Shown: piece by piece, positions 1 through 64,000 of the stretch
Numbering within the stretch: the first letter of the stretch is position 1
Layout: each line of letters starts with the position of its first letter
DNA from: a virus
DNA: 64,000 nt
Virus record (IMG/VR): IMGVR_UViG_3300044692_000050
Location: 1-64,000 of that record
Reading direction: 5' to 3' (one strand)
Notes under the pieces: generated by a model
Database searches by the model: none
What the model was told of the DNA's origin: nothing
Seen by the model: the letters and a program-made list of their open reading frames with translations, nothing else
Program-made: the position numbers and the translations under genes

Positions 1-40
1 GGGGGGGGGGCGGGGCGGGGGTGGCCCCCCGCCCCCCACG
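1..40. terminator. GC-only hairpin at window edge
   Basis: Bases 5-15 (G-run with one C) can pair with bases 27-37 in an 11-bp GC stem. It lies just past the stop codon of the leftward secreted-protein gene and could end its transcription. It has no U-tract and sits at the edge of the window, so a scaffold-end artefact is possible. Confidence 0.35.
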
Positions 41-45
41 TCTGG

Positions 46-816
46 CTAGCGCAGGACGCCGAAGTCAGCGCCCCATAGCTGCGTGTCATCCACCGAGGCG
101 ATCGGCGTGCCGATGCCGTGCGAGAACCCGGTCAGGTTGCTGACGAGGAGCTGCGGACGCGGCTTGTCGGTCGGGAAGCCGTTGGCCGGGTAGGTCAGCA
201 CGAACGGGTGCGAGAAATTGGTGTCGCTTCCGTTGATCAGCGGCACGTAGCCGAGGTTCAGCGTGGCCGGGGAGTCGTTCACGTCCACGATCCACACCGT
301 CTTGGCGGAGACGCCGCACGGCTGCAGGGTCACGCCCTCGCCCCGGACGGCAGTGGCCGCCACTCCCACGCACAGGCCGGAGTCCACGCCGTAAGGCGAG
401 TACTCCACTTCGATCGCCGGGTCGTCTACGCCGGGGTTGAGCGTGCTGCAGTGGATGTTCGCGCCCTGCACCGTCGGGGCGGACGTGCAGCCGTAGTGCA
501 GCGCCACCGCGGACGACACCAGGCCCGCGGCGTAGAAGTCCGACGTGCTGCCCTGGAGGGAGGGAACGAAGTCCTCGGCCGGGTCCGTGTTGCTGGTCCG
601 GTAGAGGATGATCGGCTGGCCAACGTGCGCCCCTTGCCTCAGGACGTCGAGGACGTAGTTCGGGGTGTGGTGCGTCCCGAACGCGCGGGAGAAGATGTCG
701 ATGCAGTCGTGACCGCAGCTGGGTGTGGCCGCGCTCGCGGTGAGCGCTCCCGACGCTGCGGCGGAAGCCAGGACCACAGCAGCGGCCCCGGCGATGAACT
801 TGTTACGGATGGACAT
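46..816 (-). CDS. secreted protein with one lectin-like segment
   Basis: This 256-residue protein begins with a clear Sec signal peptide: basic MSIRNK, a hydrophobic alanine-rich stretch, and an ASA cleavage site near residue 29. The mature part has several cysteines (PSCGHDC, YGCTS, IHCS, GLCVG, LQPCG). The stretch GLCVGV...GVTLQPCG...KTVWIVD resembles a single ricin-B type lectin repeat, but I see no full domain. The start is ATG preceded by a GAGAGGT ribosome site. It is probably exported and may be cargo of the element or flanking chromosome. No catalytic motif is visible, so no enzymatic role is claimed. Confidence 0.8.
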   Translation of the reverse strand: MSIRNKFIAGAAAVVLASAAASGALTASAATPSCGHDCIDIFSRAFGTHHTPNYVLDVLRQGAHVGQPIILYRTSNTDPAEDFVPSLQGSTSDFYAAGLVSSAVALHYGCTSAPTVQGANIHCSTLNPGVDDPAIEVEYSPYGVDSGLCVGVAATAVRGEGVTLQPCGVSAKTVWIVDVNDSPATLNLGYVPLINGSDTNFSHPFVLTYPANGFPTDKPRPQLLVSNLTGFSHGIGTPIASVDDTQLWGADFGVLR

Positions 817-905
817 GGATACCTCTCGGTTGGTGACGCACCCCCTGCAGGCGCGTCCTCGGAGTCCGGGATTGGGGAACCGCTCCCGGTGGCGGGGGCT
901 TGTGG

Positions 906-1739
906 TTAGGCGGTCTCGCCGAGATCAAGCAGCGACAGTGGTTCATGCGGTGCCTGACTTGCTGTCGCCGGCTCGAGCGCCCCTTGCTGCAGCTTGCGCG
1001 CCGCCTGCTCGCACCAGCGCTCATCGGAATCAATGCCGATCACGGGGAGGCCGAGGTTGCGGGCGGCGACGAGGCTCGAGCCAGCGCCCGCGCACGGATC
1101 GAGCACAGGCAGGCCGGGCGTGGCCACGACCGACAGGAGCGTCTGCAGCAGCGGTAGCGGCTTCTCAGTCGGATGCACCCGCTGGGACTCGTGGACGGCC
1201 GGGAAGCGGAGCACGTTGCCCACGTCACGCCGCTGCGGGTCGACGGGATTCCCGGCCGACATGTGCACGATGAACTCGTGCTGGTTGCGGAAGATGGCCC
1301 CCATGCCGAACGCCTGCTTGTCCCAGACGAGGATCGGGTGCTGCCGCAGGTCGGCGGATTCCAGCGCGGCGGCGAGGTTCGCGGCCATCCGCCAGTCGAT
1401 GAACGCCAGGGCGTGGCCGCCGCGGATCAGGATGCGCCGCCACTGCAAGCCGCACTGCCGCATGAACCAGACGAAGCCCTGGGTGCTCATCGCGTCTCCG
1501 TGGATCCAGCTCTCATCGGTGTAGCGGTCGCTGCGGAGCATCGACTTGCGGACGCTGCGGGCGTTCTCCCGCCGCCCGCCGCTCGAGTAGGGCGGATCGA
1601 TCAGGACCGCGCCAATCGAGCCCGGCGCCATCGCTGCCATGATCTCGAGGCAGTCGCCGTGGTACAGCGTGACGCTCTCGTCCCTGTAATACGGCTCCGG
1701 CCCCTCCCCCTCCCCAAGGGGGGAGACTGAGCCGCTCAT
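906..1739 (-). CDS. DNA adenine/cytosine methyltransferase, beta-class order
   Basis: This 277-residue protein is a type II-like DNA methyltransferase. The catalytic motif DPPY is at residues 48-51. Further on are HPTEKP and then the SAM-binding motif DPCAGAGS followed by GIDSDERW. Catalytic motif before SAM motif is the order of the beta class; DPPY usually means N6-adenine methylation, though N4-cytosine cannot be excluded. No restriction partner is adjacent, so it is probably an orphan modification enzyme, as phages use to escape host restriction. The start MSGSV was chosen because its ATG overlaps the stop of the upstream HTH gene by four bases; an in-frame 55-residue extension is arginine-rich and unlike protein. 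Confidence 0.9.
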   Translation of the reverse strand: MSGSVSPLGEGEGPEPYYRDESVTLYHGDCLEIMAAMAPGSIGAVLIDPPYSSGGRRENARSVRKSMLRSDRYTDESWIHGDAMSTQGFVWFMRQCGLQWRRILIRGGHALAFIDWRMAANLAAALESADLRQHPILVWDKQAFGMGAIFRNQHEFIVHMSAGNPVDPQRRDVGNVLRFPAVHESQRVHPTEKPLPLLQTLLSVVATPGLPVLDPCAGAGSSLVAARNLGLPVIGIDSDERWCEQAARKLQQGALEPATASQAPHEPLSLLDLGETA

Positions 1740-2035
1740 GCGGCACCAGCGTGCGGCTCGCTGCTGCGTTCCGCGAGGCGGCGCGTTACGAGCTCGGCGT
1801 CGGTCGCGAACAGGAACTCCAGCGGGATACCCAGCCCCTCGAACAGGGCGGCCTTGGTGACGATGTACGCACCCGGACCCCTGCCCTTCCGCTGGACCTT
1901 GCACGGGAAATCCCCCGCGCGCTGGAGCTCATGGGACTTGGTGCGGCCGTAGCCGAACGCCCGGCCGGCCACCTCGAGCTTGAAAGCAGGCGGCAAGGCC
2001 AGGATCTCGGCCATGGTGAGCTGATTACTGATCAT
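1736..2035 (-). CDS. HTH DNA-binding protein, excisionase-like
   Basis: This 99-residue protein contains the pattern seen in actinobacterial excisionase-like proteins: a short leader MAEILALPP, then VAGRAFGYGRTKSHELQRAG followed by a basic turn. That matches a winged-helix/MerR-like fold of the AlpA/Xis kind. It is divergent from an XRE regulator and integrase and four-base coupled to a methyltransferase. The ATG has a GGGAAGG ribosome site. A role in excision is inferred from fold and position; a plain transcription factor is the alternative. Confidence 0.7.
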   Translation of the reverse strand: MISNQLTMAEILALPPAFKLEVAGRAFGYGRTKSHELQRAGDFPCKVQRKGRGPGAYIVTKAALFEGLGIPLEFLFATDAELVTRRLAERSSEPHAGAA

Positions 2036-2183
2036 GGAGCCTTCCCGGCAGTCGCGATGTACGCATGGAAGCGGACCAGTCCCCGGCTTCCCGTCCGAGA
2101 CCAGACAACCAATGCGTGCCGCGATTGTCAAGCTGCATGCCGGAACACGCCGCAAACTCTGGTTCCATGCGTAGTTCCTGCGC

Positions 2184-2195
2184 TAGCATCGGCGC
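2184..2195 (+). promoter_or_regulatory. leaderless -10 element for the XRE regulator
   Basis: TAGCAT at 2184-2189 is followed by exactly six bases and then the ATG at 2196. No ribosome site precedes that ATG. This is the actinobacterial leaderless arrangement. No good -35 is seen. Confidence 0.5.
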
Positions 2196-2795
2196 ATGGA
2201 CTCGACAGAAAGCGTCACCGTGGGCAAACGCCGGCTGGTGACGATGAATCAGATCGTCGCCTGGAACATGGCCTGGTACCGCCGCGAAGCAGGGATGACT
2301 CAGCAGCAGGTCGGCGACCACCTCGGATGGACCGCCCGCGCCGTATCCGAGGCCGAGCGGTCATGGGACAGCGGCAGGACGCGCGAATTCGACGCCCAGC
2401 TTCTGGCCGACCTCGCCGCGATCTTCGAGGTGCCCGTGATCGCGTTCTTCCTGCCGCCCGACGAGACCGACGGAGAGCTGCGCTACCCGTCGCCCGGGTC
2501 TGCCGGCGAACTGGACATGACGGATCTCATGTGGATCGTCATGCATGACAACGACAGCGAAGGCCCGGCGATGGAGGCGTTCCGCACCCGCATCCTCACC
2601 GCCGCCCGGGCCCGGCTGACGCCGGAGTGGGCGGAAGAAGTGGCCCGCTGGCTGAAGAAAGTCACCCCGGACTCCTTCATCGAGGACCAGGCCGCCATCT
2701 GGGAGTCCGAGGAGGCGTCCCTTGAGCGATCCCGAGACCGGGCCGGCCAGATGGCGCGAGCGCTCAGGGCCGTGCTGAAGGGCGAGCTGAAGTGA
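2196..2795 (+). CDS. XRE-family transcriptional regulator
   Basis: This 199-residue protein has an N-terminal HTH of the Cro/CI type: IVAWNMAWYRREAGMTQQQV then GWTARAVSEAERSW, about residues 20-60. The rest is an alpha-helical acidic region without a recognisable domain. It is divergent from the HTH/methyltransferase pair, and its last codons overlap the GTG of the integrase by four bases. It therefore probably controls integrase expression, and perhaps the divergent excisionase-like gene. Confidence 0.85.
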   Translation: MDSTESVTVGKRRLVTMNQIVAWNMAWYRREAGMTQQQVGDHLGWTARAVSEAERSWDSGRTREFDAQLLADLAAIFEVPVIAFFLPPDETDGELRYPSPGSAGELDMTDLMWIVMHDNDSEGPAMEAFRTRILTAARARLTPEWAEEVARWLKKVTPDSFIEDQAAIWESEEASLERSRDRAGQMARALRAVLKGELK

Positions 2796-4192
2796 AAGGC
2801 GACTCCATATACAAGCGGTGCAAGTGCAAGGATCCGGAGACCAAGAAGGAACTCGGCTCCGACTGCCCCGATCTGAAGCGCAAGGACGGGACGTGGAGTT
2901 CCAGGCACGGAACGTGGTACTTCTCGCTCGAGCTGCCGAAGGGTCCGGGTAATAAACGGCAGCCGAGGATGCGCCGCGGCGGGTTTGACAAGCGCGAGGA
3001 CGCCGAGGAGGCCCGCGAGAAGGCGCTGGCCGTCCTGCGCGAGGGCGTCGACCCGTCGAACCGGATGACGGTCGGCGCCTACCTGACCGAGTGGCTAGCC
3101 GGCCGCGTCAACCTGAAAGCAACCACGCGGCATAACTACGAGGCCAGCGTCAATACCTACCTGATCCCCCTGCTCGGCCACATCGAGCTCCAGCGGCTGA
3201 CGCCCCTGCACATCTCGCGCGCCTTCGCCACGATCCGCGAGTGGAACGACGACCTCGCCGCAGGGCGGCCGGTGCGGAAGTTCCAGCGCCACGTCGGCCC
3301 GGCCGCGATGCAGCGGATCCGCCACGTGCTGCGGTCCGCGCTCCGCGACGCCAAGCGCGCCCGGCTCGTCACGTACAACGCCGCCGAGGACGTGGACATG
3401 GAGCCGGAGCCGTCACGCAAGCCGGAGATCTGGACCGCCGAGCGGGTGCGGCAGTTCTGGCGCGACCACGAAGCCGCGCTCAAGCAGTCCCCGCTCACCC
3501 GCGGGGACCGGGCGTTCCTGGTGTGGCGGTCGCTCAAGCTGCGCCCGTTCCTGGTGATGATGTGGACGATCGAAGACCTCGGCGCGTTCCTGGACTACGC
3601 CGAGGGCAAGACGTTCGAGACCAGGACGCTGGCCGCGCTGTTCGAGCTCGCTGTCGCGACGGGAATGCGCCGCGGGGAACTGTGCGCGCTGCCATGGGCC
3701 AATGTCGACCTTGACAGGGGCGCGCTCTACGTCACCACGGCAGCGGTGCGGGCCGGCCGGCAGGTCATCCAGGGAGGACCGAAGACGGACAAGGGCCACC
3801 GCCGCGTCCCGCTCGCCGCGCAGGACGTGGCGCGGCTGAAGGCACACCGTGCCGCGCTGGCGAGGCAGCGGCTCGAGTACGGGCCCGGCTGGACGGAGAC
3901 AGACCTGGTGTTCACCCGGCTCGACGGCAAGCCGTGGCATCCTGACGCCATCACGAGTGCTTTCGAGCGGACGGCGTTTGCCGCGCACCTGCCGCCGGTC
4001 GGGTTCCACAGCCTGCGGCACGCGCACATCACCTACCTCTACGCGGCGAAGGTGGCCGAGCACGTGATCTCGGACCGGGTGGGCCACTCGGGCAAGAGGA
4101 TGACCCAGGCGTACGCCGCGGTGGCCGAGGAGATCTCGCACGAGGCGGCCGAGGCGGTCGCGGCGATGGTCCCGAGGCGGTCCGCGCGGTGA
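2792..4192 (+). CDS. int: tyrosine site-specific integrase
   Basis: This 466-residue tyrosine recombinase carries an N-terminal SAM-like core-binding domain (about residues 90-205) and a C-terminal catalytic domain. Active-site residues can be read as R294 in ATGMRRGEL, a lysine near 334 (GPKTDKGHRR), H406 and R409 in HSLRH, H432 in VGHSGK, and nucleophile Y441 in MTQAYA. A cysteine-rich N-terminus (CKCKD...DCPD) is typical of actinobacterial integrases. About 40 extra residues between the two domains (near 220-260) are slightly unusual. The gene is translationally coupled to the XRE regulator. About 100 bp downstream lies half of a tRNA-Thr gene, the expected attachment site. The set of catalytic residues is complete, so it should be active. 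Confidence 0.96.
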   Translation: MKGDSIYKRCKCKDPETKKELGSDCPDLKRKDGTWSSRHGTWYFSLELPKGPGNKRQPRMRRGGFDKREDAEEAREKALAVLREGVDPSNRMTVGAYLTEWLAGRVNLKATTRHNYEASVNTYLIPLLGHIELQRLTPLHISRAFATIREWNDDLAAGRPVRKFQRHVGPAAMQRIRHVLRSALRDAKRARLVTYNAAEDVDMEPEPSRKPEIWTAERVRQFWRDHEAALKQSPLTRGDRAFLVWRSLKLRPFLVMMWTIEDLGAFLDYAEGKTFETRTLAALFELAVATGMRRGELCALPWANVDLDRGALYVTTAAVRAGRQVIQGGPKTDKGHRRVPLAAQDVARLKAHRAALARQRLEYGPGWTETDLVFTRLDGKPWHPDAITSAFERTAFAAHLPPVGFHSLRHAHITYLYAAKVAEHVISDRVGHSGKRMTQAYAAVAEEISHEAAEAVAAMVPRRSAR

Positions 4193-4295
4193 GGGGCGCG
4201 GGAACAGGCGGACTCCATCCGGACTCCCCGCCTTGTCGTAAGGGGCAGGAATCCGAAACGGGAGATCGGGAAGCGCTGGTGAGACCAACAAGGAC

Positions 4296-4345
4296 TGGAG
4301 CCGGTGTCCGGGATCGAACCGGAGGCCTGCCGTTTACAAGACGGC
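4296..4345 (-). other. attachment site: 3' half of tRNA-Thr(TGT)
   Basis: Read on the minus strand, 4345 to 4296 gives a 5-bp anticodon stem (GCCGT/ACGGC), the loop CTTGTAA with anticodon TGT, a variable region, a perfect T-stem around TTCGATC, a 3' acceptor strand CACCGGC, the discriminator base and encoded CCA. The 5' half is absent: the 26 bases upstream contain no GCCGGTG acceptor strand. A 3' half next to an integrase is the normal look of an attP or att remnant. Confidence 0.8.
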
Positions 4346-4517
4346 GAGTGTTCATGCCGGGACTATCCGCGAATGATTCGCTCCGTGTCGGAGGTCTCGC
4401 GTTTCTGCAGGTGGCACTATCTCGGGACCGGACTCGCGGTCCTTGGCAGGTTGCGATTGATCGGAACCTGGCGGGACATGCGGACCCCAAATGGACTCCC
4501 CGAGAAAGGGCTGCCCG

Positions 4518-5000
4518 GTGACGCTCAACACTCAAGGCCGCCGACGTCGGCGCGCCGGAGAAGTCTCCCCGGACGGGAAGCCGGCCTGCTGGCGCTGGAA
4601 GCCGCCGACCGAGGAAACGATCGCGGCGGTGCGCGAGGAACTCCGCGCGCCCCGGCTCGCCAAGTGGGGCACCGAGGAGCGCGCCGAGTACAAGTGGGGC
4701 CCGCTCGAGCCGGAGGTCCGCTGGTACGTGATGCAGGGCTTCCAGAAAGGCCGCTGCGCCATCTGCGGCCACAGCCCGAACTACGGTCCGTCGCTGGTGA
4801 CCGATCACGATCACAAGAGCGACTTCATCCGGGGACTGCTATGTGGCCGCTGCAACACGATGGAGGGATGCCACCAAGGCGACAGCGGCATATACGCCTT
4901 GTACCGGCAGCGCCATCCCGCGATGATCTGCGGTCTGAGGTCCCGTTACACCTCGGTCGTCATCCCGCGGGGCTTTGTCCTGCCGCCGTGTCCTTGGTGA
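4518..5000 (+). CDS. recombination endonuclease VII
   Basis: This 160-residue protein matches the phage T4 endonuclease VII family (a His-Me finger nuclease that resolves branched DNA). The zinc and catalytic signature is visible as CAICGH, then LVTDHDHKSDFIRGLLCGRCN. Such enzymes debranch replicating or recombining phage DNA before packaging. The GTG at 4518 was chosen because AAAGGG lies seven bases upstream; an ATG at 4491 lacks a ribosome site. The N-terminus is very basic. It is the first gene past the att half-tRNA. Confidence 0.9.
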   Translation: MTLNTQGRRRRRAGEVSPDGKPACWRWKPPTEETIAAVREELRAPRLAKWGTEERAEYKWGPLEPEVRWYVMQGFQKGRCAICGHSPNYGPSLVTDHDHKSDFIRGLLCGRCNTMEGCHQGDSGIYALYRQRHPAMICGLRSRYTSVVIPRGFVLPPCPW

Positions 5001-5031
5001 TGCCATCGCGGCCGTGTGCGACCCTGTCCCC

Positions 5032-5370
5032 ATGCCTCCGCCCCCGGACCCCGACCGTCTCCTCGTAGCCCAGATAACAGGTGAGGCCCTCCACCACGCC
5101 CGCCACGAACCCCCTGGAGACGCCGAACGACAGGCCGCGGTGACAGCCCTGCGCGAACTCGCCGGAGACCGCACGGACCTGCTCGCCGAAGTGGCGGGGA
5201 TCTTCGAGGGCGCGGGAGCGTCGGAACCGGATGCGGCACGCAGGCTCAACGCCGCGCGGCTGTGCCGGGATGCAGGTGCGGATGAAGCGCTGATCCCCGG
5301 CTGGGTGGAGGAAGGGAAACGCCGGGCTGAGCAAGCCAGGCAGCCGCCGTTCGGGGCGCGGGTGGTATAG
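5032..5370 (+). CDS. small actinobacterial protein of unknown function
   Basis: This 112-residue, mostly helical protein (LLVAQITGEALHHAR, ERQAAVTALRELAGDRTDLLAEVAGIFEG) resembles short conserved proteins often seen in actinomycete genomes, but I cannot name a function. It follows the endonuclease VII gene on the same strand. A leftward frame over the same DNA looks like a codon-bias shadow. Confidence 0.65.
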   Translation: MPPPPDPDRLLVAQITGEALHHARHEPPGDAERQAAVTALRELAGDRTDLLAEVAGIFEGAGASEPDAARRLNAARLCRDAGADEALIPGWVEEGKRRAEQARQPPFGARVV

Positions 5371-5383
5371 CAGCGATGAAGAT

Positions 5384-5438
5384 GGGGCCGGCGGGTGGTT
5401 TCCGAGTACCACATGTCCTTGCCGCTCTCGCCGGCCCC
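5384..5438. terminator. nested hairpins between convergent genes
   Basis: GGGGCCGGCG (5384-5393) pairs with CGCCGGCCCC (5429-5438). Inside the loop, GTGGT (5395-5399) pairs with ACCAC (5408-5412). The element sits between a rightward and a leftward gene and probably ends transcription from both sides. No U-tract is present. The rest of 5371-5561 shows no gene. Confidence 0.5.
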
Positions 5439-5561
5439 GTGGGTACCCGCGGCTCCGGTGCTGACTCTACCTGTCTCTACTGGCCTCTACCTGAAATGGA
5501 TAGGGGCGGGCGCTCACATCAGCACCCGGCCCCGGCCGGCCCCGAAAGGCCCCCAGGCCGA

Positions 5562-5933
5562 TCAGCATAGCCCGTGTACGGAGCAGCCGCCGCGATGTCC
5601 GCCGCGCTCAAGCAGTTCGGGCGGCCAGATGCACTTCGGTTCCGCGTGGAGCGCGGCCAGGTCCCCGAAGTCGTCGGCGTCCAGCCCTCCTTCCTCGGCG
5701 CGCAGGCAGGCGATGGCGTGTTCGAGCGTGCCGATGGCGTCCGCGTTGTCGATCACCTGGCTTAGCGCCTGCTGGATCAGGACTTGCGCCCGGTCGCTCC
5801 AGGCGCGGCACGTCACCAGAGCAGGGTCCTCGGTGATCCTGTCGGTACGGGGAAGCTCGAACGGGGTCATGCCGCAGCAGGGGGTGAGGCCGCCTCCGTC
5901 CGGCGGGCAGCGGTGGGTGATCTCGGTGCTCAC
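5562..5933 (-). CDS. cysteine-rich phage accessory protein
   Basis: This 123-residue protein begins with HRCPPDGGGLTPCCG followed by TPFELPRTDRIT, an N-terminal motif that recurs in short actinophage proteins of unknown function. A helical middle and a cysteine-rich tail (CSVHGLC) follow. The GTG start at 5933 overlaps the stop of the upstream gene (GTGA). It is the last gene of a leftward operon. Confidence 0.7.
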   Translation of the reverse strand: MSTEITHRCPPDGGGLTPCCGMTPFELPRTDRITEDPALVTCRAWSDRAQVLIQQALSQVIDNADAIGTLEHAIACLRAEEGGLDADDFGDLAALHAEPKCIWPPELLERGGHRGGCSVHGLC

Positions 5934-6139
5934 CGGGTAGTCCTCGCTTCCGTCATGTCGGGTGCCTCCGGCAGCAGGGTGACGCGCCCGCACCCGGAGC
6001 ACTCGATCGCCCAGCCCGGTTCGCCGATCTTGCCGTCCTGGCCGCGGGGTGCGGTGTACCAGCACACCCGGAACAGGGTCTCTGAGCAGGACCGGCAGGC
6101 GTACGTCCAGGCGGTGTTGGCCGGGGCCTCAGCGCTCAC
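5930..6139 (-). CDS. zinc-ribbon protein
   Basis: This 69-residue protein has two cysteine knuckles, CRSC and CSGC, about 30 residues apart, as in a zinc ribbon. Its GTG start and its stop both overlap the neighbouring genes by four bases. The function is unknown. Confidence 0.65.
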   Translation of the reverse strand: MSAEAPANTAWTYACRSCSETLFRVCWYTAPRGQDGKIGEPGWAIECSGCGRVTLLPEAPDMTEARTTR

Positions 6140-6387
6140 TCGGCCGGCTCCCATGGCCCGTAGGTCACCGTGCGGCGGACGAGAGAGTGAGGGACGCCTG
6201 CCCGCTCGTAATCCTCGGCCAGTTCGCGGGAGATCTGCTCGGCCTCGGGTCCGGTCCCGCGGATAGCGACGCGTCCAGTAACCGGGTCGTAGCGGTTGCC
6301 CCACTCGGTCACCACAGTCTCGGCGCGGCCCATCACGATGTCCTCGGCGGCGTCCAGCCCGGAGGTCAGGTCAGGCTCAGGGGGCAT
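6136..6387 (-). CDS. small acidic protein, unknown
   Basis: This 83-residue protein has no recognised domain. The middle part (VVTEWGNRYDPVTGRVAIRGTG) looks like beta-structure. It is coupled on both sides within the leftward operon. Confidence 0.65.
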   Translation of the reverse strand: MPPEPDLTSGLDAAEDIVMGRAETVVTEWGNRYDPVTGRVAIRGTGPEAEQISRELAEDYERAGVPHSLVRRTVTYGPWEPAE

Positions 6388-6694
6388 CGGGTAGTTCCTC
6401 GTCCACCCAGTACGTCCCCCGGACCAGCGGCTGCGCGGCCTCCATGTAGGTGCGGACCTTGAGGGCTAGCTCCTGGTCGCCGAACGGGCCGAGTACCTTC
6501 TCGCCGCCAGCGGACAGAGGGTCCGTGGTGATCCACCAGCGGCCGGTTGCGCCGTCCGGCAGGTTCAGCCAGGTGCGGCCCCCGGCGTAGTCATACAGCA
6601 GCGTGTTGATCACGTCGATGACCGACCGCTGCTCCTGGTTGGCGCGCTCGGCCGCTGCCTGTAGCGCGTCGTTGCTGATGTTCACGTCAACCAT
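6377..6694 (-). CDS. small protein, unknown
   Basis: This 105-residue protein has a helical N-terminus and a Trp-rich middle (TWLNLPDGATGRWWITTDPL). It overlaps the next gene by 11 bases. No domain was recognised. Confidence 0.65.
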   Translation of the reverse strand: MVDVNISNDALQAAAERANQEQRSVIDVINTLLYDYAGGRTWLNLPDGATGRWWITTDPLSAGGEKVLGPFGDQELALKVRTYMEAAQPLVRGTYWVDEELPDAP

Positions 6695-7043
6695 TGCTGT
6701 TCTCTTTTCCGGTCAGGGCGTCGGTGATGGCCTCGCAGACCTTGGCGGGGTCGAGGTTCCAGGCGGTATCCCTGAAGCTGTCGGTGTCCACCTCGTACTC
6801 CTCGCGGACGGAACGAGCGTTGTCCGCCAGTTTCAGTACCGCCTCCAGGGCAGCGAGGAGGGGCGGTACGTCGAACGACGATGCCAGTCGCGCCAGGATC
6901 GCGGGCCGTGCGGCTACCTCAGGTACATCCGTTCCGGCCGCCTCGATGGCAGCGTCGGCGAGTTGCGCCGATGTCTCGCTGGCGGCTTCGGCGCGTTCCC
7001 GGATCTTCTCCAGGAGGGAGGACGGGTCTGCGGGCTCAGGCAT
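6687..7043 (-). CDS. helical protein, unknown
   Basis: This 118-residue, alanine-rich, mostly helical acidic protein starts at MPEPADPS. It overlaps both neighbours by eight bases. No motif beyond a coiled-coil-like composition is visible. Confidence 0.65.
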   Translation of the reverse strand: MPEPADPSSLLEKIRERAEAASETSAQLADAAIEAAGTDVPEVAARPAILARLASSFDVPPLLAALEAVLKLADNARSVREEYEVDTDSFRDTAWNLDPAKVCEAITDALTGKENSNG

Positions 7044-7245
7044 TGCGGGTCTCCACGAGGTAGGTGAACACGATCTCGTCATCGTGCGCGGAGACGGTCA
7101 CTGTGTCGTCCCAGCGGCGCCGGTCCTCGGGCAGTTCGTTCTCGATCACGTCGAGCACCCGGCGGACCTGGGACCAGTTCGTCGGGGACGGCAGCGTGTA
7201 CTGCTTGGTCGTCGTGACGACCGTGCGGAATGACCAGTCGGCCAT
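7036..7245 (-). CDS. small protein, unknown
   Basis: This 69-residue beta-rich protein (FRTVVTTTKQYTLPSPTNW) belongs to the leftward operon and has an ATG start. No family was recognised. Confidence 0.65.
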   Translation of the reverse strand: MADWSFRTVVTTTKQYTLPSPTNWSQVRRVLDVIENELPEDRRRWDDTVTVSAHDDEIVFTYLVETRNA

Positions 7246-7248
7246 TTC

Positions 7249-7581
7249 CTAGTCTCCTTCCACGCCGGGCCGGTAGCCGCCGATGAAGCCGTCGTCGCGG
7301 GGATCTCCGTCAGGGAACCAGCCGTCGTCGCAGGTGACATCGGGGCGGGGAAGCTCGGTGTAGTGCTGCACTCCCCACGGCGGCTTGCGGTCGTCTGCGG
7401 TCACTCCGCAGCACGGGGCCTTCCACATGGAGCAGTCGGTGTAGCGGGCGGTCACGGTGACCTTGCCGAGGTCGTAGATTCCGCCGCACCAGCGGCAGCG
7501 GACAGGGGACTGCATGCCCTCGGTCTGCGCGTACATGGCGTCGTCGTAGCGCTGGCGGAACCAGTAGTCGCCCTCGGTCAT
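7249..7581 (-). CDS. zinc-binding protein, unknown
   Basis: This 110-residue protein contains CRWCGG and a second pair APCCGV, which could form a zinc site. The C-terminus is acidic and glycine-rich. It is coupled by four bases to the upstream gene. Confidence 0.65.
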   Translation of the reverse strand: MTEGDYWFRQRYDDAMYAQTEGMQSPVRCRWCGGIYDLGKVTVTARYTDCSMWKAPCCGVTADDRKPPWGVQHYTELPRPDVTCDDGWFPDGDPRDDGFIGGYRPGVEGD

Positions 7582-7853
7582 GGCAGGTCCTCCTCGGGGA
7601 TCACGTGGTACAGGCCGCCGGACTCGGCGTACTTGAGGATCATGTTCCCGTCGCGGTCCCGGCCGGAGTAGGCCCAGCCGCGCCCCGGCCAGCCGCCCGA
7701 CATCACGGCCTCATCGACGGCTTTGGCGGCCGCTTCCCAGACCTCGCGCTCGGGCTGGCGGACATCGCTCCACGGCCGGTTGCCTTCGAGGTAGTCGCGG
7801 TGGGCCTCGAACGCGATCTGGCCCAGCGTCTTGCCGACTGCGGGGTCGGTCAT
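7578..7853 (-). CDS. small phage-type protein
   Basis: This 91-residue protein carries the pattern REVWEAAAKAVDEAV, common in short actinophage early proteins (several in this window start in a similar way). The start MTDPAV overlaps the upstream stop. The function is unknown. Confidence 0.65.
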   Translation of the reverse strand: MTDPAVGKTLGQIAFEAHRDYLEGNRPWSDVRQPEREVWEAAAKAVDEAVMSGGWPGRGWAYSGRDRDGNMILKYAESGGLYHVIPEEDLP

Positions 7854-8140
7854 GGGGTCTCCTCGGTGAAGGTGCGGTGCTGCGGCAGGCCGAGATGGGC
7901 GCGCAGCCACCGGCAGCGGGCGCACTCGCGCCGGCCGGCCCAGCAGTCGAACGCCTCAGCGCCGGGGATCTCGCGCTTCGGGGCGGCGTCCGGGTCGTGC
8001 TCGCTGTAGTCGCCGTAGAACGGCTGAAGGGGGCCGCTTTCCGGGCAGTCGAGCGGTTCGCCGGAGGCGTGGGCGCGGCGGACGGCGGCTTCGGCTGCGG
8101 CCCGCTCGGGGGTGGTCCCGGTGTCGGGAGTGGTGGTCAT
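7850..8140 (-). CDS. cysteine-containing protein, unknown
   Basis: This 96-residue protein has a possible C-terminal zinc site (CWAGRRECARCRW). It is four-base coupled on both sides in the operon. No domain was recognised. Confidence 0.6.
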   Translation of the reverse strand: MTTTPDTGTTPERAAAEAAVRRAHASGEPLDCPESGPLQPFYGDYSEHDPDAAPKREIPGAEAFDCWAGRRECARCRWLRAHLGLPQHRTFTEETP

Positions 8141-8481
8141 GGCTTCTCTCCTTCGGTAACGGAAGCCCCGAACCGGGCCGCCTCGCGCTCTATGTCCGGT
8201 ACCTCTTCCCCGGACTCCAGCACCAGCGACACGGCGCGCTGAAGGCGGTTGATGAGCAACAATGCCTCTTCCGGGGAAAGCAGGACGCTGGCGTTGTTCT
8301 CCACCCCGGCGTCGATCATCAGGCCCACCATGCCGGGGTCGTGGCCGGGGTTGCCGCAGTCGTCGCAACTGAACGAGCCGTCGGGGAGATAGACGTGCTC
8401 CACGGTGATATCGGCCTCGGTGGCTTCTGAGTAGAGGCGCCCTATAGTGCGGGTGCGGAGCTGGGCCGCGGGGTCGGTCAT
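8137..8481 (-). CDS. small protein, unknown
   Basis: This 114-residue protein has an N-terminal half with CDDCG and a helical C-terminal half (LLSPEEALLLINRLQRAVSL). It resembles generic phage early proteins. The start MTDPAAQ overlaps the upstream stop by four bases. Confidence 0.65.
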   Translation of the reverse strand: MTDPAAQLRTRTIGRLYSEATEADITVEHVYLPDGSFSCDDCGNPGHDPGMVGLMIDAGVENNASVLLSPEEALLLINRLQRAVSLVLESGEEVPDIEREAARFGASVTEGEKP

Positions 8482-8696
8482 AGTTCGCGCTCCTCGCTTG
8501 CGGCGTAAGCCTTGAGGCACGTCTTGCACGTGGCCTCGGCCGGGCTTGTCGTGGTCGGCGCGCTGAAGGTGACGCCACCTCGGCCGCACCATGTCTGGTT
8601 GCCGGGGATCAGCCAGTCGAGCAGATGGACCGGGCGGGGCGGCTGGCCCCTCGTCGCTCTCGCTGCGTCTGTGGCGCGCTGGAGTCCTTGCGTCAT
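8478..8696 (-). CDS. small zinc-knuckle protein
   Basis: This 72-residue protein contains CGRGGVTF and CKTCLKAY, a C...CxxC pattern like short phage zinc-binding proteins. It is first in its coupled run. The 103-bp gap upstream holds an inverted repeat GCCGGTTCC...GGAACCGGC that may be regulatory. Confidence 0.6.
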   Translation of the reverse strand: MTQGLQRATDAARATRGQPPRPVHLLDWLIPGNQTWCGRGGVTFSAPTTTSPAEATCKTCLKAYAASEEREL

Positions 8697-8799
8697 TTCA
8701 CGCTGCCGCCTTCCTGGTGAATCGGGGCCGGTTCCAGTCGCCTGGGCGTTCGGATACAGGAACCGGCAAGCTCTACCGCCAGCCTGAGATGAGTCCCGG

Positions 8800-8994
8800 T
8801 CATCGCGCGGACTCCATGCCGGCGCACCGGGTCACGGGGTAGTGCTCGGCGTAGACCCACCAGTCGTCGTTGCCGATGTCACTGCCGGGCGGGATCGCGG
8901 TGCGGCTGTACTGCTGGCCCGGCTGGATCGTGGTGCCGCACGAGTTGCACTTGCGCGCCTTGCGGGCGGTGCGGAGAGTCGTGATGACGGCCAT
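8800..8994 (-). CDS. zinc-ribbon protein
   Basis: This 64-residue basic protein carries CNSCGTTI, then a turn (PGQQYSRTA), and a late Cys (VTRCAG). A rubredoxin-like or zinc-ribbon knuckle is likely. The ATG overlaps the stop of the next small gene by one base (TAATG). Confidence 0.65.
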   Translation of the reverse strand: MAVITTLRTARKARKCNSCGTTIQPGQQYSRTAIPPGSDIGNDDWWVYAEHYPVTRCAGMESAR

Positions 8995-9149
8995 TACGCC
9001 TTCCTTTCCAGCCTCGCCAGTACCCGATCCGCCACGCTGGTCCCAGGAGGTGCGTCGGGGAGACGCTTGGCGAACGTGGGGTCGGCGCTGTAGTCGGTGA
9101 TCTGCCGTCCGGTCTTGGGAGGGAGGGCCGGGGGGTCGGGGGTGTGCAT
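8994..9149 (-). CDS. 51-residue protein, unknown
   Basis: MHTPDPPALPPKTG is followed by a helical end (SVADRVLARLERKA). It is recognised as real because its TAA overlaps the next ATG by one base and it fills the gap between two genes. The function is unknown. Confidence 0.55.
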   Translation of the reverse strand: MHTPDPPALPPKTGRQITDYSADPTFAKRLPDAPPGTSVADRVLARLERKA

Positions 9150-9152
9150 GGC

Positions 9153-9386
9153 TCAGACCTCCGGCGCGTTCAGGATCATGACGATGGCCTCGGTCTTGGC
9201 GCGGGACAGGCCGCGCATGATCACGAACTGGCCCTCGCTGCCATCGGGGCGGCGGATTAGCTGCATGACCTCGAAGTGCCCGGTGCCGGTGCAGTTGTGG
9301 CCCACGTCGTAGCGGACCTCCGCGAGAGTGGCCTCGGGCGGAACGATGTCAGCGACGGTGAGTGAAAGCTTGCCGATGCGGCTCAT
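9153..9386 (-). CDS. small protein, unknown
   Basis: This 77-residue beta-rich protein (KLSLTVADIVPPEATLAEVR, HFEVMQLIRRPDGSEGQFVI) ends in a helix. It is in the leftward operon and no family was recognised. Confidence 0.65.
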   Translation of the reverse strand: MSRIGKLSLTVADIVPPEATLAEVRYDVGHNCTGTGHFEVMQLIRRPDGSEGQFVIMRGLSRAKTEAIVMILNAPEV

Positions 9387-9435
9387 GTCGGTCTCCGTTC
9401 AGGTCAGATCAGGCAGCGAGGACGAGGGGCATGGG

Positions 9436-10068
9436 CTACCATCCCCAGGTACGCCGCGAGCGGTTGCGGTCGCGGTGCGCCTCGGTGAGCTTCTTGCTCC
9501 ATGACTGCTGCCAGTCCACGCGCCGCCCGTAGGAGCGGTGGAGCCGGGTCATCAGCGGCAGGTTGTCCTCGCACAAGTCGGGCCAGATGTCGTGCCATGC
9601 CACGTCCCAGCGGACCCCGGCCGGCCAGTTCTTCGCCTGCTCGTAGGCGTCGGCGTGGTGGCAGGTCACTCGCGGGCCGGCGTAGTGCGGGCCGACCAGT
9701 TCGATCACCCGCTCGTCGACCTCCACCACGTCAACGTGCTCGACGTGCTCGAAGGAAAGAGCGGCAGCGAGGACCATGCCCAGCCCGAGGCCGTTGATGA
9801 GGACGCGCTTGGCCTGCCGGGACTGGATGGCGCGGACGGCTTCCATGTGGTCGCGCTTCTCGGCATCGGTGTCGCTCATCCAGAGCCGGCCGCCGTCGTA
9901 GAGCGCGGTGTAAGTGCCGGGACGCGTCTGCCGTCCGCCCTTCCAGGCGAGGCGCATGTTCTCGAAAGAGTCGGGCTCCACGGTGAACCGCTTGACCCGC
10001 AAGGTGCCGATTGCGCCCTCGGGAACCGTGACGGTCATCGCATCATAGGGGCTCGTCATGGTGGTCAT
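9436..10068 (-). CDS. SAM-dependent methyltransferase-like protein
   Basis: This 210-residue protein has a Rossmann-type SAM fold of the spermidine-synthase kind: VLINGLGLGM (motif I, about residue 90), VDVVEVDERVIEL (acidic end of strand 2), then HHADAYE and WDVAWHDIW. The substrate is unknown; no DPPY-type DNA motif is present. It starts at an ATG with no ribosome site but with a promoter -10 six bases upstream, so it is probably translated from a leaderless transcript. It faces away from the small gene at 10149. Confidence 0.8.
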   Translation of the reverse strand: MTTMTSPYDAMTVTVPEGAIGTLRVKRFTVEPDSFENMRLAWKGGRQTRPGTYTALYDGGRLWMSDTDAEKRDHMEAVRAIQSRQAKRVLINGLGLGMVLAAALSFEHVEHVDVVEVDERVIELVGPHYAGPRVTCHHADAYEQAKNWPAGVRWDVAWHDIWPDLCEDNLPLMTRLHRSYGRRVDWQQSWSKKLTEAHRDRNRSRRTWGW

Positions 10069-10074
10069 GAGGCA

Positions 10075-10103
10075 ACTCTAACTGAGAACATTGTTCGCGT
10101 CAA
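10075..10103 (-). promoter_or_regulatory. leaderless promoter for the 9436-10068 gene
   Basis: On the minus strand TTGACG (10103-10098), a 17-base spacer and TAGAGT (10080-10075) are followed by six bases and the ATG at 10068. This is close to the sigma-70-type consensus. Confidence 0.7.
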
Positions 10104-10113
10104 TCCGTACAGC

Positions 10114-10142
10114 TTGGTTCGCAAACATAGTTGTGGCAAACT
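10114..10142 (+). promoter_or_regulatory. leaderless promoter for the 10149 gene
   Basis: TTGGTT (10114-10119), a 17-base spacer and CAAACT (10137-10142) are followed by six bases and the ATG at 10149. The -10 is weak, but its placement mirrors the divergent promoter. Short repeats of GTTCGC and GCAAAC lie within and may bind a regulator. Confidence 0.5.
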
Positions 10143-10148
10143 AGACGC

Positions 10149-10370
10149 ATGGAACCTGATGAGAGGCTGGAACGGATCAGGAAGGCGCGGGTCGTCTACG
10201 ACCGCGCCAGAGCGAATCTGTTCCGCGAAATCCGCGACGGCCTGGCCGAAGCCGCACAGCTCCCCGAGAACCAGCAGCGAAAGCTCGGCCCCTCGGCGAT
10301 TCACCGGGCCTCCGGCTTCACCCGCGAGTACATCGCCAAGATCCGCGATGGCAAGGCAGACCCCAGCTAG
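10149..10370 (+). CDS. small HTH-like protein
   Basis: This 73-residue, charged, helical protein has a C-terminal GPSAIHRASGFTREYIAKI that fits a helix-turn-helix. It resembles in size and layout the gene at 19996, which also faces away from a leftward operon. A Cro-like or replication-control role is possible but unproven. Confidence 0.65.
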   Translation: MEPDERLERIRKARVVYDRARANLFREIRDGLAEAAQLPENQQRKLGPSAIHRASGFTREYIAKIRDGKADPS

Positions 10371-10452
10371 ATAACGACGACGAGACCGGCCACTCCGACC
10401 AAGAAGACAGCCGGCCCCGTCGCCCACTCCCATCTCTAGGAGCGTGTCCATC

Positions 10453-10506
10453 ATGCCATCCGACGCTGCCGCTACCCTGCGTGCCGTCAGGCGGTTACCC
10501 GGTTGA
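10453..10506 (+). CDS. possible 17-residue leader peptide
   Basis: An ATG with AGGAG ten bases upstream opens a 17-codon frame, MPSDAAATLRAVRRLPG. Its TGA overlaps the TTG start of the following zinc-finger gene (TTGA). It could couple translation of that gene, which has no ribosome site of its own. Confidence 0.4.
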   Translation: MPSDAAATLRAVRRLPG

Positions 10507-11069
10507 CCCCGGAAAGCACTCTCTGTCACCTCGGGCTCGCGGCCGACAGGTGCGCTTACGAGCACGTCGCTGCCCGCGTGCCGAAGGGCACCCAGGGCGA
10601 CAAGTCCAACCGCTCGTGCCCGTGCCACGACGACCGCAAGGCGTCGCTGTCCATCAACCCTGGCGACCGGGGCATGCGCGTCGTCTGGCGCTGCAACGCG
10701 GGCTGCTGGTTTGAGGACATCCGCGTCGCGCTGCTCGGCCTCGGCATCCATGAATCCTGCCTCGGAACCTACGGCCTGCCGAAACGCACCGTCGTGCCGG
10801 GCATGCGCACCACGACCGCGGACCTGGCCGTCATCGCCGACGCCAAGCGCTACCAGGCCGTCAGGAAGCTCCCGGTCAAGCTGAGCGACTCGCTGCGGCT
10901 CATGTGCATTCAAGCCATCAGCGAGGGAGACGGGGACCTGCCGGGCGATCCTTACGAGTTGCTGCCCGTGAACCTGGACGACTTCCGGGCGCTGGCCATG
11001 CGGGCGGGGATCGAACGGGGCTACACCTACCGCGTCTTCAGGCAGTGGATGGCTTACGGTGCAGCCTAG
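10503..11069 (+). CDS. CHC2-type zinc-finger protein (primase-like)
   Basis: This 188-residue protein has a DnaG/CHC2-like zinc finger: SCPCHDDRKASLSI...VVWRCNAGC, followed by VALLGLGIHE and LGTYG. The C-terminal half (DDFRALAMRAGIERGYTYR) may be a helix-turn-helix. No primase catalytic domain is present, so it is a stand-alone DNA-binding finger. It is a paralogue of the 37820-38614 protein, which shares the GC-E-ALLGLG-E-LG-YG pattern and the RAG-YR end. It is followed by a palindrome array, so a replication or copy-control role is inferred. Confidence 0.8.
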   Translation: MTPESTLCHLGLAADRCAYEHVAARVPKGTQGDKSNRSCPCHDDRKASLSINPGDRGMRVVWRCNAGCWFEDIRVALLGLGIHESCLGTYGLPKRTVVPGMRTTTADLAVIADAKRYQAVRKLPVKLSDSLRLMCIQAISEGDGDLPGDPYELLPVNLDDFRALAMRAGIERGYTYRVFRQWMAYGAA

Positions 11070-11412
11070 GTCCGTAGTGCTAACACCCAACCCAACCGTA
11101 GTACTTACAGGCTCCCGAGCGGTGAAGTCAAGCCGCGCAGGTAGACGCCTCGGGCCGAATCCGAAAACCTGTGCACTAAGTGCGCACCCTGTGAACAAAG
11201 TGCACGAGGCTGGCTGTGCACTAAGTGCACACGTCCCCGCGCTCCGTCCGAGCCCGGCTAGCCCCCTACTCGTCGCTGCCATCTCTAGCCCTCGCCGTCC
11301 TCTTCGCTGCCGTCATCCGGCACCAGCACCTCACAGAGCCCGTATCCGGCCGGTCGGCAGATCAGGTCCGGCCCGTGGTCGGCGTGACGGTACAGGACAG
11401 GCTCAGGCGCGC
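11070..11412. other. intergenic region with repeats, no gene
   Basis: This 343-bp stretch between convergent genes has no convincing coding frame. It holds the palindrome array at 11170-11231 and, nearer the left end, two imperfect copies of GTAGTGCTAACAC / GTAGTACTTACAG. Confidence 0.7.
11170..11231. repeat. three palindromic repeats (operator or iteron array)
   Basis: Three 17-base copies of TGTGCACTAAGTGCACA start at 11170, 11190 and 11215. Copy 3 is a perfect palindrome around a central A; copies 1 and 2 are slightly degenerate. Spacings of 20 and 25 bp and the position just past a zinc-finger gene suggest a binding array for replication or repression. Confidence 0.75.
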
Positions 11413-11640
11413 TCACCAGATCACCTGATACTTCGCCAGCCCGGTCCCCTGGCACGCTGTACACGGATGCCGCGTCCCGTCACAGCGGGGATCGCAGCAC
11501 TGGATAGGGTCGTCGCACTCCTGAAGGTCCGGTTCGCCGCCGCACCAGGTGCAGCGCTCGTCAGCTTCGGCCCACTCGTCGTAGTCGTCGTCCAGGGCGT
11601 CATCAGCGCCGAGGTAGTTACCGCGCCCGTCCCCGCTCAT
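11413..11640 (-). CDS. DnaJ-type zinc-finger protein
   Basis: This 75-residue acidic protein ends in CTWCGG...CCDPRCDGTRHPCTACQGTG, a cluster of Cys pairs like the DnaJ central zinc domain. ATG 11640 overlaps the upstream stop by four bases. The function is unknown. Confidence 0.7.
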   Translation of the reverse strand: MSGDGRGNYLGADDALDDDYDEWAEADERCTWCGGEPDLQECDDPIQCCDPRCDGTRHPCTACQGTGLAKYQVIW

Positions 11641-11810
11641 CCCGGCCACCCCGTGATCGCCCTGACCGCCACCAGCACCCCTGCAGCAGCGAGCGCGATG
11701 AGCAGCGGGCAGAACACGGCACCGAGCGCGATGGCCCAGGCGCCGGCGTGCATCAGGCGCTCCCTCAGCAGCCTCCGGGCAGCGGGTGCGGGCTCAGGCT
11801 GCGGCTGCAT
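11637..11810 (-). CDS. small membrane protein
   Basis: This 57-residue protein has a basic N-terminus (RRLLRERLMHAG) followed by a long hydrophobic stretch that could form one long or two short membrane helices. It overlaps the upstream gene by 17 bases. Confidence 0.6.
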   Translation of the reverse strand: MQPQPEPAPAARRLLRERLMHAGAWAIALGAVFCPLLIALAAAGVLVAVRAITGWPG

Positions 11811-12168
11811 CGGCGCTCCCCGCTTCCGGCCCCGGGTCGCGCACGACACCCAGCGGACCCAGGGTCAGTTCAAGCTGCACCCAGTTCTCCGGGCCGGGTG
11901 TCCGCTGCGCCCGCTCCCACAACCCCACGCACACGTCCGTGACGCCCACCAGGACGGCGAGACGCCGGCGGGACAGCCCGGCATCCTCGCGGGCCTGGCG
12001 CAGGGCGGCAGCCACGGCAGGAGAGCCGGACGGGGCCTGTCCCATCGCGCGGCGCGCCAGCGTACGCGCCGAGATGTGGCGGCCAGGATGCCCGCGGCGC
12101 CGGCCGCACCGCGGCAAGCCCGGGGAGCCGTAGCAGCGCATCAGGAACCCGCAGAGAGGACCGTTCAC
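11794..12168 (-). CDS. HTH (XRE-like) protein
   Basis: This 124-residue protein has an N-terminal Cys/Arg-rich part (LMRCYGSPGLPRCGRRRGHPG) and an XRE-type HTH: ALRQAREDAGLSRRRLAVLV then TDVCVGLWERAQRTP. The GTG start at 12168 overlaps the upstream stop (GTGA). It is probably a small regulator within the early operon. Confidence 0.65.
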   Translation of the reverse strand: MNGPLCGFLMRCYGSPGLPRCGRRRGHPGRHISARTLARRAMGQAPSGSPAVAAALRQAREDAGLSRRRLAVLVGVTDVCVGLWERAQRTPGPENWVQLELTLGPLGVVRDPGPEAGSADAAAA

Positions 12169-12632
12169 GGCACGAGCCTCAGCTGCCCGGCAGCCTCCTG
12201 CTCGGCAGGAGTCGGCGGCGGCAACACCGGGGCACCCTGCCTGCATCCGGGGCATAGCAGCAGCGCGTCATTCAGGGTCACCCAAGAGCCAGGCTCGGGC
12301 CAGAACTCCTCCTGATCGCCGCCCTGGTACACCCAGCCGCTAGCGGGCATGGCCGCGTCAAGCTCGGCGCTGGTCTCGTAGTGGTTCGCTCCGGTCTCCT
12401 CGTCGGTGAACACGTCACCGCACCCGTCGCACTCCCCGACCCAGCAGCCGGCCGGGTTGACCTCCGGCGCCACCTTGGCCAGGTCCGCGAGGTCGGACGG
12501 GTCGCGTTCCTCCCGCATCCCGGACAGGGCATCGGCCGCCTCGTCAGGGGTGGCGTAGTGCGGGTTGAATCCGTCATCCCACGGGCGCGGGGAAAGCTCG
12601 AAGCAGGGTTCGCGTAGCTGGTGGATGGTCAT
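12165..12632 (-). CDS. zinc-binding phage protein, unknown
   Basis: This 155-residue acidic protein contains CWVGECDGCGDVF and CPGC, two cysteine knuckles. The tail has PPPTPAEQEAA. It probably binds zinc; its role is unknown. Confidence 0.7.
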   Translation of the reverse strand: MTIHQLREPCFELSPRPWDDGFNPHYATPDEAADALSGMREERDPSDLADLAKVAPEVNPAGCWVGECDGCGDVFTDEETGANHYETSAELDAAMPASGWVYQGGDQEEFWPEPGSWVTLNDALLLCPGCRQGAPVLPPPTPAEQEAAGQLRLVP

Positions 12633-12639
12633 GACGTTC

Positions 12640-12948
12640 TCACTTCGGTGGCTCGGATGGTTCTTGCTCGCTGTCGAGGTCTTCCAGGACGGCCTCGTAC
12701 CGTCCCGGCACTCCGTCGTCATCAGGAAGCGCCCCGGCAGCGATGGCGAGGGCGTCGAGGATGGCCGCACGGTTCCGCTCCCAGCGGGCCAGCTTCGCCT
12801 CTGCCGCCTCAGCCCGGTCGAACTGGGCCTGGATGGTGGCCCTGACCTGAGAACGTGACGGAGACGCCCACACTGCCTCACGGGCCTTTGCCTGGTGGTC
12901 GACGATGGCGCGCATGGCGTCGTTGATGGCGTCGTCAAGGTCAGCCAT
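12640..12948 (-). CDS. helical coiled-coil protein
   Basis: This 102-residue protein is almost entirely helical (ATIQAQFDRAEAAEAKLARW), suggesting a coiled coil. The start MADLDDAI was chosen because it overlaps the upstream gene by only eight bases. Confidence 0.65.
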   Translation of the reverse strand: MADLDDAINDAMRAIVDHQAKAREAVWASPSRSQVRATIQAQFDRAEAAEAKLARWERNRAAILDALAIAAGALPDDDGVPGRYEAVLEDLDSEQEPSEPPK

Positions 12949-13231
12949 CGTCGCCGTCCTTGGCCGGCTCAAGCTCGCAGCCGAACTCGTTGCCGCAGCA
13001 GAAGTGCGGCGTCCTGAGCGACCGGGTGACCTGGCAGAACCCCCAATGGTGCCCCTGGTGGGAATTGCCGGCGTGGTGGCCGCAGCGAGGGCATACGACG
13101 CAGCGGCACCGGGTGGACCCGTCCGGCATCGTCACCCTGGTCGCGTTCACGGCGTCGCACGTCTCACCGGGGATGGGCTCAAGGCCGATCACGTCGCCGA
13201 GCTCGAACCGCTTCAGGCCGTCGGCGCTCAC
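12941..13231 (-). CDS. zinc-finger protein
   Basis: This 96-residue protein has CRCVVCPRCGHHAGNSHQGHH and CCGNEFGC. The many Cys and His residues suggest one or two zinc sites. GTG start; coupled by four bases to the upstream gene. Confidence 0.65.
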   Translation of the reverse strand: MSADGLKRFELGDVIGLEPIPGETCDAVNATRVTMPDGSTRCRCVVCPRCGHHAGNSHQGHHWGFCQVTRSLRTPHFCCGNEFGCELEPAKDGDDG

Positions 13232-13674
13232 TTCCCGGCCTCCGCTTCCGCTGCCCGGTCGGCCGCCTGCTGCCGGTCAAGCCACTCGCCGGCGGTCTCG
13301 GTGCCGTTCCACTGGTCTTCAGGGTCGTTGTCGTCCACGTCCGGGATGGAGTTGAGGATCCACTGCATCGCGGCCTCGGGGCCGTTCTGGAGCATCTCGA
13401 TCCGGGCGGCCTCCATCGACCGGGCCATGCCGGTGATGACCTTGCCCATCGTCCGGCAGGCATTGCGGAGCTTGCGCACCTCGTCGTCGGCGCTGACCGC
13501 GGCCTTCGCGGCGGCTTCCCATGCGCGTGTCGTCTTCTGGCTGTTAGCCCAGTTCCATGCCGCGGCCGGGGCCTGGTTGACGGGTCCTGCGCCGACAGCG
13601 GCCCAGAACGCCTCACAGGCAGCGCGGCCCGGCGTCGGCTCGGTGGTCACCGCTTCCTCCTTCTCGGTGCTCAC
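13228..13674 (-). CDS. helical protein, unknown
   Basis: This 148-residue protein contains AACEAFWAAVGAG and RAWEAAAKAAV, a pattern common in actinophage early proteins, and an acidic C-terminus (IPDVDDNDPEDQW). GTG start. The function is unknown. Confidence 0.7.
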   Translation of the reverse strand: MSTEKEEAVTTEPTPGRAACEAFWAAVGAGPVNQAPAAAWNWANSQKTTRAWEAAAKAAVSADDEVRKLRNACRTMGKVITGMARSMEAARIEMLQNGPEAAMQWILNSIPDVDDNDPEDQWNGTETAGEWLDRQQAADRAAEAEAGK

Positions 13675-13901
13675 GACGCGACCGGCTTCCAGGCGAACTG
13701 CTTGATCCAGTTCAGCGCCGACAGCGACCAGCGGGCCACGATCGCCCGGTTCACTGTCGGCCAGTCCACGGCATCCTGGTCGAGCAGGGCCAGCCGGTAG
13801 GTCAGGGCAACCTGGCGGCGCGTCATCTTCGGATCGGCGATCTCTTCCAGCAGCTGCCCTTGCGGGTCAGCCAGGCGGATCACGGTCGTCTCGGCAGTCA
13901 T
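13671..13901 (-). CDS. small protein, unknown
   Basis: This 76-residue protein (MTRRQVALTYRLALLDQD, then ARWSLSALNWIKQFAW) looks helical with possible DNA-binding character. It is coupled at both ends. Confidence 0.65.
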   Translation of the reverse strand: MTAETTVIRLADPQGQLLEEIADPKMTRRQVALTYRLALLDQDAVDWPTVNRAIVARWSLSALNWIKQFAWKPVAS

Positions 13902-14266
13902 CAGAACGGCCCCATCTCGTCGTGATCGTCGTCGCCTTCATCACCCCACGCCGCATCGGCGAACCGCGACGTGATCGCCGTCCGCGGCGGCGCGGGCGGG
14001 ATGATGCCGGGCGTGATGCAGTACACGGCGTCCGGGCGGTAGAACTCCACCGCGCCGCCTTCCATGTCGAGCCGCAGGAACGGCTGCCCCGCGATCACGA
14101 CCTCGGACAGGTGTCCCTGGCGGAAGCGGTGGCCCATCAGCTCCAGGCGGACGGGGCCGAAGTCGGCGACGGGCGGGGGAAGATCGGCTATCGGCAGCGG
14201 CGCGGTAGCAGCCGGCGTCTCCTCGGCCTCGGTGATCTCGGCCTCTTGCGTTGTCTCGGTGGTCAT
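13901..14266 (-). CDS. small protein, unknown
   Basis: This 121-residue protein has an acidic, proline-rich N-terminus and a beta-rich middle (RLELMGHRFRQGHLSEVVIA). The start MTTETTQE overlaps the upstream stop by four bases; the next ATG overlaps its own stop by one. Confidence 0.65.
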   Translation of the reverse strand: MTTETTQEAEITEAEETPAATAPLPIADLPPPVADFGPVRLELMGHRFRQGHLSEVVIAGQPFLRLDMEGGAVEFYRPDAVYCITPGIIPPAPPRTAITSRFADAAWGDEGDDDHDEMGPF

Positions 14267-14517
14267 CGTTCTGCTCCTCGGTGCTGGGTCTCGTACTGGG
14301 CGCTTTCCGGCGCCTGCTGCACGCCCTCGCATCCCGGCCGCCACCCGGACGGGCGGACCGCCGGGGGGCCGGCCAGGCCTTCGTCGTCAGGGCGCAAGAC
14401 GTGGCCGTACTGGCGCAGCAGATCCCGGAACCGCTCCCGGTCCCCTTCTGACTGCTGCCAGAGCTCGGCCGGGCCGGGAAGGGCCGGCGCCTCAGGACCG
14501 TCATGTCCGGCGGTCAT
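14263..14517 (-). CDS. small protein, unknown
   Basis: This 84-residue charged protein (AELWQQSEGDRERFRDLLRQY) has a helical middle and a low-complexity tail. No family was recognised. Confidence 0.6.
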   Translation of the reverse strand: MTAGHDGPEAPALPGPAELWQQSEGDRERFRDLLRQYGHVLRPDDEGLAGPPAVRPSGWRPGCEGVQQAPESAQYETQHRGAER

Positions 14518-14583
14518 CGTGGCTCTCTCCTCTCGGCTCCCGCCGCCCGGACGGCACCGGGCGGCGGGGAAACGGGACTGGCG

Positions 14584-14904
14584 CTAGGCGGCGGCCCGCT
14601 TGCGGGCCACCTCGCGGATGGCGTCCACGTACTTGTCGTCGTAGGCGGCGATCTCCTCGGGCAGTTCCTCGAACGGCACCAGGTACGGGGTTATCCGGGC
14701 GCCGTTGTCCTTGACCGGGCCGTGCGTCCAGCCGCCGCCCACCCGCCAGAAACTCCATGCGTCATGGACCTCGCGGCGGCCGGTCTGCTCGCCCGTGGCG
14801 AGGACCAGCAGGGCGTACAGGCGGATCAGGTCAGGGTCCTGGCCGGGGATCAGCCGGTCCAGGTCGGCGGCGACCTCGGCTGCGTAGGACGTGAAGACGC
14901 TCAT
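14584..14904 (-). CDS. small protein, unknown
   Basis: This 106-residue protein starts MSVFTSYAAEVAADLDRL. A conserved-looking core includes VHDAWSFWRVGGGWTHGPVK and VPFEELPEEIAAYDDKYV. Short proteins of this look occur in Streptomyces phages and elements, function unknown. Confidence 0.7.
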   Translation of the reverse strand: MSVFTSYAAEVAADLDRLIPGQDPDLIRLYALLVLATGEQTGRREVHDAWSFWRVGGGWTHGPVKDNGARITPYLVPFEELPEEIAAYDDKYVDAIREVARKRAAA

Positions 14905-14986
14905 GTCGTTCTCCTTCGGTTCGTGTCTTGGCTTCGGTCCGGGTGCCCTGCGCCCGCAGCGTGGACGGGCGGAGGGCGGTCCGGGG

Positions 14987-15496
14987 CTACGTGCGGGCCT
15001 TGATCTCGGGGTTGACGAACGTGGCATAGGTATCGGCGGCAGTCACGCGCCCGGCGAGGACCGTGCACACCAGCAGCTCCCCGCCCTGGTCTGCAAGACG
15101 GGAACGGGCCACGTCCTCGGCGGCAAGCGGGCTGGTCGCGTTGAGCACGTCGCCGTACCGCTCGCCTTCGCTGGCGATGGCGCTAGGGCGCAGCCCGGCC
15201 GGGATCGCGATCCCGAACACGGTCCACTCCTCATCGATGAACCCGGCGACGTCAGGCTCGACGTCCTCGCTGTCGTCATTGCGCGGGTCGGCCGGATCCA
15301 CGAACAGCGTGTACAGGTCAGCGGCCGAGATTTCACCCGCAACGACGCGGCATACCAGCAGCGTCCCGCCCTTCTCCAGCGCCTCCATCTGCGCCATGTC
15401 CTCGGCCGCCCGGGGCGAGGTCGCCCGGTAGAACGAGCCGAACCTCTCGCGGGTCTCGGCCCAGAACCCGAACACGGTGTACTCCTGCATGGCCAT
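14987..15496 (-). CDS. protein with two copies of one domain
   Basis: This 169-residue protein is an internal duplication. Copy 1 (about residues 5-68) and copy 2 (about residues 89-165) both run from YTVFGF/WTVFGI through ATSP(R/L)AAEDxA to LLVC(R/T)V(V/L)AG and end in (L/T)Y(T/A)(L/T)FV(D/N)P. The fold is unknown. Its ATG overlaps the stop of the upstream lipoprotein gene by one base. Confidence 0.7.
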   Translation of the reverse strand: MAMQEYTVFGFWAETRERFGSFYRATSPRAAEDMAQMEALEKGGTLLVCRVVAGEISAADLYTLFVDPADPRNDDSEDVEPDVAGFIDEEWTVFGIAIPAGLRPSAIASEGERYGDVLNATSPLAAEDVARSRLADQGGELLVCTVLAGRVTAADTYATFVNPEIKART

Positions 15497-16092
15497 CAGT
15501 GCCGCCCGCTGCGGGCCGAGCCGCCGCCGAAGCTCCCGCTGCGGCTGGACGACCTGGATCCGCTTGAGGTGCCGGTCCGGGATGTACGGTTGGAGGTTCC
15601 GGTGCGGGCGCTGCCGCCCCCGTACTTGCGGCCCGTCGAGCCGAACGAGGTGCCGGAGCCGAACCGGGTCTTGCCGCCGAGCTTCGTGCCGCGGACGGTG
15701 CTGCCGTTCGAACCCCGGTAGGTGGCCTTGCGGGTCAGAGTGGTGATCGCGGAGCGGTGCGAGGCGCCGAACGACCGCTGCCGGGTCACGTACACCGTGC
15801 GGACACGAGCCGGGACGTAGGTGTCGTAATAGGCGGGGCTGTCGTAGTACGGGTAGTACTCCTCAAGCCAGCTGACAGGCATCGGCGCCGGGTGCCACGA
15901 CGGCGGGCACAGGCCCGCCCGCTCGAGCGCGATGGCCTCGGCGGGTGAGTCGACGTAGTAGCACTGGCCGTTGGCGCCGTAGGCAGCGGGGGCGTAGGTG
16001 ACGGGCTGGCCTGAGCCTCCGCAGGCGGTCAGGGTTGCTGCCGTCGCCGCGATCATGACGGCCAGGGCGAGGGGTCTGGTGATGATCTTCAT
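15496..16092 (-). CDS. lipoprotein with Ser/Gly-rich tail
   Basis: This 198-residue protein has a lipoprotein signal (basic start, hydrophobic core, lipobox LTACGG near residue 24). A Tyr/Pro-rich region (EEYYPYYDSPAYYDTYVPA) follows, then a long Ser/Gly/Arg/Thr-rich tail that is probably disordered. It should be anchored outside the membrane. A cell-surface role such as superinfection exclusion is possible but only a guess. Confidence 0.75.
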   Translation of the reverse strand: MKIITRPLALAVMIAATAATLTACGGSGQPVTYAPAAYGANGQCYYVDSPAEAIALERAGLCPPSWHPAPMPVSWLEEYYPYYDSPAYYDTYVPARVRTVYVTRQRSFGASHRSAITTLTRKATYRGSNGSTVRGTKLGGKTRFGSGTSFGSTGRKYGGGSARTGTSNRTSRTGTSSGSRSSSRSGSFGGGSARSGRH

Positions 16093-16136
16093 GGTCGGTC
16101 GGTTCTCCTTGTCGGTGATGTCTGTTGCGTTTCGGG

Positions 16137-16445
16137 TCAGGCAGCCCGGTCCTGCCCGGACAGGGACCGGGGGGAAGGGGCCGGAAGGTAGCCAGCACGC
16201 CTGCACTCGCCCGCGATGAGGTCCAGGAGCCTGCGGAACGACTCCTCAACCGGATCCGCGTCACGGGGCACCGGCCGCAGCCGCTCGAGTTCCAGCTGGT
16301 GCACCTCATGGGAGTGCTCCCCGTGGCGGCGGCGGTGCTCGGCGGCGGCGTGAGCTTTCCTGCACGGATCGCACGGCGGGGTCTTGCACCTGATGTGGGC
16401 CTGGTAGCCGGGGTCGGTGCCGTGCGGCTTGCGAAGGTCGGTCAT
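16137..16445 (-). CDS. actinophage small protein, unknown
   Basis: This 102-residue basic protein carries HGTDPGYQAHIRCKTPPCDPC, a Cys-containing motif recurrent in short actinophage proteins and likely a zinc or DNA-binding element. Its ATG overlaps the upstream TGA by one base. Confidence 0.75.
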   Translation of the reverse strand: MTDLRKPHGTDPGYQAHIRCKTPPCDPCRKAHAAAEHRRRHGEHSHEVHQLELERLRPVPRDADPVEESFRRLLDLIAGECRRAGYLPAPSPRSLSGQDRAA

Positions 16446-16747
16446 CACGCCACCCCCTCCGGGTCGGCGGTGCGGTGCGGGTGCTCGCGGCTCTCCCACT
16501 CGGCGCGGATGCGGCGGTACTCCTCACCCGGCCCGCTGCCCGAACCGGGCCGGGCGGTCCTGCCGAGAGGAGTCACCTTCGCCTCGGTCGGACGCCAGCC
16601 CTGAGCGCGGAACTTGGTCAGGAACTCGCCGGCCATCACGTCAGCGTCGGGCACGTCCTCGCCTGCGCGGATCGCGGCGTCACGCTCCCGGATGCGGTAG
16701 GCCAGGGCGTCGACGGCAGCTCTGGTCTCGCGGTCGAGGTCGGTCAT
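16445..16747 (-). CDS. small protein, unknown
   Basis: This 100-residue charged protein starts MTDLDRETRAAVDALAYRIR. It is coupled upstream to the DUF5131 gene by four bases. No domain was recognised. Confidence 0.65.
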   Translation of the reverse strand: MTDLDRETRAAVDALAYRIRERDAAIRAGEDVPDADVMAGEFLTKFRAQGWRPTEAKVTPLGRTARPGSGSGPGEEYRRIRAEWESREHPHRTADPEGVA

Positions 16748-17607
16748 CGGGTCACCGCCTCGCGCGGGAACTCGCGGATGCGGAGGTCTTCGGGCCACGC
16801 GTCCCAGTCGGCACCATGCGCGCCCGCCCCGTGCTCTCGGCCGAGGATCGCGCCGAGCTGCTTGCAGAAGAACGGAACATCGGCGGCGGCACACTGATCC
16901 CGCAGCGACCGGAGCCACGCGAGCTCACATGGCCGGGCGCCCGGCCCGGACTCTCCGCCCGCGATGACCCATCCGATCCCGCCACGAGGTTCAAGGGCGG
17001 CGCCGACGAGCAGTGAGGCAAGCATCCGGATCGGCCCGAGCAGCGGCTCGGCACTGATGAAGCGCACGGCGGCCGGGGTGTCGAGCAGCGCCTCAATGCG
17101 CAGGTCGAACCGCTTCTCATCCTCGGCGCTGATGCCGAGGTGAACGTTCGGCAGCGGCCACGGCGTGCCCTCAAGCGGCATGTTGTTCCGCTCGCCAGCC
17201 TCGGTGATCAGAGCATGGAAGCGGGGTGAGGTCAGCAGCGACCGGAGCCGGCCGTGGCGCTTGGTCAGCACCTGGTACGTGTGATGCGGCGTCATCGCCA
17301 TGATCAGGAAGACTCGCGCGATGAACTCGTCAGGCACGTCGGCGTGGAACAGGTCGGACATGCTGTTGACGAAGATCCGGCGCGGCTTGCGCCAGCGCAG
17401 CGGGATGCCGAGCGCGTCCGGGTGGACCGTCAGGCCGAAGCCCGGCCCGCTGGTGCGCGGGTCGCCGTCGCGCTGGTACTTCGCCTGCCCCATGCCCTTG
17501 AGTCGCTTGGCCATCGTCAGCGCGTAGCAGTGATCGCAGCCGGGGCTGATCCGGTCGCAGCCGGTGGTGGGGTTCCAGACGGCCTCAGTCCACTGTATGC
17601 CGGTCAT
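16744..17607 (-). CDS. DUF5131 (phage Gp37/Gp68-like) protein
   Basis: This 287-residue protein matches the phage Gp37/Gp68 family: IQWTEAVWNPTTGCDRISPGCDHCYA at the N-terminus, VNSMSDLFH, YQVLTKR, LGISAEDE, and VIAGGESGPGARP near the end. The C-x6-C-x2-C cluster resembles a radical-SAM iron-sulfur site, and the family is predicted to be radical-SAM-like. The real reaction is unknown. It is common in actinophages and their prophages and lies here in a run of coupled leftward genes. Confidence 0.9.
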   Translation of the reverse strand: MTGIQWTEAVWNPTTGCDRISPGCDHCYALTMAKRLKGMGQAKYQRDGDPRTSGPGFGLTVHPDALGIPLRWRKPRRIFVNSMSDLFHADVPDEFIARVFLIMAMTPHHTYQVLTKRHGRLRSLLTSPRFHALITEAGERNNMPLEGTPWPLPNVHLGISAEDEKRFDLRIEALLDTPAAVRFISAEPLLGPIRMLASLLVGAALEPRGGIGWVIAGGESGPGARPCELAWLRSLRDQCAAADVPFFCKQLGAILGREHGAGAHGADWDAWPEDLRIREFPREAVTR

Positions 17608-17867
17608 TCGGTCACCTCCGCAGGGTCGTCGGGGATCTCCAGCCCTCCAGGGGCCTGCCAGCCGATGCCGATCATCAGGTTCACGATCCGCAGCGACACC
17701 ACGGGCAGGGACGTGTCCACGATGGGCGCGTAGCCGTTGCGGGCGCAGAACGCGGCTGTCTTGGCGTGGGCGTCGATCAGGTCGGTGATCTCCTGGGCGG
17801 CGAAAGCGATGGGGTCGACGCCTGCGGAGGAGGCGATCTTGGCGCGCTCGTCGGCGGGGTAGGTCAT
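17604..17867 (-). CDS. small protein, unknown
   Basis: This 87-residue protein has a helical N-terminal half (AAQEITDLIDAHAKTAAFCA) and a hydrophobic C-terminal half. It is coupled to its neighbours by four-base overlaps. Confidence 0.65.
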   Translation of the reverse strand: MTYPADERAKIASSAGVDPIAFAAQEITDLIDAHAKTAAFCARNGYAPIVDTSLPVVSLRIVNLMIGIGWQAPGGLEIPDDPAEVTE

Positions 17868-18247
17868 GATCCCTCCGGGTTGTCTTTGGTAAGGCCGAGG
17901 GCCTCGCGTGCTTTCGCAGCCCCGCGCTTGGCGGTCTCCGCGCTCGGCTTGTCAGTGCCGGAGGTGAACGGGCACGATCCGGGCTGGTGCCGCTGGCCGC
18001 AGGCCTGATGCAGCGGCAGCCGCTTGCCGACCTTGCCCGGCCCGCGCTGCGGCTCCCGGCCTGCGGTGATCCCGAGATAGCGCTGGACGATCACCGAGGC
18101 GTCCGAGGCGACGTAGCGGTTGCACGCGCCTCCGAGGGCAGCGAGGATGAGCAGGGCGTCGGCGTCGTCCCGCTTGCCCTTGTGGGCGTCCTCAGGCTGC
18201 CCGCAGGTCCCGCAGGCTTCGATCGCCCGTTGCTTCGCGGCGTCCAT
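17864..18247 (-). CDS. cysteine-containing protein, unknown
   Basis: This 127-residue protein has an N-terminal CGTCGQPEDAH knuckle and a second site HQACGQRHQPGSC. It may be a zinc-binding replication accessory, since it is coupled to replication-type genes upstream, but no function is known. Confidence 0.65.
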   Translation of the reverse strand: MDAAKQRAIEACGTCGQPEDAHKGKRDDADALLILAALGGACNRYVASDASVIVQRYLGITAGREPQRGPGKVGKRLPLHQACGQRHQPGSCPFTSGTDKPSAETAKRGAAKAREALGLTKDNPEGS

Positions 18248-18381
18248 CAGCGGGGTTCTTCCTCGGGCCAGTCGTCGTCGGCGGCCCCGTCCCGGTCGGC
18301 GAGCCAGCGGCGCAAGGCGGGCGGGTCGTCGGGGAGTCGCGCCCAGCGGGACATCGCGGGGTCTTCGCCGAAGCCGTTCAT
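18247..18381 (-). CDS. 44-residue protein, unknown
   Basis: MNGFGEDPAMSRWARLPDD begins a 44-residue frame that fills the gap between two genes, overlapping one by one base and the other by four. That packing is the main evidence for it. Confidence 0.55.
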   Translation of the reverse strand: MNGFGEDPAMSRWARLPDDPPALRRWLADRDGAADDDWPEEEPR

Positions 18382-18875
18382 GCTGCCGGGTCCTCATCTG
18401 CGGCTTCGCGGGCGGCGCGGGACTCGGCCGCTTGCTGAAGCGCCTTGTCCTGCGGGGTGGGCACGTGGGGAATTGGCAGCGCGGCGCGGGCTTCGGCCCA
18501 CGTAGGCGGCGGGTCGTCCTCGCGGACTGGAGTGGTGATTGCTTTCGGGATGGCCCTGCCGTCCGCGATGGCCCGAAGTTCGGCCTTGAGCGTCTCGCGG
18601 AAGCGGACCGGATTGTCGGCATCCTCAGGCGGCGGTGCCGGGACGATCTCGCGGGCGAGGCGTTCGCGGCGCATGGCCTTGACGCGGGTCCGGACGTCAG
18701 CCGGCATGATCCACTCGCGGGACTCGCGGTAGTAGTCGGCGACGGCGGCTCTAGCGTCCGCGAAAGACAGGTCGCCGATGAGGGCCTGCCAGGTCTGCCG
18801 GTCGGTCAGCCCGAGCTTGCGGCGATCGACGCTGGCGATGATCTCCAGCAGGTCCCACACTTCGTCGCTGTTCAC
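18378..18875 (-). CDS. phage replication accessory protein (possible loader)
   Basis: This 165-residue protein (VWDLLEIIASVDRRKLGLTD, WQALIGDLSFADARAAVADY, WIMPADVRTRVKAMRRERLA) resembles the short protein often encoded next to phage replication organisers. A helicase-loader role is inferred from position only. It is coupled by four bases to the replication protein at 18872-19798. Confidence 0.65.
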   Translation of the reverse strand: MNSDEVWDLLEIIASVDRRKLGLTDRQTWQALIGDLSFADARAAVADYYRESREWIMPADVRTRVKAMRRERLAREIVPAPPPEDADNPVRFRETLKAELRAIADGRAIPKAITTPVREDDPPPTWAEARAALPIPHVPTPQDKALQQAAESRAAREAADEDPAA

Positions 18876-19798
18876 GTGATCACGCTTCCTTGGATGGTTC
18901 CGGGCGGGTTGCCTTCGCGCTGCCGGCGGTCAAGCTCGCGCAGCTGCGCCACATCGGCGCGGCGCTGGTCGGCGGCTGACCCAGGCCGGCCACCGACTGT
19001 CGGCGGCGATGCACGCGATGCCATGAGTCGCCTGTGGGAGTCGGCGATCCACTTCTGCCACGGCTCGACCCAGGACTTTTTCTTCTTGCCCTCGCCCTTG
19101 AAATGCCGTTTGAACTGGGTTGTCTCGAAGTCGAGATCAAGGCCGGGGTGTGTCGAGTGTGCCCATCTGCGCATGGCATCGGAGGGCTGGAAGTCGTCGG
19201 GGACTTCGGTGTAAGCCGGCTGAGGTGCATTGGGCACGGCGTGCGCTCGCGCGACCTCCCTGCCACCTGCTCCATGCAACCTGCCACCTGCAACATAAAG
19301 AAGCGCTGACTGCGCTGCGCCCGGCTCGGGTTCGTCTGTGCGTGGCGCATACTCGTCTGCGCGAGACTCGGACGAGTCGTCTCCGGGTTGGGAATCATCC
19401 GGTTTAGGCGCTGATGGCCTAGGTGGCGGCTCGGGGTCGTCGGTGCCGGGCGCAGGGGGTTCGGGAAGCCGGCTCTTGACCTTCTCGGGTTCCAGGCGCT
19501 GGTGCTTGGGAAGCTTCGGCAGGTGCAGATACGGATCGCCGTCGACCTCATACGGGACCACTGCACCGAGCGCGGGACTTGCCAGTTCATCAAGCAGCTT
19601 GGCGATGACTGCGGCGTCGATGTCGTCGTCGTAGGAGAAGATCTGGCCCTTGATCCATTGCGGATCGCCGTTCAGGCGGGCGTGTTCATCGGCGAGGTTC
19701 CATAGGCCGATGTACAGCAGGCGAGCGTCACGCGATGTGCGTTTCGCGAGCTTCCTGTCATCCCAGAACTCAGGCTTGACGCTCCTGATACGGGCCAA
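18872..19798 (-). CDS. phage replication initiation protein
   Basis: This 308-residue protein begins ARIRSVKPEFWDDRKLAKRT then ARLLYIGLWNLADEHARLNG, the N-terminal winged-helix signature of phage replisome organisers. A disordered Pro/Asp/Glu-rich linker (about residues 115-190) leads to a C-terminal part with FKGEGKKKKSWVEPWQKW. The start is TTG, chosen because ARIRS is the usual N-terminus and GGAAGG lies upstream. It heads a leftward run of tightly coupled genes. A second, different replication locus lies at 36.7-38.6 kb. Confidence 0.85.
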   Translation of the reverse strand: MARIRSVKPEFWDDRKLAKRTSRDARLLYIGLWNLADEHARLNGDPQWIKGQIFSYDDDIDAAVIAKLLDELASPALGAVVPYEVDGDPYLHLPKLPKHQRLEPEKVKSRLPEPPAPGTDDPEPPPRPSAPKPDDSQPGDDSSESRADEYAPRTDEPEPGAAQSALLYVAGGRLHGAGGREVARAHAVPNAPQPAYTEVPDDFQPSDAMRRWAHSTHPGLDLDFETTQFKRHFKGEGKKKKSWVEPWQKWIADSHRRLMASRASPPTVGGRPGSAADQRRADVAQLRELDRRQREGNPPGTIQGSVIT

Positions 19799-19923
19799 CC
19801 CCCGGCCGCCTTCCGTCCTCGGTGCTGCTTGTTCCGGCCGGACGGCAGGCGCCCGGCGTCAATCTGTGACGCTAGTCATGATCCTACATCATGTCTAGCT
19901 AACATGTGAAGCTGTCGCGATCT

Positions 19924-19941
19924 TCTAGCATGCGTGCTAGA
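19924..19941. promoter_or_regulatory. inverted repeat overlapping a promoter
   Basis: TCTAGCA, a four-base centre and TGCTAGA form a perfect 7-bp dyad. It overlaps a possible -10 TAGACT (19938-19943) of the rightward gene at 19996. Related CTAG-containing halves (GTCTAGCTAACATGT) lie 20-25 bp to the left. Confidence 0.55.
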
Positions 19942-19995
19942 CTTAATGCCACGCATGACTTGGCATCGTGTTGCCGGGTCACCGATGATGAGAGG

Positions 19996-20253
19996 GTGAG
20001 CGACGTGGTGGACGACCTTCTTGCGGCAGTTGCGACCGCCCGTGAGAGCCGGGCTGCCCATGAGAAGGACCACCAGCGCGTCATCGACCTGCTCATCGAC
20101 GTGCGCCGTCAGCGCGGTGGCGAGCTGGGGCCGGCCGATCTCGAGGAGATGATCGGCAAGTACATGGACCGGGCCACGATCAGCCGCAAGACGGCCCCGG
20201 CCTTCGATGGCAAGCCGCCGCACAAGCGAACGCGCCGCCCGGCCCGCTCCTAG
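19996..20253 (+). CDS. small HTH-like protein
   Basis: This 85-residue protein has a helical N-terminus (VSDVVDDLLAAVATARESRA) and a possible HTH near the end (GPADLEEMIGKYMDRATISR). The GTG start overlaps the TGA of a 14-codon frame (GTGA). It faces away from the replication gene across a dyad, so it is a candidate repressor of that operon. Confidence 0.6.
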   Translation: MSDVVDDLLAAVATARESRAAHEKDHQRVIDLLIDVRRQRGGELGPADLEEMIGKYMDRATISRKTAPAFDGKPPHKRTRRPARS

Positions 20254-20342
20254 CTTCTCGCTGCCGCCATCCCTGACCCCCGAACGCACGCTGAGGCCAC
20301 AGCCCGTACTGATGGCTGTGGCCTCGCTGCACGTCCAGGTGG

Positions 20343-20576
20343 TCAAGCGGCGTCACCCGCTTCCACGTCCCGCCGCGGCGCGAACAGGTCGACCATCCAC
20401 CCGTCCCCGTCCGCCTGCACCTTTGCCCGGGTGACCTGTGCGTCCCCGTGAAGTCCCGCCTCATCCAGCAGGGCGATCGCCAGGGCCTCGTCCCCGAGGT
20501 GGGTAGCCAGTACTGCGGTGACTTCTCCGCGGTCCCGGGACAGGAGGGTTCGGGGGATGGCCGGTCGGCCGTCCAC
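20343..20576 (-). CDS. small protein, unknown
   Basis: This 77-residue protein is the last gene of the long coupled operon that begins at 27874. Its GTG overlaps the upstream TAG by one base. It is mixed helix and strand (GDEALAIALLDEAGLHGDAQ) with no known domain. Confidence 0.6.
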   Translation of the reverse strand: MDGRPAIPRTLLSRDRGEVTAVLATHLGDEALAIALLDEAGLHGDAQVTRAKVQADGDGWMVDLFAPRRDVEAGDAA

Positions 20577-20800
20577 TATGCGGCCCTCCTGATCTCGGCA
20601 GCGGTGAACAGCTCCCCCTGGACCATCGGCCCGGGAACGGCAGCGAGGACAGGGGAGACGGACACGATCCGCTCGTTCCTCCAGCAGCCCCGCGTCAGGC
20701 ACGAGAGGTACCCGCCGACCGCCGGGCGTGCCTGTGCCCCGTTCTGGTGCCCGCAGGCGAGGTGTGCGACCCAGAAGGGGTTCGGGGGTCCGGGGGGCAT
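20576..20800 (-). CDS. small Cys/His protein
   Basis: This 74-residue protein has VAHLACGHQNGA and LSCLTRGC, a likely zinc-binding set. It is coupled to the methyltransferase upstream by a one-base overlap (TGATG). Confidence 0.6.
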   Translation of the reverse strand: MPPGPPNPFWVAHLACGHQNGAQARPAVGGYLSCLTRGCWRNERIVSVSPVLAAVPGPMVQGELFTAAEIRRAA

Positions 20801-21546
20801 CACGATGCCTCCAGGACCATCTGGGACAGGCGCTTGGCTGCGGCCTCGGCGTGCGGCTCGTGGAGCTCGATCCCGATGGCGCGGCGGCCGGACTGCCGGG
20901 CAGCGTCCAGCGTGGAGCCGCTTCCGGCGAACGGGTCGAGGATTAGGCCACGGGGTGGGCAGGCGTAGGAGATCAGCGGCGAGAGGATGCCTAGCGGCTT
21001 CTCCGTCTTATGAATGGCCCGGCCTTGCAGGTTCCGCACCCGGACTACGGAGCGCATCATGCGTTCGGAGGTCTGCTGCACTTCGCGGGCGTGAATATCG
21101 CCGCGATGGTCGCCGCCCGCCCGGCTGCGGTACATTGTCGCCGAACGTGGAGCGCCGGCCTCCAGGGGAACCTCGCGCCATACTCTGCGCCACTCGCCCT
21201 GATACCAGTGCGTAGCCTGCTCGTGGACGCGCTTGAAGCGATCCCGGTCAAAGCCGGAGCCGTTCTCCTTCTCCCAGATCACGTCCTGTGAGAACTTCCA
21301 GCGCGAGGCCTTGAACTCGGCCCCGTGCTCGAGGTACATCCGCAGCGACCCGAAACACCACAGCGACCGGGCATGCCGGGCGGCAACATCGAGCCAGCCC
21401 TCCGGCCAGACGTCCCACGCCAGCGACGTCTCTCCGCAAGGCGGGTCGGCCACGATCAGGTCCGGCTTCACGCCTAGCGCGGGCAGCACCTCGCGCATGT
21501 CCCCGAGGTAGAGCGCGGCCAGCTCGTCCTCGTAGTAAGCCTTCAC
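20800..21546 (-). CDS. DNA methyltransferase with DPPC motif
   Basis: This 248-residue protein has the beta-class methyltransferase layout: catalytic motif IV first (DLIVADPPCGETSLAWD), then a variable target region, then KTEKPLGI, LDPFAGSGST and AIGIELHEPH as the SAM site. The expected DPPY reads DPPC; the codon is TGC. The aromatic residue normally stacks on the flipped base, so activity may be altered or lost. GTG start overlapping the upstream stop (GTGA). It is the second orphan DNA methyltransferase in the window. Confidence 0.88.
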   Translation of the reverse strand: MKAYYEDELAALYLGDMREVLPALGVKPDLIVADPPCGETSLAWDVWPEGWLDVAARHARSLWCFGSLRMYLEHGAEFKASRWKFSQDVIWEKENGSGFDRDRFKRVHEQATHWYQGEWRRVWREVPLEAGAPRSATMYRSRAGGDHRGDIHAREVQQTSERMMRSVVRVRNLQGRAIHKTEKPLGILSPLISYACPPRGLILDPFAGSGSTLDAARQSGRRAIGIELHEPHAEAAAKRLSQMVLEAS

Positions 21547-21713
21547 GCCGCCTCCCTGAACTCTGCGGGTGCCACGTGCTCGAGCAGGGCCTGGATGGCC
21601 GCGTACATGCCTCCTGCAAGCTCCCGCTCGTCGTCGGCGTCGGAGTAGTACGGGCCTGCCTGCCACTCGTCCGCGGCGGCCTTGAGCCTGGCGAGGAGGT
21701 GCTCGGGGATCAT
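21543..21713 (-). CDS. 56-residue protein, unknown
   Basis: MIPEHLLARLKAAADEW begins a short acidic helical protein. It is supported by four-base overlaps with genes on both sides. Confidence 0.6.
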   Translation of the reverse strand: MIPEHLLARLKAAADEWQAGPYYSDADDERELAGGMYAAIQALLEHVAPAEFREAA

Positions 21714-22183
21714 GTGCCACCTCGCAAGGGCTCGATAGCGGTAGAGGTGGGATGCCGCGGCGGGTTATCGGTGTGCGCCTGCGCGGCCTTGTCAACGCCG
21801 TCAGGGTCGCCCGGTCCCGCGGTCCAGTCGCAGTCCTGGCGGCTGAGGCAGCGGGCCGTAGCGGTGAGCTCAAAGCCGCCCGGAACGCCTGCGGGGACGG
21901 CGGCGGTCCTGGCTTGCCGCGGTCTCGCCGGGGACTTGCGGGCAGCCTTGGCCGCCGCAGCGCGCCACTCAGCGCCGCTGAGGCCCCTGGAACCGGCGCC
22001 AGGCTCGCTGGCTCGCACAGACGAGCCTGGCGCACGGGTCTGGGCCCGCCCCCGGACCGCAGGTGCGGTCTCCGAGGGCGGGGTCCCGCCCGGGTCTGAC
22101 CCCCCCGGGCGGGACGACGGGACCTGGCAGGCAGTCCCGGCGTATTCAGTTGTCGCGCCTGCCAGGTCGTCTCGGTTGCTCAC
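21710..22183 (-). CDS. low-complexity protein, unknown
   Basis: This 157-residue protein is rich in Pro, Ala, Gly and Arg and is probably disordered except for a short basic helix (WRAAAAKAARKSPARPRQAR). It keeps the coupled-operon spacing, which argues that it is translated. Confidence 0.55.
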   Translation of the reverse strand: MSNRDDLAGATTEYAGTACQVPSSRPGGSDPGGTPPSETAPAVRGRAQTRAPGSSVRASEPGAGSRGLSGAEWRAAAAKAARKSPARPRQARTAAVPAGVPGGFELTATARCLSRQDCDWTAGPGDPDGVDKAAQAHTDNPPRHPTSTAIEPLRGGT

Positions 22184-22506
22184 GACGTCCCTCCGTCACT
22201 GAGGGACCCCAGGTATTCGCGTTCGTAGCGGTACCGGGTCTTGCGCGTGATGCCGACCTCCTCGGCCGCCTCGGCTGGCTCCACGCCCTGGCGGCGGAGC
22301 TTGTCGTAAAGGGCTTGCCGTGCGATGCGGTCTTCGGACCTGCGGGCACCTCCCCGGTTGGGGATGGGCTGGTTCCACTGGCCCGCCTGCTCAGGCGTCC
22401 AGCCCGGGATGCCCTGGTACCTGTAGCCGCCGCCCAGCTCGAGGTGGCTGGCGGAGTTCTGGCCCATGGTGGATCCGATGGAGCGGATCCTGCCGGTGCG
22501 GGTCAC
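22180..22506 (-). CDS. HTH protein, phage-type
   Basis: This 108-residue protein ends in a probable HTH: RQALYDKLRRQGVEPAEAAE then VGITRKTRYRYEREYLG. GTG start overlapping the upstream stop. DNA binding is likely; the target is unknown. Confidence 0.65.
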   Translation of the reverse strand: MTRTGRIRSIGSTMGQNSASHLELGGGYRYQGIPGWTPEQAGQWNQPIPNRGGARRSEDRIARQALYDKLRRQGVEPAEAAEEVGITRKTRYRYEREYLGSLSDGGTS

Positions 22507-22781
22507 GAGGCCCTCCTGCGACGGTAGACAGGCTCGGGAATGGTGATCATGGAGTCCATCTCGATCTCGGACAGGGCGTATGCCTCGTCGTCGTCGAGCG
22601 GCTCTCCGTCCTCGGCTAGCGCGGGGACGCGCCGGGGTCTGCTGCGGGCGTTCCAGGCCCGGCCGAGGCGGCGGAGCATGGCATCCCGGAACCGCCCGAG
22701 AGGCACGTCGCCGCCCGCGAAGACAGTGGCCAGCGCGATCATGATGATGGCGGCGAGCATGAGCCATACGCCGGGGTTCAC
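22503..22781 (-). CDS. single-pass membrane protein
   Basis: This 92-residue protein has one N-terminal membrane helix (residues 4-24) and an acidic soluble tail (GEPLDDDEAYALSEIEMDS). GTG start. It is the first of three adjacent membrane genes. Confidence 0.65.
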   Translation of the reverse strand: MNPGVWLMLAAIIMIALATVFAGGDVPLGRFRDAMLRRLGRAWNARSRPRRVPALAEDGEPLDDDEAYALSEIEMDSMITIPEPVYRRRRAS

Positions 22782-22924
22782 GAGGTCTCACCCCGTTCCA
22801 TGAGCCACGCGCGGCGTTCCCGTCGCCTGCCGAGCGCGGAAGCGCCCAGGAGGGCCAGGGAGAGCGCCAGGGTGCCCGCTGCGGCCACGAGAGACCAGAA
22901 GACGGTGTTCGGTGCCTGCTTCAT
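22778..22924 (-). CDS. small membrane protein
   Basis: This 48-residue protein has one membrane helix (FWSLVAAAGTLALSLALLGA) followed by a basic tail. It overlaps both neighbours by four bases. Confidence 0.6.
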   Translation of the reverse strand: MKQAPNTVFWSLVAAAGTLALSLALLGASALGRRRERRAWLMERGETS

Positions 22925-23034
22925 GACTTGCCCCCCAGGCGGAACGCGAAGGCCAGGAGGAATATCCCGCCCGCGAAGCAGAGGGCGGCGAGGGCGATGC
23001 CGATGGCGAGGTGTGCGGCAATCCAGGCGGTCAC
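22921..23034 (-). CDS. 37-residue membrane protein
   Basis: GTG start; almost the whole chain is hydrophobic (IAAHLAIGIALAALCFAGGI), one or two membrane helices, ending GGKS. Supported by four-base overlaps on both sides. Confidence 0.55.
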   Translation of the reverse strand: MTAWIAAHLAIGIALAALCFAGGIFLLAFAFRLGGKS

Positions 23035-23339
23035 GTGCGCCTCCCTGGTGCCTCGCGTACGACCTGCTCGGCGGCGAAGGCGATGATGACGCTCAGGTCA
23101 GCGGCACTGATGGCCGGGAGCCTGTCTCCGACACAGGCGAGGAACTGGCCTGCCGCCATCAGGACGCGCCCGGCGAGCGCCCGGTCCTCCGGGAACTGCT
23201 CGGCCACCGTTCCGGCGAGATGCTCGGCGACGGGGAGGAGGTAAGCGGCTTCCGGGTTGTTCCTGCGATCGCGGGCGATGGCGAGTGCCTGGTCGGTGCT
23301 CGCGTTGAGAGCGGTCCTGTATCCGGCGAAGTCGTTCAT
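23031..23339 (-). CDS. small helical protein
   Basis: This 102-residue alanine-rich helical protein (STDQALAIARDRRNN, AISAADLSVIIAFAAEQVVR) has no recognised domain and lies between the HNH gene and the membrane genes. Confidence 0.65.
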   Translation of the reverse strand: MNDFAGYRTALNASTDQALAIARDRRNNPEAAYLLPVAEHLAGTVAEQFPEDRALAGRVLMAAGQFLACVGDRLPAISAADLSVIIAFAAEQVVREAPGRRT

Positions 23340-23863
23340 GCGACCAGCCCCTCAGGTGCCACGTCCAGCCAGCGCCCGTCGCAGGACGGCCACATCTGCA
23401 GGCCGCCCGCGTCGGCCTCCAGGTGGACCAGGACGCTGATGGTTCCCGGCAGGATCGTGGCGCGCGGGATGATCAGCCCTTCGGCCTCGGCCTCGCGCCG
23501 CTTCGTCGTGTGCACCTTGCGGTGGCAGTCGGCGCAGATCCTGACCCCGTTGCAGGCGCAGTCCGTGTGCGGCCTACCATCGCCGCCAACACCCTTGAGG
23601 CGCCGATGGTGACGCTGGAGGTCCCGCGCCCATCCGCAGTGGATGCACCAGGGGTCGCGGGCGTCGATGAGGGCGGCCACGGCCTGCGGGAAGTAGTCAC
23701 CCCGGCCCGAGGTGGCCCGCTTCGCCGGCGCGCTCCTGGCCTCTCTCGTCCTTGCTGCCGGGAGGGAGGAGGGGAAGGGTGTCCGGGTGATCTGGCCTCG
23801 CGGGAGATAGGCACTCCGGGCGGGCAATGTTGAATTCCATGCGCGGGGGCGGTCGCCGGTCAT
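23336..23863 (-). CDS. HNH endonuclease
   Basis: This 175-residue protein has an HNH core: CIHCG, then LQRHHRRLKGVGGDG, then CNGVRICADCHRKVH, with zinc-binding Cys pairs around the His pair. A basic N-terminus precedes it and a beta-rich region follows. Such nucleases cut DNA during recombination, replication or packaging. It is coupled into the operon that also encodes RecT and an exonuclease. Confidence 0.88.
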   Translation of the reverse strand: MTGDRPRAWNSTLPARSAYLPRGQITRTPFPSSLPAARTREARSAPAKRATSGRGDYFPQAVAALIDARDPWCIHCGWARDLQRHHRRLKGVGGDGRPHTDCACNGVRICADCHRKVHTTKRREAEAEGLIIPRATILPGTISVLVHLEADAGGLQMWPSCDGRWLDVAPEGLVA

Positions 23864-24282
23864 GACCCATACCCCTCGATCGCATTGCGCTCGGCCCGCT
23901 GCGTGGCCCCGACGGAGCGGCAGGTATCCCAGTCGTCCTTGAGCAGCCGCAAGGTCTCCTTGGCCGCGTTGAGCTCAGCGGCGAGCGCTTCGGCGGCGAA
24001 TACGGACGGGGCGGCGGCGAGGCGGGACGCCTGGTCGCGCTGCTGCTGCGGGCCCTCGGCGCTCAGGAACTCCTCGGCGCGGACGATCGTGGCGACTTTC
24101 GTTGCCTCGGCCACGTCGATGGAGAGCTTCCGGATCTCCTCGATCTTCTCCCGGCGCATCCGCTGGATGGCGACCATGACGCGGGCGATCTCCTGCGGGC
24201 CCAGATCCTCGACCTGGCGCCCTTGCGGGCGGTTGCCGGGCGCGAGTATCTGGCCGATGGAGACGGCTTCCAGGATGGTCAT
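23860..24282 (-). CDS. coiled-coil protein, unknown
   Basis: This 140-residue protein is a long charged helix (VMVAIQRMRREKIEEIRKLS, ELNAAKETLRLLKDDWDTCR). It lies directly downstream of RecT, so a recombination accessory is possible. Confidence 0.7.
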   Translation of the reverse strand: MTILEAVSIGQILAPGNRPQGRQVEDLGPQEIARVMVAIQRMRREKIEEIRKLSIDVAEATKVATIVRAEEFLSAEGPQQQRDQASRLAAAPSVFAAEALAAELNAAKETLRLLKDDWDTCRSVGATQRAERNAIEGYGS

Positions 24283-25178
24283 CGCAGGCCGTCCCCGCTG
24301 AACCCTGCCGTCTTGGCCTGGATGGCCCTGCGGACAGCCTCGGCCTTCTCCGGGGCCATCGCGCCGGAGGCGGCCACCTCGTCAAGCTCGGCTTCGGCCC
24401 GCTGGCCGTCGTCGGCGCTCGCGATGCCGTCGATCCGGTCGGCCCAGTCGCCGAGGTCTGCGTCCGGTCCGTCCTCGGCACCCTCGTCCTGCGCGGCCGG
24501 GTCGTCGCTGCGCCCGATGACCTCGGCAACGGTTACCCTGCCGCTGCGCCGGGCCTGCGCGGGTGCCCCGCCAAGATCCTGCGGCAGCTCCTCCTCGATG
24601 TAGACGCCGCCGAGGTCATGCGGGAAGGCGCGGCGCAGCGCGAACGCCTCGGCGCACTTCTCGATCTGGTGCGCGGGCGCGTCCCGCCACTTCCCGGTGG
24701 GCGATCCGTTCTTGCTCTGCACGTACTCGCTAAACCGCAGGGTTCCGGGGTAGCGCCGGCCGTTCTTCAGGACGGTCACGGTGCATCCGGACGGCGGCTC
24801 GTTCTGGAGCCAGATCTTGTGCTCGCCGCCGCTGGCGTCGTACCAGATGGTGTCCTCATACTCGACCTCGATGCCGAGCCGCTCGGCGGCCCGGTCGCGG
24901 ATGACCCGGAAGCCCTCGATGCCGACCTGGATCGTCTGCTTGTCGATCCACTGGTCGCCGCGCCGTTCCTGGCGGCAGATCATGTAGATCTGCTTGGAGA
25001 ACGGGTCCAGCCCGGTCTTCTGGCAGTAGTGCATGAACACGGCCAGGTCGGCGCTGGAAGCGTTCTTGATGCCGAGCGCGGTCAGCGCAGCCCGCTGCTT
25101 GGGCGTCCACATCTCCTGGCCGGGACGGATGGCCAGGGCGGCGGTCGGCTGGTAGGTGTCGATCGCGGTGACGGTCAT
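24279..25178 (-). CDS. recT: RecT single-strand annealing protein
   Basis: This 299-residue protein matches the RecT/Bet annealase family: MWTPKQRAALTALGIKNASS, LAVFMHYCQKTGLDPFSKQIYM, then QTIQVGIEGFRVIRDRA, EYVQSKNGSPTGKWRDAP and AEAFALRRAFPHDLGGVYIE. The C-terminal third is acidic and probably disordered. RecT anneals complementary single strands made by a partner exonuclease. That partner is encoded immediately upstream and overlaps by four bases (ATGA), so the two form a Red/RecET-type system. Confidence 0.95.
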   Translation of the reverse strand: MTVTAIDTYQPTAALAIRPGQEMWTPKQRAALTALGIKNASSADLAVFMHYCQKTGLDPFSKQIYMICRQERRGDQWIDKQTIQVGIEGFRVIRDRAAERLGIEVEYEDTIWYDASGGEHKIWLQNEPPSGCTVTVLKNGRRYPGTLRFSEYVQSKNGSPTGKWRDAPAHQIEKCAEAFALRRAFPHDLGGVYIEEELPQDLGGAPAQARRSGRVTVAEVIGRSDDPAAQDEGAEDGPDADLGDWADRIDGIASADDGQRAEAELDEVAASGAMAPEKAEAVRRAIQAKTAGFSGDGLR

Positions 25179-26047
25179 TCGAAGTCCTCCCCCGTGCGCT
25201 GCGCCCACGGCGGCAGCGAGATGTACGTGATGTCGTTGTCCGAGTAGCCGGGCCAGTAGCCGGCGGCGGTGCAGTCGCGGAAGATCTCGGCGGCGGTGCG
25301 CATCCGGTCGCGCCCGGCCTCGATCGCGCCGTCCTCCAGGCCGATGACGTTGACCAGGTAGGGCGCGGCCTTCTCTTGCACGATGAACAGGAACGCCGGG
25401 TCGTCGTCGAGCCCGAGGGCGCGCACGCCGTCGATGTACTGGGCGGCCTGCATGTGGTAGCTGAACTTGGCGGCGGCCCTGCGGAAGCTCTCCGCGTCGG
25501 CCGCCACAGCGGTCTTGTAGTCGGGGATCACGAGGCGGCGGCCCGGCGAGACGTCGGGCAGGAAGTCCAGCCGCGCCCGCCGCCAGATGCCGGTCTCGTC
25601 GTCCTCCCAGAACAGGGACTGCTCGGGCTTGCCGTGCTCCCGGTCGAGCAGCACGGACGCCACGGGGTGCTTGCGGAGGGTGTCCGCCATCGCGACGATC
25701 ACCAGCCACTCGTGCGGCAGGACCGGGACGTAGCCGTTCTCGCGCGCCTCGGCCGCGGCGTCCTTTGCCTTCTTGGTGCGCCAGTCGGGCGCGTCCACGA
25801 CGGTGACGTCAGGCCCGGATCCGAGGACCATGCGGTGCGCGGCGGTGCCGAACTCGAAGCTGTCCTTCGGCGGCGGCGGGTTCTGGCGCTCGTGCCAGAA
25901 CCGGGCCGGGCATGACGGCGGCAGCAGGAGCTTCGCGCCGGACGCCGACAGCGAGCCGCCCGGAACCGGGTCGCCGTGGTACTCGTCCTCCGGCATCCCG
26001 TCGCGGACGCCAGCGGTGAAGGCGGGAGCCTCGGCTAGCGCCGTCAT
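25175..26047 (-). CDS. PD-(D/E)XK exonuclease (RecE/YqaJ-like)
   Basis: This 290-residue protein has the look of the RecE/Cas4-like nucleases that partner RecT: SLSASGAKLLLPPSCPARFW at the N-terminus, FEFGTAAHRMVLG with a likely active His, then RARLDFLPD and VIPDYKTA (D176 and K178 as the D-x-K pair), and a late AAQYIDGV with the Gln-Tyr motif. It should resect DNA ends to expose single strands for RecT. Confidence 0.9.
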   Translation of the reverse strand: MTALAEAPAFTAGVRDGMPEDEYHGDPVPGGSLSASGAKLLLPPSCPARFWHERQNPPPPKDSFEFGTAAHRMVLGSGPDVTVVDAPDWRTKKAKDAAAEARENGYVPVLPHEWLVIVAMADTLRKHPVASVLLDREHGKPEQSLFWEDDETGIWRRARLDFLPDVSPGRRLVIPDYKTAVAADAESFRRAAAKFSYHMQAAQYIDGVRALGLDDDPAFLFIVQEKAAPYLVNVIGLEDGAIEAGRDRMRTAAEIFRDCTAAGYWPGYSDNDITYISLPPWAQRTGEDFE

Positions 26048-26274
26048 GCCGCCACCCTTCCCTGCTGGCCGCTGGCCTCGATCAGTCGTGCGTGCGCCGC
26101 CCTGATCGCCTCCACGTCCGGTGCTGTCCACTGCTCGCCCCGGTACGTGTCGGTGTGGTCCCTGATGAGGTCCCACACGCCGGACCGGGCGGCGTTCAGT
26201 TCCGGCGTCCAGGACAGTCCCCCGGTCTCCCGGTAGGTCGCGTGGGCGGTGAGGACGGCCTGAGCGGCGGTCAT
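26044..26274 (-). CDS. small protein, unknown
   Basis: This 76-residue protein (WDLIRDHTDTYRGEQWTAPD) is helical. It is coupled by four bases to the exonuclease gene and to the gene upstream. Confidence 0.65.
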   Translation of the reverse strand: MTAAQAVLTAHATYRETGGLSWTPELNAARSGVWDLIRDHTDTYRGEQWTAPDVEAIRAAHARLIEASGQQGRVAA

Positions 26275-26759
26275 GACGCCGCTCCGGCAAGGCGGTATTT
26301 CCTGGCCATGTCCCGCATCGCGGCGAGGATGACCTCTTCCTCTTCCGGGCTGCTGCCGAGGATGGCGGCAACGTTGGCGAACCCGTCGCCGATCCGCGCG
26401 TACGTCTTGGCCCCGGCTATGTCGTTACGCGGGTTCGCCCACGCCCAGAACGCGTGGTGGCTGGCATCCAGCTCGGCCCACACGTCCATGTACTGCTGGT
26501 ACGGGTCGGTGTCCGGGGCGGGCTTACCCGGCTCCGGGGCGGGTTCCGCGACGGCCGGAGACGCGGCCTTGGCGACGCACACGTTGCACGTCCACTGCTC
26601 GCCCGCGTGCATCCAGCCCGCACCGAGGGCGGCGGGGCGCATCGACTCGGCCATCACCCTGGACACGGCCTCGGTCCCGGCGGCGAACAGGGCACCGCAC
26701 GGGCTGCACTGGATCTGCCGTGAGGTCACGGCCGGGAAGGCCGTGGTGTCGTCGCTCAT
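26271..26759 (-). CDS. zinc-ribbon protein, unknown
   Basis: This 162-residue protein has two Cys pairs, CSPCGALF near the start and CNVC about 40 residues later, then a Pro-rich linker and a helical C-terminus. It is probably zinc-binding; its role is unknown. Confidence 0.7.
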   Translation of the reverse strand: MSDDTTAFPAVTSRQIQCSPCGALFAAGTEAVSRVMAESMRPAALGAGWMHAGEQWTCNVCVAKAASPAVAEPAPEPGKPAPDTDPYQQYMDVWAELDASHHAFWAWANPRNDIAGAKTYARIGDGFANVAAILGSSPEEEEVILAAMRDMARKYRLAGAAS

Positions 26760-26977
26760 TCGGGTTCCCCCCCGTTGAGGTAGTTGATGGAGTCCGCGAT
26801 CCCCTTGAACGCCCCGTCAATGTCGCCCCGGACGGCGCAGGCGCAGCCCTTCGGGATGTGGCGGATGGCGATCCAGGACGCCTTGAGGTTCCGGGCCACG
26901 TTCTGCCGGTCGAGGTAGAACGACAGGGCGGCGAGCGGGATGCAGATCGCCAGGACGGCGATCGTGCTGCCGCTCAT
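26756..26977 (-). CDS. single-pass membrane protein
   Basis: This 73-residue protein starts MSGSTIAVLAICIPLAALSF, an N-terminal membrane helix, and continues as a charged soluble part with two Cys (GCACAVRGD). Coupled on both sides. Confidence 0.65.
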   Translation of the reverse strand: MSGSTIAVLAICIPLAALSFYLDRQNVARNLKASWIAIRHIPKGCACAVRGDIDGAFKGIADSINYLNGGEPE

Positions 26978-27162
26978 GCCGCGTGCTCGCGGTACTGCGG
27001 CAACGGGATGCCGGGAGACGACTCGTACTGGCGGAGGTTCGCCTGTGCGGCCTCGTACTCGTCGTTCGCGGCGTCCACGATCCGCTGTGCCTCGGCCATG
27101 GCGATCGGGTGGTTCTCGCTGGCCCGGTTGAACCGCTCGCAAGCGGCTTCGTACTCGTTCAC
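26974..27162 (-). CDS. small coiled-coil protein
   Basis: This 62-residue acidic helical protein (EYEAACERFNRASENHPIAM) starts at GTG and is four-base coupled to both neighbours. Confidence 0.65.
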   Translation of the reverse strand: MNEYEAACERFNRASENHPIAMAEAQRIVDAANDEYEAAQANLRQYESSPGIPLPQYREHAA

Positions 27163-27503
27163 TGGCCGTCCTCCGCCCGCGCCTTGGTGGCGGCTTCCTG
27201 GATCATCCGGATGGCCGTCAGGCAGTCCTCGCGGGAGATGCCGTCGTCGCCCTTGTTGTGCGCGATGTGGTCGTAGATCTCCTCGGCACCGCAGGTGTAC
27301 GGGAGGTTGGTGTTCCAGTCCTCCTCCTGCGCGAAGCCGATGCCGATCGTGGTGAACTTCGGGAAGCCGACGATGGCCTGCGTCTCGCTGAGGCGCACCC
27401 GGTAGGCCCAGTAGTCCTCACCGAGACTCGGCGTGAGCATGAACGGGCCGATGTGAGCCGTGCGGTCCTCCTGGCCCCTGACGTCGAGCACGAGGCCGCT
27501 CAT
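27159..27503 (-). CDS. small protein, unknown
   Basis: This 114-residue protein has a beta-rich N-terminal part (LSETQAIVGFPKFTTIGIGF) and a helical end. No domain was recognised. Confidence 0.65.
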   Translation of the reverse strand: MSGLVLDVRGQEDRTAHIGPFMLTPSLGEDYWAYRVRLSETQAIVGFPKFTTIGIGFAQEEDWNTNLPYTCGAEEIYDHIAHNKGDDGISREDCLTAIRMIQEAATKARAEDGQ

Positions 27504-27874
27504 GCCGCCACCAGCCTGTCCGCGAACAGGTCCGCCCCGTCGAAGTGCTCGCCCCGCGCCACCAGGACGACCGGCAGCCCGGACGGGAGGTAGGCCTCCA
27601 GCAGCAGGTTCATCGTGGAGCCCTGCCGGGTGACCCGGGAGGCGAACGCGATGCCCAGCGAGGTCGACAGCAGGTCAACGGCCCGGCAGACCGCCCACCG
27701 GGAGTCCTCAGCGTGGACGATCTTGCGGAAGTCGAAGGTGACGCGCTCCGGGCTGATCGTGGGGCGCGGGAGCCCTTCGGAGTCGCGGGCGAGGTCGAGG
27801 ATCATGGACGCGTCGGCGAACCACCCGCTCGTGTCCGGTGAGGTGTCGAGCACTATGGGGACTAGCTGAGACAC
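27500..27874 (-). CDS. first gene of the recombination operon, unknown
   Basis: This 124-residue protein (LVPIVLDTSPDTSGWFADAS, then FDFRKIVHAEDSRWAVCRAV) has an alpha/beta look but no known family. GTG start with AAGGGAG seven bases upstream. It is the first of 20 genes that run to 20343 without a single intergenic base. Confidence 0.65.
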   Translation of the reverse strand: MSQLVPIVLDTSPDTSGWFADASMILDLARDSEGLPRPTISPERVTFDFRKIVHAEDSRWAVCRAVDLLSTSLGIAFASRVTRQGSTMNLLLEAYLPSGLPVVLVARGEHFDGADLFADRLVAA

Positions 27875-27958
27875 TTGGTTGCTCCCTTGTGATTTACACT
27901 TGTCGCGTTGCTTCCTTGGCGGTCCCTGGCTGGTGGCACAGCCGGGGCCGCTGTTCTT
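27875..27958. other. operon boundary with hairpins
   Basis: The gap holds the ribosome site of the leftward gene, a TGTAAAT sequence that could be its -10, and two hairpins (GGCCGC...GCGGCC, which includes the stop of the gene to the right, and GGCTG...CAGCC). These may slow or end transcription coming from 28.6 kb. Confidence 0.4.
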
Positions 27959-28609
27959 TTAGGCGGCCCAGGACGGCTTACGCAGCCCTCTCCTGGCGCA
28001 TTCATCGGCGATGATCTGCCGCACCTCGATCTCTTTGGCGTCGATGGCCTCCAGGAGTGCTTCGATCTCCTTGGCCGCATATCCGTTCAGCAGGTCGGCG
28101 TTGCTGCCGAGGACGCCCATGTCGAGCAGTTGACGGGCCTTGCGGATCCGCTCAGCATTCTTCGTAACCGCCATTTGGATAGCGGCGCTCCGGGCGACCC
28201 GCGCCCCGATGGCATCCACTGCCGCGTCCCATTCGGCGGCTTCCGCTGACCGCTTCGCCGATCCTGATGCCCTCGCGGCTGGCACTGGAGTGGGCAGGGG
28301 TTCCGGTTCTGTTATCGCCGTGAACGGCAGCCCTTCCGCCTTCTCGACTACGGCGGCGTAGGTGATGCCCGAGTAGTACTCCTGCCCGGCCACCACGCCG
28401 CCGAGGCTCACGGCGATCTTCTTGAGGGTGCGCTCGTTGGCAAGCCACTCGGCATGCAGCGGAGACAGCCACTCGTCAGCGATGGTGAGACCGAACTTGC
28501 GGGCCATCCCCTTGTGCGCGGTGAGCCGCTGGCCAGTGTTCTGCGTCCGCCCGACCTTCACGCATCCGTTGGAGAAGCCGAGGACGTAGACGTGGCCAGC
28601 GCGGTTCAC
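27959..28609 (-). CDS. GIY-YIG-type (T5orf172-like) domain protein
   Basis: This 216-residue protein opens with GHVYVLGFSNGCVKVGRTQN then RLTAHKGMARKFG, the pattern of the T5orf172/Mug113 branch of GIY-YIG nucleases, where Y8, Y/V and R17-like residues form the active site. A long helical C-terminus follows. GTG start overlapping the stop of the small XRE gene (GTGA), so both are expressed together. It may cut DNA or only bind it. Confidence 0.75.
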   Translation of the reverse strand: MNRAGHVYVLGFSNGCVKVGRTQNTGQRLTAHKGMARKFGLTIADEWLSPLHAEWLANERTLKKIAVSLGGVVAGQEYYSGITYAAVVEKAEGLPFTAITEPEPLPTPVPAARASGSAKRSAEAAEWDAAVDAIGARVARSAAIQMAVTKNAERIRKARQLLDMGVLGSNADLLNGYAAKEIEALLEAIDAKEIEVRQIIADECARRGLRKPSWAA

Positions 28610-28851
28610 GCCGCTACCTCGTGCCGCTTGCGCTCCAGTACCGGACGGGGGCAGTTCAGCGCCACGGCCATCCGCTTGATCACGGGTGGCGTGGCGTTGC
28701 GGGTGCCCTTCTCGATCTCGCTCATGAGGCTCGGTGAGATGCCGACCAGCCCCGCGAGCTGCTTCTGGGTGAGCCCGGCTTGCTCGCGGGCCCAGGTGAC
28801 GGATTCCGGCTCGTGGTCGAGCGGATCCTTTGGCTTCTTGCGTTCGGGCAT
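28606..28851 (-). CDS. XRE regulator (repressor candidate)
   Basis: This 81-residue Cro/CI-type protein is nearly all HTH: WAREQAGLTQKQLAGLVGIS then SLMSEIEKGTRNATPPVIKR. The start MPERKKP was chosen since a promoter -10 lies six bases upstream. An in-frame upstream extension would lie inside the promoter. It faces another XRE gene across a 111-bp region with dyads, like a CI/Cro switch. Confidence 0.85.
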   Translation of the reverse strand: MPERKKPKDPLDHEPESVTWAREQAGLTQKQLAGLVGISPSLMSEIEKGTRNATPPVIKRMAVALNCPRPVLERKRHEVAA

Positions 28852-28857
28852 GTCAGC

Positions 28858-28886
28858 AGCATAGTGCGAAGTGATGCGTACTGCAA
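28858..28886 (-). promoter_or_regulatory. leaderless promoter of the small XRE gene
   Basis: On the minus strand TTGCAG (28886-28881), 17 bases and TATGCT (28863-28858) are followed by six bases and the ATG at 28851. There is no ribosome site, so the transcript should start at the ATG. Confidence 0.75.
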
Positions 28887-28907
28887 GACATACGTGCGTA
28901 CTTCGCA
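28865..28907. promoter_or_regulatory. operator dyads of the divergent switch
   Basis: TGCGAAGT (28865-28872) and its complement ACTTCGCA (28900-28907) form a spaced dyad. Between them are ATGCGTAC (28874-28881) and GTGCGTAC (28894-28901) as direct repeats 20 bp apart. They overlap the leftward promoter. Confidence 0.6.
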
Positions 28908-28914
28908 TCCGGCC

Positions 28915-28942
28915 TTGACAGATTCCTTACCTGGTGGACACT
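28915..28942 (+). promoter_or_regulatory. promoter of the rightward XRE gene
   Basis: TTGACA (28915-28920) is followed after 16 bases by GACACT (28937-28942). A GGAGG ribosome site sits before the ATG at 28963. It lies beside the operator dyads. Confidence 0.55.
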
Positions 28943-28962
28943 CATGGAGGGGCGGACCTCAT

Positions 28963-29610
28963 ATGAGTGCGAAGGTGTGCGAAGATTTGACCGTGACCGA
29001 GCTACACGGAACGTCCCCCGAAGGGGCGCTCATCGAAGCCGCGCGCAAGCAAGCGCACGTCTCCATGCGGGAGGCCGCCCGCCGGGCCGGCTTCTCAGAG
29101 GGCTGGTGGCGGCAGATCGTCGGCGGCACCCATGCCCCGGCGGCCACGATCGCCAAGATGGCCCTGGCTGTCGGCGGCATCGAGCCGGAACGCATGACCA
29201 CCGAGGGCCGACGCCCGGACGCCGCCGAGGAGATGCAGCGCGAGCTCGCCGAGGCCGGCCTGCCGGACGACGACGAGGGCATCACGCTGACGCCTCCGGG
29301 CATGTCGCCCGCGTTCGAGGCGGAATACCTCCTCGAATACCAGGCCCTCGGAGCGCGCATCCATGCCCGTGACCGGGCCGAGGCGGACGAAGCCAGGGAA
29401 CAGCGCCGCAAGCCGCGCCGCCTGACCGGGGAGGACTACTTCCCGCTCCACCCTGCCGATCAGCGCAGCTGGAATGACCTGATCAGCCGCGGGCTGTCGC
29501 GCAAGAGCGTGATCAGCATTCTGGCCACGGTCCATGTCCGCCTGGCCGACGAGGCGCAGCAGCAGGACGGCGCGACCGGCTTACGGCTGGTTCACTCACA
29601 CAGCCCGTAG
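28963..29610 (+). CDS. XRE-like regulator
   Basis: This 215-residue protein has an HTH in its N-terminal third (LIEAARKQAHVSMREAARRA then GFSEGWWRQIVGGTHAPAAT). The rest is acidic and helical and ends in a second helical region (WNDLISRGLSRKSVISILAT) that could also bind DNA. The ATG at 28963 has a GGAGG-type site. Divergent from the 28606-28851 XRE gene, it is the likely opposing regulator. Confidence 0.85.
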   Translation: MSAKVCEDLTVTELHGTSPEGALIEAARKQAHVSMREAARRAGFSEGWWRQIVGGTHAPAATIAKMALAVGGIEPERMTTEGRRPDAAEEMQRELAEAGLPDDDEGITLTPPGMSPAFEAEYLLEYQALGARIHARDRAEADEAREQRRKPRRLTGEDYFPLHPADQRSWNDLISRGLSRKSVISILATVHVRLADEAQQQDGATGLRLVHSHSP

Positions 29611-29718
29611 GGCTCCCGTGCTGTCATGCGGGACTGGGGAGTCACTGTGTGATGCACGATAGGTCATATGGGTGATGAGGACGGAGGTCCGTACCGGGCC
29701 TCTTGGGGAGGGAATCAC

Positions 29719-30732
29719 ATGCCGGAGGCAACCAGGCCGCTACCCGCACACAGACCGTCGCTCGGGGATTACCTGGCGGAGATGATCGCGGCAGTCCGTG
29801 ACGGCACTGCGGAGATGAAGGCGGCCCGGCTGGCGTTCGAGCGTGGCGACACGGCCGAGGCGATGGTCGGCACATCCCGTGCAGGGTCGTTCGAGATGAC
29901 GATCGTCAAGGCCCTGGCGTCGGTGCGCGCCTACGTGGGCGCTGAGCAGTACATGCAGCTGATGCGCGAGCAGGTAGCGCAGCAGCGCGAAGCCGAGCGC
30001 CCCCGTTCCCATCGCCGCCGTCCACGCCGCCAGCGTCCCGACAACCCCGGCCTGAAGGCGCTCCCCGCCGTCATCGCCCTGGCCGCGCTATGGAGCCCGT
30101 TAAAGGGTGCCATAGCCGCCAAGAAGGTGGCCATGATCAAGGCCGCCGTAGTCGTGAGCGGCGCTGCCGTAGTGCCCTACGGAGCCTATATCGCGGTGCA
30201 GCCGTACATCCGGCCAGCCCCCGCCCCCCAGGTCCACGCCCGTCACCACGCCACAGCCACGGCCTCAGTGTCCCCTGTGACAGCTTCCCGCGCCCCGTCC
30301 CCGGTCAGGCACCGGCATGCGAGGGTAGCGAGAGCGGTGGTCAACGGGAAAGCTTCGCCGGCGCCGTCCGCGCCGCCCGGCCCGTCGCTGGTGCCGAGCG
30401 TGCCTGTCGTGGCGGTGTCCCCTTCGCCCGAGCCGCTGACGGGGATCATCAACGTCCAGCAGGTGAGCATCGTCCTGCGCCCGTCACCTGAGGATCCCAC
30501 GATGCTCATGGCCGAGATCGACTTCCGGGCAGTCGGCGGTCCCGCGGCCTGGTCGGCGGGGCTGGAGTCCGTTCCCGCTGGTGCCGACCTGTCCCTGTCC
30601 GCTGAGGGCGGGACGCTGGGTCCGGATGATCAGGGGTCGGTGGTCGTGTCGATGCCGCTGGTTCAGGGGCTTCTGGCGGGGTCGGGAGTGGTGGAGGTGT
30701 GCGGGCAGCAGGTCACGGTGTCGTGGCTGTGA
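29719..30732 (+). CDS. membrane-anchored protein with outer domain
   Basis: This 337-residue protein has a helical cytoplasmic part, a basic stretch (RRRPRRQRP), one or two membrane helices around residues 120-170 (ALPAVIALAALW; IKAAVVVSGAAVVPYGAYIA), a Pro/Ala/Ser-rich linker, and a beta-rich C-terminal domain (IINVQQVSIVLRP to VEVCGQQVTVSWL). The ATG at 29719 was chosen over one 51 bases upstream because GGGAGG lies seven bases before it. The outer domain may contact the cell wall; no function is known. Confidence 0.7.
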   Translation: MPEATRPLPAHRPSLGDYLAEMIAAVRDGTAEMKAARLAFERGDTAEAMVGTSRAGSFEMTIVKALASVRAYVGAEQYMQLMREQVAQQREAERPRSHRRRPRRQRPDNPGLKALPAVIALAALWSPLKGAIAAKKVAMIKAAVVVSGAAVVPYGAYIAVQPYIRPAPAPQVHARHHATATASVSPVTASRAPSPVRHRHARVARAVVNGKASPAPSAPPGPSLVPSVPVVAVSPSPEPLTGIINVQQVSIVLRPSPEDPTMLMAEIDFRAVGGPAAWSAGLESVPAGADLSLSAEGGTLGPDDQGSVVVSMPLVQGLLAGSGVVEVCGQQVTVSWL

Positions 30733-30856
30733 GAGTGGCCGTGAAGCACGGATGGCACAGGTCCGGCCGCACGTTGATCTCACTGGTGACCGTCGGCCGC
30801 CCGCATTCGGAGCAGTCCACCGCGAACAGGCGCGGCATCACGCCGTGGTCATGCAT
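30713..30856 (-). CDS. 47-residue zinc-ribbon protein
   Basis: Two knuckles, CSECG and CHPC, are 16 residues apart, as in a small zinc ribbon. The ATG overlaps the upstream TGA by one base. The end overlaps the tail of the rightward gene by 20 bases. Confidence 0.6.
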   Translation of the reverse strand: MHDHGVMPRLFAVDCSECGRPTVTSEINVRPDLCHPCFTATLTATTP

Positions 30857-31089
30857 CAGGTTCCCTCCCTGCGGGTGAGCGTCACGGGCTCGTCCTCGCT
30901 GCCGCGGTCTTCCCTGCCGTCCCGGTAGGCCCGTGCAAGGGCGTCCCGTACGTCGAGTGCGTCGTCATTGGCGACGACCAGAATGACGGAGCGGTGCCCG
31001 TCGTCGGTGATCTCTACGATCTCGCGGCGGACCTGGCCCGCCTGGGTGAGAAACGTGTCGGTAACTAGTTTGTATTCGCGGCCGGCCAT
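30856..31089 (-). CDS. small protein, unknown
   Basis: This 77-residue protein (EIVEITDDGHRSVILVVAND, then a helix) has an alpha/beta look and lies in the leftward DUF574 operon. Confidence 0.65.
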   Translation of the reverse strand: MAGREYKLVTDTFLTQAGQVRREIVEITDDGHRSVILVVANDDALDVRDALARAYRDGREDRGSEDEPVTLTRREGT

Positions 31090-31091
31090 CG

Positions 31092-31430
31092 CTAGCTCCC
31101 TGCCTTAGCGGCCCGCTCAGCCGATGCGGAACGCTCAGGGGCGAGAGGGTCGGCGGCCTGGCTCACTGTCCCCGCGTCCAGGATGCCCGCCACCTCGTCC
31201 AGTTCCTCAAGGATGGCGAGCCGCTGGGCGAGTTCGGCCGCGTCCTTGAGGATGGTCTGCGCGTTCAGTGAGCCGAGTCTCTGCCCGTTGTTGAGACGGT
31301 CAAGGACGATGGCGGCGTACTGCCAGATCTCCGTGGCGTTCTTGATGGCGGCCCCGATGTGCCGCTGGCGGAGGTTGTTGAACTGGCGTTCCTGGAAGGT
31401 GTCCAGTCCGGGGATCTTCTGGGCGGTCAT
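31092..31430 (-). CDS. helical protein, unknown
   Basis: This 112-residue helical protein (ERQFNNLRQRHIGAAIKNAT, TILKDAAELAQRLAILEEL) is coupled to the antitoxin-like gene by four bases. It does not resemble a known toxin. Confidence 0.65.
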   Translation of the reverse strand: MTAQKIPGLDTFQERQFNNLRQRHIGAAIKNATEIWQYAAIVLDRLNNGQRLGSLNAQTILKDAAELAQRLAILEELDEVAGILDAGTVSQAADPLAPERSASAERAAKAGS

Positions 31431-31759
31431 GGCTTCTCCTGCGGGGTCTGGGTGATCTCAGGCGCGGCGGCCTTCTTGATCTCGGCTAGCGCCGCCTCAC
31501 CGATAGCGCTGTGCAATTCGCCGATCGGCAGTTCGCTGTCGTCGGGCAGCATGCCGCCGTCCGTGTCGTGGGTGAAGGCGTAGACGCCCTTGTAGACGGC
31601 GTTCGCGTTGCGGTACCAGTCCACGGGGACTACGACGACTGCGGGGGTGTCATAGCGCATGACGGTGACGTGGGCGCCACCGTGCTCAACCTCGTCGAGA
31701 AGGTCTCGGAACCTGCGACGTGCCTCGTCGCTGTGGATGCGCCGTTCGGGAATGCTCAT
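31427..31759 (-). CDS. Phd/YefM-like protein
   Basis: This 110-residue protein starts like a Phd/YefM antitoxin: SIPERRIHSDEARRRFRDLL followed by VTVMRYDTPAVVVVPVDWY. The rest is acidic. No RelE or Doc toxin is adjacent, so it is an orphan, perhaps a DNA-binding regulator or an anti-toxin against host systems. It overlaps the DUF574 gene by four bases. Confidence 0.75.
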   Translation of the reverse strand: MSIPERRIHSDEARRRFRDLLDEVEHGGAHVTVMRYDTPAVVVVPVDWYRNANAVYKGVYAFTHDTDGGMLPDDSELPIGELHSAIGEAALAEIKKAAAPEITQTPQEKP

Positions 31760-32637
31760 GTCATGAGACTAGCACGAGTCGTATGACTCGCAAGGCTTGG
31801 TAACGAACCTGTGACTCGAAAGCTACATCTGCCCGGCGCTGTCCTCTTCGCCATCCCCGCCAGCACCACAGCCGGCCCCTCCGGCTCAAGTGGCTCCGGA
31901 CCCCATCCCCGCACAGGGCTGATCCCTGGTGGCATAACGTCCAGGCCGGCGAAGAAGCTGAGCACCGTCTCGCGCGCATGGTCCCGGTACCCCGTCTCAA
32001 ACGCCACCCCCGTCAGCCCGTCCGGCATCTCCCGGTGCAGCACCGAGCACAAAGCCAGCCACGACCCCGCCGGCAGCCTCGCCGCGTACCCGCCGATCAC
32101 TTCCCGTGCCCGGTCCGCGCACATGTACTGCACCAGCGGGCCGGTGAGCAGCAGGAACGGCCGGGCCACGTCGATGAGGTTCCGCACGTCCGTGTTCCCC
32201 AGCACCGCGTCCGGGTCGGCCGGGTCTGCACATGCCACGGTCACGTGCCCGGCGGTGGCGGTCATCAGCTTCGCGGCGGGCACGCTCAAGGGATCGGCCA
32301 GGACGTAGGCGACCCGGGACCTCGGTGCGGCGGCATGCACCGGCACCAGCGGAGGGCACCCCTCGGGCTCGTACCGGCACGGCAGCGAAGGGGTCAGGCA
32401 GATCACCTGCCGCACCCCCTCATGGCCCAGCCAGTTCGCGGCCCGCGTGTCGAACAGCCGGACCCTGGCCGCTCGTTCCGCCGGGGCGCACATCTGCCCG
32501 TCCGGCGGCCGGCCGTACGCCGCCTTGACCCGCTCGGCGAGGTCCCGGTCCGACGCGTAGGAGTCCGTCCCGCCGAGCAGGTAGTCGACGACTCTGGCCA
32601 GGTCCGGCTTCAGGTCCGTGAGCAGTTCGGTGGCCAT
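31756..32637 (-). CDS. DUF574 SAM-dependent methyltransferase
   Basis: This 293-residue protein has the N-terminal signature of the actinobacterial DUF574 family: LARVVDYLLGGTDSYASDRD. Later parts (VRQVICLT, VAYVLADP, FLLLTGPLVQY) follow the family's SAM fold, although the usual GSGxPT glycine motif is replaced by CLTPSLP here. The substrate is unknown. Family members are typically chromosomal genes in Streptomyces, so this may be cargo. ATG with GGAAGGGG upstream. Confidence 0.85.
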   Translation of the reverse strand: MATELLTDLKPDLARVVDYLLGGTDSYASDRDLAERVKAAYGRPPDGQMCAPAERAARVRLFDTRAANWLGHEGVRQVICLTPSLPCRYEPEGCPPLVPVHAAAPRSRVAYVLADPLSVPAAKLMTATAGHVTVACADPADPDAVLGNTDVRNLIDVARPFLLLTGPLVQYMCADRAREVIGGYAARLPAGSWLALCSVLHREMPDGLTGVAFETGYRDHARETVLSFFAGLDVMPPGISPVRGWGPEPLEPEGPAVVLAGMAKRTAPGRCSFRVTGSLPSLASHTTRASLMT

Positions 32638-33029
32638 GGGCGTGCCCCTTCCTCGTCGCTGATGTCCGAGGCCCAGGCCGCCTTCACTGATGTCTGACTC
32701 CCCGTGCCCGGTCCCGGTGCGGCGCTCACAGCGGGTGCCCTCACGGCGGCCCGGGATGGAATGGGGAGCATCGCAGGCCGTGTCTCGTGAACCCGCCGTT
32801 TCTGATCACGCACCGGGACCGGTGCTCTAGCGGGCCGTACCGGATGCGGGTTTCCCTCCCGGCGCGCGGGGCGGGGGAGCGGCTGTCGCGGCAACCTGCC
32901 GCGGTTTCGCTGTCCCCGCGCGCCCTTCCGGCACGGCCCGGCTTGAAGCGCGGCAGCCCGCTCTCGAGGTGGACACCCTGACGGGGGGGAGGTCAGTAGC
33001 GCCCGCGGGCCGCCGCGCAGAACTAGACG
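32638..33029. other. gene-free intergenic region
   Basis: About 390 bp with no convincing coding frame. It has a near repeat (CTGATGTCCGA and CTGATGTCTGA) close to the DUF574 start, which may be a control site, and short GC hairpins near 32980. Nothing else was seen. Confidence 0.6.
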
Positions 33030-33275
33030 CTACCCACTATCAGGGTCCGGTGACGCAAAGTACTCGTCGCCCTTGTTCAGCGCGTCGCCGAGCTCGGCCG
33101 CGTCGTACATGACGCTGCCCGATTCGTACGGGAACCATACGATCCACCGGTCCCCGTCAGGGGTGATGGACGCGCCGTGGTCGCGCTCGAAGCGTTCCTT
33201 GCGGAGCTTCAGCCCGGCAGGGATCAGCACTAACGCGGGACTGGGCACCAGGTACAGGTGCCGGGTGCCGCTCAC
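33030..33275 (-). CDS. small protein, unknown
   Basis: This 81-residue protein contains GASITPDGDRWIVWFPYESG, a beta-rich part, and ends acidic. GTG start coupled to the upstream gene. Confidence 0.65.
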   Translation of the reverse strand: MSGTRHLYLVPSPALVLIPAGLKLRKERFERDHGASITPDGDRWIVWFPYESGSVMYDAAELGDALNKGDEYFASPDPDSG

Positions 33276-33508
33276 CGCATGCCCAGCCGGGCGATGAACT
33301 GGCGGACCAGGCCGTCCGCTGTCTCATCGGTGAGTACGTCGCCGGAGACGCGGTGCATGGCGTGCCACTGGTCGTCTGTGCATCCGATGCCGGAATAGAG
33401 CTCGTCCCAGTGCTCGTGCAGTACGTCGAGCACGTCGTTCACGTCGACTGCGAAGGGATCCGCGCTCCCTCTCAACCCCCCCGCAGCCTTCCCCAAGGCT
33501 GCAGTCAT
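33272..33508 (-). CDS. small acidic protein
   Basis: This 78-residue protein (VNDVLDVLHEHWDELYSGIG) is acidic and helical. The ATG at 33508 was preferred over a GTG two codons upstream because GGAG is five bases before it. Confidence 0.65.
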   Translation of the reverse strand: MTAALGKAAGGLRGSADPFAVDVNDVLDVLHEHWDELYSGIGCTDDQWHAMHRVSGDVLTDETADGLVRQFIARLGMR

Positions 33509-33553
33509 TATCACTCCGTGAGATGTATCGGGTGATGATCAACCGCAGGCTAC

Positions 33554-33567
33554 CGTGCAATTGCACG
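33554..33567. promoter_or_regulatory. perfect 14-bp palindrome
   Basis: CGTGCAATTGCACG is a perfect dyad about 50 bp upstream of the leftward gene pair ending at 33030. It is a candidate operator, perhaps for the neighbouring XRE-TPR regulator. A small ACCCG/CGGGT hairpin follows near 33640. Confidence 0.45.
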
Positions 33568-33675
33568 TCAGCACCACGGGCGTAGTGATCGAATTACCTG
33601 CAGTTAGCGCCGACAGGAGGGGGTGACGCGCCCGGCGTTACCCGTGTTACGGGTGTCCTGTTTGAAAGCGAGACC

Positions 33676-34878
33676 TCAGGTCAGCCCGACGGCTGATTTC
33701 AGCGCCCGCACCTCATCCGTAGGCCGGGTGGCGCCTCGTACCGCGGCACGGGCCAGGTCCCGGAACGGGCCTTGGCTTCGCGCCCACTCAGCTGACACGG
33801 AGTGCGCCTCCAGGAGCGCGAGCACGGCCGACCTCGGGCGCCCCCGGCCCCGGCCCATGTCCATGTACGCCCGCGCCACGTCGAGATGCAGCGCCCCCCA
33901 GGATATGCCGAGGAGATCGGCCCGGCTGACCCGCTGCGCGGCCTTCACGGCCTCCTGGGAGCGTCCCAGCACCGTGTCCGTGTGCGCCCGCTGCATATTC
34001 ACCTGGCTGGGTCCGTGGCTGACGTTGTAGTCGTGCCGGTCCCCCTCGGTGTACTGCAGGGCCGTGACCGACGCCTCGGCCAGGTAGTCCCGCACCGCGT
34101 CCGCGCGCCCCGCTGCGGCGGCCGGGGCGGCGGCGGACATCAGGAGCGCGCCGTGGACGGTGAGATGCTCCATGGACACCCGGCCCGGCGGGCGGATCGC
34201 GTCGGCCATCTGCGCGGCCACCCGCTCGGCCTTGTCCAGCCTGCCCTGGTGAAGCAGGATCCAGCTGAGCGTGCCGGCGAGGGTGGCGTGCTGCAGCGGG
34301 TCGTCGCACTCGTAGGCGACCGTGATGGCCCGCCGCGCCGCGGCGAACGCGAGATCGTCGTTACCGACGTGGACCAGGACGTCCGCGGCGAGCTGCAGCG
34401 CCTGGGCGAGCGGCTTGCGCGCCGCCGCGCCATCCTCCCGGACGGCTGCGCGCCCGGCGCTGATGACCGGCGGGAGCAGCGTGGCCAGCAGCCCGAACCG
34501 GCCCGACCAGTACAGCCCCCACCCGAACTCCACGTCCCGCTCAAGCTGGCTCACGGGCGCCGGGATAGCCTCGTCTTCGCCGAGGTCCATGCCGGGGATG
34601 TCGCCGACGGACAGCAGGGCATCCCGCAGAGCCAGGATGCCGTGGTCCCGGTCGCTGCGGTCGAGCCGCTCCCCCCGGTCCAGGAGCCGGCCCGGCTCGA
34701 CGGTGAGCGCGGCGGCGATCCGCATGATGAGCTGGCAGCCGGGCAGCCGCTCCCCCCGCTCGATCTGGGAGATGTACCCGGCGCTGGTGCCCGCCGCGTG
34801 GGCGAGGGCTTCCTGGCTCATGCCGCGCTCGCGGCGCAGCTCGCCTATGCGATCACCGACGGACAGCGTAGAATCCAT
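33676..34878 (-). CDS. XRE regulator with TPR-like repeats
   Basis: This 400-residue protein has an N-terminal XRE HTH (IGELRRERGMSQEALAHAAG, SAGYISQIERGERLPG; residues 10-60) and a long helical C-terminal part made of TPR-like repeats (LAGTLSWILLHQGRLDKAER and similar). The layout is that of actinobacterial regulators that may bind a peptide through the TPR part. The ATG at 34878 was chosen because GGAGG sits eight bases upstream, whereas a TTG two codons earlier is too close to it. Confidence 0.88.
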   Translation of the reverse strand: MDSTLSVGDRIGELRRERGMSQEALAHAAGTSAGYISQIERGERLPGCQLIMRIAAALTVEPGRLLDRGERLDRSDRDHGILALRDALLSVGDIPGMDLGEDEAIPAPVSQLERDVEFGWGLYWSGRFGLLATLLPPVISAGRAAVREDGAAARKPLAQALQLAADVLVHVGNDDLAFAAARRAITVAYECDDPLQHATLAGTLSWILLHQGRLDKAERVAAQMADAIRPPGRVSMEHLTVHGALLMSAAAPAAAAGRADAVRDYLAEASVTALQYTEGDRHDYNVSHGPSQVNMQRAHTDTVLGRSQEAVKAAQRVSRADLLGISWGALHLDVARAYMDMGRGRGRPRSAVLALLEAHSVSAEWARSQGPFRDLARAAVRGATRPTDEVRALKSAVGLT

Positions 34879-35024
34879 GATCAAGGCCTCCTTCTCCTGC
34901 GGATCTCGACAATCTCAGGATAGGGAGGCCTCGGCATTTCCGCACGTCGCAGAACGAATCAAGAATGCACGTATGTACACTAAGCGATGCTTTGCGCGTT
35001 TGGCGTTATTAATTCGGCCGCCGT

Positions 35025-35228
35025 TTACCCGTGCGCTGCATCGTGCGCGAGAGGCATCTCCGGCGTGGCCTGCGCCTCGCCTGCGGGGTCGGGGATCTCC
35101 GGGGCCCGCGGGTTCAGGAACCTGCCATCGCCGGCGCAGGTGCACACCCTGAGCACGTCCCGCTTCGGCACGTCACCCGACCTCGCGGGACAGGTGAGGT
35201 CATGCAACGGGCGCCAGGTATCTGCCAT
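35025..35228 (-). CDS. small Cys protein, unknown
   Basis: This 67-residue protein has CPARSGDVPKRDVLRVCTC. A possible -10 TACCGT lies seven bases before the ATG, so the transcript may be leaderless. The function is unknown. Confidence 0.55.
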   Translation of the reverse strand: MADTWRPLHDLTCPARSGDVPKRDVLRVCTCAGDGRFLNPRAPEIPDPAGEAQATPEMPLAHDAAHG

Positions 35229-35258
35229 GCCACGCACGGTAAGGCCGGGCGCCGACAT

Positions 35259-35504
35259 TCAGCCTTCCGTCAGCCCCAGCACTTCCGCCACCCCGGGGGC
35301 CATCACGACCGCATGATCCCCTCCGGGCGCCCGGTACACGCCCCAGCCGGGTTCCAGCCGCTCCGTACGGTCATAGCCGCAGACGAGGACACAGCCGTGC
35401 TCGCGGCCCGCGGCCTGGTCCCCGGCGATGGCCTCGATCTCGGCCTCGTCGTGGATGCCGGCGATTGCGTAGTCCAGGTCAAGCTCAACATGCTTGCGGG
35501 GCAT
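35259..35504 (-). CDS. small protein, unknown
   Basis: This 81-residue acidic protein (YAIAGIHDEAEIEAIAGDQA, then VLVCGYDR) has an alpha/beta look. No family was recognised. Confidence 0.6.
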   Translation of the reverse strand: MPRKHVELDLDYAIAGIHDEAEIEAIAGDQAAGREHGCVLVCGYDRTERLEPGWGVYRAPGGDHAVVMAPGVAEVLGLTEG

Positions 35505-35553
35505 GTTCCAAGCATGACAGAGTCCCGCCGCGCCCGCCGCCTGACGCGCCCGG

Positions 35554-35637
35554 CTACTGGTCCGTGCCTCCTATCGCCAGGATGGCGGCGAAGATAAGGA
35601 TCGCCAGGATGCCAGCGAAGAGGGCTGCGGGGTTCAC
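35554..35637 (-). CDS. 27-residue membrane micro-protein
   Basis: GTG start; AALFAGILAILIFAAILAIG forms one membrane helix with a short polar tail. Its GTG overlaps the upstream stop by four bases (GTGA), which supports translation. Confidence 0.55.
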   Translation of the reverse strand: MNPAALFAGILAILIFAAILAIGGTDQ

Positions 35638-35801
35638 AGCCTCACCCCTTCCGCCCCGTGCTCTGCGTCCCACTCGGCGTCACGCCTGACCTCAGCCCTT
35701 GCCTGGTCCCTCATCCCACGGAGGACCCAGCCCCCGGCGAAGCAGACTGCGGCGATGACGGCTATGGCAGCGAGGGAGGAGATGAAGGCGGCGGCGCTCA
35801 T
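35634..35801 (-). CDS. small membrane protein
   Basis: This 55-residue protein has one membrane helix (FISSLAAIAVIAAVCFAGGW) and a charged tail. It is coupled to genes on both sides. Confidence 0.6.
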   Translation of the reverse strand: MSAAAFISSLAAIAVIAAVCFAGGWVLRGMRDQARAEVRRDAEWDAEHGAEGVRL

Positions 35802-36229
35802 ACTCCCGGCCCCCTGTGCCCGTTGAGGCAGACGAACTCCAGCATGACCGCGCCCGGCTCCAGCTCGGACCGGGCCGTGTCGCGGGGAGCGCCGCAGGTC
35901 TGGCACGTGCCGTAGATGGCGGCCTTGCGCGCCTGCTCAGGAGTCCAGTCGCCGGGGCAGGAACTGACGACGGGCGCGGTCGCGGGGTGACCGGCGGCAA
36001 GCCGTGCCCGGTTCTTGCGGCTGTCCGTGACGATCAGCTCGGTCACCTCGCGGTCACGTTGCAGGCGGGTGCAGACTTCCGCGAGGTGCGGGTCGCATGC
36101 CCAGGAGATAACCACGTCACCCCGGCGCATGATGTACCAGTGAGGGTCGGTGGCGTCGCATACCTCGCAGCAATAGGCGTAGCCGTGGCCGGTTGGTGCG
36201 GTCTCGGGTGTGGCGGTGATCTCGGTCAT
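35798..36229 (-). CDS. zinc-binding protein, unknown
   Basis: This 143-residue protein has YCCEVCDATDPHWYIMRRGD, WACDPHLAEVC, CQTCGAP and CLNGH, enough Cys/His for two zinc sites. The early part resembles treble-clef-like phage proteins. The function is unknown. Confidence 0.7.
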   Translation of the reverse strand: MTEITATPETAPTGHGYAYCCEVCDATDPHWYIMRRGDVVISWACDPHLAEVCTRLQRDREVTELIVTDSRKNRARLAAGHPATAPVVSSCPGDWTPEQARKAAIYGTCQTCGAPRDTARSELEPGAVMLEFVCLNGHRGPGV

Positions 36230-36238
36230 GGCGGTCTC

Positions 36239-36409
36239 CTAAGCCTCGTCGCCGGGATCGGGGCAGCTGGCGCACGGCTCGCAGCCGAGAAACAGCGTCT
36301 CGTAGCGGCATTCCCCGGCCCGCGAGTCCCAGAAGTAGCAGGTCTCCCGCGTGTCCTCCGGTCCTTCGTCGTCCGCCTCGTCGTCAAGGGTGCTATGGCT
36401 GTCGGTCAT
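36239..36409 (-). CDS. 56-residue Cys-rich acidic protein
   Basis: Acidic N-terminus (LDDEADDEGPEDT), then CYFWDSRAGECRYE and CEPCASCP. The five Cys residues could hold a metal or cluster. It fills the gap between two leftward genes. Confidence 0.55.
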   Translation of the reverse strand: MTDSHSTLDDEADDEGPEDTRETCYFWDSRAGECRYETLFLGCEPCASCPDPGDEA

Positions 36410-36442
36410 GGTCGGGTCTCCTGTTCCTGGTGTTTAGGCGGG

Positions 36443-36661
36443 TCAGTTGAAGCCCTCGATGTAGCGCCGGAGGCTTCCCGGCTGGCTGAAGTGACCGCCT
36501 GTGGCCAGCATGTACATCAGCTGGACGCCAGAGTGACCCGCCGTGTCCGGGTGCTTGTTCAGGTCCGAGGTCAGCGAGGCGATGGCGTTGGCCATCTCGC
36601 CCCGGTCGGCGTATTCCAGGGCGCGGTCCTTGGCCCACTTCAGGTGCTCATCTCGGTTCAT
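36443..36661 (-). CDS. actinophage conserved small protein
   Basis: This 72-residue protein starts MNRDEHLKWAKDRALEYADR and continues IASLTSDLNKHPDTAGHSGV, a family widespread in actinophages but of unknown role. Clear ATG start. Confidence 0.8.
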   Translation of the reverse strand: MNRDEHLKWAKDRALEYADRGEMANAIASLTSDLNKHPDTAGHSGVQLMYMLATGGHFSQPGSLRRYIEGFN

Positions 36662-36701
36662 GGTTCCCCCCAGGGATAGGTGATGGATTTAGGCGGCGGC
36701 A

Positions 36702-37769
36702 TCAGGGGCGGTCATGCTGGCCCCCGTACTTCCCAACGTGCCGCAGGGCCTCTGTCGCGCAGCGCCGGGCATCGCGGTGCACCTCGCTTCCGCCGAACCT
36801 GACAATGCGCCATCCGGACTCTTCGAGTAGGCGCTGGCGCTGCCGGTCCCTGGCGATATCCGTCGGGCTGGAATGCGTAGCATGCCCGTCGATCTCAAAC
36901 CCGACCTTGACGCCGGGACCGACTCTCTCCGTCAATGCGAAGTCCAGGAAGAAGTTCCTTCCCTTGACAGTGACCGGGAACTGCGGCGCGAGGATGGCGG
37001 CCAGATCGGGCGGCCACACGTCCTTGCATGCCCGCAAGAACATCTGCTCGACAGGAGAGCCGAGGGCAGGGCCGGCCGCCGTGACGGAGAACAGGGTCAG
37101 GCGGAAGGCTCCCTTGTGGCTGGCCGACAGGAGCGCGAGGCGCGTGCCGCAGGCGCAGACCATCGTGATGACGTTGTAGCCCCCGCAGGTCTCCAGGGGA
37201 TTGCTGGGTTCGTAGCGCCTTTGATCCGGATGAGCGAAGACGTTCGCGCCGACGCCGCCCGCGATTGAGCTGTCACCGCAGCGCGGGCAGAGCAGGTCCC
37301 CATCTGGAGAGAACCTGAGAGGCCGCTTCGCCCATACCCAGGAACCCGGCTCCCCTTCCGGTGGCCCCCAGGCCGCGGGCCATGCGGGGAAGTCCGGGTG
37401 TAGCCGGTACGACTTTCCGTTGCCGACCGCGGGCGTTTCCTCGGCAGGGTCCCCGTCGGCCACCTCATCGGCGTACCGTCCATCGCGAAGCCAGCTCGAC
37501 GCATGGGGGATGTACTTGGTTTCGGTGCCGTTCTCACGGCATTTGACAGCGAACCGCCTGGCCGCGTCGATGATCTCGTCGGAGTTGCCGCTCTTGCGGG
37601 TCACCCGCTGCCACAGCCTCTGCGCGCCCGCCTTGCCGATCTTGCGCGGGTAGGCAGCCCAGAACTCATCGAACTTCGGGTCGGGCGTCGTGCGGCGACG
37701 TCGCCCTGCCGACGCCTCGACGGGGATCACGCTGAGCCCGTAGTTGGGATCACTCTCGCTGGGGGTCAT
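36702..37769 (-). CDS. replication-domain / Vsr-like nuclease fusion
   Basis: This 355-residue protein joins three parts. Residues 33-98 (FDEFWAAYPRKIGKAGAQRL, HASSWLRDGRY) resemble the C-terminal domain of phage replication initiators. Residues 161-208 hold a zinc ribbon (CPRCG, CACG). Residues 236-345 look like a DUF559/Vsr-type PD-(D/E)XK nuclease: FFLDFAL with D276, VGFEIDGHATH with E292 and D294, RDRQRQRLLEESGWRIVRF. A cut at the origin or mismatch-type cleavage is possible. It lies next to the repeats at 37801-37965 and the zinc-finger gene. Confidence 0.8.
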   Translation of the reverse strand: MTPSESDPNYGLSVIPVEASAGRRRRTTPDPKFDEFWAAYPRKIGKAGAQRLWQRVTRKSGNSDEIIDAARRFAVKCRENGTETKYIPHASSWLRDGRYADEVADGDPAEETPAVGNGKSYRLHPDFPAWPAAWGPPEGEPGSWVWAKRPLRFSPDGDLLCPRCGDSSIAGGVGANVFAHPDQRRYEPSNPLETCGGYNVITMVCACGTRLALLSASHKGAFRLTLFSVTAAGPALGSPVEQMFLRACKDVWPPDLAAILAPQFPVTVKGRNFFLDFALTERVGPGVKVGFEIDGHATHSSPTDIARDRQRQRLLEESGWRIVRFGGSEVHRDARRCATEALRHVGKYGGQHDRP

Positions 37770-37800
37770 ACTGCTGGCCTCCTGCTCCTGGCCTGGGGTT

Positions 37801-37965
37801 TTATCATTTTGATAATCGCCTACGCTGCCGGTTTCGTCATGCCTGCCGAGCGCAGGGCCTCCAGCGCCGCCGCCTCCATCGCGGCATTATCATTTTGATA
37901 ATCGTTCGGGGCCGAATCATTATCACTTCGAGAATCCGACCCCCCTGGCTCTATCAAATTGATAA
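37801..37965. repeat. four AT-rich palindromic repeats, candidate origin
   Basis: Copies of TTATCATTTTGATAA start at 37801 and 37887 (identical), with diverged copies at 37920 (TTATCACTTCGAGAA) and 37951 (CTATCAAATTGATAA). The last three are spaced 33 and 31 bp apart. Copy 1 is intergenic; copies 2-4 lie inside the 3' end of the zinc-finger gene, where they encode Asn/Asp/Ser-rich residues. Iterons inside a replication gene recall the lambda O origin. Confidence 0.75.
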
Positions 37966-38614
37966 TGCCCGCATCCTCAGTGACCTGCGAAGCTTGACGC
38001 TCGTCTTCAGGCTGTGTTAGTACAACGTGGTCTGGAATTACCGCGCTCTGACCCTTGGCCTTCACTAGAGGGTCGGTCCCCCAGAGGCGGTAGGCACTGG
38101 GCTTCGGAACTCCGGCCCGCACCGCGAAGCTGACATAATCCGCCTCGCTCCCGACGGGGACCTGGACTCCCTCAAAGGCAGCCAGGATGCGGATCTTCAG
38201 CAGTCCCATCTTCAGGTCCGAGTTCATCAGCCCCGTGACGCTCGCCTTGAGTTCCAGCATCTCCCAGCGCAGCCGCTCAACTTGCCTGTCCAACTCCCTG
38301 ATCTGGGCGCGCTCTGCGGCGTTGGACCGAACCTTGCGCTTCATCTCATACTCGGGCGTGCCGTAGGGGCCGAGAAACTCCTCGGACATACCGAGGCCGA
38401 GGAGTGCGGCGCGGACTACCTCGTCGTCGCAGCCGCCATGGCAGCAGAACACGACGGGGATCGCGTCGCCGGGCGCGATGGCGAATGACCGGCGCCGGTC
38501 GGCGTGCCCCGGAACGGGGCAGCGGGCGTAGTACTGGCCAGGCTTAGAGCCGGGAATAGCGCTCGGCAGGTAGCGCAGCACTTCGCTTGCGAACCACTGC
38601 GGGACAGCAACCAC
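37820..38614 (-). CDS. CHC2-type zinc-finger replication protein
   Basis: This 264-residue protein opens with a DnaG-like finger: YYARCPVPGHADRRRSFAIA then VVFCCHGGCDDEVVRAALLG, followed by LGPYG. A coiled coil (RAQIRELDRQVERLRWEMLE) and a possible HTH (FAVRAGVPKPSAYRLW) follow. The tail is disordered and encodes the repeats. No polymerase domain is present. The paralogue at 10503 has the same layout. A role in origin binding or primer control is inferred. GTG start with GGAG upstream. Confidence 0.8.
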   Translation of the reverse strand: MVAVPQWFASEVLRYLPSAIPGSKPGQYYARCPVPGHADRRRSFAIAPGDAIPVVFCCHGGCDDEVVRAALLGLGMSEEFLGPYGTPEYEMKRKVRSNAAERAQIRELDRQVERLRWEMLELKASVTGLMNSDLKMGLLKIRILAAFEGVQVPVGSEADYVSFAVRAGVPKPSAYRLWGTDPLVKAKGQSAVIPDHVVLTQPEDERQASQVTEDAGIINLIEPGGSDSRSDNDSAPNDYQNDNAAMEAAALEALRSAGMTKPAA

Positions 38615-38741
38615 ACACTCTCCGTCCTATCGGGTGAGAACGGAGAAAAACGTCCCGAAATGTTCCCGCGCGCCCTTGAAGCGGGCCGGCCTTGCGCGGG
38701 TACACTATGGGTGGCTGAATGTTCTTCAACGTTCTCGCGAT

Positions 38742-38767
38742 GGCCCGGCGCCTATGAACGCCGGGCC
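38742..38767. terminator. hairpin terminator
   Basis: GGCCCGGCG (38742-38750) and CGCCGGGCC (38759-38767) form a perfect 9-bp stem with an 8-base loop. It lies just past the DUF397 gene and should end the leftward DUF6879-DUF397 transcript. Confidence 0.65.
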
Positions 38768-38798
38768 TCGCTGCTGTAAAGGGTAATGCGCCCCTGCC

Positions 38799-38999
38799 CT
38801 ACTCGGGCAGGTCGAACTCGCCGCGCTTGGCGCCCGCGAGGAAGCACTCCCACTCGTGCCGGGTGAACACGTGCGGGGCCTTGCTGCGGTCCTTGGTGTC
38901 GCGGACGCCTACCTCGTCGCCGCGGAACGCCACCTCGACGCAGCCGATGTCGTTGCTGCTGTCGCTCTTGAACCAGTGCGCGTCGTTCCAGTCGTTCAT
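38799..38999 (-). CDS. DUF397 protein
   Basis: This 66-residue protein has the DUF397 signature: AHWFKSDSSNDIGCVEVAF then VGVRDTKDRSKAPHVFTRHE and WECFLAGAKRGEF. In actinomycetes such small proteins act with a DUF5753 XRE regulator, as in WhiJ-type systems, and affect development. ATG 38999 overlaps the DUF6879 stop by four bases. Confidence 0.92.
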   Translation of the reverse strand: MNDWNDAHWFKSDSSNDIGCVEVAFRGDEVGVRDTKDRSKAPHVFTRHEWECFLAGAKRGEFDLPE

Positions 39000-39559
39000 G
39001 CCGCGTGCTCCCTCTCGGTGATGTTGTTTGCTGCCACGTACTCGGCCAAAGGTGCCGCGAGCCTGAGTGCGTCGTCGCGCTCCGCGCAGAACCATGCCAA
39101 CTCGCGTTCATTACGGGTCATCTCGACTCGCACCACTTCCCCGCCGTCGTAGACGAGGATGGCCGCGAGGTCGTCATCGAACAGCCAGTAGTCGTAGGAC
39201 GCGAGCCATTCCTCGTACGCCCTCTCACGACCTAGGACGCGTACGTCCTCACCCGCCTCCACCGAGGCCGGGGAAGCGTGCAGCAGGGAGAACCGGACAT
39301 AGTTCGTGACCGGCTCTGTCACGACCTTGACCCGCTGCATGGTGCGGCCGGATGCGCGGACCTCGCGGACGAGCTTCTTCCACGGCTCGCGCCATGCCGG
39401 GTCCACTGGCTGCCCGGCGAGGAACTGCGCGAAGGGCACCGTCTCGTTGTCGGCGGCGTAGTAGTCCAGCGTCTCTATGCGGAAGACGCGCCGCTTGAAC
39501 AGGCCGGTGAACTCCTGTCCTAGCTGTTCAAGCGTGGTCACGTTGTTCAGAGTGCTCAC
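38996..39559 (-). CDS. DUF6879 protein
   Basis: This 187-residue protein matches the actinobacterial family found beside DUF397/XRE pairs: LFKRRVFRIETLDYYAADNE, then FAQFLAGQPVDPAWREPWKK and a C-terminal acidic region. The GTG start at 39559 has TAGCCT six bases upstream and no good ribosome site, so it may be leaderless. It is divergent from the DUF5753 XRE gene. Confidence 0.88.
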   Translation of the reverse strand: MSTLNNVTTLEQLGQEFTGLFKRRVFRIETLDYYAADNETVPFAQFLAGQPVDPAWREPWKKLVREVRASGRTMQRVKVVTEPVTNYVRFSLLHASPASVEAGEDVRVLGRERAYEEWLASYDYWLFDDDLAAILVYDGGEVVRVEMTRNERELAWFCAERDDALRLAAPLAEYVAANNITEREHAA

Positions 39560-39576
39560 ATCACTAGGCTAGCCCC

Positions 39577-39619
39577 TGACTTTCATTGAGGCCAGCCTTA
39601 CACTGACTTAAATGACTTA
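39577..39619. promoter_or_regulatory. TGACTTA repeats in the divergent promoter
   Basis: TGACTTT (39577-39583) and TGACTTA at 39604-39610 and 39613-39619 lie between the divergent genes, around a possible rightward promoter (TTGAGG 39586-39591, TTAAAT 39608-39613). Related repeats TGACTCA/TGACTTA occur upstream of the gene at 40560. Confidence 0.5.
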
Positions 39620-39638
39620 ACCCTTTGGGAGCGCGAGC

Positions 39639-40478
39639 ATGAGCCACCCGCCGTCACCGTCACAGCAGCGGCTTACCTCCATCCTCAGGGGCCTGCGCGA
39701 ACGCTCCGGGTTGAGCACCTACGCCCTCGGGAGTGCGCTCGGGTGGAGTCAATCCAGGGTGAGCCGCATTGAACGCGGTGAGGGCAAGGCGGCCAGCGTC
39801 GAGGAGGTCCAGGCGTGGGCCGATGCGACCAGCGCCGACACTGCGACCCATGCTGAGCTGGCCGCGCTCGCGGAGCAGGCATGGGACGAGACCCGGTCGT
39901 GGCGCGCTTCGCACCGCGGCGGTCTCGCTGCCCGGCAGCGCGAGATGGGCGAGTACGAGCAGCAAGCTACCGAGATCCTCCAGTTCACCCCCGCCACCAT
40001 CCCCGGCCTGCTTCAGTCCCCCGCCTATGCCCGGTCGGTCATGACCTTCGGGGATGTCACCAGTCAGGGCGGCATAGACGAGGCCGTAGCGGCGCGCATG
40101 AGGCGCCAGGGCGTGCTCCGCGACGAGGGCCGCAGGTTCGAGTACCTGCTGACCGAGGGCGCGCTCCGCTGGAATCCAGGGCCGCCCGAGGTCGCTGCCG
40201 AGCAACTCGCGCACCTTCTCGCCGCCGCGAAGCTCCCCGCCGTCTCGCTGTCGGTCATCCCGTTCAGCCGCCGCCCGGCCGGCGTGTACCTGCACCCCTT
40301 CACGATCTACCGCATCCCTGACGCCCCGGCTGTGCTGGTGGAGAACTACCACGCTGAGAGCTTCATCGCGGAACCCGGCAGTCTTGCCATCTACGAGCGG
40401 ACGTTCGCCATGCTGCTCGCTTCCGCCGTGACCGGTGATGAGGCGGCCGAGTTCATGCGGGCCGTTCTTCTCGGTTAG
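39639..40478 (+). CDS. XRE regulator with DUF5753 (Scr1-type) domain
   Basis: This 279-residue protein has an N-terminal HTH (ILRGLRERSGLSTYALGSAL, SQSRVSRIERGEGKA) and the C-terminal DUF5753 domain: EYEQQATEILQFTPATIPGL, LQSPAYARSVM, RRQGVLRDEGRRFEYLLTEG, VIPFSRRPAGVYLHPFTIY and a final VTGDEAAEF. Such regulators partner DUF397 proteins, here encoded divergently. ATG with GGGAG seven bases upstream. Confidence 0.95.
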   Translation: MSHPPSPSQQRLTSILRGLRERSGLSTYALGSALGWSQSRVSRIERGEGKAASVEEVQAWADATSADTATHAELAALAEQAWDETRSWRASHRGGLAARQREMGEYEQQATEILQFTPATIPGLLQSPAYARSVMTFGDVTSQGGIDEAVAARMRRQGVLRDEGRRFEYLLTEGALRWNPGPPEVAAEQLAHLLAAAKLPAVSLSVIPFSRRPAGVYLHPFTIYRIPDAPAVLVENYHAESFIAEPGSLAIYERTFAMLLASAVTGDEAAEFMRAVLLG

Positions 40479-40484
40479 TTCCTG

Positions 40485-40513
40485 TTGACCCTGACTCAAG
40501 TCTGACTTACGCT
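40485..40513 (+). promoter_or_regulatory. promoter of the HTH gene at 40560
   Basis: TTGACC (40485-40490), 17 bases and TACGCT (40508-40513). The spacer contains TGACTCA and TGACTTA 11 bp apart, matching repeats upstream of the DUF5753 gene and so possibly its operator. Confidence 0.7.
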
Positions 40514-40559
40514 TGCATCAGGTGGGCATCGTGCTCACCGGAGACCAAGTGGAGCCGAC

Positions 40560-40853
40560 ATGACGACCGGGCTACGCCCAGCCGCACCGAGCGCAGTCAG
40601 CCGCAAGAAGGACACGCGCCTGTTCGTCCCGGTGCGCGAAGCCGCCGACGCGCTCGGCGTATCGCGGTCGACCGTCATGCGGGCCAACGCGAAGGGCCAG
40701 TTCCCGCTCGTCAAGATCCTCGGCACATGGCGCACGCCACGCCGCTTCATCGATGACTTCCACCGCGCAGCCCTGCACAGCAAGGTCATCGTGCTGGAGG
40801 AGTACGCGGCCGAGTGGATGGAGCGCAACCCGGTCGCTGAGGCAGTGGCGTAG
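40560..40853 (+). CDS. MerR/excisionase-like HTH protein
   Basis: This 97-residue protein has a winged HTH: VPVREAADALGVSRSTVMRA then GQFPLVKILGTWRTPRRFID. The layout is that of AlpA/excisionase-type proteins in AICEs. ATG with GGAG six bases upstream. It stands between the regulators and the transfer operon and may act as excisionase or transfer activator. Confidence 0.8.
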   Translation: MTTGLRPAAPSAVSRKKDTRLFVPVREAADALGVSRSTVMRANAKGQFPLVKILGTWRTPRRFIDDFHRAALHSKVIVLEEYAAEWMERNPVAEAVA

Positions 40854-40881
40854 ATGCCCGCGCAGACCCCCGCAAACGACT

Positions 40882-40912
40882 TCGGCCCCGGTGCTGTGAA
40901 CACCGGAGCCGA
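40882..40912. terminator. strong hairpin terminator
   Basis: A 12-bp stem with one mismatch (TCGGCCCCGGTG against CACCGGAGCCGA) and a 7-base loop lies just past the 40560 gene. It separates the regulatory genes from the transfer operon. Confidence 0.65.
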
Positions 40913-40956
40913 GATGAGCCGTACCCGCCAATCCGCATCAGCAAGGAGCGAACTCA

Positions 40957-41106
40957 ATGGGGACGATAACACACCTCGCCGACTATCAGGCTCAGCGCCA
41001 CACCCCGATCCCTTCATGGGTAACCGGTCCCCTGACTCCCGCTCAGCTCCTGTTCATCCAGCTGGGCAACGAGCAGTACGCGATGCAGCAGGCGGCGACG
41101 TCATGA
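40957..41106 (+). CDS. 49-residue protein, first of the transfer operon
   Basis: ATG with AGGAG upstream opens MGTITHLADYQAQRHTPIPS. Its stop overlaps the next ATG by four bases. Preferred over a longer overlapping frame that would read through the terminator. Confidence 0.65.
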   Translation: MGTITHLADYQAQRHTPIPSWVTGPLTPAQLLFIQLGNEQYAMQQAATS

Positions 41107-41669
41107 CCCCCGAGCCCTGGCTGGCCGCCAGCCTCGCCCGCATGGCCTCCCTGGATCTGTCCCCCCGGCACATCCTCGGCGAGATCCGCCTCCGCGAGGA
41201 GATGCAGCGCACCGCCACCGAGCCGGGTCTCGCTGAGCGCATCCTCGCCCGTTCCCCGCTCGCTCCTGGCGCGTCTCCCGCACCGAACCCCCGCCGTGAC
41301 GGCGGACGTGCCATGGAGCGAGCGCTGAAGGACGAGGGGCGCGCCAACCCTGCAGGCGCGCCCCTCCCCGAGCCTGACGTAGCCGCCCGCCTCGACGCCC
41401 AGTCCGTAGCCGAGCTTGAGGCTGTCGAGGTGGACGCGGAGAACGCCGAGTGCGAGCACCGCTCCCTCATCGCCCTGGCGAACACCCTCGCTGAACTAGC
41501 TGGGTGCGTCATCGACATCGCCACCGGGGACCTGGACACGGCCCGCGAGTTCCACCTCGAAGCCTCCATGGCGTCCGTGGACGCGGCTCCGCCCGGCACC
41601 CGTGAGGGCGAGGCGCTGGCCACCCTGCTGGACTTCGCCGGCAACGAGATCACCCGGAGGGCCGCCTGA
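41103..41669 (+). CDS. AICE-type protein, unknown
   Basis: This 188-residue acidic helical protein (SLDLSPRHILGEIRLREEMQ, ECEHRSLIALANTLAELAGC, LDTAREFHLEASMASVD) has no known domain. Coupled in the rightward operon by ATGA and TGATG overlaps. Confidence 0.7.
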   Translation: MTPEPWLAASLARMASLDLSPRHILGEIRLREEMQRTATEPGLAERILARSPLAPGASPAPNPRRDGGRAMERALKDEGRANPAGAPLPEPDVAARLDAQSVAELEAVEVDAENAECEHRSLIALANTLAELAGCVIDIATGDLDTAREFHLEASMASVDAAPPGTREGEALATLLDFAGNEITRRAA

Positions 41670-41797
41670 TGGCCCGCAACGCCTTCAGCGCCTCCGACGC
41701 CAAGCAACTCACCTTCCAGCAGGTCGTGAAGCTCGGCCTCGCCCAGAAGGACGACGCCCAGCGTGACAGCGACGACGAGGAATGGGAGGACGAGTGA
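41669..41797 (+). CDS. 42-residue protein, unknown
   Basis: MARNAFSASDAKQLTFQQVV then an acidic tail (RDSDDEEWEDE). One-base overlaps (TGATG) at both ends support it. Confidence 0.6.
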   Translation: MARNAFSASDAKQLTFQQVVKLGLAQKDDAQRDSDDEEWEDE

Positions 41798-41985
41798 TGG
41801 CCCGCGACCCGCTCCTCAAGGCCCTGCGCGGAATCAAGCGCGACGCGAATCGTGACATCCAGCTCGGCCGGGACAACGACGGCGACGAGGCGAACCAGCG
41901 CTGGCACCTCGCCGACGACGGCCTGCGCGCCGCGCGTCCCCGCCGCTGCCCCTCCTGGGTCTGCGGCCAGGGACGGAAGTCATGA
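41797..41985 (+). CDS. 62-residue protein, unknown
   Basis: A basic protein (LLKALRGIKRDANRDIQLGR) with two Cys near the end (RRCPSWVCGQG). Coupled at both ends. Confidence 0.6.
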   Translation: MARDPLLKALRGIKRDANRDIQLGRDNDGDEANQRWHLADDGLRAARPRRCPSWVCGQGRKS

Positions 41986-42095
41986 AGCCCCGCCCCATCC
42001 AGGACCGGACCTGGGTTACCGAGGCGGACCCGGCCCTGTCCCGCGAGGACGGCCCGCTGCAGGTGCTGAGCACCAAGAAGGGCGGCACGTCATGA
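41982..42095 (+). CDS. 37-residue protein, unknown
   Basis: MKPRPIQDRTWVTEADPALS opens a short frame that overlaps both neighbours by four bases (ATGA). Function unknown. Confidence 0.55.
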   Translation: MKPRPIQDRTWVTEADPALSREDGPLQVLSTKKGGTS

Positions 42096-42709
42096 GCCGC
42101 ATGAGCCGCGCCGACCGCGCCGCATGGAGGTCGGCGCGGACCCTGGCCGATCTCGGCCGCCTCGGCGCGCAGTGGCTGGAAGGCGACCTCGCCATGCAGC
42201 CCGCCTGGCGCGCAGGTCCCGACGAGGAGACGCAGCCGCTGATCCCGGCGCTCGCCGCGCTCAACCGGGCCGGGTTCTACACGACCGCCAGTTCACCCGG
42301 CGACGACGGCACGTGCTCCGGCAACGTGCACTGGCGGCAGCGGGCGGCTGTCGAGGGCTTCGCCGACGCTGACCTCGCGGGGCGCCTGTACCTGGCGGCC
42401 CATGAAGCGGGCCTCATCACCGTCACCCATGACCCGGCCACGCTGCCCCGCAAGCACTGGGACAAGGCCCTGGAGATTGCGGTGACCGAGCGGGACGGCA
42501 GCCCCTACACCTGGTTCGGCCAGCAGTGGTCCCGCCGCGAGATCCGTTCACGCCGGCACTGGGGCACCTGCCGCCGCGCCGCGCAGGACGCCCTGTGCTC
42601 AGCGTGGCAGGTAACCATCGTGGACCCGGAGTGGGTCCGCGAAGACCTGCTATGGGACGTCCTGGCCCAGGTCGCTGACGCACGCACCCCGGCCGAGGTG
42701 GTGCCGTGA
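42092..42709 (+). CDS. DUF6919 protein
   Basis: This 205-residue protein has the DUF6919 pattern: MSRADRAAWRSARTLADLGR, LGAQWLEGD, PDEETQPLIPALAALNRAGF, and a C-terminal WGTCRRAAQDALCSAWQVTI. The family is found almost only in actinomycete plasmids and AICEs. Function unknown. Coupled upstream by ATGA. Confidence 0.85.
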   Translation: MSRMSRADRAAWRSARTLADLGRLGAQWLEGDLAMQPAWRAGPDEETQPLIPALAALNRAGFYTTASSPGDDGTCSGNVHWRQRAAVEGFADADLAGRLYLAAHEAGLITVTHDPATLPRKHWDKALEIAVTERDGSPYTWFGQQWSRREIRSRRHWGTCRRAAQDALCSAWQVTIVDPEWVREDLLWDVLAQVADARTPAEVVP

Positions 42710-42915
42710 ATCTCCGCGTCGTCCTGTCCGCGGTCCTGTCCGGCGTGCTGATGACCGCCCTGGGCCACCCGGCCCCCAGCCCGGACCCGGCCACCGTCCT
42801 GCCCGTCCTGACCGCCGCCGCAGCCGTGGCGCTCGCCTGCGCCGTCCTGGCCTGGGCCGCGACCAGGGTCATCCACCGCTACTGCACGCGCCGGTACCTG
42901 CCGGCCATCACCTGA
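42706..42915 (+). CDS. small membrane protein
   Basis: This 69-residue protein has two membrane helices (VVLSAVLSGVLMTALG and VLTAAAAVALACAVLAWAAT) and a basic tail. GTG start, coupled to DUF6919. Small membrane (Spd-like) proteins are usual in AICE transfer operons. Confidence 0.65.
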   Translation: MNLRVVLSAVLSGVLMTALGHPAPSPDPATVLPVLTAAAAVALACAVLAWAATRVIHRYCTRRYLPAIT

Positions 42916-42927
42916 GAGGACACCGAC

Positions 42928-43140
42928 ATGGGCCTGTTCGGCAACAGGAACGCCAACCCCAAGTACAGCCGCATCGACTCATCGACCGGCCGCAACAAGC
43001 GGGACAAGAGCCCCCGCCGCGAGACCAGGGTGAACCCGCCGCCCCGCCAGATGGGCACTGCCAAAGTCGTGGACCGCGCCGCGTGGCGGCGCAGTCAGAG
43101 GACCGGCCGGCCGATCCAGCGCAAGACCTGGGGATGGTAG
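42928..43140 (+). CDS. small basic protein, unknown
   Basis: This 70-residue basic, probably disordered protein (GNRNANPKYSRIDSSTGRNK, RRSQRTGRPIQRKTWGW) sits directly before the FtsK-like gene. Confidence 0.65.
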   Translation: MGLFGNRNANPKYSRIDSSTGRNKRDKSPRRETRVNPPPRQMGTAKVVDRAAWRRSQRTGRPIQRKTWGW

Positions 43141-43176
43141 TCCCCCGGCACCCGACATCCCTGACTGGAGAATGAA

Positions 43177-45594
43177 GTGAGCGAGCAGGAACGCCCGGAC
43201 GTGCCGGACTGGGCAGAAGCCGGGGAAGATGAGGCGCTTGAGGGTGTCGTCGTCCCGCTGCGCCCCGGCGCGCCCGAGCACGCTCTCGCCCCGTCGCCAC
43301 GCCACTCCGCACCCGGCCAGCCAGGCGAGCTCCGGCAGATCATCCCCGGCCAGTTCCGCTCCTGGGACGCGTTCCGCAAGCACTACGGCTGGCACCTGCA
43401 CCGCGCCGGGCATCACGCCGCCTACCACCTGTTCCCGTCACGGGCGATAACCCGGCTCGTCAACACCCTGCGGTATGCGGCAGTCGGCATCGGGAAGTTG
43501 CTGGTCGCGCTGATCGCCTGGTGGCACGTCGCCGAGCAGGCCTACCTGCGCAACGAGGCGGTCGCCGCGAACGACCCCCGGACTTACCTGCAACTGCAGA
43601 AAAACGGCAAGGAATCCCGCCTGACCCGCGGACTGGTCCTGCTCGCCTGCCTCGCCGCCGCGGTCCTCGCCGGCGCGCTGATCACCGTTCACGTCCCGCT
43701 GGCGTGGATCCCGATCGGCTGCGTCGCCGTCCCGCTGCTGGCCTGGGCCGGGCGTCCCGCCGACAAGCCCATCCTCGACTCTGCTGTCACCCCGGTCCAC
43801 CTCGAGCCGCTGTCCCGCGAGGTAATCGTCCGTGCACTGAGCACCCTGGGCATCGGCGAGCTCACCAAGGCCATCGGCAGGGATCCCGAGCGCGCCGTGG
43901 TCCTAGTCGACCCGATCGTCCGCGACGGGCCCGGCTGGCTGGCCCGCCTCGACCTGCCGCACGGCGTCACCGCGTCGGCGGTCATGGACAAGCGCGAAGA
44001 ACTCGCCTCCGGGCTGCGCCGCTCCATCGGCTGCGTGTGGCCCGAGAACGAGCGCAGGCGCCACCCCGGCGCCCTGAGCCTGTACGTGAGCCACGAGGAC
44101 ATGTCGCAGGCCTCTCAGCCGTCCTGGCCGCTGGCCAGGCGCGGCGCGGTGGACATGTTCCGGCCGGTCCAGTTCGCCACCGACCAGCGCGGCAAGCCGA
44201 TCACGATCACGCTCATGTTCGTGTCCATCATCATCGGGAGCGTCCCGAGGATGGGCAAGACGTTCCTGCTGCGCCTGCTGCTGCTGATCGCCGCCCTCGA
44301 TGTCCGCGCCGAGCTCCACGTCTACGACTTCAAGGGGACTGGTGACCTGGCAGCCCTGCGCGCGGTGGCGCACCGTTACCGGGTCGGCGACGACGAGGAC
44401 GACATCGAGTACTTCGTCGCCGACATGCGCGCCCTGCGCGAGGAGCTGCGGCGGCGGACCAAGGTGATCCGCGAGATCGCCGAGAAGCAGCCGGCGCTGT
44501 GCCCGGAGAACAAGGTGACCCCGGAACTGGCCAGCCGTAAGGATCTCGGCCTGCACCCCATCGTGATCGCCGCCGACGAGTGCCAGGTGCCGTTCACGCA
44601 CCCCGGTTACGGCAAGGAACTGGTGGAGATCGCCACCGACCTCGCCAAGCGCGGCCCGGCTCTGGGCATGATCGAGGAACTGGCGACCCAGCGCCCGGAC
44701 GCCAAGGCCATCCCGCGTGACATCAGCGCCAACGCCGTCCTGCGGATGTGCCTGAAGGTCATGGGTCACATCGAGAACGACATGATCCTCGGCCAGTCGG
44801 CACACAAGAACGGCTACAAGGCCACCATGTTCGACTTCGATGACAAGGGCATCTTCTACTTCTCCGGCGAGGGCAGCGCGCCGCGGATCTGCCGCAGCTT
44901 CGAGATCGACGGCCCGGCCGCCACGAAGATCGCCGCCCGCGCCCGCGCCATGCGGGAGCAGGCCGGCCGGCTGACCGGCTACGCGCTCGGCCAGGATCAG
45001 GCCGAAGAGGTCCGCTCGTTCCTCGCTGACGTGCTGGACGTGTTCGGCGCTGACGCCAAGCTGTGGCTGACGACGATCGCCGACCGGCTGCACGGCCACG
45101 TCTCGGGCGCCTACCCGGACATCACCCCGGAGGCGGTGGCGAGCCAGCTCCGCGCCCTGAACGTGACCGTGAAGGACGTGCGGGAGCCGGGCCAGGCGGT
45201 GCGCAAGGGCTGCGAGTGTACGGGCGTGCTCGCGGCGATGGGTGATGCGGTCCCGTCCGACCCGCCGCCTGCGCCCCGCCCGGTGCCGCAGCGAGCGCGC
45301 GCCGATGCCGTGCCGGATCCCGAAGCGCCCGCGCCGGCGGATGACTGGCCGCACGACTTCCAGGATCTGCTCCTCCATGCCGCCGAGCTCATCATCACCA
45401 CCCAGCACGGCTCAAAGCAGATGCTGCAGCGCAAGCTCCGGGTCGGGTTCGACCTCGTGGCCCGGATCATGGCCGAGCTCCAGGCCGCGAGGATCGTCGG
45501 ACCGGAGAACGGCACGCCGGCGCGGGATGTCCTGAAGCGTCCGGAGGAGCTTGAGGTGACTCTTGAGATGTTGCGGGGAGCGGTCCATGCCTAG
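43177..45594 (+). CDS. FtsK/TraB-like dsDNA translocase
   Basis: This 805-residue protein is an FtsK/SpoIIIE-type ATPase. Three membrane helices lie near residues 100-118, 152-170 and 173-192. Walker A is GSVPRMGKT (354-362) and Walker B IVIAADE (462-468). The end (about 720-805, HAAELIITTQHGSKQMLQRK then LVARIMAELQAARIVG) is a winged helix like FtsK gamma, which reads short DNA repeats. In actinomycete plasmids and AICEs one such protein (TraB) moves double-stranded DNA between cells. GTG with GGAG upstream. Its neighbours (DUF6919, SpdB-like) are of the same type. Confidence 0.94.
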   Translation: MSEQERPDVPDWAEAGEDEALEGVVVPLRPGAPEHALAPSPRHSAPGQPGELRQIIPGQFRSWDAFRKHYGWHLHRAGHHAAYHLFPSRAITRLVNTLRYAAVGIGKLLVALIAWWHVAEQAYLRNEAVAANDPRTYLQLQKNGKESRLTRGLVLLACLAAAVLAGALITVHVPLAWIPIGCVAVPLLAWAGRPADKPILDSAVTPVHLEPLSREVIVRALSTLGIGELTKAIGRDPERAVVLVDPIVRDGPGWLARLDLPHGVTASAVMDKREELASGLRRSIGCVWPENERRRHPGALSLYVSHEDMSQASQPSWPLARRGAVDMFRPVQFATDQRGKPITITLMFVSIIIGSVPRMGKTFLLRLLLLIAALDVRAELHVYDFKGTGDLAALRAVAHRYRVGDDEDDIEYFVADMRALREELRRRTKVIREIAEKQPALCPENKVTPELASRKDLGLHPIVIAADECQVPFTHPGYGKELVEIATDLAKRGPALGMIEELATQRPDAKAIPRDISANAVLRMCLKVMGHIENDMILGQSAHKNGYKATMFDFDDKGIFYFSGEGSAPRICRSFEIDGPAATKIAARARAMREQAGRLTGYALGQDQAEEVRSFLADVLDVFGADAKLWLTTIADRLHGHVSGAYPDITPEAVASQLRALNVTVKDVREPGQAVRKGCECTGVLAAMGDAVPSDPPPAPRPVPQRARADAVPDPEAPAPADDWPHDFQDLLLHAAELIITTQHGSKQMLQRKLRVGFDLVARIMAELQAARIVGPENGTPARDVLKRPEELEVTLEMLRGAVHA

Positions 45595-45773
45595 CCTCGT
45601 CCCCGTTTTGTGTCGCGGGACCGCAACAGCCCTGCTACCTGCAGAAATGCTGATCTGCGCGACGGTGCGCAACGCCCCTCCGCACAGACGGGCCGCCCTG
45701 ACCTGCGTTGTCGCGGAGCCTGGCGCCGCAACACGGAAGCCCCTCCCGGCCGCCTACATGGGGGTCTCGACCG

Positions 45774-46181
45774 ATGGCGCTGATGCCGCGGCTACACATC
45801 ACCTGCTCCCGGTGCGGCAAGCCCCGCGAAGGCATCGTCCACGTCTGCCGGTCGAACTCCAAGCGCAAGGCCACCGTCAAGCCGGTCATCTCGTTCGGCA
45901 AGTGCTCGTGCGGGAAGCCGATCGGGAACCCGCTGACTCACGTCTGCCGCAAGAAGTCCGACTTCAAGCGCCGCAAGTCCAAGGCCGAGAAGGCTGCCAG
46001 GGCCGCGGCACGCAAGAAGCGGCAGGCCGAGAAGCACGACTACCAGGCCTGCGCGGACAAGGACTGCAAGAAGTCGCTGTGCGTGGCCTACAAGACGGGC
46101 CGCAAAGACGGCTACGACGAGGGGTTCGAGGAAGGCTACGGGGCTGGGTTCGCCGCGGGCTCGGCGTCCGGTGCCGCGTGA
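45774..46181 (+). CDS. AICE zinc-ribbon protein
   Basis: This 135-residue protein has CSRCGKPREGIVHVC, CSCGKPIGNPLTHVC and CADKDCKKSLC (metal sites), a basic middle, and a C-terminal repeat of Gly, Tyr, Asp and Glu (GYDEGFEEGYGAGFAAG). It commonly follows the FtsK gene in actinomycete elements. Start MALMPRL; a 22-codon upstream extension is probably untranslated. The 179 bp before it hold no other gene. Confidence 0.75.
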   Translation: MALMPRLHITCSRCGKPREGIVHVCRSNSKRKATVKPVISFGKCSCGKPIGNPLTHVCRKKSDFKRRKSKAEKAARAAARKKRQAEKHDYQACADKDCKKSLCVAYKTGRKDGYDEGFEEGYGAGFAAGSASGAA

Positions 46182-46191
46182 GGAGGCTGCC

Positions 46192-46437
46192 GTGCTGAAC
46201 CTGATCTTGTTCCTGCTCGCCGTCGTCGTCGTTTACGGCCTGTTCGTGCTGGTCAAGGCGGACAGGCAGTGCGGAACGTGCGGCGGCTGGGGCAACCGGA
46301 AGAAGCGCCGCCGCAACAAAGCCTGCTCCCGGTGCCACGGCACGGGACGCACGTTCTGGCCTGGCGCTCGGCTCGTCCACAAGGGCGCGGCGCTCGGATT
46401 GCGGCAGTTGCGCGAGCGATCGGAGCGTGAGTCATGA
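46192..46437 (+). CDS. membrane protein with zinc ribbon
   Basis: This 81-residue protein has one membrane helix (LNLILFLLAVVVVYGLFVLV) and then CGTCGG...CSRCHGTG, a DnaJ-like zinc knuckle pair. The GTG at 46192 has GAGGAGG upstream. Likely part of the transfer apparatus. Confidence 0.7.
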   Translation: MLNLILFLLAVVVVYGLFVLVKADRQCGTCGGWGNRKKRRRNKACSRCHGTGRTFWPGARLVHKGAALGLRQLRERSERES

Positions 46438-46973
46438 CACGCGGAACGTGGCAGGGGTCAGGGACCTGGCAGACCAGCAGCCTGAGCCTCGGCGACCTGG
46501 TGAAACCGGCCGCCCTGCTGGCCGTCGCCCTTGCCGTCATGGCCCTGGTTGCGCAGGTCATCGTCTGGCTGGCTGTCATCCTCGGCGCCTTTCTCGCAGC
46601 AGGTACCGCCGCCGTGGTCGTCGTGTGGCGCCTGACTCGCCGCCGCGAGGCCCGTCACGCCGCCGAGCGTCCGTTCCTGGTCGCCCGCCCGGCTCCCGAC
46701 GCCCTGACCACGACGGCGATCCCGCAGGTCACGGCGCCTGCAGTGCAGGTTGTCGAGCACCATCACTACGTACACCAGGTCATCACTGCCCCGGACCCGG
46801 CATTCGCCGTCGTCCGGGCCGCGATCACCGGATCAGCAGCGGAGGGAGGTGAGCAACATGGGCAAGGACGACGCGAACAACAACGACCAGGCACTGAGCG
46901 ACAAAGAACGCGCAGGGCTGGACGTCGTGCTGACTGCCGGACGGTATTTCGGCAGCAAGGACAACCCGAATAA
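46434..46973 (+). CDS. membrane protein, transfer operon
   Basis: This 179-residue protein has two membrane helices (LLAVALAVMALVAQVIVWLA; ILGAFLAAGTAAVVVVW) and a soluble part with EHHHYVHQV. The final 40 residues overlap the next gene by 116 bases and are low in complexity, so the true end may be earlier through a sequence error. Spd-like spread role possible. Confidence 0.65.
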   Translation: MTRGTWQGSGTWQTSSLSLGDLVKPAALLAVALAVMALVAQVIVWLAVILGAFLAAGTAAVVVVWRLTRRREARHAAERPFLVARPAPDALTTTAIPQVTAPAVQVVEHHHYVHQVITAPDPAFAVVRAAITGSAAEGGEQHGQGRREQQRPGTERQRTRRAGRRADCRTVFRQQGQPE

Positions 46974-46992
46974 CCAGGCGAAAGGCAAGTAG
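46858..46992 (+). CDS. 44-residue protein, unknown
   Basis: MGKDDANNNDQALSDKERAG then VVLTAGRYFGSKDNPNNQ. GGAGGGAGG precedes the ATG. It looks more protein-like than the overlapping end of the upstream gene. Confidence 0.65.
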   Translation: MGKDDANNNDQALSDKERAGLDVVLTAGRYFGSKDNPNNQAKGK

Positions 46993-47047
46993 CCGGGGCG
47001 GCCTGCCCGCCGTCCGGGCCAGCCTCGCCCCGGCCTGACCCCACCAG

Positions 47048-47088
47048 TCCCGCCGGCCGCACACGCCACCGCTGTGCGGCCGGCGGGA
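47048..47088. terminator. 16-bp perfect hairpin
   Basis: TCCCGCCGGCCGCACA (47048-47063) and its exact complement (47073-47088) leave a 9-base loop. No U-tract. It sits between the FtsK part and the SpdB-like part of the operon. Confidence 0.65.
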
Positions 47089-47134
47089 TCACGACACCGC
47101 AAACCTGCCGACACGACGACGACCAGGGGACACG

Positions 47135-48238
47135 ATGAAGGTCATGGGAAAGCACTCGACGCCGCTCGACGGCGTGACGCTGGCGAACGGCCACGCGCTG
47201 GCACCGTTCACCATCCCGGCACCGCTTCAGGTCACCCCGCGCGGCCCGGCAGCCACCTGGCCGCAAGCTGTCGACGACGACGCGCCAGGTCACTTGCAGC
47301 GGTGGCGCGAAGCCGTGACTTCGCACCGCGGCTGGCTCGCCGCCGTCCCGATCATCCTCGTCAACTCCGTCGCGTTCTGCGGCCAGCTGGCATTCCTGCG
47401 CGGTCACCTGCCGTGGATCCTGCCCGGCCAGGTGCTCGTCGCGGCCACCCTGGAGTCAGTCGCGGTCTACCTGGCATGGCAAGCGCACCTCGCTCTCGCC
47501 GCCGATGACTCGGCGCTGCGGCTGCGACTGGCTGCTTACTCGTTCGCCGCGGTCATCGGCGTCATGAACTATTCGCATTACATGGCGCCGCACTGGCGGC
47601 CGACGTTCGCCGCGGTCACCTTCGGCCTGATGTCGCTGTCGTCGCCGTGGCTATGGTCGGTGCACTCCCGCCGCGCCAGCCGTGACGCGCTGAAGGCAGC
47701 CGGGCTGATCGAGGCGCACGCCGTCCGGCTCGGCATGAACCGCTGGATGTGGCACCCGGTCAGGTCGTGGCGGGTCATGTTCCGCGCCACCTGGGAAGGC
47801 GAGACCGATCCGGCCCGCGCCATCGCCCTGATCGCGCCGCAAGTCGGCGACCTGGACCGGTTCCAGGTCGCCCCGGAAACCACGCCCGCCGCCGACCCGG
47901 AAGTCACCGCTGAGCAGGCCGTCCAGGTCACCCCGGGGCCGCCCTCGGGTGCCGACCTGGAGCCCGCGCCGGCGGCGGTTCCAAGTCAGCCGCCCCGCCG
48001 CCCTGGAGCCGCCGCCAAAGCCGGCCGCAAGTCGGCGCCGCGATCCGGCAAGCCGGCCGCCCCGGCGCGCATTTCTGACGCCGACCTGCTCGGCCAGATC
48101 CGCGGCGTGCTCGCTGACAAGCCGGACGCCAACATCACCGACGTGGCGAAGGAGCTAGGCCGCGGCCGGGACCGGATCCGGCCGCTGCTCGAGCAGGCTC
48201 GCGCCGCCGCACCCGAGGGACAGGACCCCCGGCCGTGA
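47135..48238 (+). CDS. DUF2637 / SpdB-like membrane protein
   Basis: This 367-residue protein has a block of membrane helices (about residues 65-195) with the DUF2637 features LAAVPIILVNSVAFCGQLAF, ATLESVAVYLAWQAHLAL and FAAVIGVMNYSHYMAPHWRP. The C-terminal third is Pro/Ala-rich with an HTH-like end (ISDADLLGQIRGVLADKPDA, ITDVAKELGRGRDRIRPLLE). DUF2637 proteins are the SpdB spread proteins of actinomycete conjugative plasmids and AICEs, thought to help DNA cross septa within the mycelium. Confidence 0.9.
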   Translation: MKVMGKHSTPLDGVTLANGHALAPFTIPAPLQVTPRGPAATWPQAVDDDAPGHLQRWREAVTSHRGWLAAVPIILVNSVAFCGQLAFLRGHLPWILPGQVLVAATLESVAVYLAWQAHLALAADDSALRLRLAAYSFAAVIGVMNYSHYMAPHWRPTFAAVTFGLMSLSSPWLWSVHSRRASRDALKAAGLIEAHAVRLGMNRWMWHPVRSWRVMFRATWEGETDPARAIALIAPQVGDLDRFQVAPETTPAADPEVTAEQAVQVTPGPPSGADLEPAPAAVPSQPPRRPGAAAKAGRKSAPRSGKPAAPARISDADLLGQIRGVLADKPDANITDVAKELGRGRDRIRPLLEQARAAAPEGQDPRP

Positions 48239-48522
48239 CCGAACCCCACCCTCCCCACACCGCCGCCGCGATCGACGCCATCGAAGCGGCCATCGACACG
48301 GAGACAGACCTCGGCGGCTGGCTGTCCGCCGTCCTGGTCTACGCCGCTGCCCGCAAAGGCACCCTGGACGCCCTCACCGCCGGCCGTCCCGGCTCGTGGG
48401 AAGCGGCCCATGTCGACCGCCTCGCCCGCGGCCTGGCCTTCGACGACGACGGGCTGCAGTGGTACCGCGAGGACGACCGGGCGCGGCGTGAGGCCGGGAA
48501 GGCGGCACGCAATGACGGCTGA
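48235..48522 (+). CDS. small protein, unknown
   Basis: This 95-residue acidic helical protein (AIEAAIDTETDLGGWLSAVL) is coupled to the SpdB-like gene by a GTGA overlap. Common beside SpdB-like genes; function unknown. Confidence 0.7.
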   Translation: MTEPHPPHTAAAIDAIEAAIDTETDLGGWLSAVLVYAAARKGTLDALTAGRPGSWEAAHVDRLARGLAFDDDGLQWYREDDRARREAGKAARNDG

Positions 48523-48642
48523 GCATGCCCGATGTGCTCGCACGACTGGTGATCCACTAGACTGATACCCAGCGTTCCGGTCCGTGACCAGCAGAAACGC
48601 TCCGTCCTTTGCTGATCTCCGACCCTGAATGGTGCCCTCCTC

Positions 48643-48813
48643 GTGTCCGCCTGGCTCCCGTGGCTCGTCGCTGCCGCGATCCTCCTCGTCGTGCCCGTCG
48701 TCCTAGGCCTGTTCGTCACCGACGAGCCCGACAATGCGATACGCCACGAGTCCAGCGATGACCACCAGGAGGACGCAAGAGACCCGGCGCCCGGCCTCCG
48801 ACTCGCCGCGTGA
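48643..48813 (+). CDS. 56-residue membrane protein
   Basis: GTG start; one membrane helix (LVAAAILLVVPVVLGLFV) and an acidic tail (ESSDDHQEDARD). No clear ribosome site. A larger leftward frame here looks like a shadow. Confidence 0.55.
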   Translation: MSAWLPWLVAAAILLVVPVVLGLFVTDEPDNAIRHESSDDHQEDARDPAPGLRLAA

Positions 48814-48890
48814 GCGCACCATTACCCTCACCCGCCCCTGTGTGCGCATACTGTGCGTAACACCGCAGTACACGCGAGGGGGAACGCCCG

Positions 48891-49649
48891 TTGAGCAGCG
48901 ACAACGTGCCCGTGGCCACTGAGGCATCATGCCCCGGCAGTTGCAACGACCCGTACCGCAAGGCCGTAGCCGCCTACAAGCAGGCACTCGCCGACTACGA
49001 TCCCCTTGACCCCGAGCAGTCCCGGCCCGAACCCCCCGAGATCCGGCCGTGGCCCGGCAACCCGTGGTGCGGACGGTGCAGGTCCCGGATCCGCGAGCAG
49101 CTCGCCGAGCTCGACGACCTCGCTGCCCTCCTAGGGGCCGCTGCCGACGGCCACCGCGCCTCACCAGGCGGCGAGCGGGTCTCCGGGTCCGCCGAGCCGC
49201 CATCCCCGTCCCGCGCCGGCGATGACCTCGATGAGCTCACGGTCATGCTCTCCGGCTGGGAAGGCGCCTACCGGGACCTGCGGGAGTGGCCGGCGCTCAC
49301 CCGCCGCGGGAACCTAGCCTCGGTCCTCACCACGTGCGTCGCGTGGCTGACCCTCCACCTGGACGAGATCTTGCTGGCCCCATTCGCGGCCGATTTCGGC
49401 ACCGAGGTGATGCAGTGGCATCGCGAGCTCACCGCTAAGTCCAAGGCCGGGGCGCGGACGCTGCGCAAGCCGCTGCGCTGCCCTCGCTGCCGCCTGCTGC
49501 TGCTGACGTGGACCGAAGGCGACGCTGACGTCCGGTGCGGCAACCCGTCGTGCCACGCGGTGATCCCGCTCGCGGAGTACGAGAACGAGACCGAGCGGGT
49601 CGCCGCCGCCCTGGAACGCGGCGAGGCCGACGCGACCGAGGCGGCCTGA
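48891..49649 (+). CDS. zinc-finger phage-type protein
   Basis: This 252-residue protein has zinc knuckles at both ends: CPGSC...WCGRC near the start and CPRCRLLLLTW...CGNPSC near the end, separated by a helical middle (LTLHLDEILLAPFAADFGTE). TTG start with GAGGGGG upstream. Large two-finger proteins like this recur in actinophages. DNA binding is likely; role unknown. Confidence 0.75.
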   Translation: MSSDNVPVATEASCPGSCNDPYRKAVAAYKQALADYDPLDPEQSRPEPPEIRPWPGNPWCGRCRSRIREQLAELDDLAALLGAAADGHRASPGGERVSGSAEPPSPSRAGDDLDELTVMLSGWEGAYRDLREWPALTRRGNLASVLTTCVAWLTLHLDEILLAPFAADFGTEVMQWHRELTAKSKAGARTLRKPLRCPRCRLLLLTWTEGDADVRCGNPSCHAVIPLAEYENETERVAAALERGEADATEAA

Positions 49650-49674
49650 CCTGCCAGGACGCCGCGCCGGGTGT

Positions 49675-49706
49675 TTGACAAACCGGCATGCCCACCTGTG
49701 TACTAT
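49675..49706 (+). promoter_or_regulatory. promoter upstream of a short terminated RNA
   Basis: TTGACA (49675-49680), an 18-base spacer and TGTACT (49699-49704), overlapping TACTAT. Transcription should start near 49711 and meet the intrinsic terminator at once. Confidence 0.7.
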
Positions 49707-49732
49707 CTCTAACGGATCACTGTGCCCTTATG

Positions 49733-49758
49733 CCCCTGGTGTCTCACCAGGGGTTTTT
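49733..49758 (+). terminator. intrinsic terminator / attenuator
   Basis: CCCCTGGTG (49733-49741), TCT, CACCAGGGG (49745-49753) and five Ts make a textbook intrinsic terminator, rare in this GC-rich window. It is 21 bases before the GTG of the next gene, so it may control read-through into it. Confidence 0.85.
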
Positions 49759-49778
49759 CGCGTATCTAGGGGGTCCGT

Positions 49779-50030
49779 GTGGCTGGCGACCTTGACGTGA
49801 ACGCCCTGCTGTCCGGTGCCGACGCGGCCCGGTATGCAGGGGTGAGCGTACGCGTGATCGTGAACTGGCGGAACCGCGGCCACCTCCCCGTCGCTACCGA
49901 CGAGCGCGGCAACGAGATCCGCGACAGCCGGGGCCGGCCGAAGTACCGGCTCCTCGACGTGGCCAAGGCCGAGAACGCGACACGGCAGCGGGCCGAGCAG
50001 ATGGCCAGCCAGTTGCGCCGCGCCGCCTGA
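49779..50030 (+). CDS. HTH protein
   Basis: This 83-residue protein has a MerR-like winged helix (LLSGADAARYAGVSVRVIVN, WRNRGHLPVATDERG) and a helical end. GTG start. It lies right after the terminator, ahead of the late genes, and may be a late-gene regulator. Confidence 0.75.
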   Translation: MAGDLDVNALLSGADAARYAGVSVRVIVNWRNRGHLPVATDERGNEIRDSRGRPKYRLLDVAKAENATRQRAEQMASQLRRAA

Positions 50031-50057
50031 CGGCCCGGCAATACCGCTCTGACCTGG

Positions 50058-50069
50058 TATTATGGGGGC
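50058..50069 (+). promoter_or_regulatory. extended -10, leaderless promoter
   Basis: TGG-TATTAT (50055-50063) is an extended -10 followed by six bases and the ATG at 50070. The 30 bp upstream match the region before 53026. Confidence 0.7.
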
Positions 50070-50273
50070 ATGGCCATGCAGGAGTTCCGCGACGGGCACT
50101 GGCAGGCCTCGATCCCGCTGCCGTTCTACGGGCTGTTCCACGTCCGCTGCGACTGCGGGCGCAAGTTCTGGGGCCTCAATGACCGGCGCACAGGAGCGCG
50201 TTACCGCGAGCACTACGAACGGGCACACGTCCGGCTCAAGGCGTTCCTGGGTACCGGCCGGCCATCAGCGTGA
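50070..50273 (+). CDS. small Cys protein, unknown
   Basis: This 67-residue protein has HVRCDCGRKFWG and EHYERAH, a Cys2His2-like arrangement. Expressed from a leaderless promoter. Function unknown. Confidence 0.65.
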   Translation: MAMQEFRDGHWQASIPLPFYGLFHVRCDCGRKFWGLNDRRTGARYREHYERAHVRLKAFLGTGRPSA

Positions 50274-50291
50274 CCAGTTCCGGGGGGAACC

Positions 50292-50489
50292 ATGACCATC
50301 ACCACCGGCCAGGCCCTCCCGGGTGACGTCATCCTTGACGGCGACGGCACCTGCTGGCAGCGGGGAGACGAGTTCTACAACTGGGCCACGTTCTCCGGCC
50401 CCGTGCTCCACTTCGGCCCGTGGGAAGCCTCGTACGGTCCTCAGGGTGAGCTGACCCTCCTGGTGAGGGAGGGGAAGCCGGTCCGCTAG
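50292..50489 (+). CDS. small protein, unknown
   Basis: This 65-residue beta-rich protein (GQALPGDVILDGDGTCWQRG, YGPQGELTLLVREG) has GGGGGG-type ribosome bases upstream of the ATG. Function unknown. Confidence 0.65.
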   Translation: MTITTGQALPGDVILDGDGTCWQRGDEFYNWATFSGPVLHFGPWEASYGPQGELTLLVREGKPVR

Positions 50490-50492
50490 GCG

Positions 50493-50765
50493 TCAGTCGT
50501 CACATTCCCCGATCCACAGGTCCACGATCTCGTGCTCGTTGATGGCCGCGATCAGCTCACGTGCGCCCTCGGCTACTTCACCGCTGCTGCCGTCCGCCAG
50601 CCCTTCCAGGTACGGGATGTGCGCCTTCGTGACGAGCATCTCTCCGCGCAGCGTCCCGTCGTGATCGAAATACCTGCGCGCCAGCGGGTACTTCAGCGCC
50701 ACCGGCAGATCGCGTGCAGGCGGGACCTCTTTCGGGACCGGCCGCCAGTACAGCCCGAAGCTCAT
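50493..50765 (-). CDS. small protein, unknown
   Basis: This 90-residue protein (FGLYWRPVPKEVPPARDLPV, LRGEMLVTKAHIPYLEGLAD) is the last gene of a leftward operon that starts at 51827. AGGAGGGG precedes the ATG. Confidence 0.65.
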   Translation of the reverse strand: MSFGLYWRPVPKEVPPARDLPVALKYPLARRYFDHDGTLRGEMLVTKAHIPYLEGLADGSSGEVAEGARELIAAINEHEIVDLWIGECDD

Positions 50766-50839
50766 TTCGTTCCCCTCCTGCGGCGCAACGCCGCCATGAT
50801 GTCCGACGCGCTCTCAGGCTCACGCTGCGCGGATGTCAC
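50762..50839 (-). CDS. 25-residue coupled micro-protein
   Basis: A GTG frame (VTSAQREPESASDIMAALRR) overlaps the upstream stop (GTGA) and the downstream ATG (ATGA). Those overlaps are the main evidence; it may serve mainly to couple translation. Confidence 0.45.
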   Translation of the reverse strand: MTSAQREPESASDIMAALRRRRGTK

Positions 50840-51000
50840 GCGGGCGTGCACCAGCTGTCCCAGGAACCGCCATCGGGCGGCGGGTCAGCCATGGGCGCTG
50901 GCTTGTCGACAACCTCTCCCGCTCCCTCGCATACCGGGCACGGGTTGCGGTTGACGCTGGAGTCGGTGCCGCTTCCATAGCAGCGCGGGCAGATCTTCAT
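50836..51000 (-). CDS. DnaJ-like zinc-knuckle protein
   Basis: This 54-residue protein has CPRCYGSG and CPVCEGAG, the CxxCxGxG repeats of the DnaJ zinc domain. It is coupled to its neighbours by four-base overlaps. Confidence 0.7.
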   Translation of the reverse strand: MKICPRCYGSGTDSSVNRNPCPVCEGAGEVVDKPAPMADPPPDGGSWDSWCTPA

Positions 51001-51290
51001 TGCTGGCCTTCTTTCTGCAGCTTGCAGATCCCGCACTTGCACGTGAGAGCATGACGGGTCCTGCGGGGTTCGTCCTCAACGACGGGAAGGGCCGGGACCG
51101 GGTGCTTGGCACCGGAGCGCTTAGCGCGTAGCAGCCGCAGCCCTTCGGTGAGAAGCGCGCTCTTGACGCCGCGCCCGCCGCCGAGCCGCTCCACTTCGGC
51201 TTCCAGCCATGCCACGTCCTCGGCTGGCGCGTTCCAGCCGAGGAACGGGTTGTTATGGACCCCGTGGCGGCTGCCGGTCCTGCCAGCCAT
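50997..51290 (-). CDS. small protein with C-terminal Cys motif
   Basis: This 97-residue protein contains WNAPAEDVAWLEAEVERLGG and ends CKCGICKLQ. The helix GVKSALLTEGLRLL resembles ribbon-helix-helix type proteins. Function unknown. Confidence 0.65.
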   Translation of the reverse strand: MAGRTGSRHGVHNNPFLGWNAPAEDVAWLEAEVERLGGGRGVKSALLTEGLRLLRAKRSGAKHPVPALPVVEDEPRRTRHALTCKCGICKLQKEGQQ

Positions 51291-51827
51291 CTAGTGGCCG
51301 CCCTCGATGATCCGCCTGACGGTCGCTTCACGCTGGGCCGCAGCCTTCCGGGCAGTCTCGGGATGCGCGGCGTCGAATGCCGCCAGCGCCTCGGCTGCCT
51401 CGATGATCCGCTGCTGGTCCTCGTCGGCCTCCGGCCCGCCGAATGGGTTGGCGTAGTCCTTGTCGAACCGCTCAGCGGCGTTGATGCCGGAGCCCTGCTC
51501 GGCGTAGTCCAGGGCGGTGACGAGCCGCTCGCGCTCGCCGTCAAGGTCGGGCGGGATGGCGGCTGAGACCTCGCGGTAGACCTGCTCGATCTGCGCGGCC
51601 TCATCGGCAGTGAGAAGCATCGGGCCGATGGCCGCGACATATTCGGGGCCGGCCTTGGCGAGGGCGGCCTTCGGGGCGGCGTGGTGCGCGCCGAGGTGCC
51701 GGGTGATCTCCTTGCCCTCGATGTACAGCGTGGTCGACGGCTGGTGCAGGTGATCGACCGGCTTGATGGTGACGACGGCAGTGCGCCCGTCGCGGAGTGT
51801 CTTGGTAAGGGCCGTCCGCTGGGTCAT
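51291..51827 (-). CDS. helical protein, unknown
   Basis: This 178-residue helical protein (MLLTADEAAQIEQVYREVSA, AAEALAAFDAAHPETARKAA) has a beta-rich N-terminus (TAVVTIKPVDH, TTLYIEG). It heads a leftward operon with a good promoter and two operator-like repeats. Confidence 0.7.
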   Translation of the reverse strand: MTQRTALTKTLRDGRTAVVTIKPVDHLHQPSTTLYIEGKEITRHLGAHHAAPKAALAKAGPEYVAAIGPMLLTADEAAQIEQVYREVSAAIPPDLDGERERLVTALDYAEQGSGINAAERFDKDYANPFGGPEADEDQQRIIEAAEALAAFDAAHPETARKAAAQREATVRRIIEGGH

Positions 51828-51844
51828 CTCGCTTCCCTTCCTTC

Positions 51845-51886
51845 GGTGCTAAGCACCACTCTACCCATGATGCAAAGCACCGTCAA
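51845..51886 (-). promoter_or_regulatory. promoter with two operator repeats
   Basis: On the minus strand TTGACG (51886-51881), 17 bases and TAGAGT (51863-51858). GGTGCTAAGCACC-type repeats lie at 51845-51857 (perfect dyad) and 51869-51881 (one diverged half), 24 bp apart and flanking the -10. Confidence 0.75.
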
Positions 51887-51993
51887 GTGCCAGGTCGGCC
51901 CCGATCCCCGCGCCGGGCAGGGCCTCACCGCCGCCGCGCCCGGCGCGGGCCACCTACCCGGGACGCGCTCCGCGCAACCACGAGAGAAGGTCT

Positions 51994-52188
51994 GTGAGAC
52001 TCCGCCAGTCGCTCACCACCCGCCAGGGCCGCAAAGTCCCCCGCATGCTGTACCAGCAGCAAGGACCCGAACCGGCCGACGACGATCCGATCATCGGACT
52101 CGTGGACACACCGGAGTTGGCCGCGCTGATCGTCGCCGCCGTCAACGCCTACGAGGCCCGCGCGCAAGACGGCCCTCCAGGCACCTGA
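51994..52188 (+). CDS. small protein, unknown
   Basis: This 64-residue protein has a basic N-terminus (RLRQSLTTRQGRKVPRMLYQ) and a helical end (LAALIVAAVNAYEARAQ). GTG start with AGAAGG upstream. Confidence 0.6.
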   Translation: MRLRQSLTTRQGRKVPRMLYQQQGPEPADDDPIIGLVDTPELAALIVAAVNAYEARAQDGPPGT

Positions 52189-52200
52189 GCAGGTGATCCG

Positions 52201-52521
52201 GTGAGCGGATGGACAGGATCCACGAGGCGCCAGCGGCTCCCCGCCAACTGGCAGGCACTCCGCCGCCAGATCCTCGAGCGCGACGGCTGGCAGTGCACCG
52301 AGATCCTCCCGTCCGGCGCCCGCTGCCCCGCCGCCGCAACTGACGTGGACCACGACCGGGCCATGACGGATGACCACTCACCCGAGCGGCTGTCGTCCAA
52401 GTGCCGCCGTCACCACGCCATCAAGAGCGCCGCCGAGGGCGGCCGTGCGTCGGGCGCGCGAGCCAAGGCCCGCGCCGCAGCCAGGTACCGGCCCGCTGAA
52501 CGGCATCCCGGTTTGCTCTGA
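52201..52521 (+). CDS. HNH endonuclease-like protein
   Basis: This 106-residue protein has an HNH-like core: LRRQILERDGWQCTE, then CPAAATDVDHDRAMTD and LSSKCRRHHAIKSA. The D-H pair and Cys residues fit a zinc HNH fold. GTG start. One of several small nucleases in this element. Confidence 0.85.
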   Translation: MSGWTGSTRRQRLPANWQALRRQILERDGWQCTEILPSGARCPAAATDVDHDRAMTDDHSPERLSSKCRRHHAIKSAAEGGRASGARAKARAAARYRPAERHPGLL

Positions 52522-52531
52522 AGGAGGGCTG

Positions 52532-52816
52532 ATGGCCAGCCGCAAGAACGAGCCCGAGCAGGAAAGCCCCGAGGAAACGCCCGCTCCCGAACCGCAGCCC
52601 GAACCCGAGACCGCTGAGCCCGAGACCGGCTTCCCCTGCCCCTGCGGCTCCCGCCACGAGCTCGACCCGGACATCGCCCGCCTGGCCTCCGCTGACCCGA
52701 TCACCATCGTCCACGCCGCTGAGGGCACATGGCGCATCCCCCGCGTCTTCCTCGCCGCCCACGACGCCAGCCAGCTCGCGGAGGCCGCCGCCCAGTACGG
52801 ATTCGAGGAGGCCTAG
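52532..52816 (+). CDS. small protein with acidic N-terminus
   Basis: This 94-residue protein has a Glu/Pro-rich disordered start, then FPCPCGSRHELDPDIARLAS and VHAAEGTWRIPRVFLAAHD. AAGGAGGG precedes the ATG. Function unknown. Confidence 0.7.
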   Translation: MASRKNEPEQESPEETPAPEPQPEPETAEPETGFPCPCGSRHELDPDIARLASADPITIVHAAEGTWRIPRVFLAAHDASQLAEAAAQYGFEEA

Positions 52817-52981
52817 ATGCCGACCCCGCCTTCGCTGTTCCAGCGGATCTGCTTCCTCGTCGCGTTCCTCCTGTTCGCCGTCGCCGCTATCCAGTCCGCA
52901 GCCGCGAATATCCCCGTGACGCCGTGGCTCATCCCCGGCGGTCTCGCCGCGGTAGCTCTCGGCCTGTTCCTGCCCTGGTAG
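52817..52981 (+). CDS. small two-helix membrane protein
   Basis: This 54-residue protein has two membrane helices (ICFLVAFLLFAVAAIQSAAA; WLIPGGLAAVALGLFLPW). It begins two bases after the previous stop (TAGATG). The size suits a holin, but no lysin is adjacent, so that is a guess. Confidence 0.65.
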   Translation: MPTPPSLFQRICFLVAFLLFAVAAIQSAAANIPVTPWLIPGGLAAVALGLFLPW

Positions 52982-53013
52982 CGCGCCAACCCGGCAATAG
53001 GCCGCTGACCTGG

Positions 53014-53025
53014 TAATATAGGGTC
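53014..53025 (+). promoter_or_regulatory. extended -10, leaderless promoter
   Basis: TGG-TAATAT (53011-53019) followed by six bases and the ATG at 53026. The upstream bases CCGGCAATA and CTGACCTGG match those before 50070. Confidence 0.7.
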
Positions 53026-53187
53026 ATGGCAGACGAACCGCAGGACCCGATGACCTCGCTGGCCGAAGGCGCGGCGCAAGTGCACGAGCTGTTCACTGCC
53101 TACCAGGAATCCGGCTTCTCGCGACCCGAGGCGCTCCAGATCGTGATCGGCATCATCACCGCCTACATCGGCAAGGGCGGTCAGTGA
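53026..53187 (+). CDS. 53-residue protein, unknown
   Basis: Helical protein (LAEGAAQVHELFTAYQESGF, ALQIVIGIITAYIGKGGQ). Leaderless start; its stop overlaps the next GTG by four bases. Confidence 0.7.
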   Translation: MADEPQDPMTSLAEGAAQVHELFTAYQESGFSRPEALQIVIGIITAYIGKGGQ

Positions 53188-53384
53188 GCCCGCGTGTCAC
53201 CTGGAGACTCTGGCGGCTGATCCGCTACCACTACCCGTACACGACGGCCGCCGTCCTGCTCGTGGCAGCCTCGGTGACGATGCTGTTCTTTACGCCGACC
53301 CGCAAAGCCGGCCTCATCCTGCTGACTGTCCTCGCCGTCAGCGCCCTGTCTACCGCGCAGAAGCGGTACAGCAACCGCGCTTAA
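53184..53384 (+). CDS. small membrane protein
   Basis: This 66-residue basic protein has two membrane helices (YTTAAVLLVAASVTMLFF; AGLILLTVLAVSALSTA). GTG start coupled to the gene before. Confidence 0.7.
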   Translation: MSPRVTWRLWRLIRYHYPYTTAAVLLVAASVTMLFFTPTRKAGLILLTVLAVSALSTAQKRYSNRA

Positions 53385-53431
53385 CCCCGGCCCACTCCGC
53401 GGCCCGTGCCGCACCCGACACAGGAGGCACC

Positions 53432-53776
53432 ATGGCCCGCACCCCGCTCACGTCCCACAACCTGGCCGACGGCTCCGCTCCGGGCGCCGTCCTCGCCGAC
53501 CCTGCCGGCGACCCGGCCGATGCGGTCAACGGCAACAGCTACCCCAACACCGGCCTCACCGGCCTCCGGGTGAAGAACACCGACACCAACCCCCACACGA
53601 TCACCCTGATCACGCCCGGCGCGGTCGACGGCACCCTCGCCATCGCGGACGACCCGCGCACCATCCCGGCGTCGAGCACCAAGTGGATCGGCCGCCTCCC
53701 CGTCGCCGTGTACGGAGCGACCGTCCAGTTCACCGCGGACAGCGCCCTGCTCAACGTGACCGTCCTCGAGCCCTGA
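53432..53776 (+). CDS. beta-rich structural-type protein
   Basis: This 114-residue protein is mostly short strands (GLTGLRVKNTDTNPHTITLI, SSTKWIGRLPVAVYGATVQF) ending LLNVTVLEP. It resembles small beta-sandwich proteins often found near phage head genes, such as decoration proteins. GGAGG precedes the ATG. Confidence 0.65.
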   Translation: MARTPLTSHNLADGSAPGAVLADPAGDPADAVNGNSYPNTGLTGLRVKNTDTNPHTITLITPGAVDGTLAIADDPRTIPASSTKWIGRLPVAVYGATVQFTADSALLNVTVLEP

Positions 53777-53794
53777 CCGCGTTACCGTTCAAAC

Positions 53795-54100
53795 GTGGGC
53801 GCACTCGTCATCGACATCAGCCGCACCGTCCAGCCATCCGGCGAGGTCCGCGTCATGGCCGGCGACTTCACTGTCGGCAACCTTAACGGCGACTGCGACA
53901 TCAAGCTCGACGACGAGTACGTCTCCAACCGCCACGCCCGCTTCTACCAGCAAGCCGGCGCGTGGCTGGCGGAAGACCTCGGCTCCACGAACGGGGTCTT
54001 CACGGTGCCCGGCATCCAGCGCGAATGGTCACCGATCCCGCTGCGGCAAGGCAGCAAGATACGGGTCGGCCATACGATCCTGACGGTCGTGCCAACGTGA
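53795..54100 (+). CDS. FHA-domain protein
   Basis: This 101-residue protein is a stand-alone forkhead-associated domain. Its phosphothreonine-binding residues are visible: FTVGN (in place of GR), VSNRHARF, and LGSTNGVF. FHA domains bind phosphothreonine on partner proteins; in actinomycetes these are targets of Ser/Thr kinases. No kinase gene is in the window, so it may read host phosphorylation. Confidence 0.9.
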   Translation: MGALVIDISRTVQPSGEVRVMAGDFTVGNLNGDCDIKLDDEYVSNRHARFYQQAGAWLAEDLGSTNGVFTVPGIQREWSPIPLRQGSKIRVGHTILTVVPT

Positions 54101-54113
54101 CCGTCTTCAAGCC

Positions 54114-54272
54114 CTAGAGGCCCGTGATCTCCACGCACTGAACGCCGCGGAACTCCGTCAGCCGGTCCTCGATCCCGTCGACTACGGCCCAGTCTGCTGT
54201 TGAGAACACGTCCAGGCCCTGCCACTCTTCAGGCAGCGCCGCCAGTGCGGCAGCCAGCTCGCGAACTGTCAC
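54114..54272 (-). CDS. 52-residue protein, unknown
   Basis: GTG start; TVRELAAALAALPEEWQGLD is a short pattern seen in small actinobacterial proteins. Coupled to the upstream gene by four bases. Confidence 0.65.
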   Translation of the reverse strand: MTVRELAAALAALPEEWQGLDVFSTADWAVVDGIEDRLTEFRGVQCVEITGL

Positions 54273-54610
54273 GTCCCGTCCTCCATCTCAGCCCACCTGC
54301 GGCGCAGTGCCCCACCGAGATCCAGGTCATCCTCTGCCGCAGCCAGAGACGCTGCGTGACCCAGGCCCATCAGGTGAAGCTGCCCTGCATAGCCCGACGC
54401 TGCGGACAGGATGTCACCGATCCCCGTAAAGCCGCCCTCTGCCGACGCTACCTGCGGGCAGGTGTTCCGCTCCGGAATGGCGTCCACGTAGCCGTCCCCG
54501 TCATCGGCGTACCGCATCTCGTTGCAGCACGCTTCCATGCACAGGCAGTTCCCTGCGGCGTCCCTCGGGTGCGGCTGGTAGTGCTCATCGTCGCTGCTCA
54601 TGCCAACCAT
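54269..54610 (-). CDS. Cys-containing protein, unknown
   Basis: This 113-residue protein has NCLCMEACCNEM near the start, a possible metal site, and an acidic helical end. An ATG three codons later is an alternative start; neither has a clear ribosome site. Confidence 0.6.
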   Translation of the reverse strand: MVGMSSDDEHYQPHPRDAAGNCLCMEACCNEMRYADDGDGYVDAIPERNTCPQVASAEGGFTGIGDILSAASGYAGQLHLMGLGHAASLAAAEDDLDLGGALRRRWAEMEDGT

Positions 54611-54862
54611 GATGCGTCACCCAGGTTGCAAACAGAGGGCCACCACGCAGCACCACGGCAGCGGCCGGATAGGAACCCCCCGCCAAGACGGGTCCTCCAG
54701 GCCAGCCATAGCAGCGCCACCACGACAGGGACACGGCAGCACCCGGCCAGCTGCACGCATCAGCCCCGGCAGTGCGGCACTCCAGCCCGCGACATGGATC
54801 CCTCCCGCACGCACAGACACCCCACGTCCCATGCACAAGGCACCCCCGCTTAACCAGAACCC

Positions 54863-55051
54863 CTAGCCCCGGTCACCATCCCGGGGACTCCGGTCACGCA
54901 CGCGAGACACGGGCGCACGCAGGGGCGAGGCAGGCAGGCCGCGGGTACGAGCGGCACGCACGCGGGACATGAGCGGTGCGGCGAGCGTGGCGATCGGCAG
55001 CAGCACTAGCGGTGTGACAAAAGTGGACAGACCCCACCCTATTGACCCCAT
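54863..55051 (-). CDS. possible small membrane protein
   Basis: An ATG with GGGAGGG four bases upstream opens a 62-residue frame with one membrane helix (GLSTFVTPLVLLPIATLAAP) and a basic, low-complexity tail. The tail weakens the case. The 250 bp to its left show no gene. Confidence 0.45.
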   Translation of the reverse strand: MGSIGWGLSTFVTPLVLLPIATLAAPLMSRVRAARTRGLPASPLRAPVSRVRDRSPRDGDRG

Positions 55052-55277
55052 TCGACCCTCCCGGCCTAGACCGCTTCGTGTTAGCGCCTGCCAGGCCGCC
55101 CAACTGTAGGGGTCGATCAGATGCCCCGCAAAGATGGGGTCGGCCCGAAAATTGCGAAGTGTCGCGGCGAAGCCGCAGAAATGACGTTTTCGCAGGTAGA
55201 ATAGGGGTTGTAAGGCCCCGGAGGGTGCCGGAAACACCCCCCGGTGGCGTGCCGAACCTGACTCAGACAGGCGCGAC

Positions 55278-56267
55278 ATGATCGATCGTACATGCCCGCA
55301 TTGCGGCAACCCAGTGACGCGTGGCCCGCTGGCGGTTTACTGCTCTCCGCAGTGCAAATATGCGGCAGCCCATGACCGGGCCGACCTGAACGGGAGCGCG
55401 CGAGCCCGAGAGGCGGCACGGCAGGCGCGCAAGGCTGCCGAGCGGGATGCGAATCGCAAGCCGTGCCCGTATTGCGGCACATCGATGGACGGCTGGCGCA
55501 TGCAGTGCGGTGCCGCCGAGTGTAAGCGGCGGCTCGTCAGCGAGCGCAACGCGGCCCGGCAGCGCGAGTACCGTGAGCGCACAGGGAAGTGGCCGAGCCA
55601 GCGTTACCGCACTCCCCGCGAGCACGTCTGTGAGGCGTGCGGCGAGCCGTTCACTTCGCCGGACAAGGCGACCCGGTTCTGCTCGGGCGCGTGCGCGAAC
55701 AGCGTGCGGCGGTGGACGCGGACGTGCGGCATGTGCGGCGGTCAGTGGGAGGCGAAGGCCCCGACGGACCTGTTCTGTTCAGCGACCTGCCGCGAGGTGG
55801 CCGGCCGAGCGCACCGGGCGCAGGTCATGGTCCGGCCGGGGTTCCGTGAGCGCCGCTGGATGGCGCTGGCAGTTGTCCGGTCGCTGCGGAAGCGCTGGTA
55901 TGCGGGTCAGTGCGTGCGGTGCGGCGAGTGGTTCGTTCACGATCAGCCGCACACCAGGACATGCTCACGGCGATGCGCGGGGAAGCTCTCGAAGGCGCGG
56001 CGCCGGGCTGTCGAGCTGGAGGCGTTCGTTGAGGACGTGGCCCGCTGGAAGATCTTTGAGCGGGACGGATGGCGTTGCCAGTTGTGCCGTAAGCCAGTCG
56101 CGCGCACCAAAAGCGTGCCACACCCGAAGGCACCTGTGCTCGACCACATCATCCCGCTGGCTGCTGGCGGGACGCATGAGCCGTCCAACGTCCAGTGCGC
56201 CCACTTCCTGTGCAACTGCCTGAAAGGCGACCGGGGCGGCGGCGAGCAGTTGCTGCTGATCGGCTGA
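55278..56267 (+). CDS. HNH endonuclease with zinc fingers (packaging)
   Basis: This 329-residue protein has about five treble-clef zinc knuckles (CPHCG...CSPQC, CPYCG, CEACGEPF...CSGAC, CGMCGGQW...CSATC, CVRCGEWF...CSRRC) and a C-terminal HNH nuclease (WKIFERDGWRCQLCRKP, LDHIIPLAAGG, CNCLKGDR). In many phages an HNH protein next to the terminase genes helps cut DNA for packaging. This one lies 300 bp before the small terminase and fits that role. ATG start; a GCGGC/GCCGC hairpin and an AT-richer promoter-like stretch precede it. Confidence 0.92.
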   Translation: MIDRTCPHCGNPVTRGPLAVYCSPQCKYAAAHDRADLNGSARAREAARQARKAAERDANRKPCPYCGTSMDGWRMQCGAAECKRRLVSERNAARQREYRERTGKWPSQRYRTPREHVCEACGEPFTSPDKATRFCSGACANSVRRWTRTCGMCGGQWEAKAPTDLFCSATCREVAGRAHRAQVMVRPGFRERRWMALAVVRSLRKRWYAGQCVRCGEWFVHDQPHTRTCSRRCAGKLSKARRRAVELEAFVEDVARWKIFERDGWRCQLCRKPVARTKSVPHPKAPVLDHIIPLAAGGTHEPSNVQCAHFLCNCLKGDRGGGEQLLLIG

Positions 56268-56283
56268 CGATAAGGAGGACGCG

Positions 56284-56454
56284 ATGACTGAGCCGAAGGC
56301 CAAGACGGAGAAGCCCGCTGAGCCGGCGACGGTCCGGCGGCCGGGCGACCAGCCCGATAAGGCCATCTCGGAGGGCGTCATTCTCCCCGAGGAGATGCGG
56401 GAGAAGGAAACGGACCCGAAGAAGGTCGAGATCAACAAGAACGTCACTAGTTAG
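56284..56454 (+). CDS. small charged protein, unknown
   Basis: This 56-residue Lys/Glu/Pro-rich protein (MTEPKAKTEKPAEPATVRRP) has AAGGAGG upstream. It is probably disordered and may be a terminase accessory by position. Confidence 0.7.
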   Translation: MTEPKAKTEKPAEPATVRRPGDQPDKAISEGVILPEEMREKETDPKKVEINKNVTS

Positions 56455-56544
56455 CTGCTCTGGCGGCTGCCTGCGTGGCGTCCGCGCTTCCTGTCGCCGG
56501 AACGGCAACAGGAGGCTTCCCGGAACGGGAAAGGATGCGAGGGC

Positions 56545-56982
56545 ATGGGAGTTAAAGGGGCGGTCCCGAAGCGGACCGACCAGCTGCACGGCCACCGGAA
56601 GCCCCCGGCGACAGATAAGGCCCCGACTCCGCCCGGGGCGGCGTCGTACCGGCGCCCGGCGGCTGACAGCACGTGGCATCCGCTGGCGAAACGCTGGTGG
56701 AACGCCCTGAGCAAGTCGGGGCAGTCCACGTGGTACCAGCCGTCTGACTGGGAGCACGCCTACATCTGGGCGGAGATGCTGTCGCGGCAGCTGTTCTCAG
56801 CCAAGCCGTCTTCGATGATGCTGGCAGCATGGGATGCGGCATCGGTCCGGCTGCTGGTGACCGAGGGAGACCGTCGCAGGATGCGCATCGAGCTCGACAA
56901 GGGCGGCGAGGTCGATGCGGATAAGGAAGCCGCTGTAGCGAGCATGCAGGCGTGGCGTGCCAACCGCGCTAGCGGTTCCTGA
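56545..56982 (+). CDS. terS: phage terminase small subunit
   Basis: This 145-residue protein resembles the small terminase of actinophages: a basic N-terminus (VPKRTDQLHGHRKP), then WHPLAKRWWNALSKSGQSTW and WEHAYIWAEMLSRQL, and a helical end. It should recognise phage DNA and load the large subunit. It overlaps the large-subunit start by 26 bases. Confidence 0.85.
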   Translation: MGVKGAVPKRTDQLHGHRKPPATDKAPTPPGAASYRRPAADSTWHPLAKRWWNALSKSGQSTWYQPSDWEHAYIWAEMLSRQLFSAKPSSMMLAAWDAASVRLLVTEGDRRRMRIELDKGGEVDADKEAAVASMQAWRANRASGS

Positions 56983-58705
56983 CCGCCGCCTTCCTGCGCC
57001 GGCTGACCGGCTGATCACGCTCCCCGCGGGCGAACCTGAGCTGACGCTCGGCTGGCATGCGATCGTGTGGGCCGGGACGTACCTGAAGCACCCGAACGGG
57101 ATCCGGGCGGGGCTGCCGTGGAAGTACACCGACAGCCAGCGCGCTTTCGTTCTGTGGTGGTACGCGATCCACCCGGACGGCCGGTGGGTCTACCAGCACG
57201 GAGTGCGCCGCCGCAGCAAGGGCACTGGCAAGAGCCCGGGTGCGGCGACTCTGTCGCTGACGGAGCTGCTGGCGCCTGTCCGGTTCGCGGGGCTGGCCGA
57301 TACGGACGTGCCGTACCTGGAGGGGAACGGCAGGAACGGCCTCCCCGCCGGGTGGGTGCAGATCGGCCGGGTGATCGGCAAGCCGGTGGCGATGCCGCTA
57401 GTGCAGATCGCGGGTGTGTCCGAGGCCGCGACGGCGAACACGATGCGTCACGTCCGGGCGATGACGGCGAAGAACTCCAAGGTCGTCCAGGCGTACCACC
57501 TTGATCCGGGCAAGACGGTGATCTACACGCCGTCAGGCGGCCAGCTCGAGGTGATCACGTCGTCGGCGGCTTCGGCTGAGGGGGCCGAGGTGACCGCGGC
57601 GTTCCTCGACGAGCCGGAGCACTGGACGCCCGCGTCAGGCGGGGTTGAGCTCGCCGCGACGATCGACCGCAACCTGGCCAAGTCGGGGTCCCGGGCGATC
57701 GAGACGGCGAACGCGTGGGAGCCGGGCGCGGGGTCGGTGGCTGAGGCGACGTTCGAGGCGTGGTGCGCGCAGGAAGAAGGCCGCACGAAGTCAGGCGCGC
57801 TGATCCTGTACGACGCCGTGGTCGCGCCCCCGGACACGGACCTGGCCGACGAGGAGTCGCTGCGCAAGGGGATCGCGTTCGCCTATGACGACTCGGACTG
57901 GGTTGACCAGCAGGTCATCATGGACCGCATCCTGTCGCTGCGGACCAAGCCGGACGAGGCGCGGCGGTTCTACCTCAACCAGCCGGTGGCCAGCGCCGAT
58001 TCGTGGGTGACGCCGCAGGAATGGGCGGTCCTCGCCGATCCGACACAGGTCATCTGCGATGGCGATGAGATCGTAGCGTTCTTCGACGGCTCATCCAGCC
58101 GGGACGCGACGGCCTTGATTGCCTGCCATGTCGAGACGGGCTATGTGTTCACGGTCGACATATGGGAGCCGGAGCCGGGCCCGTCGCATTCTCCGGGAGC
58201 GGCCCGCATCCCGGTCGCCGAGGTCGACGCTGCGGTTGAGCGGATGTTCGACCGGTGGCAGGTCTGCGCGTTCTTCGCTGACGTGAAGGAATGGGAGTCC
58301 TTCGTCAAGGTGACCTGGCCGGAGCGGTACGCGGAGCAGCTAGAGCTCCACTCGGTGCCGTCGGGCAAGGACCCGCAGGCCATCGCCTGGGACATGCGGA
58401 CGCACACCTACGAATTCACGCTGGCCGCCGAGCTCACCTTGACGGAGATCACGGGCGACACCGGGCCCGCGTTCCGTCATGACGGGGATTCGCGGCTAGG
58501 TCGGCATGTGGTCAACGCCCGGCGGCATCCGAATCGGTGGGGCGTCTCGATCGCCAAGGAATCGAAGGATTCGCCAAAGAAGATCGACGCGGCTGTCTGC
58601 ATGATCGGGGCGCGGCTAGCACGCAGGCTGCTGCTGGCCGAGCGCGCTAAGCAGCAGCAGAAGGCGAAGAAGCCCAGGTCAGGTAGGGTTCACGGCTTCG
58701 CTTAG
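56957..58705 (+). CDS. terL: phage terminase large subunit
   Basis: This 582-residue packaging ATPase and nuclease has Walker A RRRSKGTGKS (84-93), Walker B AAFLDEPEH with acidic pair 218-219, and an RNase H-like nuclease with D378 (AFFDGSSSRDATAL), D442 (AFFADVKEW) and D544 (KKIDAAVC). It drives DNA into the prohead and cuts it. GTG start. The 3' end overlaps the minus-strand gene at 58679 by 27 bases. Confidence 0.96.
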   Translation: MPTALAVPDRRLPAPADRLITLPAGEPELTLGWHAIVWAGTYLKHPNGIRAGLPWKYTDSQRAFVLWWYAIHPDGRWVYQHGVRRRSKGTGKSPGAATLSLTELLAPVRFAGLADTDVPYLEGNGRNGLPAGWVQIGRVIGKPVAMPLVQIAGVSEAATANTMRHVRAMTAKNSKVVQAYHLDPGKTVIYTPSGGQLEVITSSAASAEGAEVTAAFLDEPEHWTPASGGVELAATIDRNLAKSGSRAIETANAWEPGAGSVAEATFEAWCAQEEGRTKSGALILYDAVVAPPDTDLADEESLRKGIAFAYDDSDWVDQQVIMDRILSLRTKPDEARRFYLNQPVASADSWVTPQEWAVLADPTQVICDGDEIVAFFDGSSSRDATALIACHVETGYVFTVDIWEPEPGPSHSPGAARIPVAEVDAAVERMFDRWQVCAFFADVKEWESFVKVTWPERYAEQLELHSVPSGKDPQAIAWDMRTHTYEFTLAAELTLTEITGDTGPAFRHDGDSRLGRHVVNARRHPNRWGVSIAKESKDSPKKIDAAVCMIGARLARRLLLAERAKQQQKAKKPRSGRVHGFA

Positions 58706-59005
58706 CTGCGGGATCTGGTAGTCCAGCGCTGCTTTCGCCGAGTCGCTCGCCAGGAAGTCCCAGAAGACGTCGTTAGCCGACGCGGGATCCAGCGTGAGGT
58801 TGACGGACGCGATGCGGATGACCCGGCCGAACAGCGCGAACCGGTGCACATAGTAGGTGCCGGTCTGCGCCTCAGGTAGCTCCTGGTCGCTGGACCACAC
58901 GGCGGTCAGGTTGATCTCGGGCATTTTCATGTACGGAGCCGTCGGACCTTTGATGTCCCATATCTCGCCGCGCCGAGGTCCATCGATAAGCAGAGTTTTT
59001 GCCAT
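58679..59005 (-). CDS. moron gene, unknown
   Basis: This 108-residue protein (LIDGPRRGEIWDIKGPTAPY, TGTYYVHRFALFGRVIRIAS) is beta-rich and has no known domain. It is encoded against the head operon, between terminase and portal. The ATG has TATGCT six bases upstream and no ribosome site, so it is likely expressed by itself from the prophage. Confidence 0.75.
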   Translation of the reverse strand: MAKTLLIDGPRRGEIWDIKGPTAPYMKMPEINLTAVWSSDQELPEAQTGTYYVHRFALFGRVIRIASVNLTLDPASANDVFWDFLASDSAKAALDYQIPQLSEAVNPT

Positions 59006-59017
59006 CTGACCAGCATA
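59006..59017 (-). promoter_or_regulatory. leaderless -10 of a moron gene
   Basis: TATGCT (59017-59012), GGTCAG, ATG. The same TAxGCT-GGTCAG-ATG block stands before the gene at 61120. Confidence 0.65.
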
Positions 59018-59033
59018 AACGGACGGGGGTCTG

Positions 59034-60551
59034 ATGGCGCTCTCCCCCGACCAGGTGCCGGACGTGGCGACCCGCGTCCTCGCGATGCGGGAACGGGAGC
59101 AGTACCGCCTCCGTCGCATCAGTGACTACATGCGCGGCAAGCACGCGTCCGTTTACGTCCCCAACGGGGCCCGGTCGGAGTACAGGTGGCTCCTCGAACG
59201 GTCCGTGGTCAACTTCCTGCCCCTGGTCGTCAGCGTCATCAGCCAGAATCTCCACGTAGACGGGTATCTCCCCGTCCACGTAGACGGAGACGCCGCCGAT
59301 TCAACGACGACAGGATCCAGCTCCCCTGAGAAGGATCCCGCCAACCCGTGGTCGATCTGGCTGGCCAACCGGATGAACGCCCGCCAGCACGGGTTGCACC
59401 GCGCGGTCGTCAAATACGGCGTGGCCTACACAGTGGTGCTGCCGGGCGACCCGCAGCCGGTGATGCGGCCGGTGTCCCCGCGACGCATGACCGCGCTGTA
59501 CGCCGACGACGTAGATGATGAATGGCCCGTGTACGCCGTCGAAGAACGCGTGATCCGCAACGACAAGGGCGCGATCAGGCAGATCTGGTTCTACGACGAC
59601 AACTGCCGGTACACCCTCGTCGGCAAGGAGAATGACCCGCGCCTTTACTGGCCGGATGACAGCAGTCTCCTCGGTTCCGGATGGGAGGGCGTCCCGTCCG
59701 GGGAACCGATGATCGAGGAACACGGCCTCGGCGTGTGCCCGGTCGTGCGCTTTCTCCATGACGTGGACCTTGACGGCGAGATGGACGTCTCCGGCGAGGT
59801 CGAGCCCCTGATTCCTTTGCAGGATCAGGTAAATACAACCACTTTTAATACCCTGATGGCGCAACAATATGCGGCATTCAGGCAGCGGTGGGTCACCGGA
59901 ATGGTCCCGGATGATGAGGACGGCCGACCCCGCGAGCCGTTCCGCGCGGGGGTTGACAGGCTATTCGTCGCGGAAGACACGGACACTAAATTCGGTGAAT
60001 TCGGCGAGACCAGCCTTAACCCTTTCCTGGACGCGCGGGAAGCGTCGATAAGGCACATGTCAACCGTCGCGCAGGTGCCCCCTTATCATCTTTTGGGACA
60101 AATGATAAACTTGAGCGCCGAAGCGCTCGCTGCTAGTAAAGACGGAATGGACCGGAAATGTCAGGAGCTTGAGTCCGTCCTTTCTGAGCCCCATAAGCAG
60201 AATCTTCGCCTAGGTGGACTGGCGGCCGGCAACAAAGCGGCGTGGGAGGACACCACCTCCACCATCGCCTGGCGCGACACTTCTGCTCGCGCGTTCGCCG
60301 CGACCGCCGACGCCCTCGGCAAGGTCGCCCAGATGCTAGGCGTGCCGGCTACGGAACTCTGGTCGCGCATCCCTGGCGTCAGCGCCGAGGAGGTCGCGCG
60401 CTGGAAAGAAGTCGCCTCCAGGCAGGGCCCGCTTAACGAACTCAACCGGCTCCTTGAGGCCCAGATGACGCACGGAGTGCAGACTCAGGGGCCGCCGACA
60501 GAGGCTGAACCATTCCAGGCTCCCGCTTTGGGGAGGACCAAGGGGGTCTAA
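59034..60551 (+). CDS. phage portal protein (SPP1 gp6-like)
   Basis: This 505-residue protein has features of siphophage portals: YRLRRISDYMRGKHASVYVP, WRLL-type N-terminus, then a beta region (YAVEERVIRNDKGAIRQIWF), the conserved PVVRFLHDVD...VEPLIPLQDQVNTTTF, and MSTVAQVPPYHLLGQMINLS. It forms the ring through which DNA enters the head. ATG with GGGGG upstream. Around 59820-60180 the DNA is clearly less GC-rich than the rest. Confidence 0.95.
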   Translation: MALSPDQVPDVATRVLAMREREQYRLRRISDYMRGKHASVYVPNGARSEYRWLLERSVVNFLPLVVSVISQNLHVDGYLPVHVDGDAADSTTTGSSSPEKDPANPWSIWLANRMNARQHGLHRAVVKYGVAYTVVLPGDPQPVMRPVSPRRMTALYADDVDDEWPVYAVEERVIRNDKGAIRQIWFYDDNCRYTLVGKENDPRLYWPDDSSLLGSGWEGVPSGEPMIEEHGLGVCPVVRFLHDVDLDGEMDVSGEVEPLIPLQDQVNTTTFNTLMAQQYAAFRQRWVTGMVPDDEDGRPREPFRAGVDRLFVAEDTDTKFGEFGETSLNPFLDAREASIRHMSTVAQVPPYHLLGQMINLSAEALAASKDGMDRKCQELESVLSEPHKQNLRLGGLAAGNKAAWEDTTSTIAWRDTSARAFAATADALGKVAQMLGVPATELWSRIPGVSAEEVARWKEVASRQGPLNELNRLLEAQMTHGVQTQGPPTEAEPFQAPALGRTKGV

Positions 60552-60806
60552 ATGGCCGGTGGAGAAATTGCGCATCCAGAGGCCACCGAGAGGCTGATGC
60601 GGTATTGGTCGACGGGGCCTGGCGGGGCAAAAATTGGCTGGAATCGGCCGGGTGATTTCGAGACCTGCAAAATTGAACTCGGGAAATATGTTCCTGAGCA
60701 TATGCTAGACGGACTCTGCGCCCGGCTGCACCACAGGGCTACGGGTGCGTGGCCAGGCCACGCCGCAGGCGAGCAGGCCGCCCACGAGGCCGAGAAGAAG
60801 GGCTAG
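60552..60806 (+). CDS. small head-region protein, unknown
   Basis: This 84-residue protein (ERLMRYWSTGPGGAKIGWNR, ELGKYVPEHMLDGLCARLHH) begins right after the portal stop (TAAATG). The family is common between portal and MuF genes in actinophages; function unknown. Confidence 0.8.
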   Translation: MAGGEIAHPEATERLMRYWSTGPGGAKIGWNRPGDFETCKIELGKYVPEHMLDGLCARLHHRATGAWPGHAAGEQAAHEAEKKG

Positions 60807-61120
60807 AGGTCTGCCGGATAGATAGGAACCCGAACGCCGATCGTCTCGTTGATCAGACGCGGCGGCCCTTCCTTCTCCGTGACGGTGATCTTCCGGCCGA
60901 GCATCATGTCATCGGGGTCCGGGGTCCACTTCGACTCATCACGAGCCTCGTCGTCGGCGTCTGGCGGCAGGCATGCACGGCGCAGCGCCTTGTACCAGTC
61001 CGGACCCATGAGCCAGCGTGTTGAGCCGAGGCTCCGGATGAACGGGTCGGCCGCGTAATCCGCTTCGACGAACGCCCCGTAGACCTCCATGGGGCTCAGT
61101 TCGTCCACGTGTTCACTCAT
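60803..61120 (-). CDS. moron gene, unknown
   Basis: This 105-residue acidic protein (MEVYGAFVEADYAADPFIRS, YKALRRACLPPDADDEARDE) lies against the head operon. TACGCT six bases before its ATG and no ribosome site indicate a leaderless transcript, as for the 58679 gene. Confidence 0.75.
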   Translation of the reverse strand: MSEHVDELSPMEVYGAFVEADYAADPFIRSLGSTRWLMGPDWYKALRRACLPPDADDEARDESKWTPDPDDMMLGRKITVTEKEGPPRLINETIGVRVPIYPADL

Positions 61121-61132
61121 CTGACCAGCGTA
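61121..61132 (-). promoter_or_regulatory. leaderless -10 of a moron gene
   Basis: TACGCT (61132-61127), GGTCAG, ATG, nearly identical to the block before 59005. Confidence 0.65.
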
Positions 61133-61149
61133 AACGAGCAGGGGGCGCA

Positions 61150-62007
61150 ATGGGGCAGCCCACGCCGCCACCCAGCACGCCGCAGCCGGTAGTGACGGGC
61201 GGCGCGATCGTCGCCGGCGGTTCCCTGGCTCTCACAACGTCGGCCACCCTGGCCGCTCAGGCCGCCCTGGCGGCGTCCTTCTACCAGTCCCAGGCGTTCC
61301 TCGCCGCGATGGCCACGAGGGACATCCTGACCGTCTGGCGGCAACTGAACCTGCGTGACGTCCGGTCGTCGTGGCCCGCGCTGCGCACCGCCCTGGCCGC
61401 GCTGATCCGTGACCGGTACTCGCAGGCGTCGGCGCTCGGGCAGGCGTACTACGGGCAGGCGAGGCAGGCCGCGGGGGTTCCGGGCGAGCCGCCGAGGGTG
61501 CATGTCCCGCCGCCGCCCGAGCCGCAGATCACAGCCACCCTGGACTCAACGGGCCCGTGGAACCTGCTCGGGAAAATCAAGCAGGGCCAGCAGCTAGCCA
61601 CGGCGAACGAGAACACGGCGGTACAGCTGGCCGGGTCGGCGCAGCGGCTGATCACGAACGGTGCCCGTCAGGCGGTCATGCGATCGGTGGCGGCCGATGA
61701 CAAGGCCGTGGCCTGGGCTCGTGTCACGTCGGCGAACCCGTGCGCGTTCTGTGCCCTTCTGGCAGGGCGCGGCGCTGTGTACAGGTCGGAGAAATCAGCC
61801 AGTTTCGACGCCCACAACCACGACCAGTGTGTAGCCATGCCCCTGTTCTCGCATGAAGAGGCGCAGGCCACCAAGGACAACCCGCTGTATGACCAGTGGA
61901 AGCGGGTCACCAAGGGTCATGGCGGCGCTGAGGCACTGAAGGTGTGGCGGCGTCACTGGGACGCGCAGCAGAACCGCGACGGCGTGAAGGTTCTGCCAGC
62001 CGCCTAG
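61150..62007 (+). CDS. MuF/VG15-like minor head protein
   Basis: This 285-residue protein has a helical N-terminus (TSATLAAQAALAASFYQSQA) and the typical MuF-like C-terminal site: WARVTSANPCAFCALLAGRG, AVYRSEKSASFDAHNHDQCV. Such proteins sit at the portal vertex and take part in head assembly; some carry ejected effector parts. ATG with GGGGG upstream. Confidence 0.9.
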   Translation: MGQPTPPPSTPQPVVTGGAIVAGGSLALTTSATLAAQAALAASFYQSQAFLAAMATRDILTVWRQLNLRDVRSSWPALRTALAALIRDRYSQASALGQAYYGQARQAAGVPGEPPRVHVPPPPEPQITATLDSTGPWNLLGKIKQGQQLATANENTAVQLAGSAQRLITNGARQAVMRSVAADDKAVAWARVTSANPCAFCALLAGRGAVYRSEKSASFDAHNHDQCVAMPLFSHEEAQATKDNPLYDQWKRVTKGHGGAEALKVWRRHWDAQQNRDGVKVLPAA

Positions 62008-62294
62008 ACGAGTAGCCAGATCACCGCCGCGGTCAGTGCAACGAGGCTGATCCCGAAGGCCCTGGCCAGCCAGAGCCGGAGACGCCACCGCCTCTCTTTG
62101 GCTGGTGCTTGCAGCGCTGAGAGCTCGGCGCATGTGGCGCACATGCCGCCGCCCGGCTGGACTGTCTGGTCGGGCGTGCCGCATTCCGAGCAGGTCCGTA
62201 TCCGGAGCTCGTCTTCAAGAGGAACCCATCTCGCCGGGTGGTCGGGGTCACCGCTGCAGGCGTGAGGTTCCGCTGGTTGCCCGCACACGCACAT
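62004..62294 (-). CDS. moron: zinc and membrane protein
   Basis: This 96-residue protein has CVCGQPAEPHAC, CSECG and CATCAELS (zinc sites) and a C-terminal membrane helix (LARAFGISLVALTAAVIWLLV). The ATG at 62294 lies one base past the stop of the gene before. A GTG nine bases upstream is possible. Membrane location suggests an exclusion or signalling role, unproven. Confidence 0.65.
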   Translation of the reverse strand: MCVCGQPAEPHACSGDPDHPARWVPLEDELRIRTCSECGTPDQTVQPGGGMCATCAELSALQAPAKERRWRLRLWLARAFGISLVALTAAVIWLLV

Positions 62295-62295
62295 A

Positions 62296-62469
62296 TCAGC
62301 CACGGCCGACCGCGATCTTGCAGGTGCGGATGAACGGGCAGGTCTCGTCCATGACGCAGGTGTCGGCGGCGTAGCAGTCGCTGGCTTCGGCGCGGGCTAG
62401 TTCGCTGCCGAAGTAGGCATCGAGTTCGGCTTCCATGCGCGCGAACGCGTCTTCGCCCGTTTCGTCCAT
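62296..62469 (-). CDS. moron: 57-residue Cys protein
   Basis: Helical acidic N-terminus (DAFARMEAELDAYFGSELAR) and CYAADTCVMDETCPFIRTC, four Cys that could hold a metal or cluster. TAAGCT six bases before its ATG marks a leaderless promoter; the pair with 62004-62294 forms a two-gene moron. Confidence 0.65.
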   Translation of the reverse strand: MDETGEDAFARMEAELDAYFGSELARAEASDCYAADTCVMDETCPFIRTCKIAVGRG

Positions 62470-62481
62470 AACCCCAGCTTA
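62470..62481 (-). promoter_or_regulatory. leaderless -10 of the moron pair
   Basis: TAAGCT (62481-62476), GGGGTT, ATG at 62469. The third moron-type promoter with identical six-base spacing in the head module. Confidence 0.6.
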
Positions 62482-62575
62482 AGGCGGGTGTGGCGCGGTG
62501 GCCGGTTACGGCTCGTCCATCCAGCGCTCACCCGGTACCGACCCGCTTGTCCCGCAGCCTATGAAGGGGGCCAGG

Positions 62576-62869
62576 ATGGCACAGCCCGACGCGGCGACGA
62601 TGCGGAAGCTCCAGGCGCAGGGCAAGGCCATGCGGAACGCCAACGGTGACCCGAGCTACCAGATCCGCAACGCCGACGACCTGGACAACGCGATCCGCGC
62701 TGTCGGCCGGGTGAAGCCGCGTCCGGGTGAGACCAAGGAAGAGGCCATGGCTCGTGTCAGGCGCTGGATCATGTCCCGCGCCAAGGCGATTGGCCTGTCC
62801 AGCCGCATCCCTGACACCTGGGATTCGTCGGGGAACCTCAAGGACGACAACGACGGCGACGAGAACTAA
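62576..62869 (+). CDS. head-region protein, unknown
   Basis: This 97-residue protein (MRKLQAQGKAMRNANGDPSY, IRNADDLDNAIRAVGRVKPR, VRRWIMSRAKAIGLSSRIPD) is basic and helical and recurs between MuF and scaffold genes in actinophages. Start MAQPDAA was preferred for its GGGG-rich site; an in-frame GTG at 62498 would add 26 residues. Confidence 0.75.
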   Translation: MAQPDAATMRKLQAQGKAMRNANGDPSYQIRNADDLDNAIRAVGRVKPRPGETKEEAMARVRRWIMSRAKAIGLSSRIPDTWDSSGNLKDDNDGDEN

Positions 62870-62892
62870 CCGCAGTACAGCACCACCCCACT

Positions 62893-62923
62893 AAGGCGCC
62901 AGCCGGAACGGCAGGCGCCTTTT
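62893..62923 (+). terminator. intrinsic terminator between head genes
   Basis: AAGGCGCC (62893-62900) pairs with GGCGCCTT (62914-62921) and TT follows. The loop is 13 bases. It may tune scaffold and capsid levels relative to portal and MuF. Confidence 0.7.
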
Positions 62924-62947
62924 CCATGTCCCGGAACGGGAGAACCC

Positions 62948-63649
62948 ATGTCAGAAGACGCCGCGGGAGCACAGGACGCCGGAACGGCCCCTGAGACCGC
63001 ACAGCAGACCCAGCAGGACGGCAACCCGCTGTTCCGCACCACGGAGACCGTTAAGGGCCGCACGGGGGCGCAGAACGGCGCTCAGGGCGACGACAAGGAC
63101 GCGGCGGCCGTGCTCGCCGACGCCACGGCCGACGGCCAGGACGAGGATCCGCTCGCCAAGGCCCAGGCCGAGATCGCCCGGTGGAAGCAGCAGGCCCGCG
63201 AGAACGAGCGCCGCGCCAAGGCCAACGCCGACAAGGCCAAGCAGTTCGACGCGTACGAAGAGAGCCAGAAGACCGAGCAGCAGAAGCTCGCCGACCAGCT
63301 CGCCGCCGCCCAGGAAGAGGCGCGCAAGGAGCGGGGCTCGAGGCTCAGGCTGCTCGCCGCCGCCCAGTACGACCTCGACCCGAGTCTTATCGACTACCTC
63401 GGCGACGGCGACGAAGACGCCATCAACGAGCGTGCCGAGGCATTCGCGCGGGCCATCAACGAGAAGGCCGCCGTCCTCGCCGCCGCTCAGGTCCAGGCCG
63501 CCCAGCAGGCCGCCGCGGCACAACAGCAGCCCCGCGCCAACGGCTTCGGCCGGCCCGTAGAGGCCCTCCGCCCCGGCGCCCTGCCCGCCACGGACAACCG
63601 CACCAACGACCCCAACGCCTGGATCCGCCAGGCCCTCGGCCGCAAGTAA
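62948..63649 (+). CDS. phage scaffold protein
   Basis: This 233-residue protein is a long charged helix (AEIARWKQQARENERRAKAN, QQKLADQLAAAQEEARKERG) followed by LLAAAQYDLDPSLIDYLGDG and an Ala/Gln-rich tail. Composition, size and place before the capsid gene identify a scaffold, which guides capsid assembly and then leaves. Confidence 0.92.
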   Translation: MSEDAAGAQDAGTAPETAQQTQQDGNPLFRTTETVKGRTGAQNGAQGDDKDAAAVLADATADGQDEDPLAKAQAEIARWKQQARENERRAKANADKAKQFDAYEESQKTEQQKLADQLAAAQEEARKERGSRLRLLAAAQYDLDPSLIDYLGDGDEDAINERAEAFARAINEKAAVLAAAQVQAAQQAAAAQQQPRANGFGRPVEALRPGALPATDNRTNDPNAWIRQALGRK

Positions 63650-63706
63650 CACCCCAACCAGCAGCGGACCTGTAGTCCGGCTGCCCCCGTTTGAAAGGAC
63701 GGATAC

Positions 63707-64000
63707 ATGCCCGACTACACCGACATGATCGCCCGCAACAGCGGCGGGACTGACGCCCTCGTCCCCGAACCGCTCGCGCTGGAGATCATCCAGGAGCTGC
63801 CCAAGAAGTCCGCTGCGCTGTCCCTCATGAAGCGCGTCAACATGTCCACCAAGACCGAGCGCATGCCGGTCCTGGACGTGCTGCCGCTGGCCTACTTCGT
63901 CAACGGCGACACCGGCCTCAAGCAGACGACCACGCAGGCGTGGAAGAACGTCACGCTCGTCGTGGAAGAAATTGCAACAATTGTTCCAGTGCCCGAAAGT
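63707..64000 (+). CDS. major capsid protein, N-terminal part
   Basis: The first 98 codons of a HK97-fold capsid protein are present: MPDYTDMIARNSGGTDALVP, then ALEIIQELPKKSAALSLMKR, then RMPVLDVLPLAYFVNGDTGL and KNVTLVVEEIATIVPVPES at the window edge. GAAAGGACGG precedes the ATG. The gene continues to the right. Confidence 0.93.
   Translation, partial: MPDYTDMIARNSGGTDALVPEPLALEIIQELPKKSAALSLMKRVNMSTKTERMPVLDVLPLAYFVNGDTGLKQTTTQAWKNVTLVVEEIATIVPVPES

Follow-up and report, generated by a model that had tools for sequence, protein, structure and literature searches.

Introduction

Why does a replication gene of a G+C-rich phage contain a cluster of AT-rich palindromes at its 3' end, and do these palindromes belong to an origin of replication? 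The window, which is the whole stretch of DNA analysed here, comprises the first 64 kb of a viral record of 102,340 bp (G+C 0.69). The phage is actinobacterial and 102 kb in size. A search with its terminase returned 5 loci in viral_contigs and no relatives in genome_contigs. One relative of similar size (G004, 103,428 bp) has the terminase, the portal, genes of the tail region and a number of early genes in common with the window. No DnaB_C match was found in the whole 102 kb record. The GC skew is uninformative, because its maximum, at 31.8 kb, is close to the switch in predicted gene direction. The features discussed below are collected in Table 1.

Table 1. Positions of the genes and repeats discussed in the text
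Feature	Position	Strand	Evidence or remarks
Tyrosine integrase	2792-4192
Paralogue C of gene 2 (CHC2-like and HTH-like)	10503-11069	+	BLASTP to gene 2, E 2e-16; phrog_6088, E 1.4e-7
Three 17 bp odd palindromes, consensus TGTGCACTAAGTGCACA	11170-11231		Starts 11170, 11190, 11215; 1, 3 and 0 mismatches
Module A companion	18378-18875	-	phrog_8924 (unknown function), E 7e-20; 43% identity in G004
Module A, canonical replication initiator	18872-19798	-	phrog_1408, E 4.1e-43
Gene 1, FWAAYPRK domain and MTES_1575/DUF559 nuclease domain	36702-37769	-	phrog_270, PF18741, PF04480
Palindromic iteron copy 1, TTTATCATTTTGATAAT	37800-37816		Gap between gene 2 and gene 1
Gene 2, CHC2-like zinc-binding region, coiled coil, HTH-like region, Asn/Asp/Ser-rich tail	37820-38614	-
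Palindromic iteron copy 2, ATTATCATTTTGATAAT	37886-37902		Within gene 2
Degenerate iteron copy 3, ATTATCACTTCGAGAAT	37919-37935		Within gene 2
Iteron copy 4, TCTATCAAATTGATAAT	37950-37966		Within gene 2, frame differs from copies 2 and 3
Terminase	56957-58705		Relatives mostly actinophages

Several other genes were observed in the phage. An FtsK/SpoIIIE-like protein with an FtsK gamma domain, comparable to those of actinobacterial conjugative elements, is encoded at 43177-45594 of the window and has no match in viral_contigs. Adjoining DUF397, DUF6879 and XRE-DUF5753 genes, a combination well known from mobile elements of actinobacteria, are located at 38799-40478, and a Phd/YefM-like antitoxin gene at 31427-31759 is followed by a small gene that may encode a toxin. 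Elsewhere in the record (L005) are a 547 aa protein that resembles Ro60/TROVE by eye (98897-100540) and a TnpB-like protein (93156-94367). Both have counterparts in G004 with 60-64% identity, that of the TnpB-like protein in another position.

The palindrome cluster

The initial annotation reported four near-copies of a repeat at 37801-37965, and these were recovered with start-to-start spacings of 86, 33 and 31. The coordinates also bear out the placement of three copies at the 3' end of the CHC2-like gene (gene 2) and of the remaining copy in the spacer ahead of the replication/nuclease fusion (gene 1). Each unit is 15-17 bp long, an odd palindrome best written ATTATCAANTTGATAAT. It is exact (TTATCATTTTGATAA) at 37801 and 37887 and degenerate at 37920 (TTATCACTTCGAGAA, 3 mismatches) and, on the reverse strand, at 37951 (CTATCAAATTGATAA, 2 mismatches). 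The palindromes are real and not a product of chance. The number of sites with up to 3 mismatches expected in the window is 0.01, 7 matches were reached in 0 of 100 shuffles, and no further site with up to 3 mismatches to TTATCAANTTGATAA was found anywhere in the 102,340 bp record. The locus has the repeats that mark an iteron-type origin, clustered, phased and far beyond what chance would give.

The repeats had been thought to force the Asn/Asp/Ser-rich tail of gene 2. The three copies inside the gene stand, but what is repeated is DNA and not peptide. Copies 2 and 3 are read in one frame (DYQNDN and DSRSDN), copy 4 falls in a second frame (IINLIE) and copy 1 is not in the gene at all. When the 60-codon tail was recoded synonymously 20,000 times, at most two sites and never three were obtained. 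Because the copies span different frames and the gap, and no recoding gave three sites, the repeat is assigned to the DNA level. No other 50 bp or 165 bp stretch of the record is as poor in G+C as those in the cluster; much of this is due to the repeats themselves, and no AT-rich tract apart from them was demonstrated. DnaA boxes are not in excess and none is near the cluster, and no DNA similarity of the 36.6-38.7 kb region to known phages was found.

Helically phased odd palindromes of this size (15-17 bp) also fit repressor arrays. The sites could be operators at which a dimeric regulator, either the gene 2 protein or one of the XRE proteins of the phage, controls gene 1 or the early operon; copy 1 precedes the start of gene 1 by about 30 bp and several HTH regulators are encoded nearby. 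However, three copies are within the upstream gene and not at a promoter, the sole promoter-like match faces the opposite way, and the motif class associates widely with initiators, as described below. Control of transcription is an unlikely role for these sites.

Gene 1 and gene 2

The initiator identity implied in the initial annotation holds in a different place than expected, as the family match is not to the zinc-finger gene but to the second gene of the pair. Residues 23-113 of gene 1 match positions 169-254 of the 383 in phrog_270 (E 9e-21), which means that the C-terminal FWAAYPRK-type domain of O-like (phrog_270/678) initiators is present. The N-terminal winged-helix DNA-binding domain of such initiators is absent from gene 1, which starts near the FWAAYPRK domain. 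Residues 268-343 form a nuclease domain with scores of 44.3 bits for PF18741 (cut-off 38.2) and 23.6 bits for PF04480 (cut-off 20.6). The nuclease residues D, E-x-D, H, D and R are present when compared by eye with a homologue from a Streptomyces canus plasmid. No helicase or helicase loader gene was seen beside gene 1, and no close relatives of gene 1 were found in viral_contigs.

The joining of an initiator domain to a nuclease has a proven precedent in Odn of phage ICP1, an origin-directed nuclease that cuts the PLE origin (PMC8263062). Like gene 1, Odn is linked to semi-palindromic iterons. By analogy, the gene pair could be a chimeric nuclease directed against the origins of competing replicons that share the iterons. 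The parts differ, however. Odn combines a RepA_N DNA-binding domain with a T5orf172 nuclease and has a foreign origin as its target, whereas the initiator part of gene 1 is the C-terminal half, so that a fusion of an initiator DNA-binding domain to a nuclease was not found here. Such a nuclease would also cut the phage itself, because the target sites are in its own DNA. A weapon of this kind is very unlikely.

The CHC2 match of gene 2 is weak (phrog_6088 primase, E 5e-5; Pfam Zn_ribbon_DnaG, E 0.3, below cut-off). A long helix at about residues 99-130 is predicted with pLDDT 82-91, and this coiled coil is the sole usable part of the structure models, which are poor for both proteins. The HTH-like stretch YVSFAVRAGVPKPSAYRLW was recognised by eye; there is no Pfam or PHROG helix-turn-helix match in gene 2. 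A sequence search against solved structures found nothing. Close relatives of gene 2 are absent from viral_contigs and genome_contigs, and a search with an alignment of both paralogues also returned none. It is proposed that gene 2 encodes the iteron-binding half of the initiator.

A cluster of repeats beside a gene for a DNA-binding protein may also mark a partition or incompatibility locus, in which case the gene 2 protein would bind parS-like sites. Repeated parS loci are in use in mycobacterial phages (PMC7157519) and provide a precedent. In the present record, however, a search with PF13614, one of the ParA families, revealed no ParA-type ATPase, an integrase is present and the neighbouring gene encodes an initiator domain. 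A partition locus is highly improbable.

A paralogue with its own palindromes

Gene 2 has a paralogue in the window, paralogue C, with 31% identity over 153 aa (BLASTP, E 2e-16). No FWAAYPRK neighbour was seen. Three palindromes begin about 100 bp past the stop codon of paralogue C, with a geometry like that at gene 2 and a different sequence. Gene 2 and paralogue C thus each have odd palindromes of their own, clustered at or just past the 3' end. A small HTH-like gene (10131-10370), paralogue C and the three palindromes make up a second candidate initiator/iteron module at 10131-11231.

In a blind search of the whole record for similar pairs of odd palindromes, 3 of the 5 pairs found were at gene 2 or paralogue C, and the same search gave 1 pair each in G004 and G005. 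At least 13 of 15 bases agree in two of the pairs found; among 20 simulated genomes, just 1 contained such a pair. The initial annotation had looked to related elements for conserved placement with changed sequence. A similar pattern is seen at gene 2 and paralogue C, although here the comparison is inside a single phage instead of between relatives. The palindromes of paralogue C also bear on the operator reading. No promoter is expected at them, because the genes on either side are apparently convergent.

A motif of this kind at initiator genes of other phages

When viral_contigs were scanned for two TATCANNNTGATA sites 10-40 bp apart, at least 120 loci were found. Among the matches listed for the 79 distinct nearby ORFs, 23 were to phrog_678 (O-like initiator), 21 to phrog_270, 20 to phrog_428 and, for DnaD-like loaders, 14 to phrog_186 and 13 to phrog_6493; these counts overlap since a single protein can match several families, and many of the ORFs are from related prophages that share a 45 bp spacing, so that the independent cases are fewer. 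A control pattern of matched base content, TACTANNNTAGTA, gave 62 loci. Its 25 commonest families contain no initiator or DnaD-like loader, although primases and DnaB-like helicases do occur. In many surveyed genes the sites are at codons 100-130, beyond the N-terminal domain. At L030, L031, L080, L125 and L140, for example, they are inside the gene or at its end, and in some cases a DnaB-like helicase gene follows. The association is with winged-helix initiators, and gene 2, in which no Pfam or PHROG helix-turn-helix match was found, may not be one. The rep genes of the lactococcal phages Tuc2009 and TP901-1 were considered as experimentally studied bearers of the motif and were rejected; the motif is absent from both, and Tuc2009 rep has other repeats of its own.

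TATCA-N3-TGATA pairs appear to mark O-like or DnaD-like initiator genes in many unrelated phages (L021-L140) and may help to find origins in unannotated phage contigs. The iteron reading of the cluster and its analogy to lambda O, put forward in the initial annotation, are well supported by the TATCANNNTGATA pairs at initiator genes, by the position of the iterons in FWAAYPRK initiators and by the palindromes of paralogue C.

Module A and the number of origins

The window contains a canonical replication initiator in addition to genes 1 and 2. Two 17 bp repeats, 21 bp apart, are located inside the initiator gene of module A (19259-19296). The position of its companion suggests a role as a helicase loader. 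Both module A genes are kept in G004, where the initiator gene contains 11 bp repeats of the CTCACGGAGGA type at about 45250-45442 of that record. Genes 1 and 2 are both absent from G004. Module A is therefore the conserved replication module, and the candidate module formed by genes 1 and 2 is most likely an accessory replicon. The claim that the cluster is the best candidate origin in the window is consequently not secure, given the canonical initiator kept in G004 and paralogue C with its palindromes at 10503-11232. The cluster at 37801-37965 is probably one of two or three replication origins in this phage.

Could the module be a non-functional remnant of a different mobile element that was inserted in the phage? 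Its absence from G004 and the presence of typical actinobacterial mobile-element genes nearby (FtsK-like, DUF397, DUF5753) are compatible with this. On the other hand, neither reading frame is interrupted, no part of the nuclease motifs seems to be missing and the sites have been well preserved. A remnant is thus extremely improbable.

Proposed mechanism

The explanation that is favoured, with a fair measure of confidence, is that the palindromes are the iterons of a candidate lambda-O-like origin, with an initiator divided over two neighbouring genes. The gene 2 protein would dimerise through its coiled coil and bind each palindrome with its HTH, and the phasing of 31-33 bp would stack the dimers on a single face of the helix. 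The AT-rich stretch at the palindromes may then melt. The gene 1 protein would join through its FWAAYPRK domain and bring in a helicase; the DnaB of the host is proposed because the phage has no recognisable DnaB. Once the origin is assembled, the putative nuclease domain of gene 1 would probably act on the DNA there.

It is also possible, though rather doubtful, that these genes represent a new class of initiator, in which duplicated proteins with a primase-type zinc finger and an HTH each have 17 bp odd palindromes of their own and one has a detached FWAAYPRK-nuclease protein. If this were so, the origin might be nicked or cut at a specific site during initiation, or the system might be an origin-directed weapon against related replicons. 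Gene 2 and paralogue C are a natural pair for studying how such proteins choose their sites.

Comparison with known origins

An origin inside the initiator gene is established for lambda O, and in lambda and Stx phages the iterons and an AT-rich part are in the gene between the DNA-binding and helicase-recruiting halves of the protein (PMC7466680). The lambda origin has four iterons (PMC7466680). The lambda iteron sequence differs from that in the window, and lambda O is an intact single gene, whereas in the window the split between the genes falls at the iterons, with a CHC2-like N-terminal half and a nuclease on the C-terminal half. O-type phage initiators keep their binding sites in their own gene, and it is at this point that the gene seems to be parted.

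Both an origin inside an initiator gene and more than one origin per phage, as proposed here, have parallels in other phages. SPP1 has two origins, oriL and oriR, that are both bound by gp38 (PMC6316719). For P1 an origin (oriL) inside repL has been postulated with experimental support, and replication declines when the AT-rich part of repL is altered by synonymous changes (PMC9948254). An origin inside the initiator gene has also been proposed for mycobacterial RepA phages (PMC7157519). The SPP1 and P1 proteins are unrelated to those of the window, and SPP1 uses one protein for both origins, whereas here each paralogue has a separate site sequence.

Mycobacteriophages Nanosmite (gp73) and Reindeer (gp70) have, like gene 1, a stand-alone FWxAYPR domain without a DNA-binding half. 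Unlike gene 1, these genes are directly upstream of a phage DnaB and encode no nuclease, and no repeats were found at them.

A likeness in order is also seen to FWAAYPRK initiators from Arthrobacter phages Lilmac1015 and Renna12, a Moorella phage and an Actinoalloteichus plasmid (L206-L209), in which tandem iterons of 20-24 bp precede the FWAAYPRK domain and separate it from the DNA-binding N-terminal half. One of these initiator genes, on the Actinoalloteichus plasmid pGBA129-24a, is annotated only as a hypothetical protein; it encodes an apparent winged helix followed by FWAAYPKK and contains five 22 bp iterons (L208, 3726-3851). It adjoins genes for an ATP-binding protein and DnaB, unlike the genes in the window. 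Lilmac1015 gp46, Renna12 gp45 and the pGBA129-24a protein are each encoded by one undivided gene; the N-terminus is apparently a winged helix, the iteron sequences are different and there is no nuclease. They share with the window the order of DNA-binding half, iterons and FWAAYPRK domain. The iterons at the junction of gene 2 and gene 1 are placed between the same two halves, and a stop codon and a new start part them.
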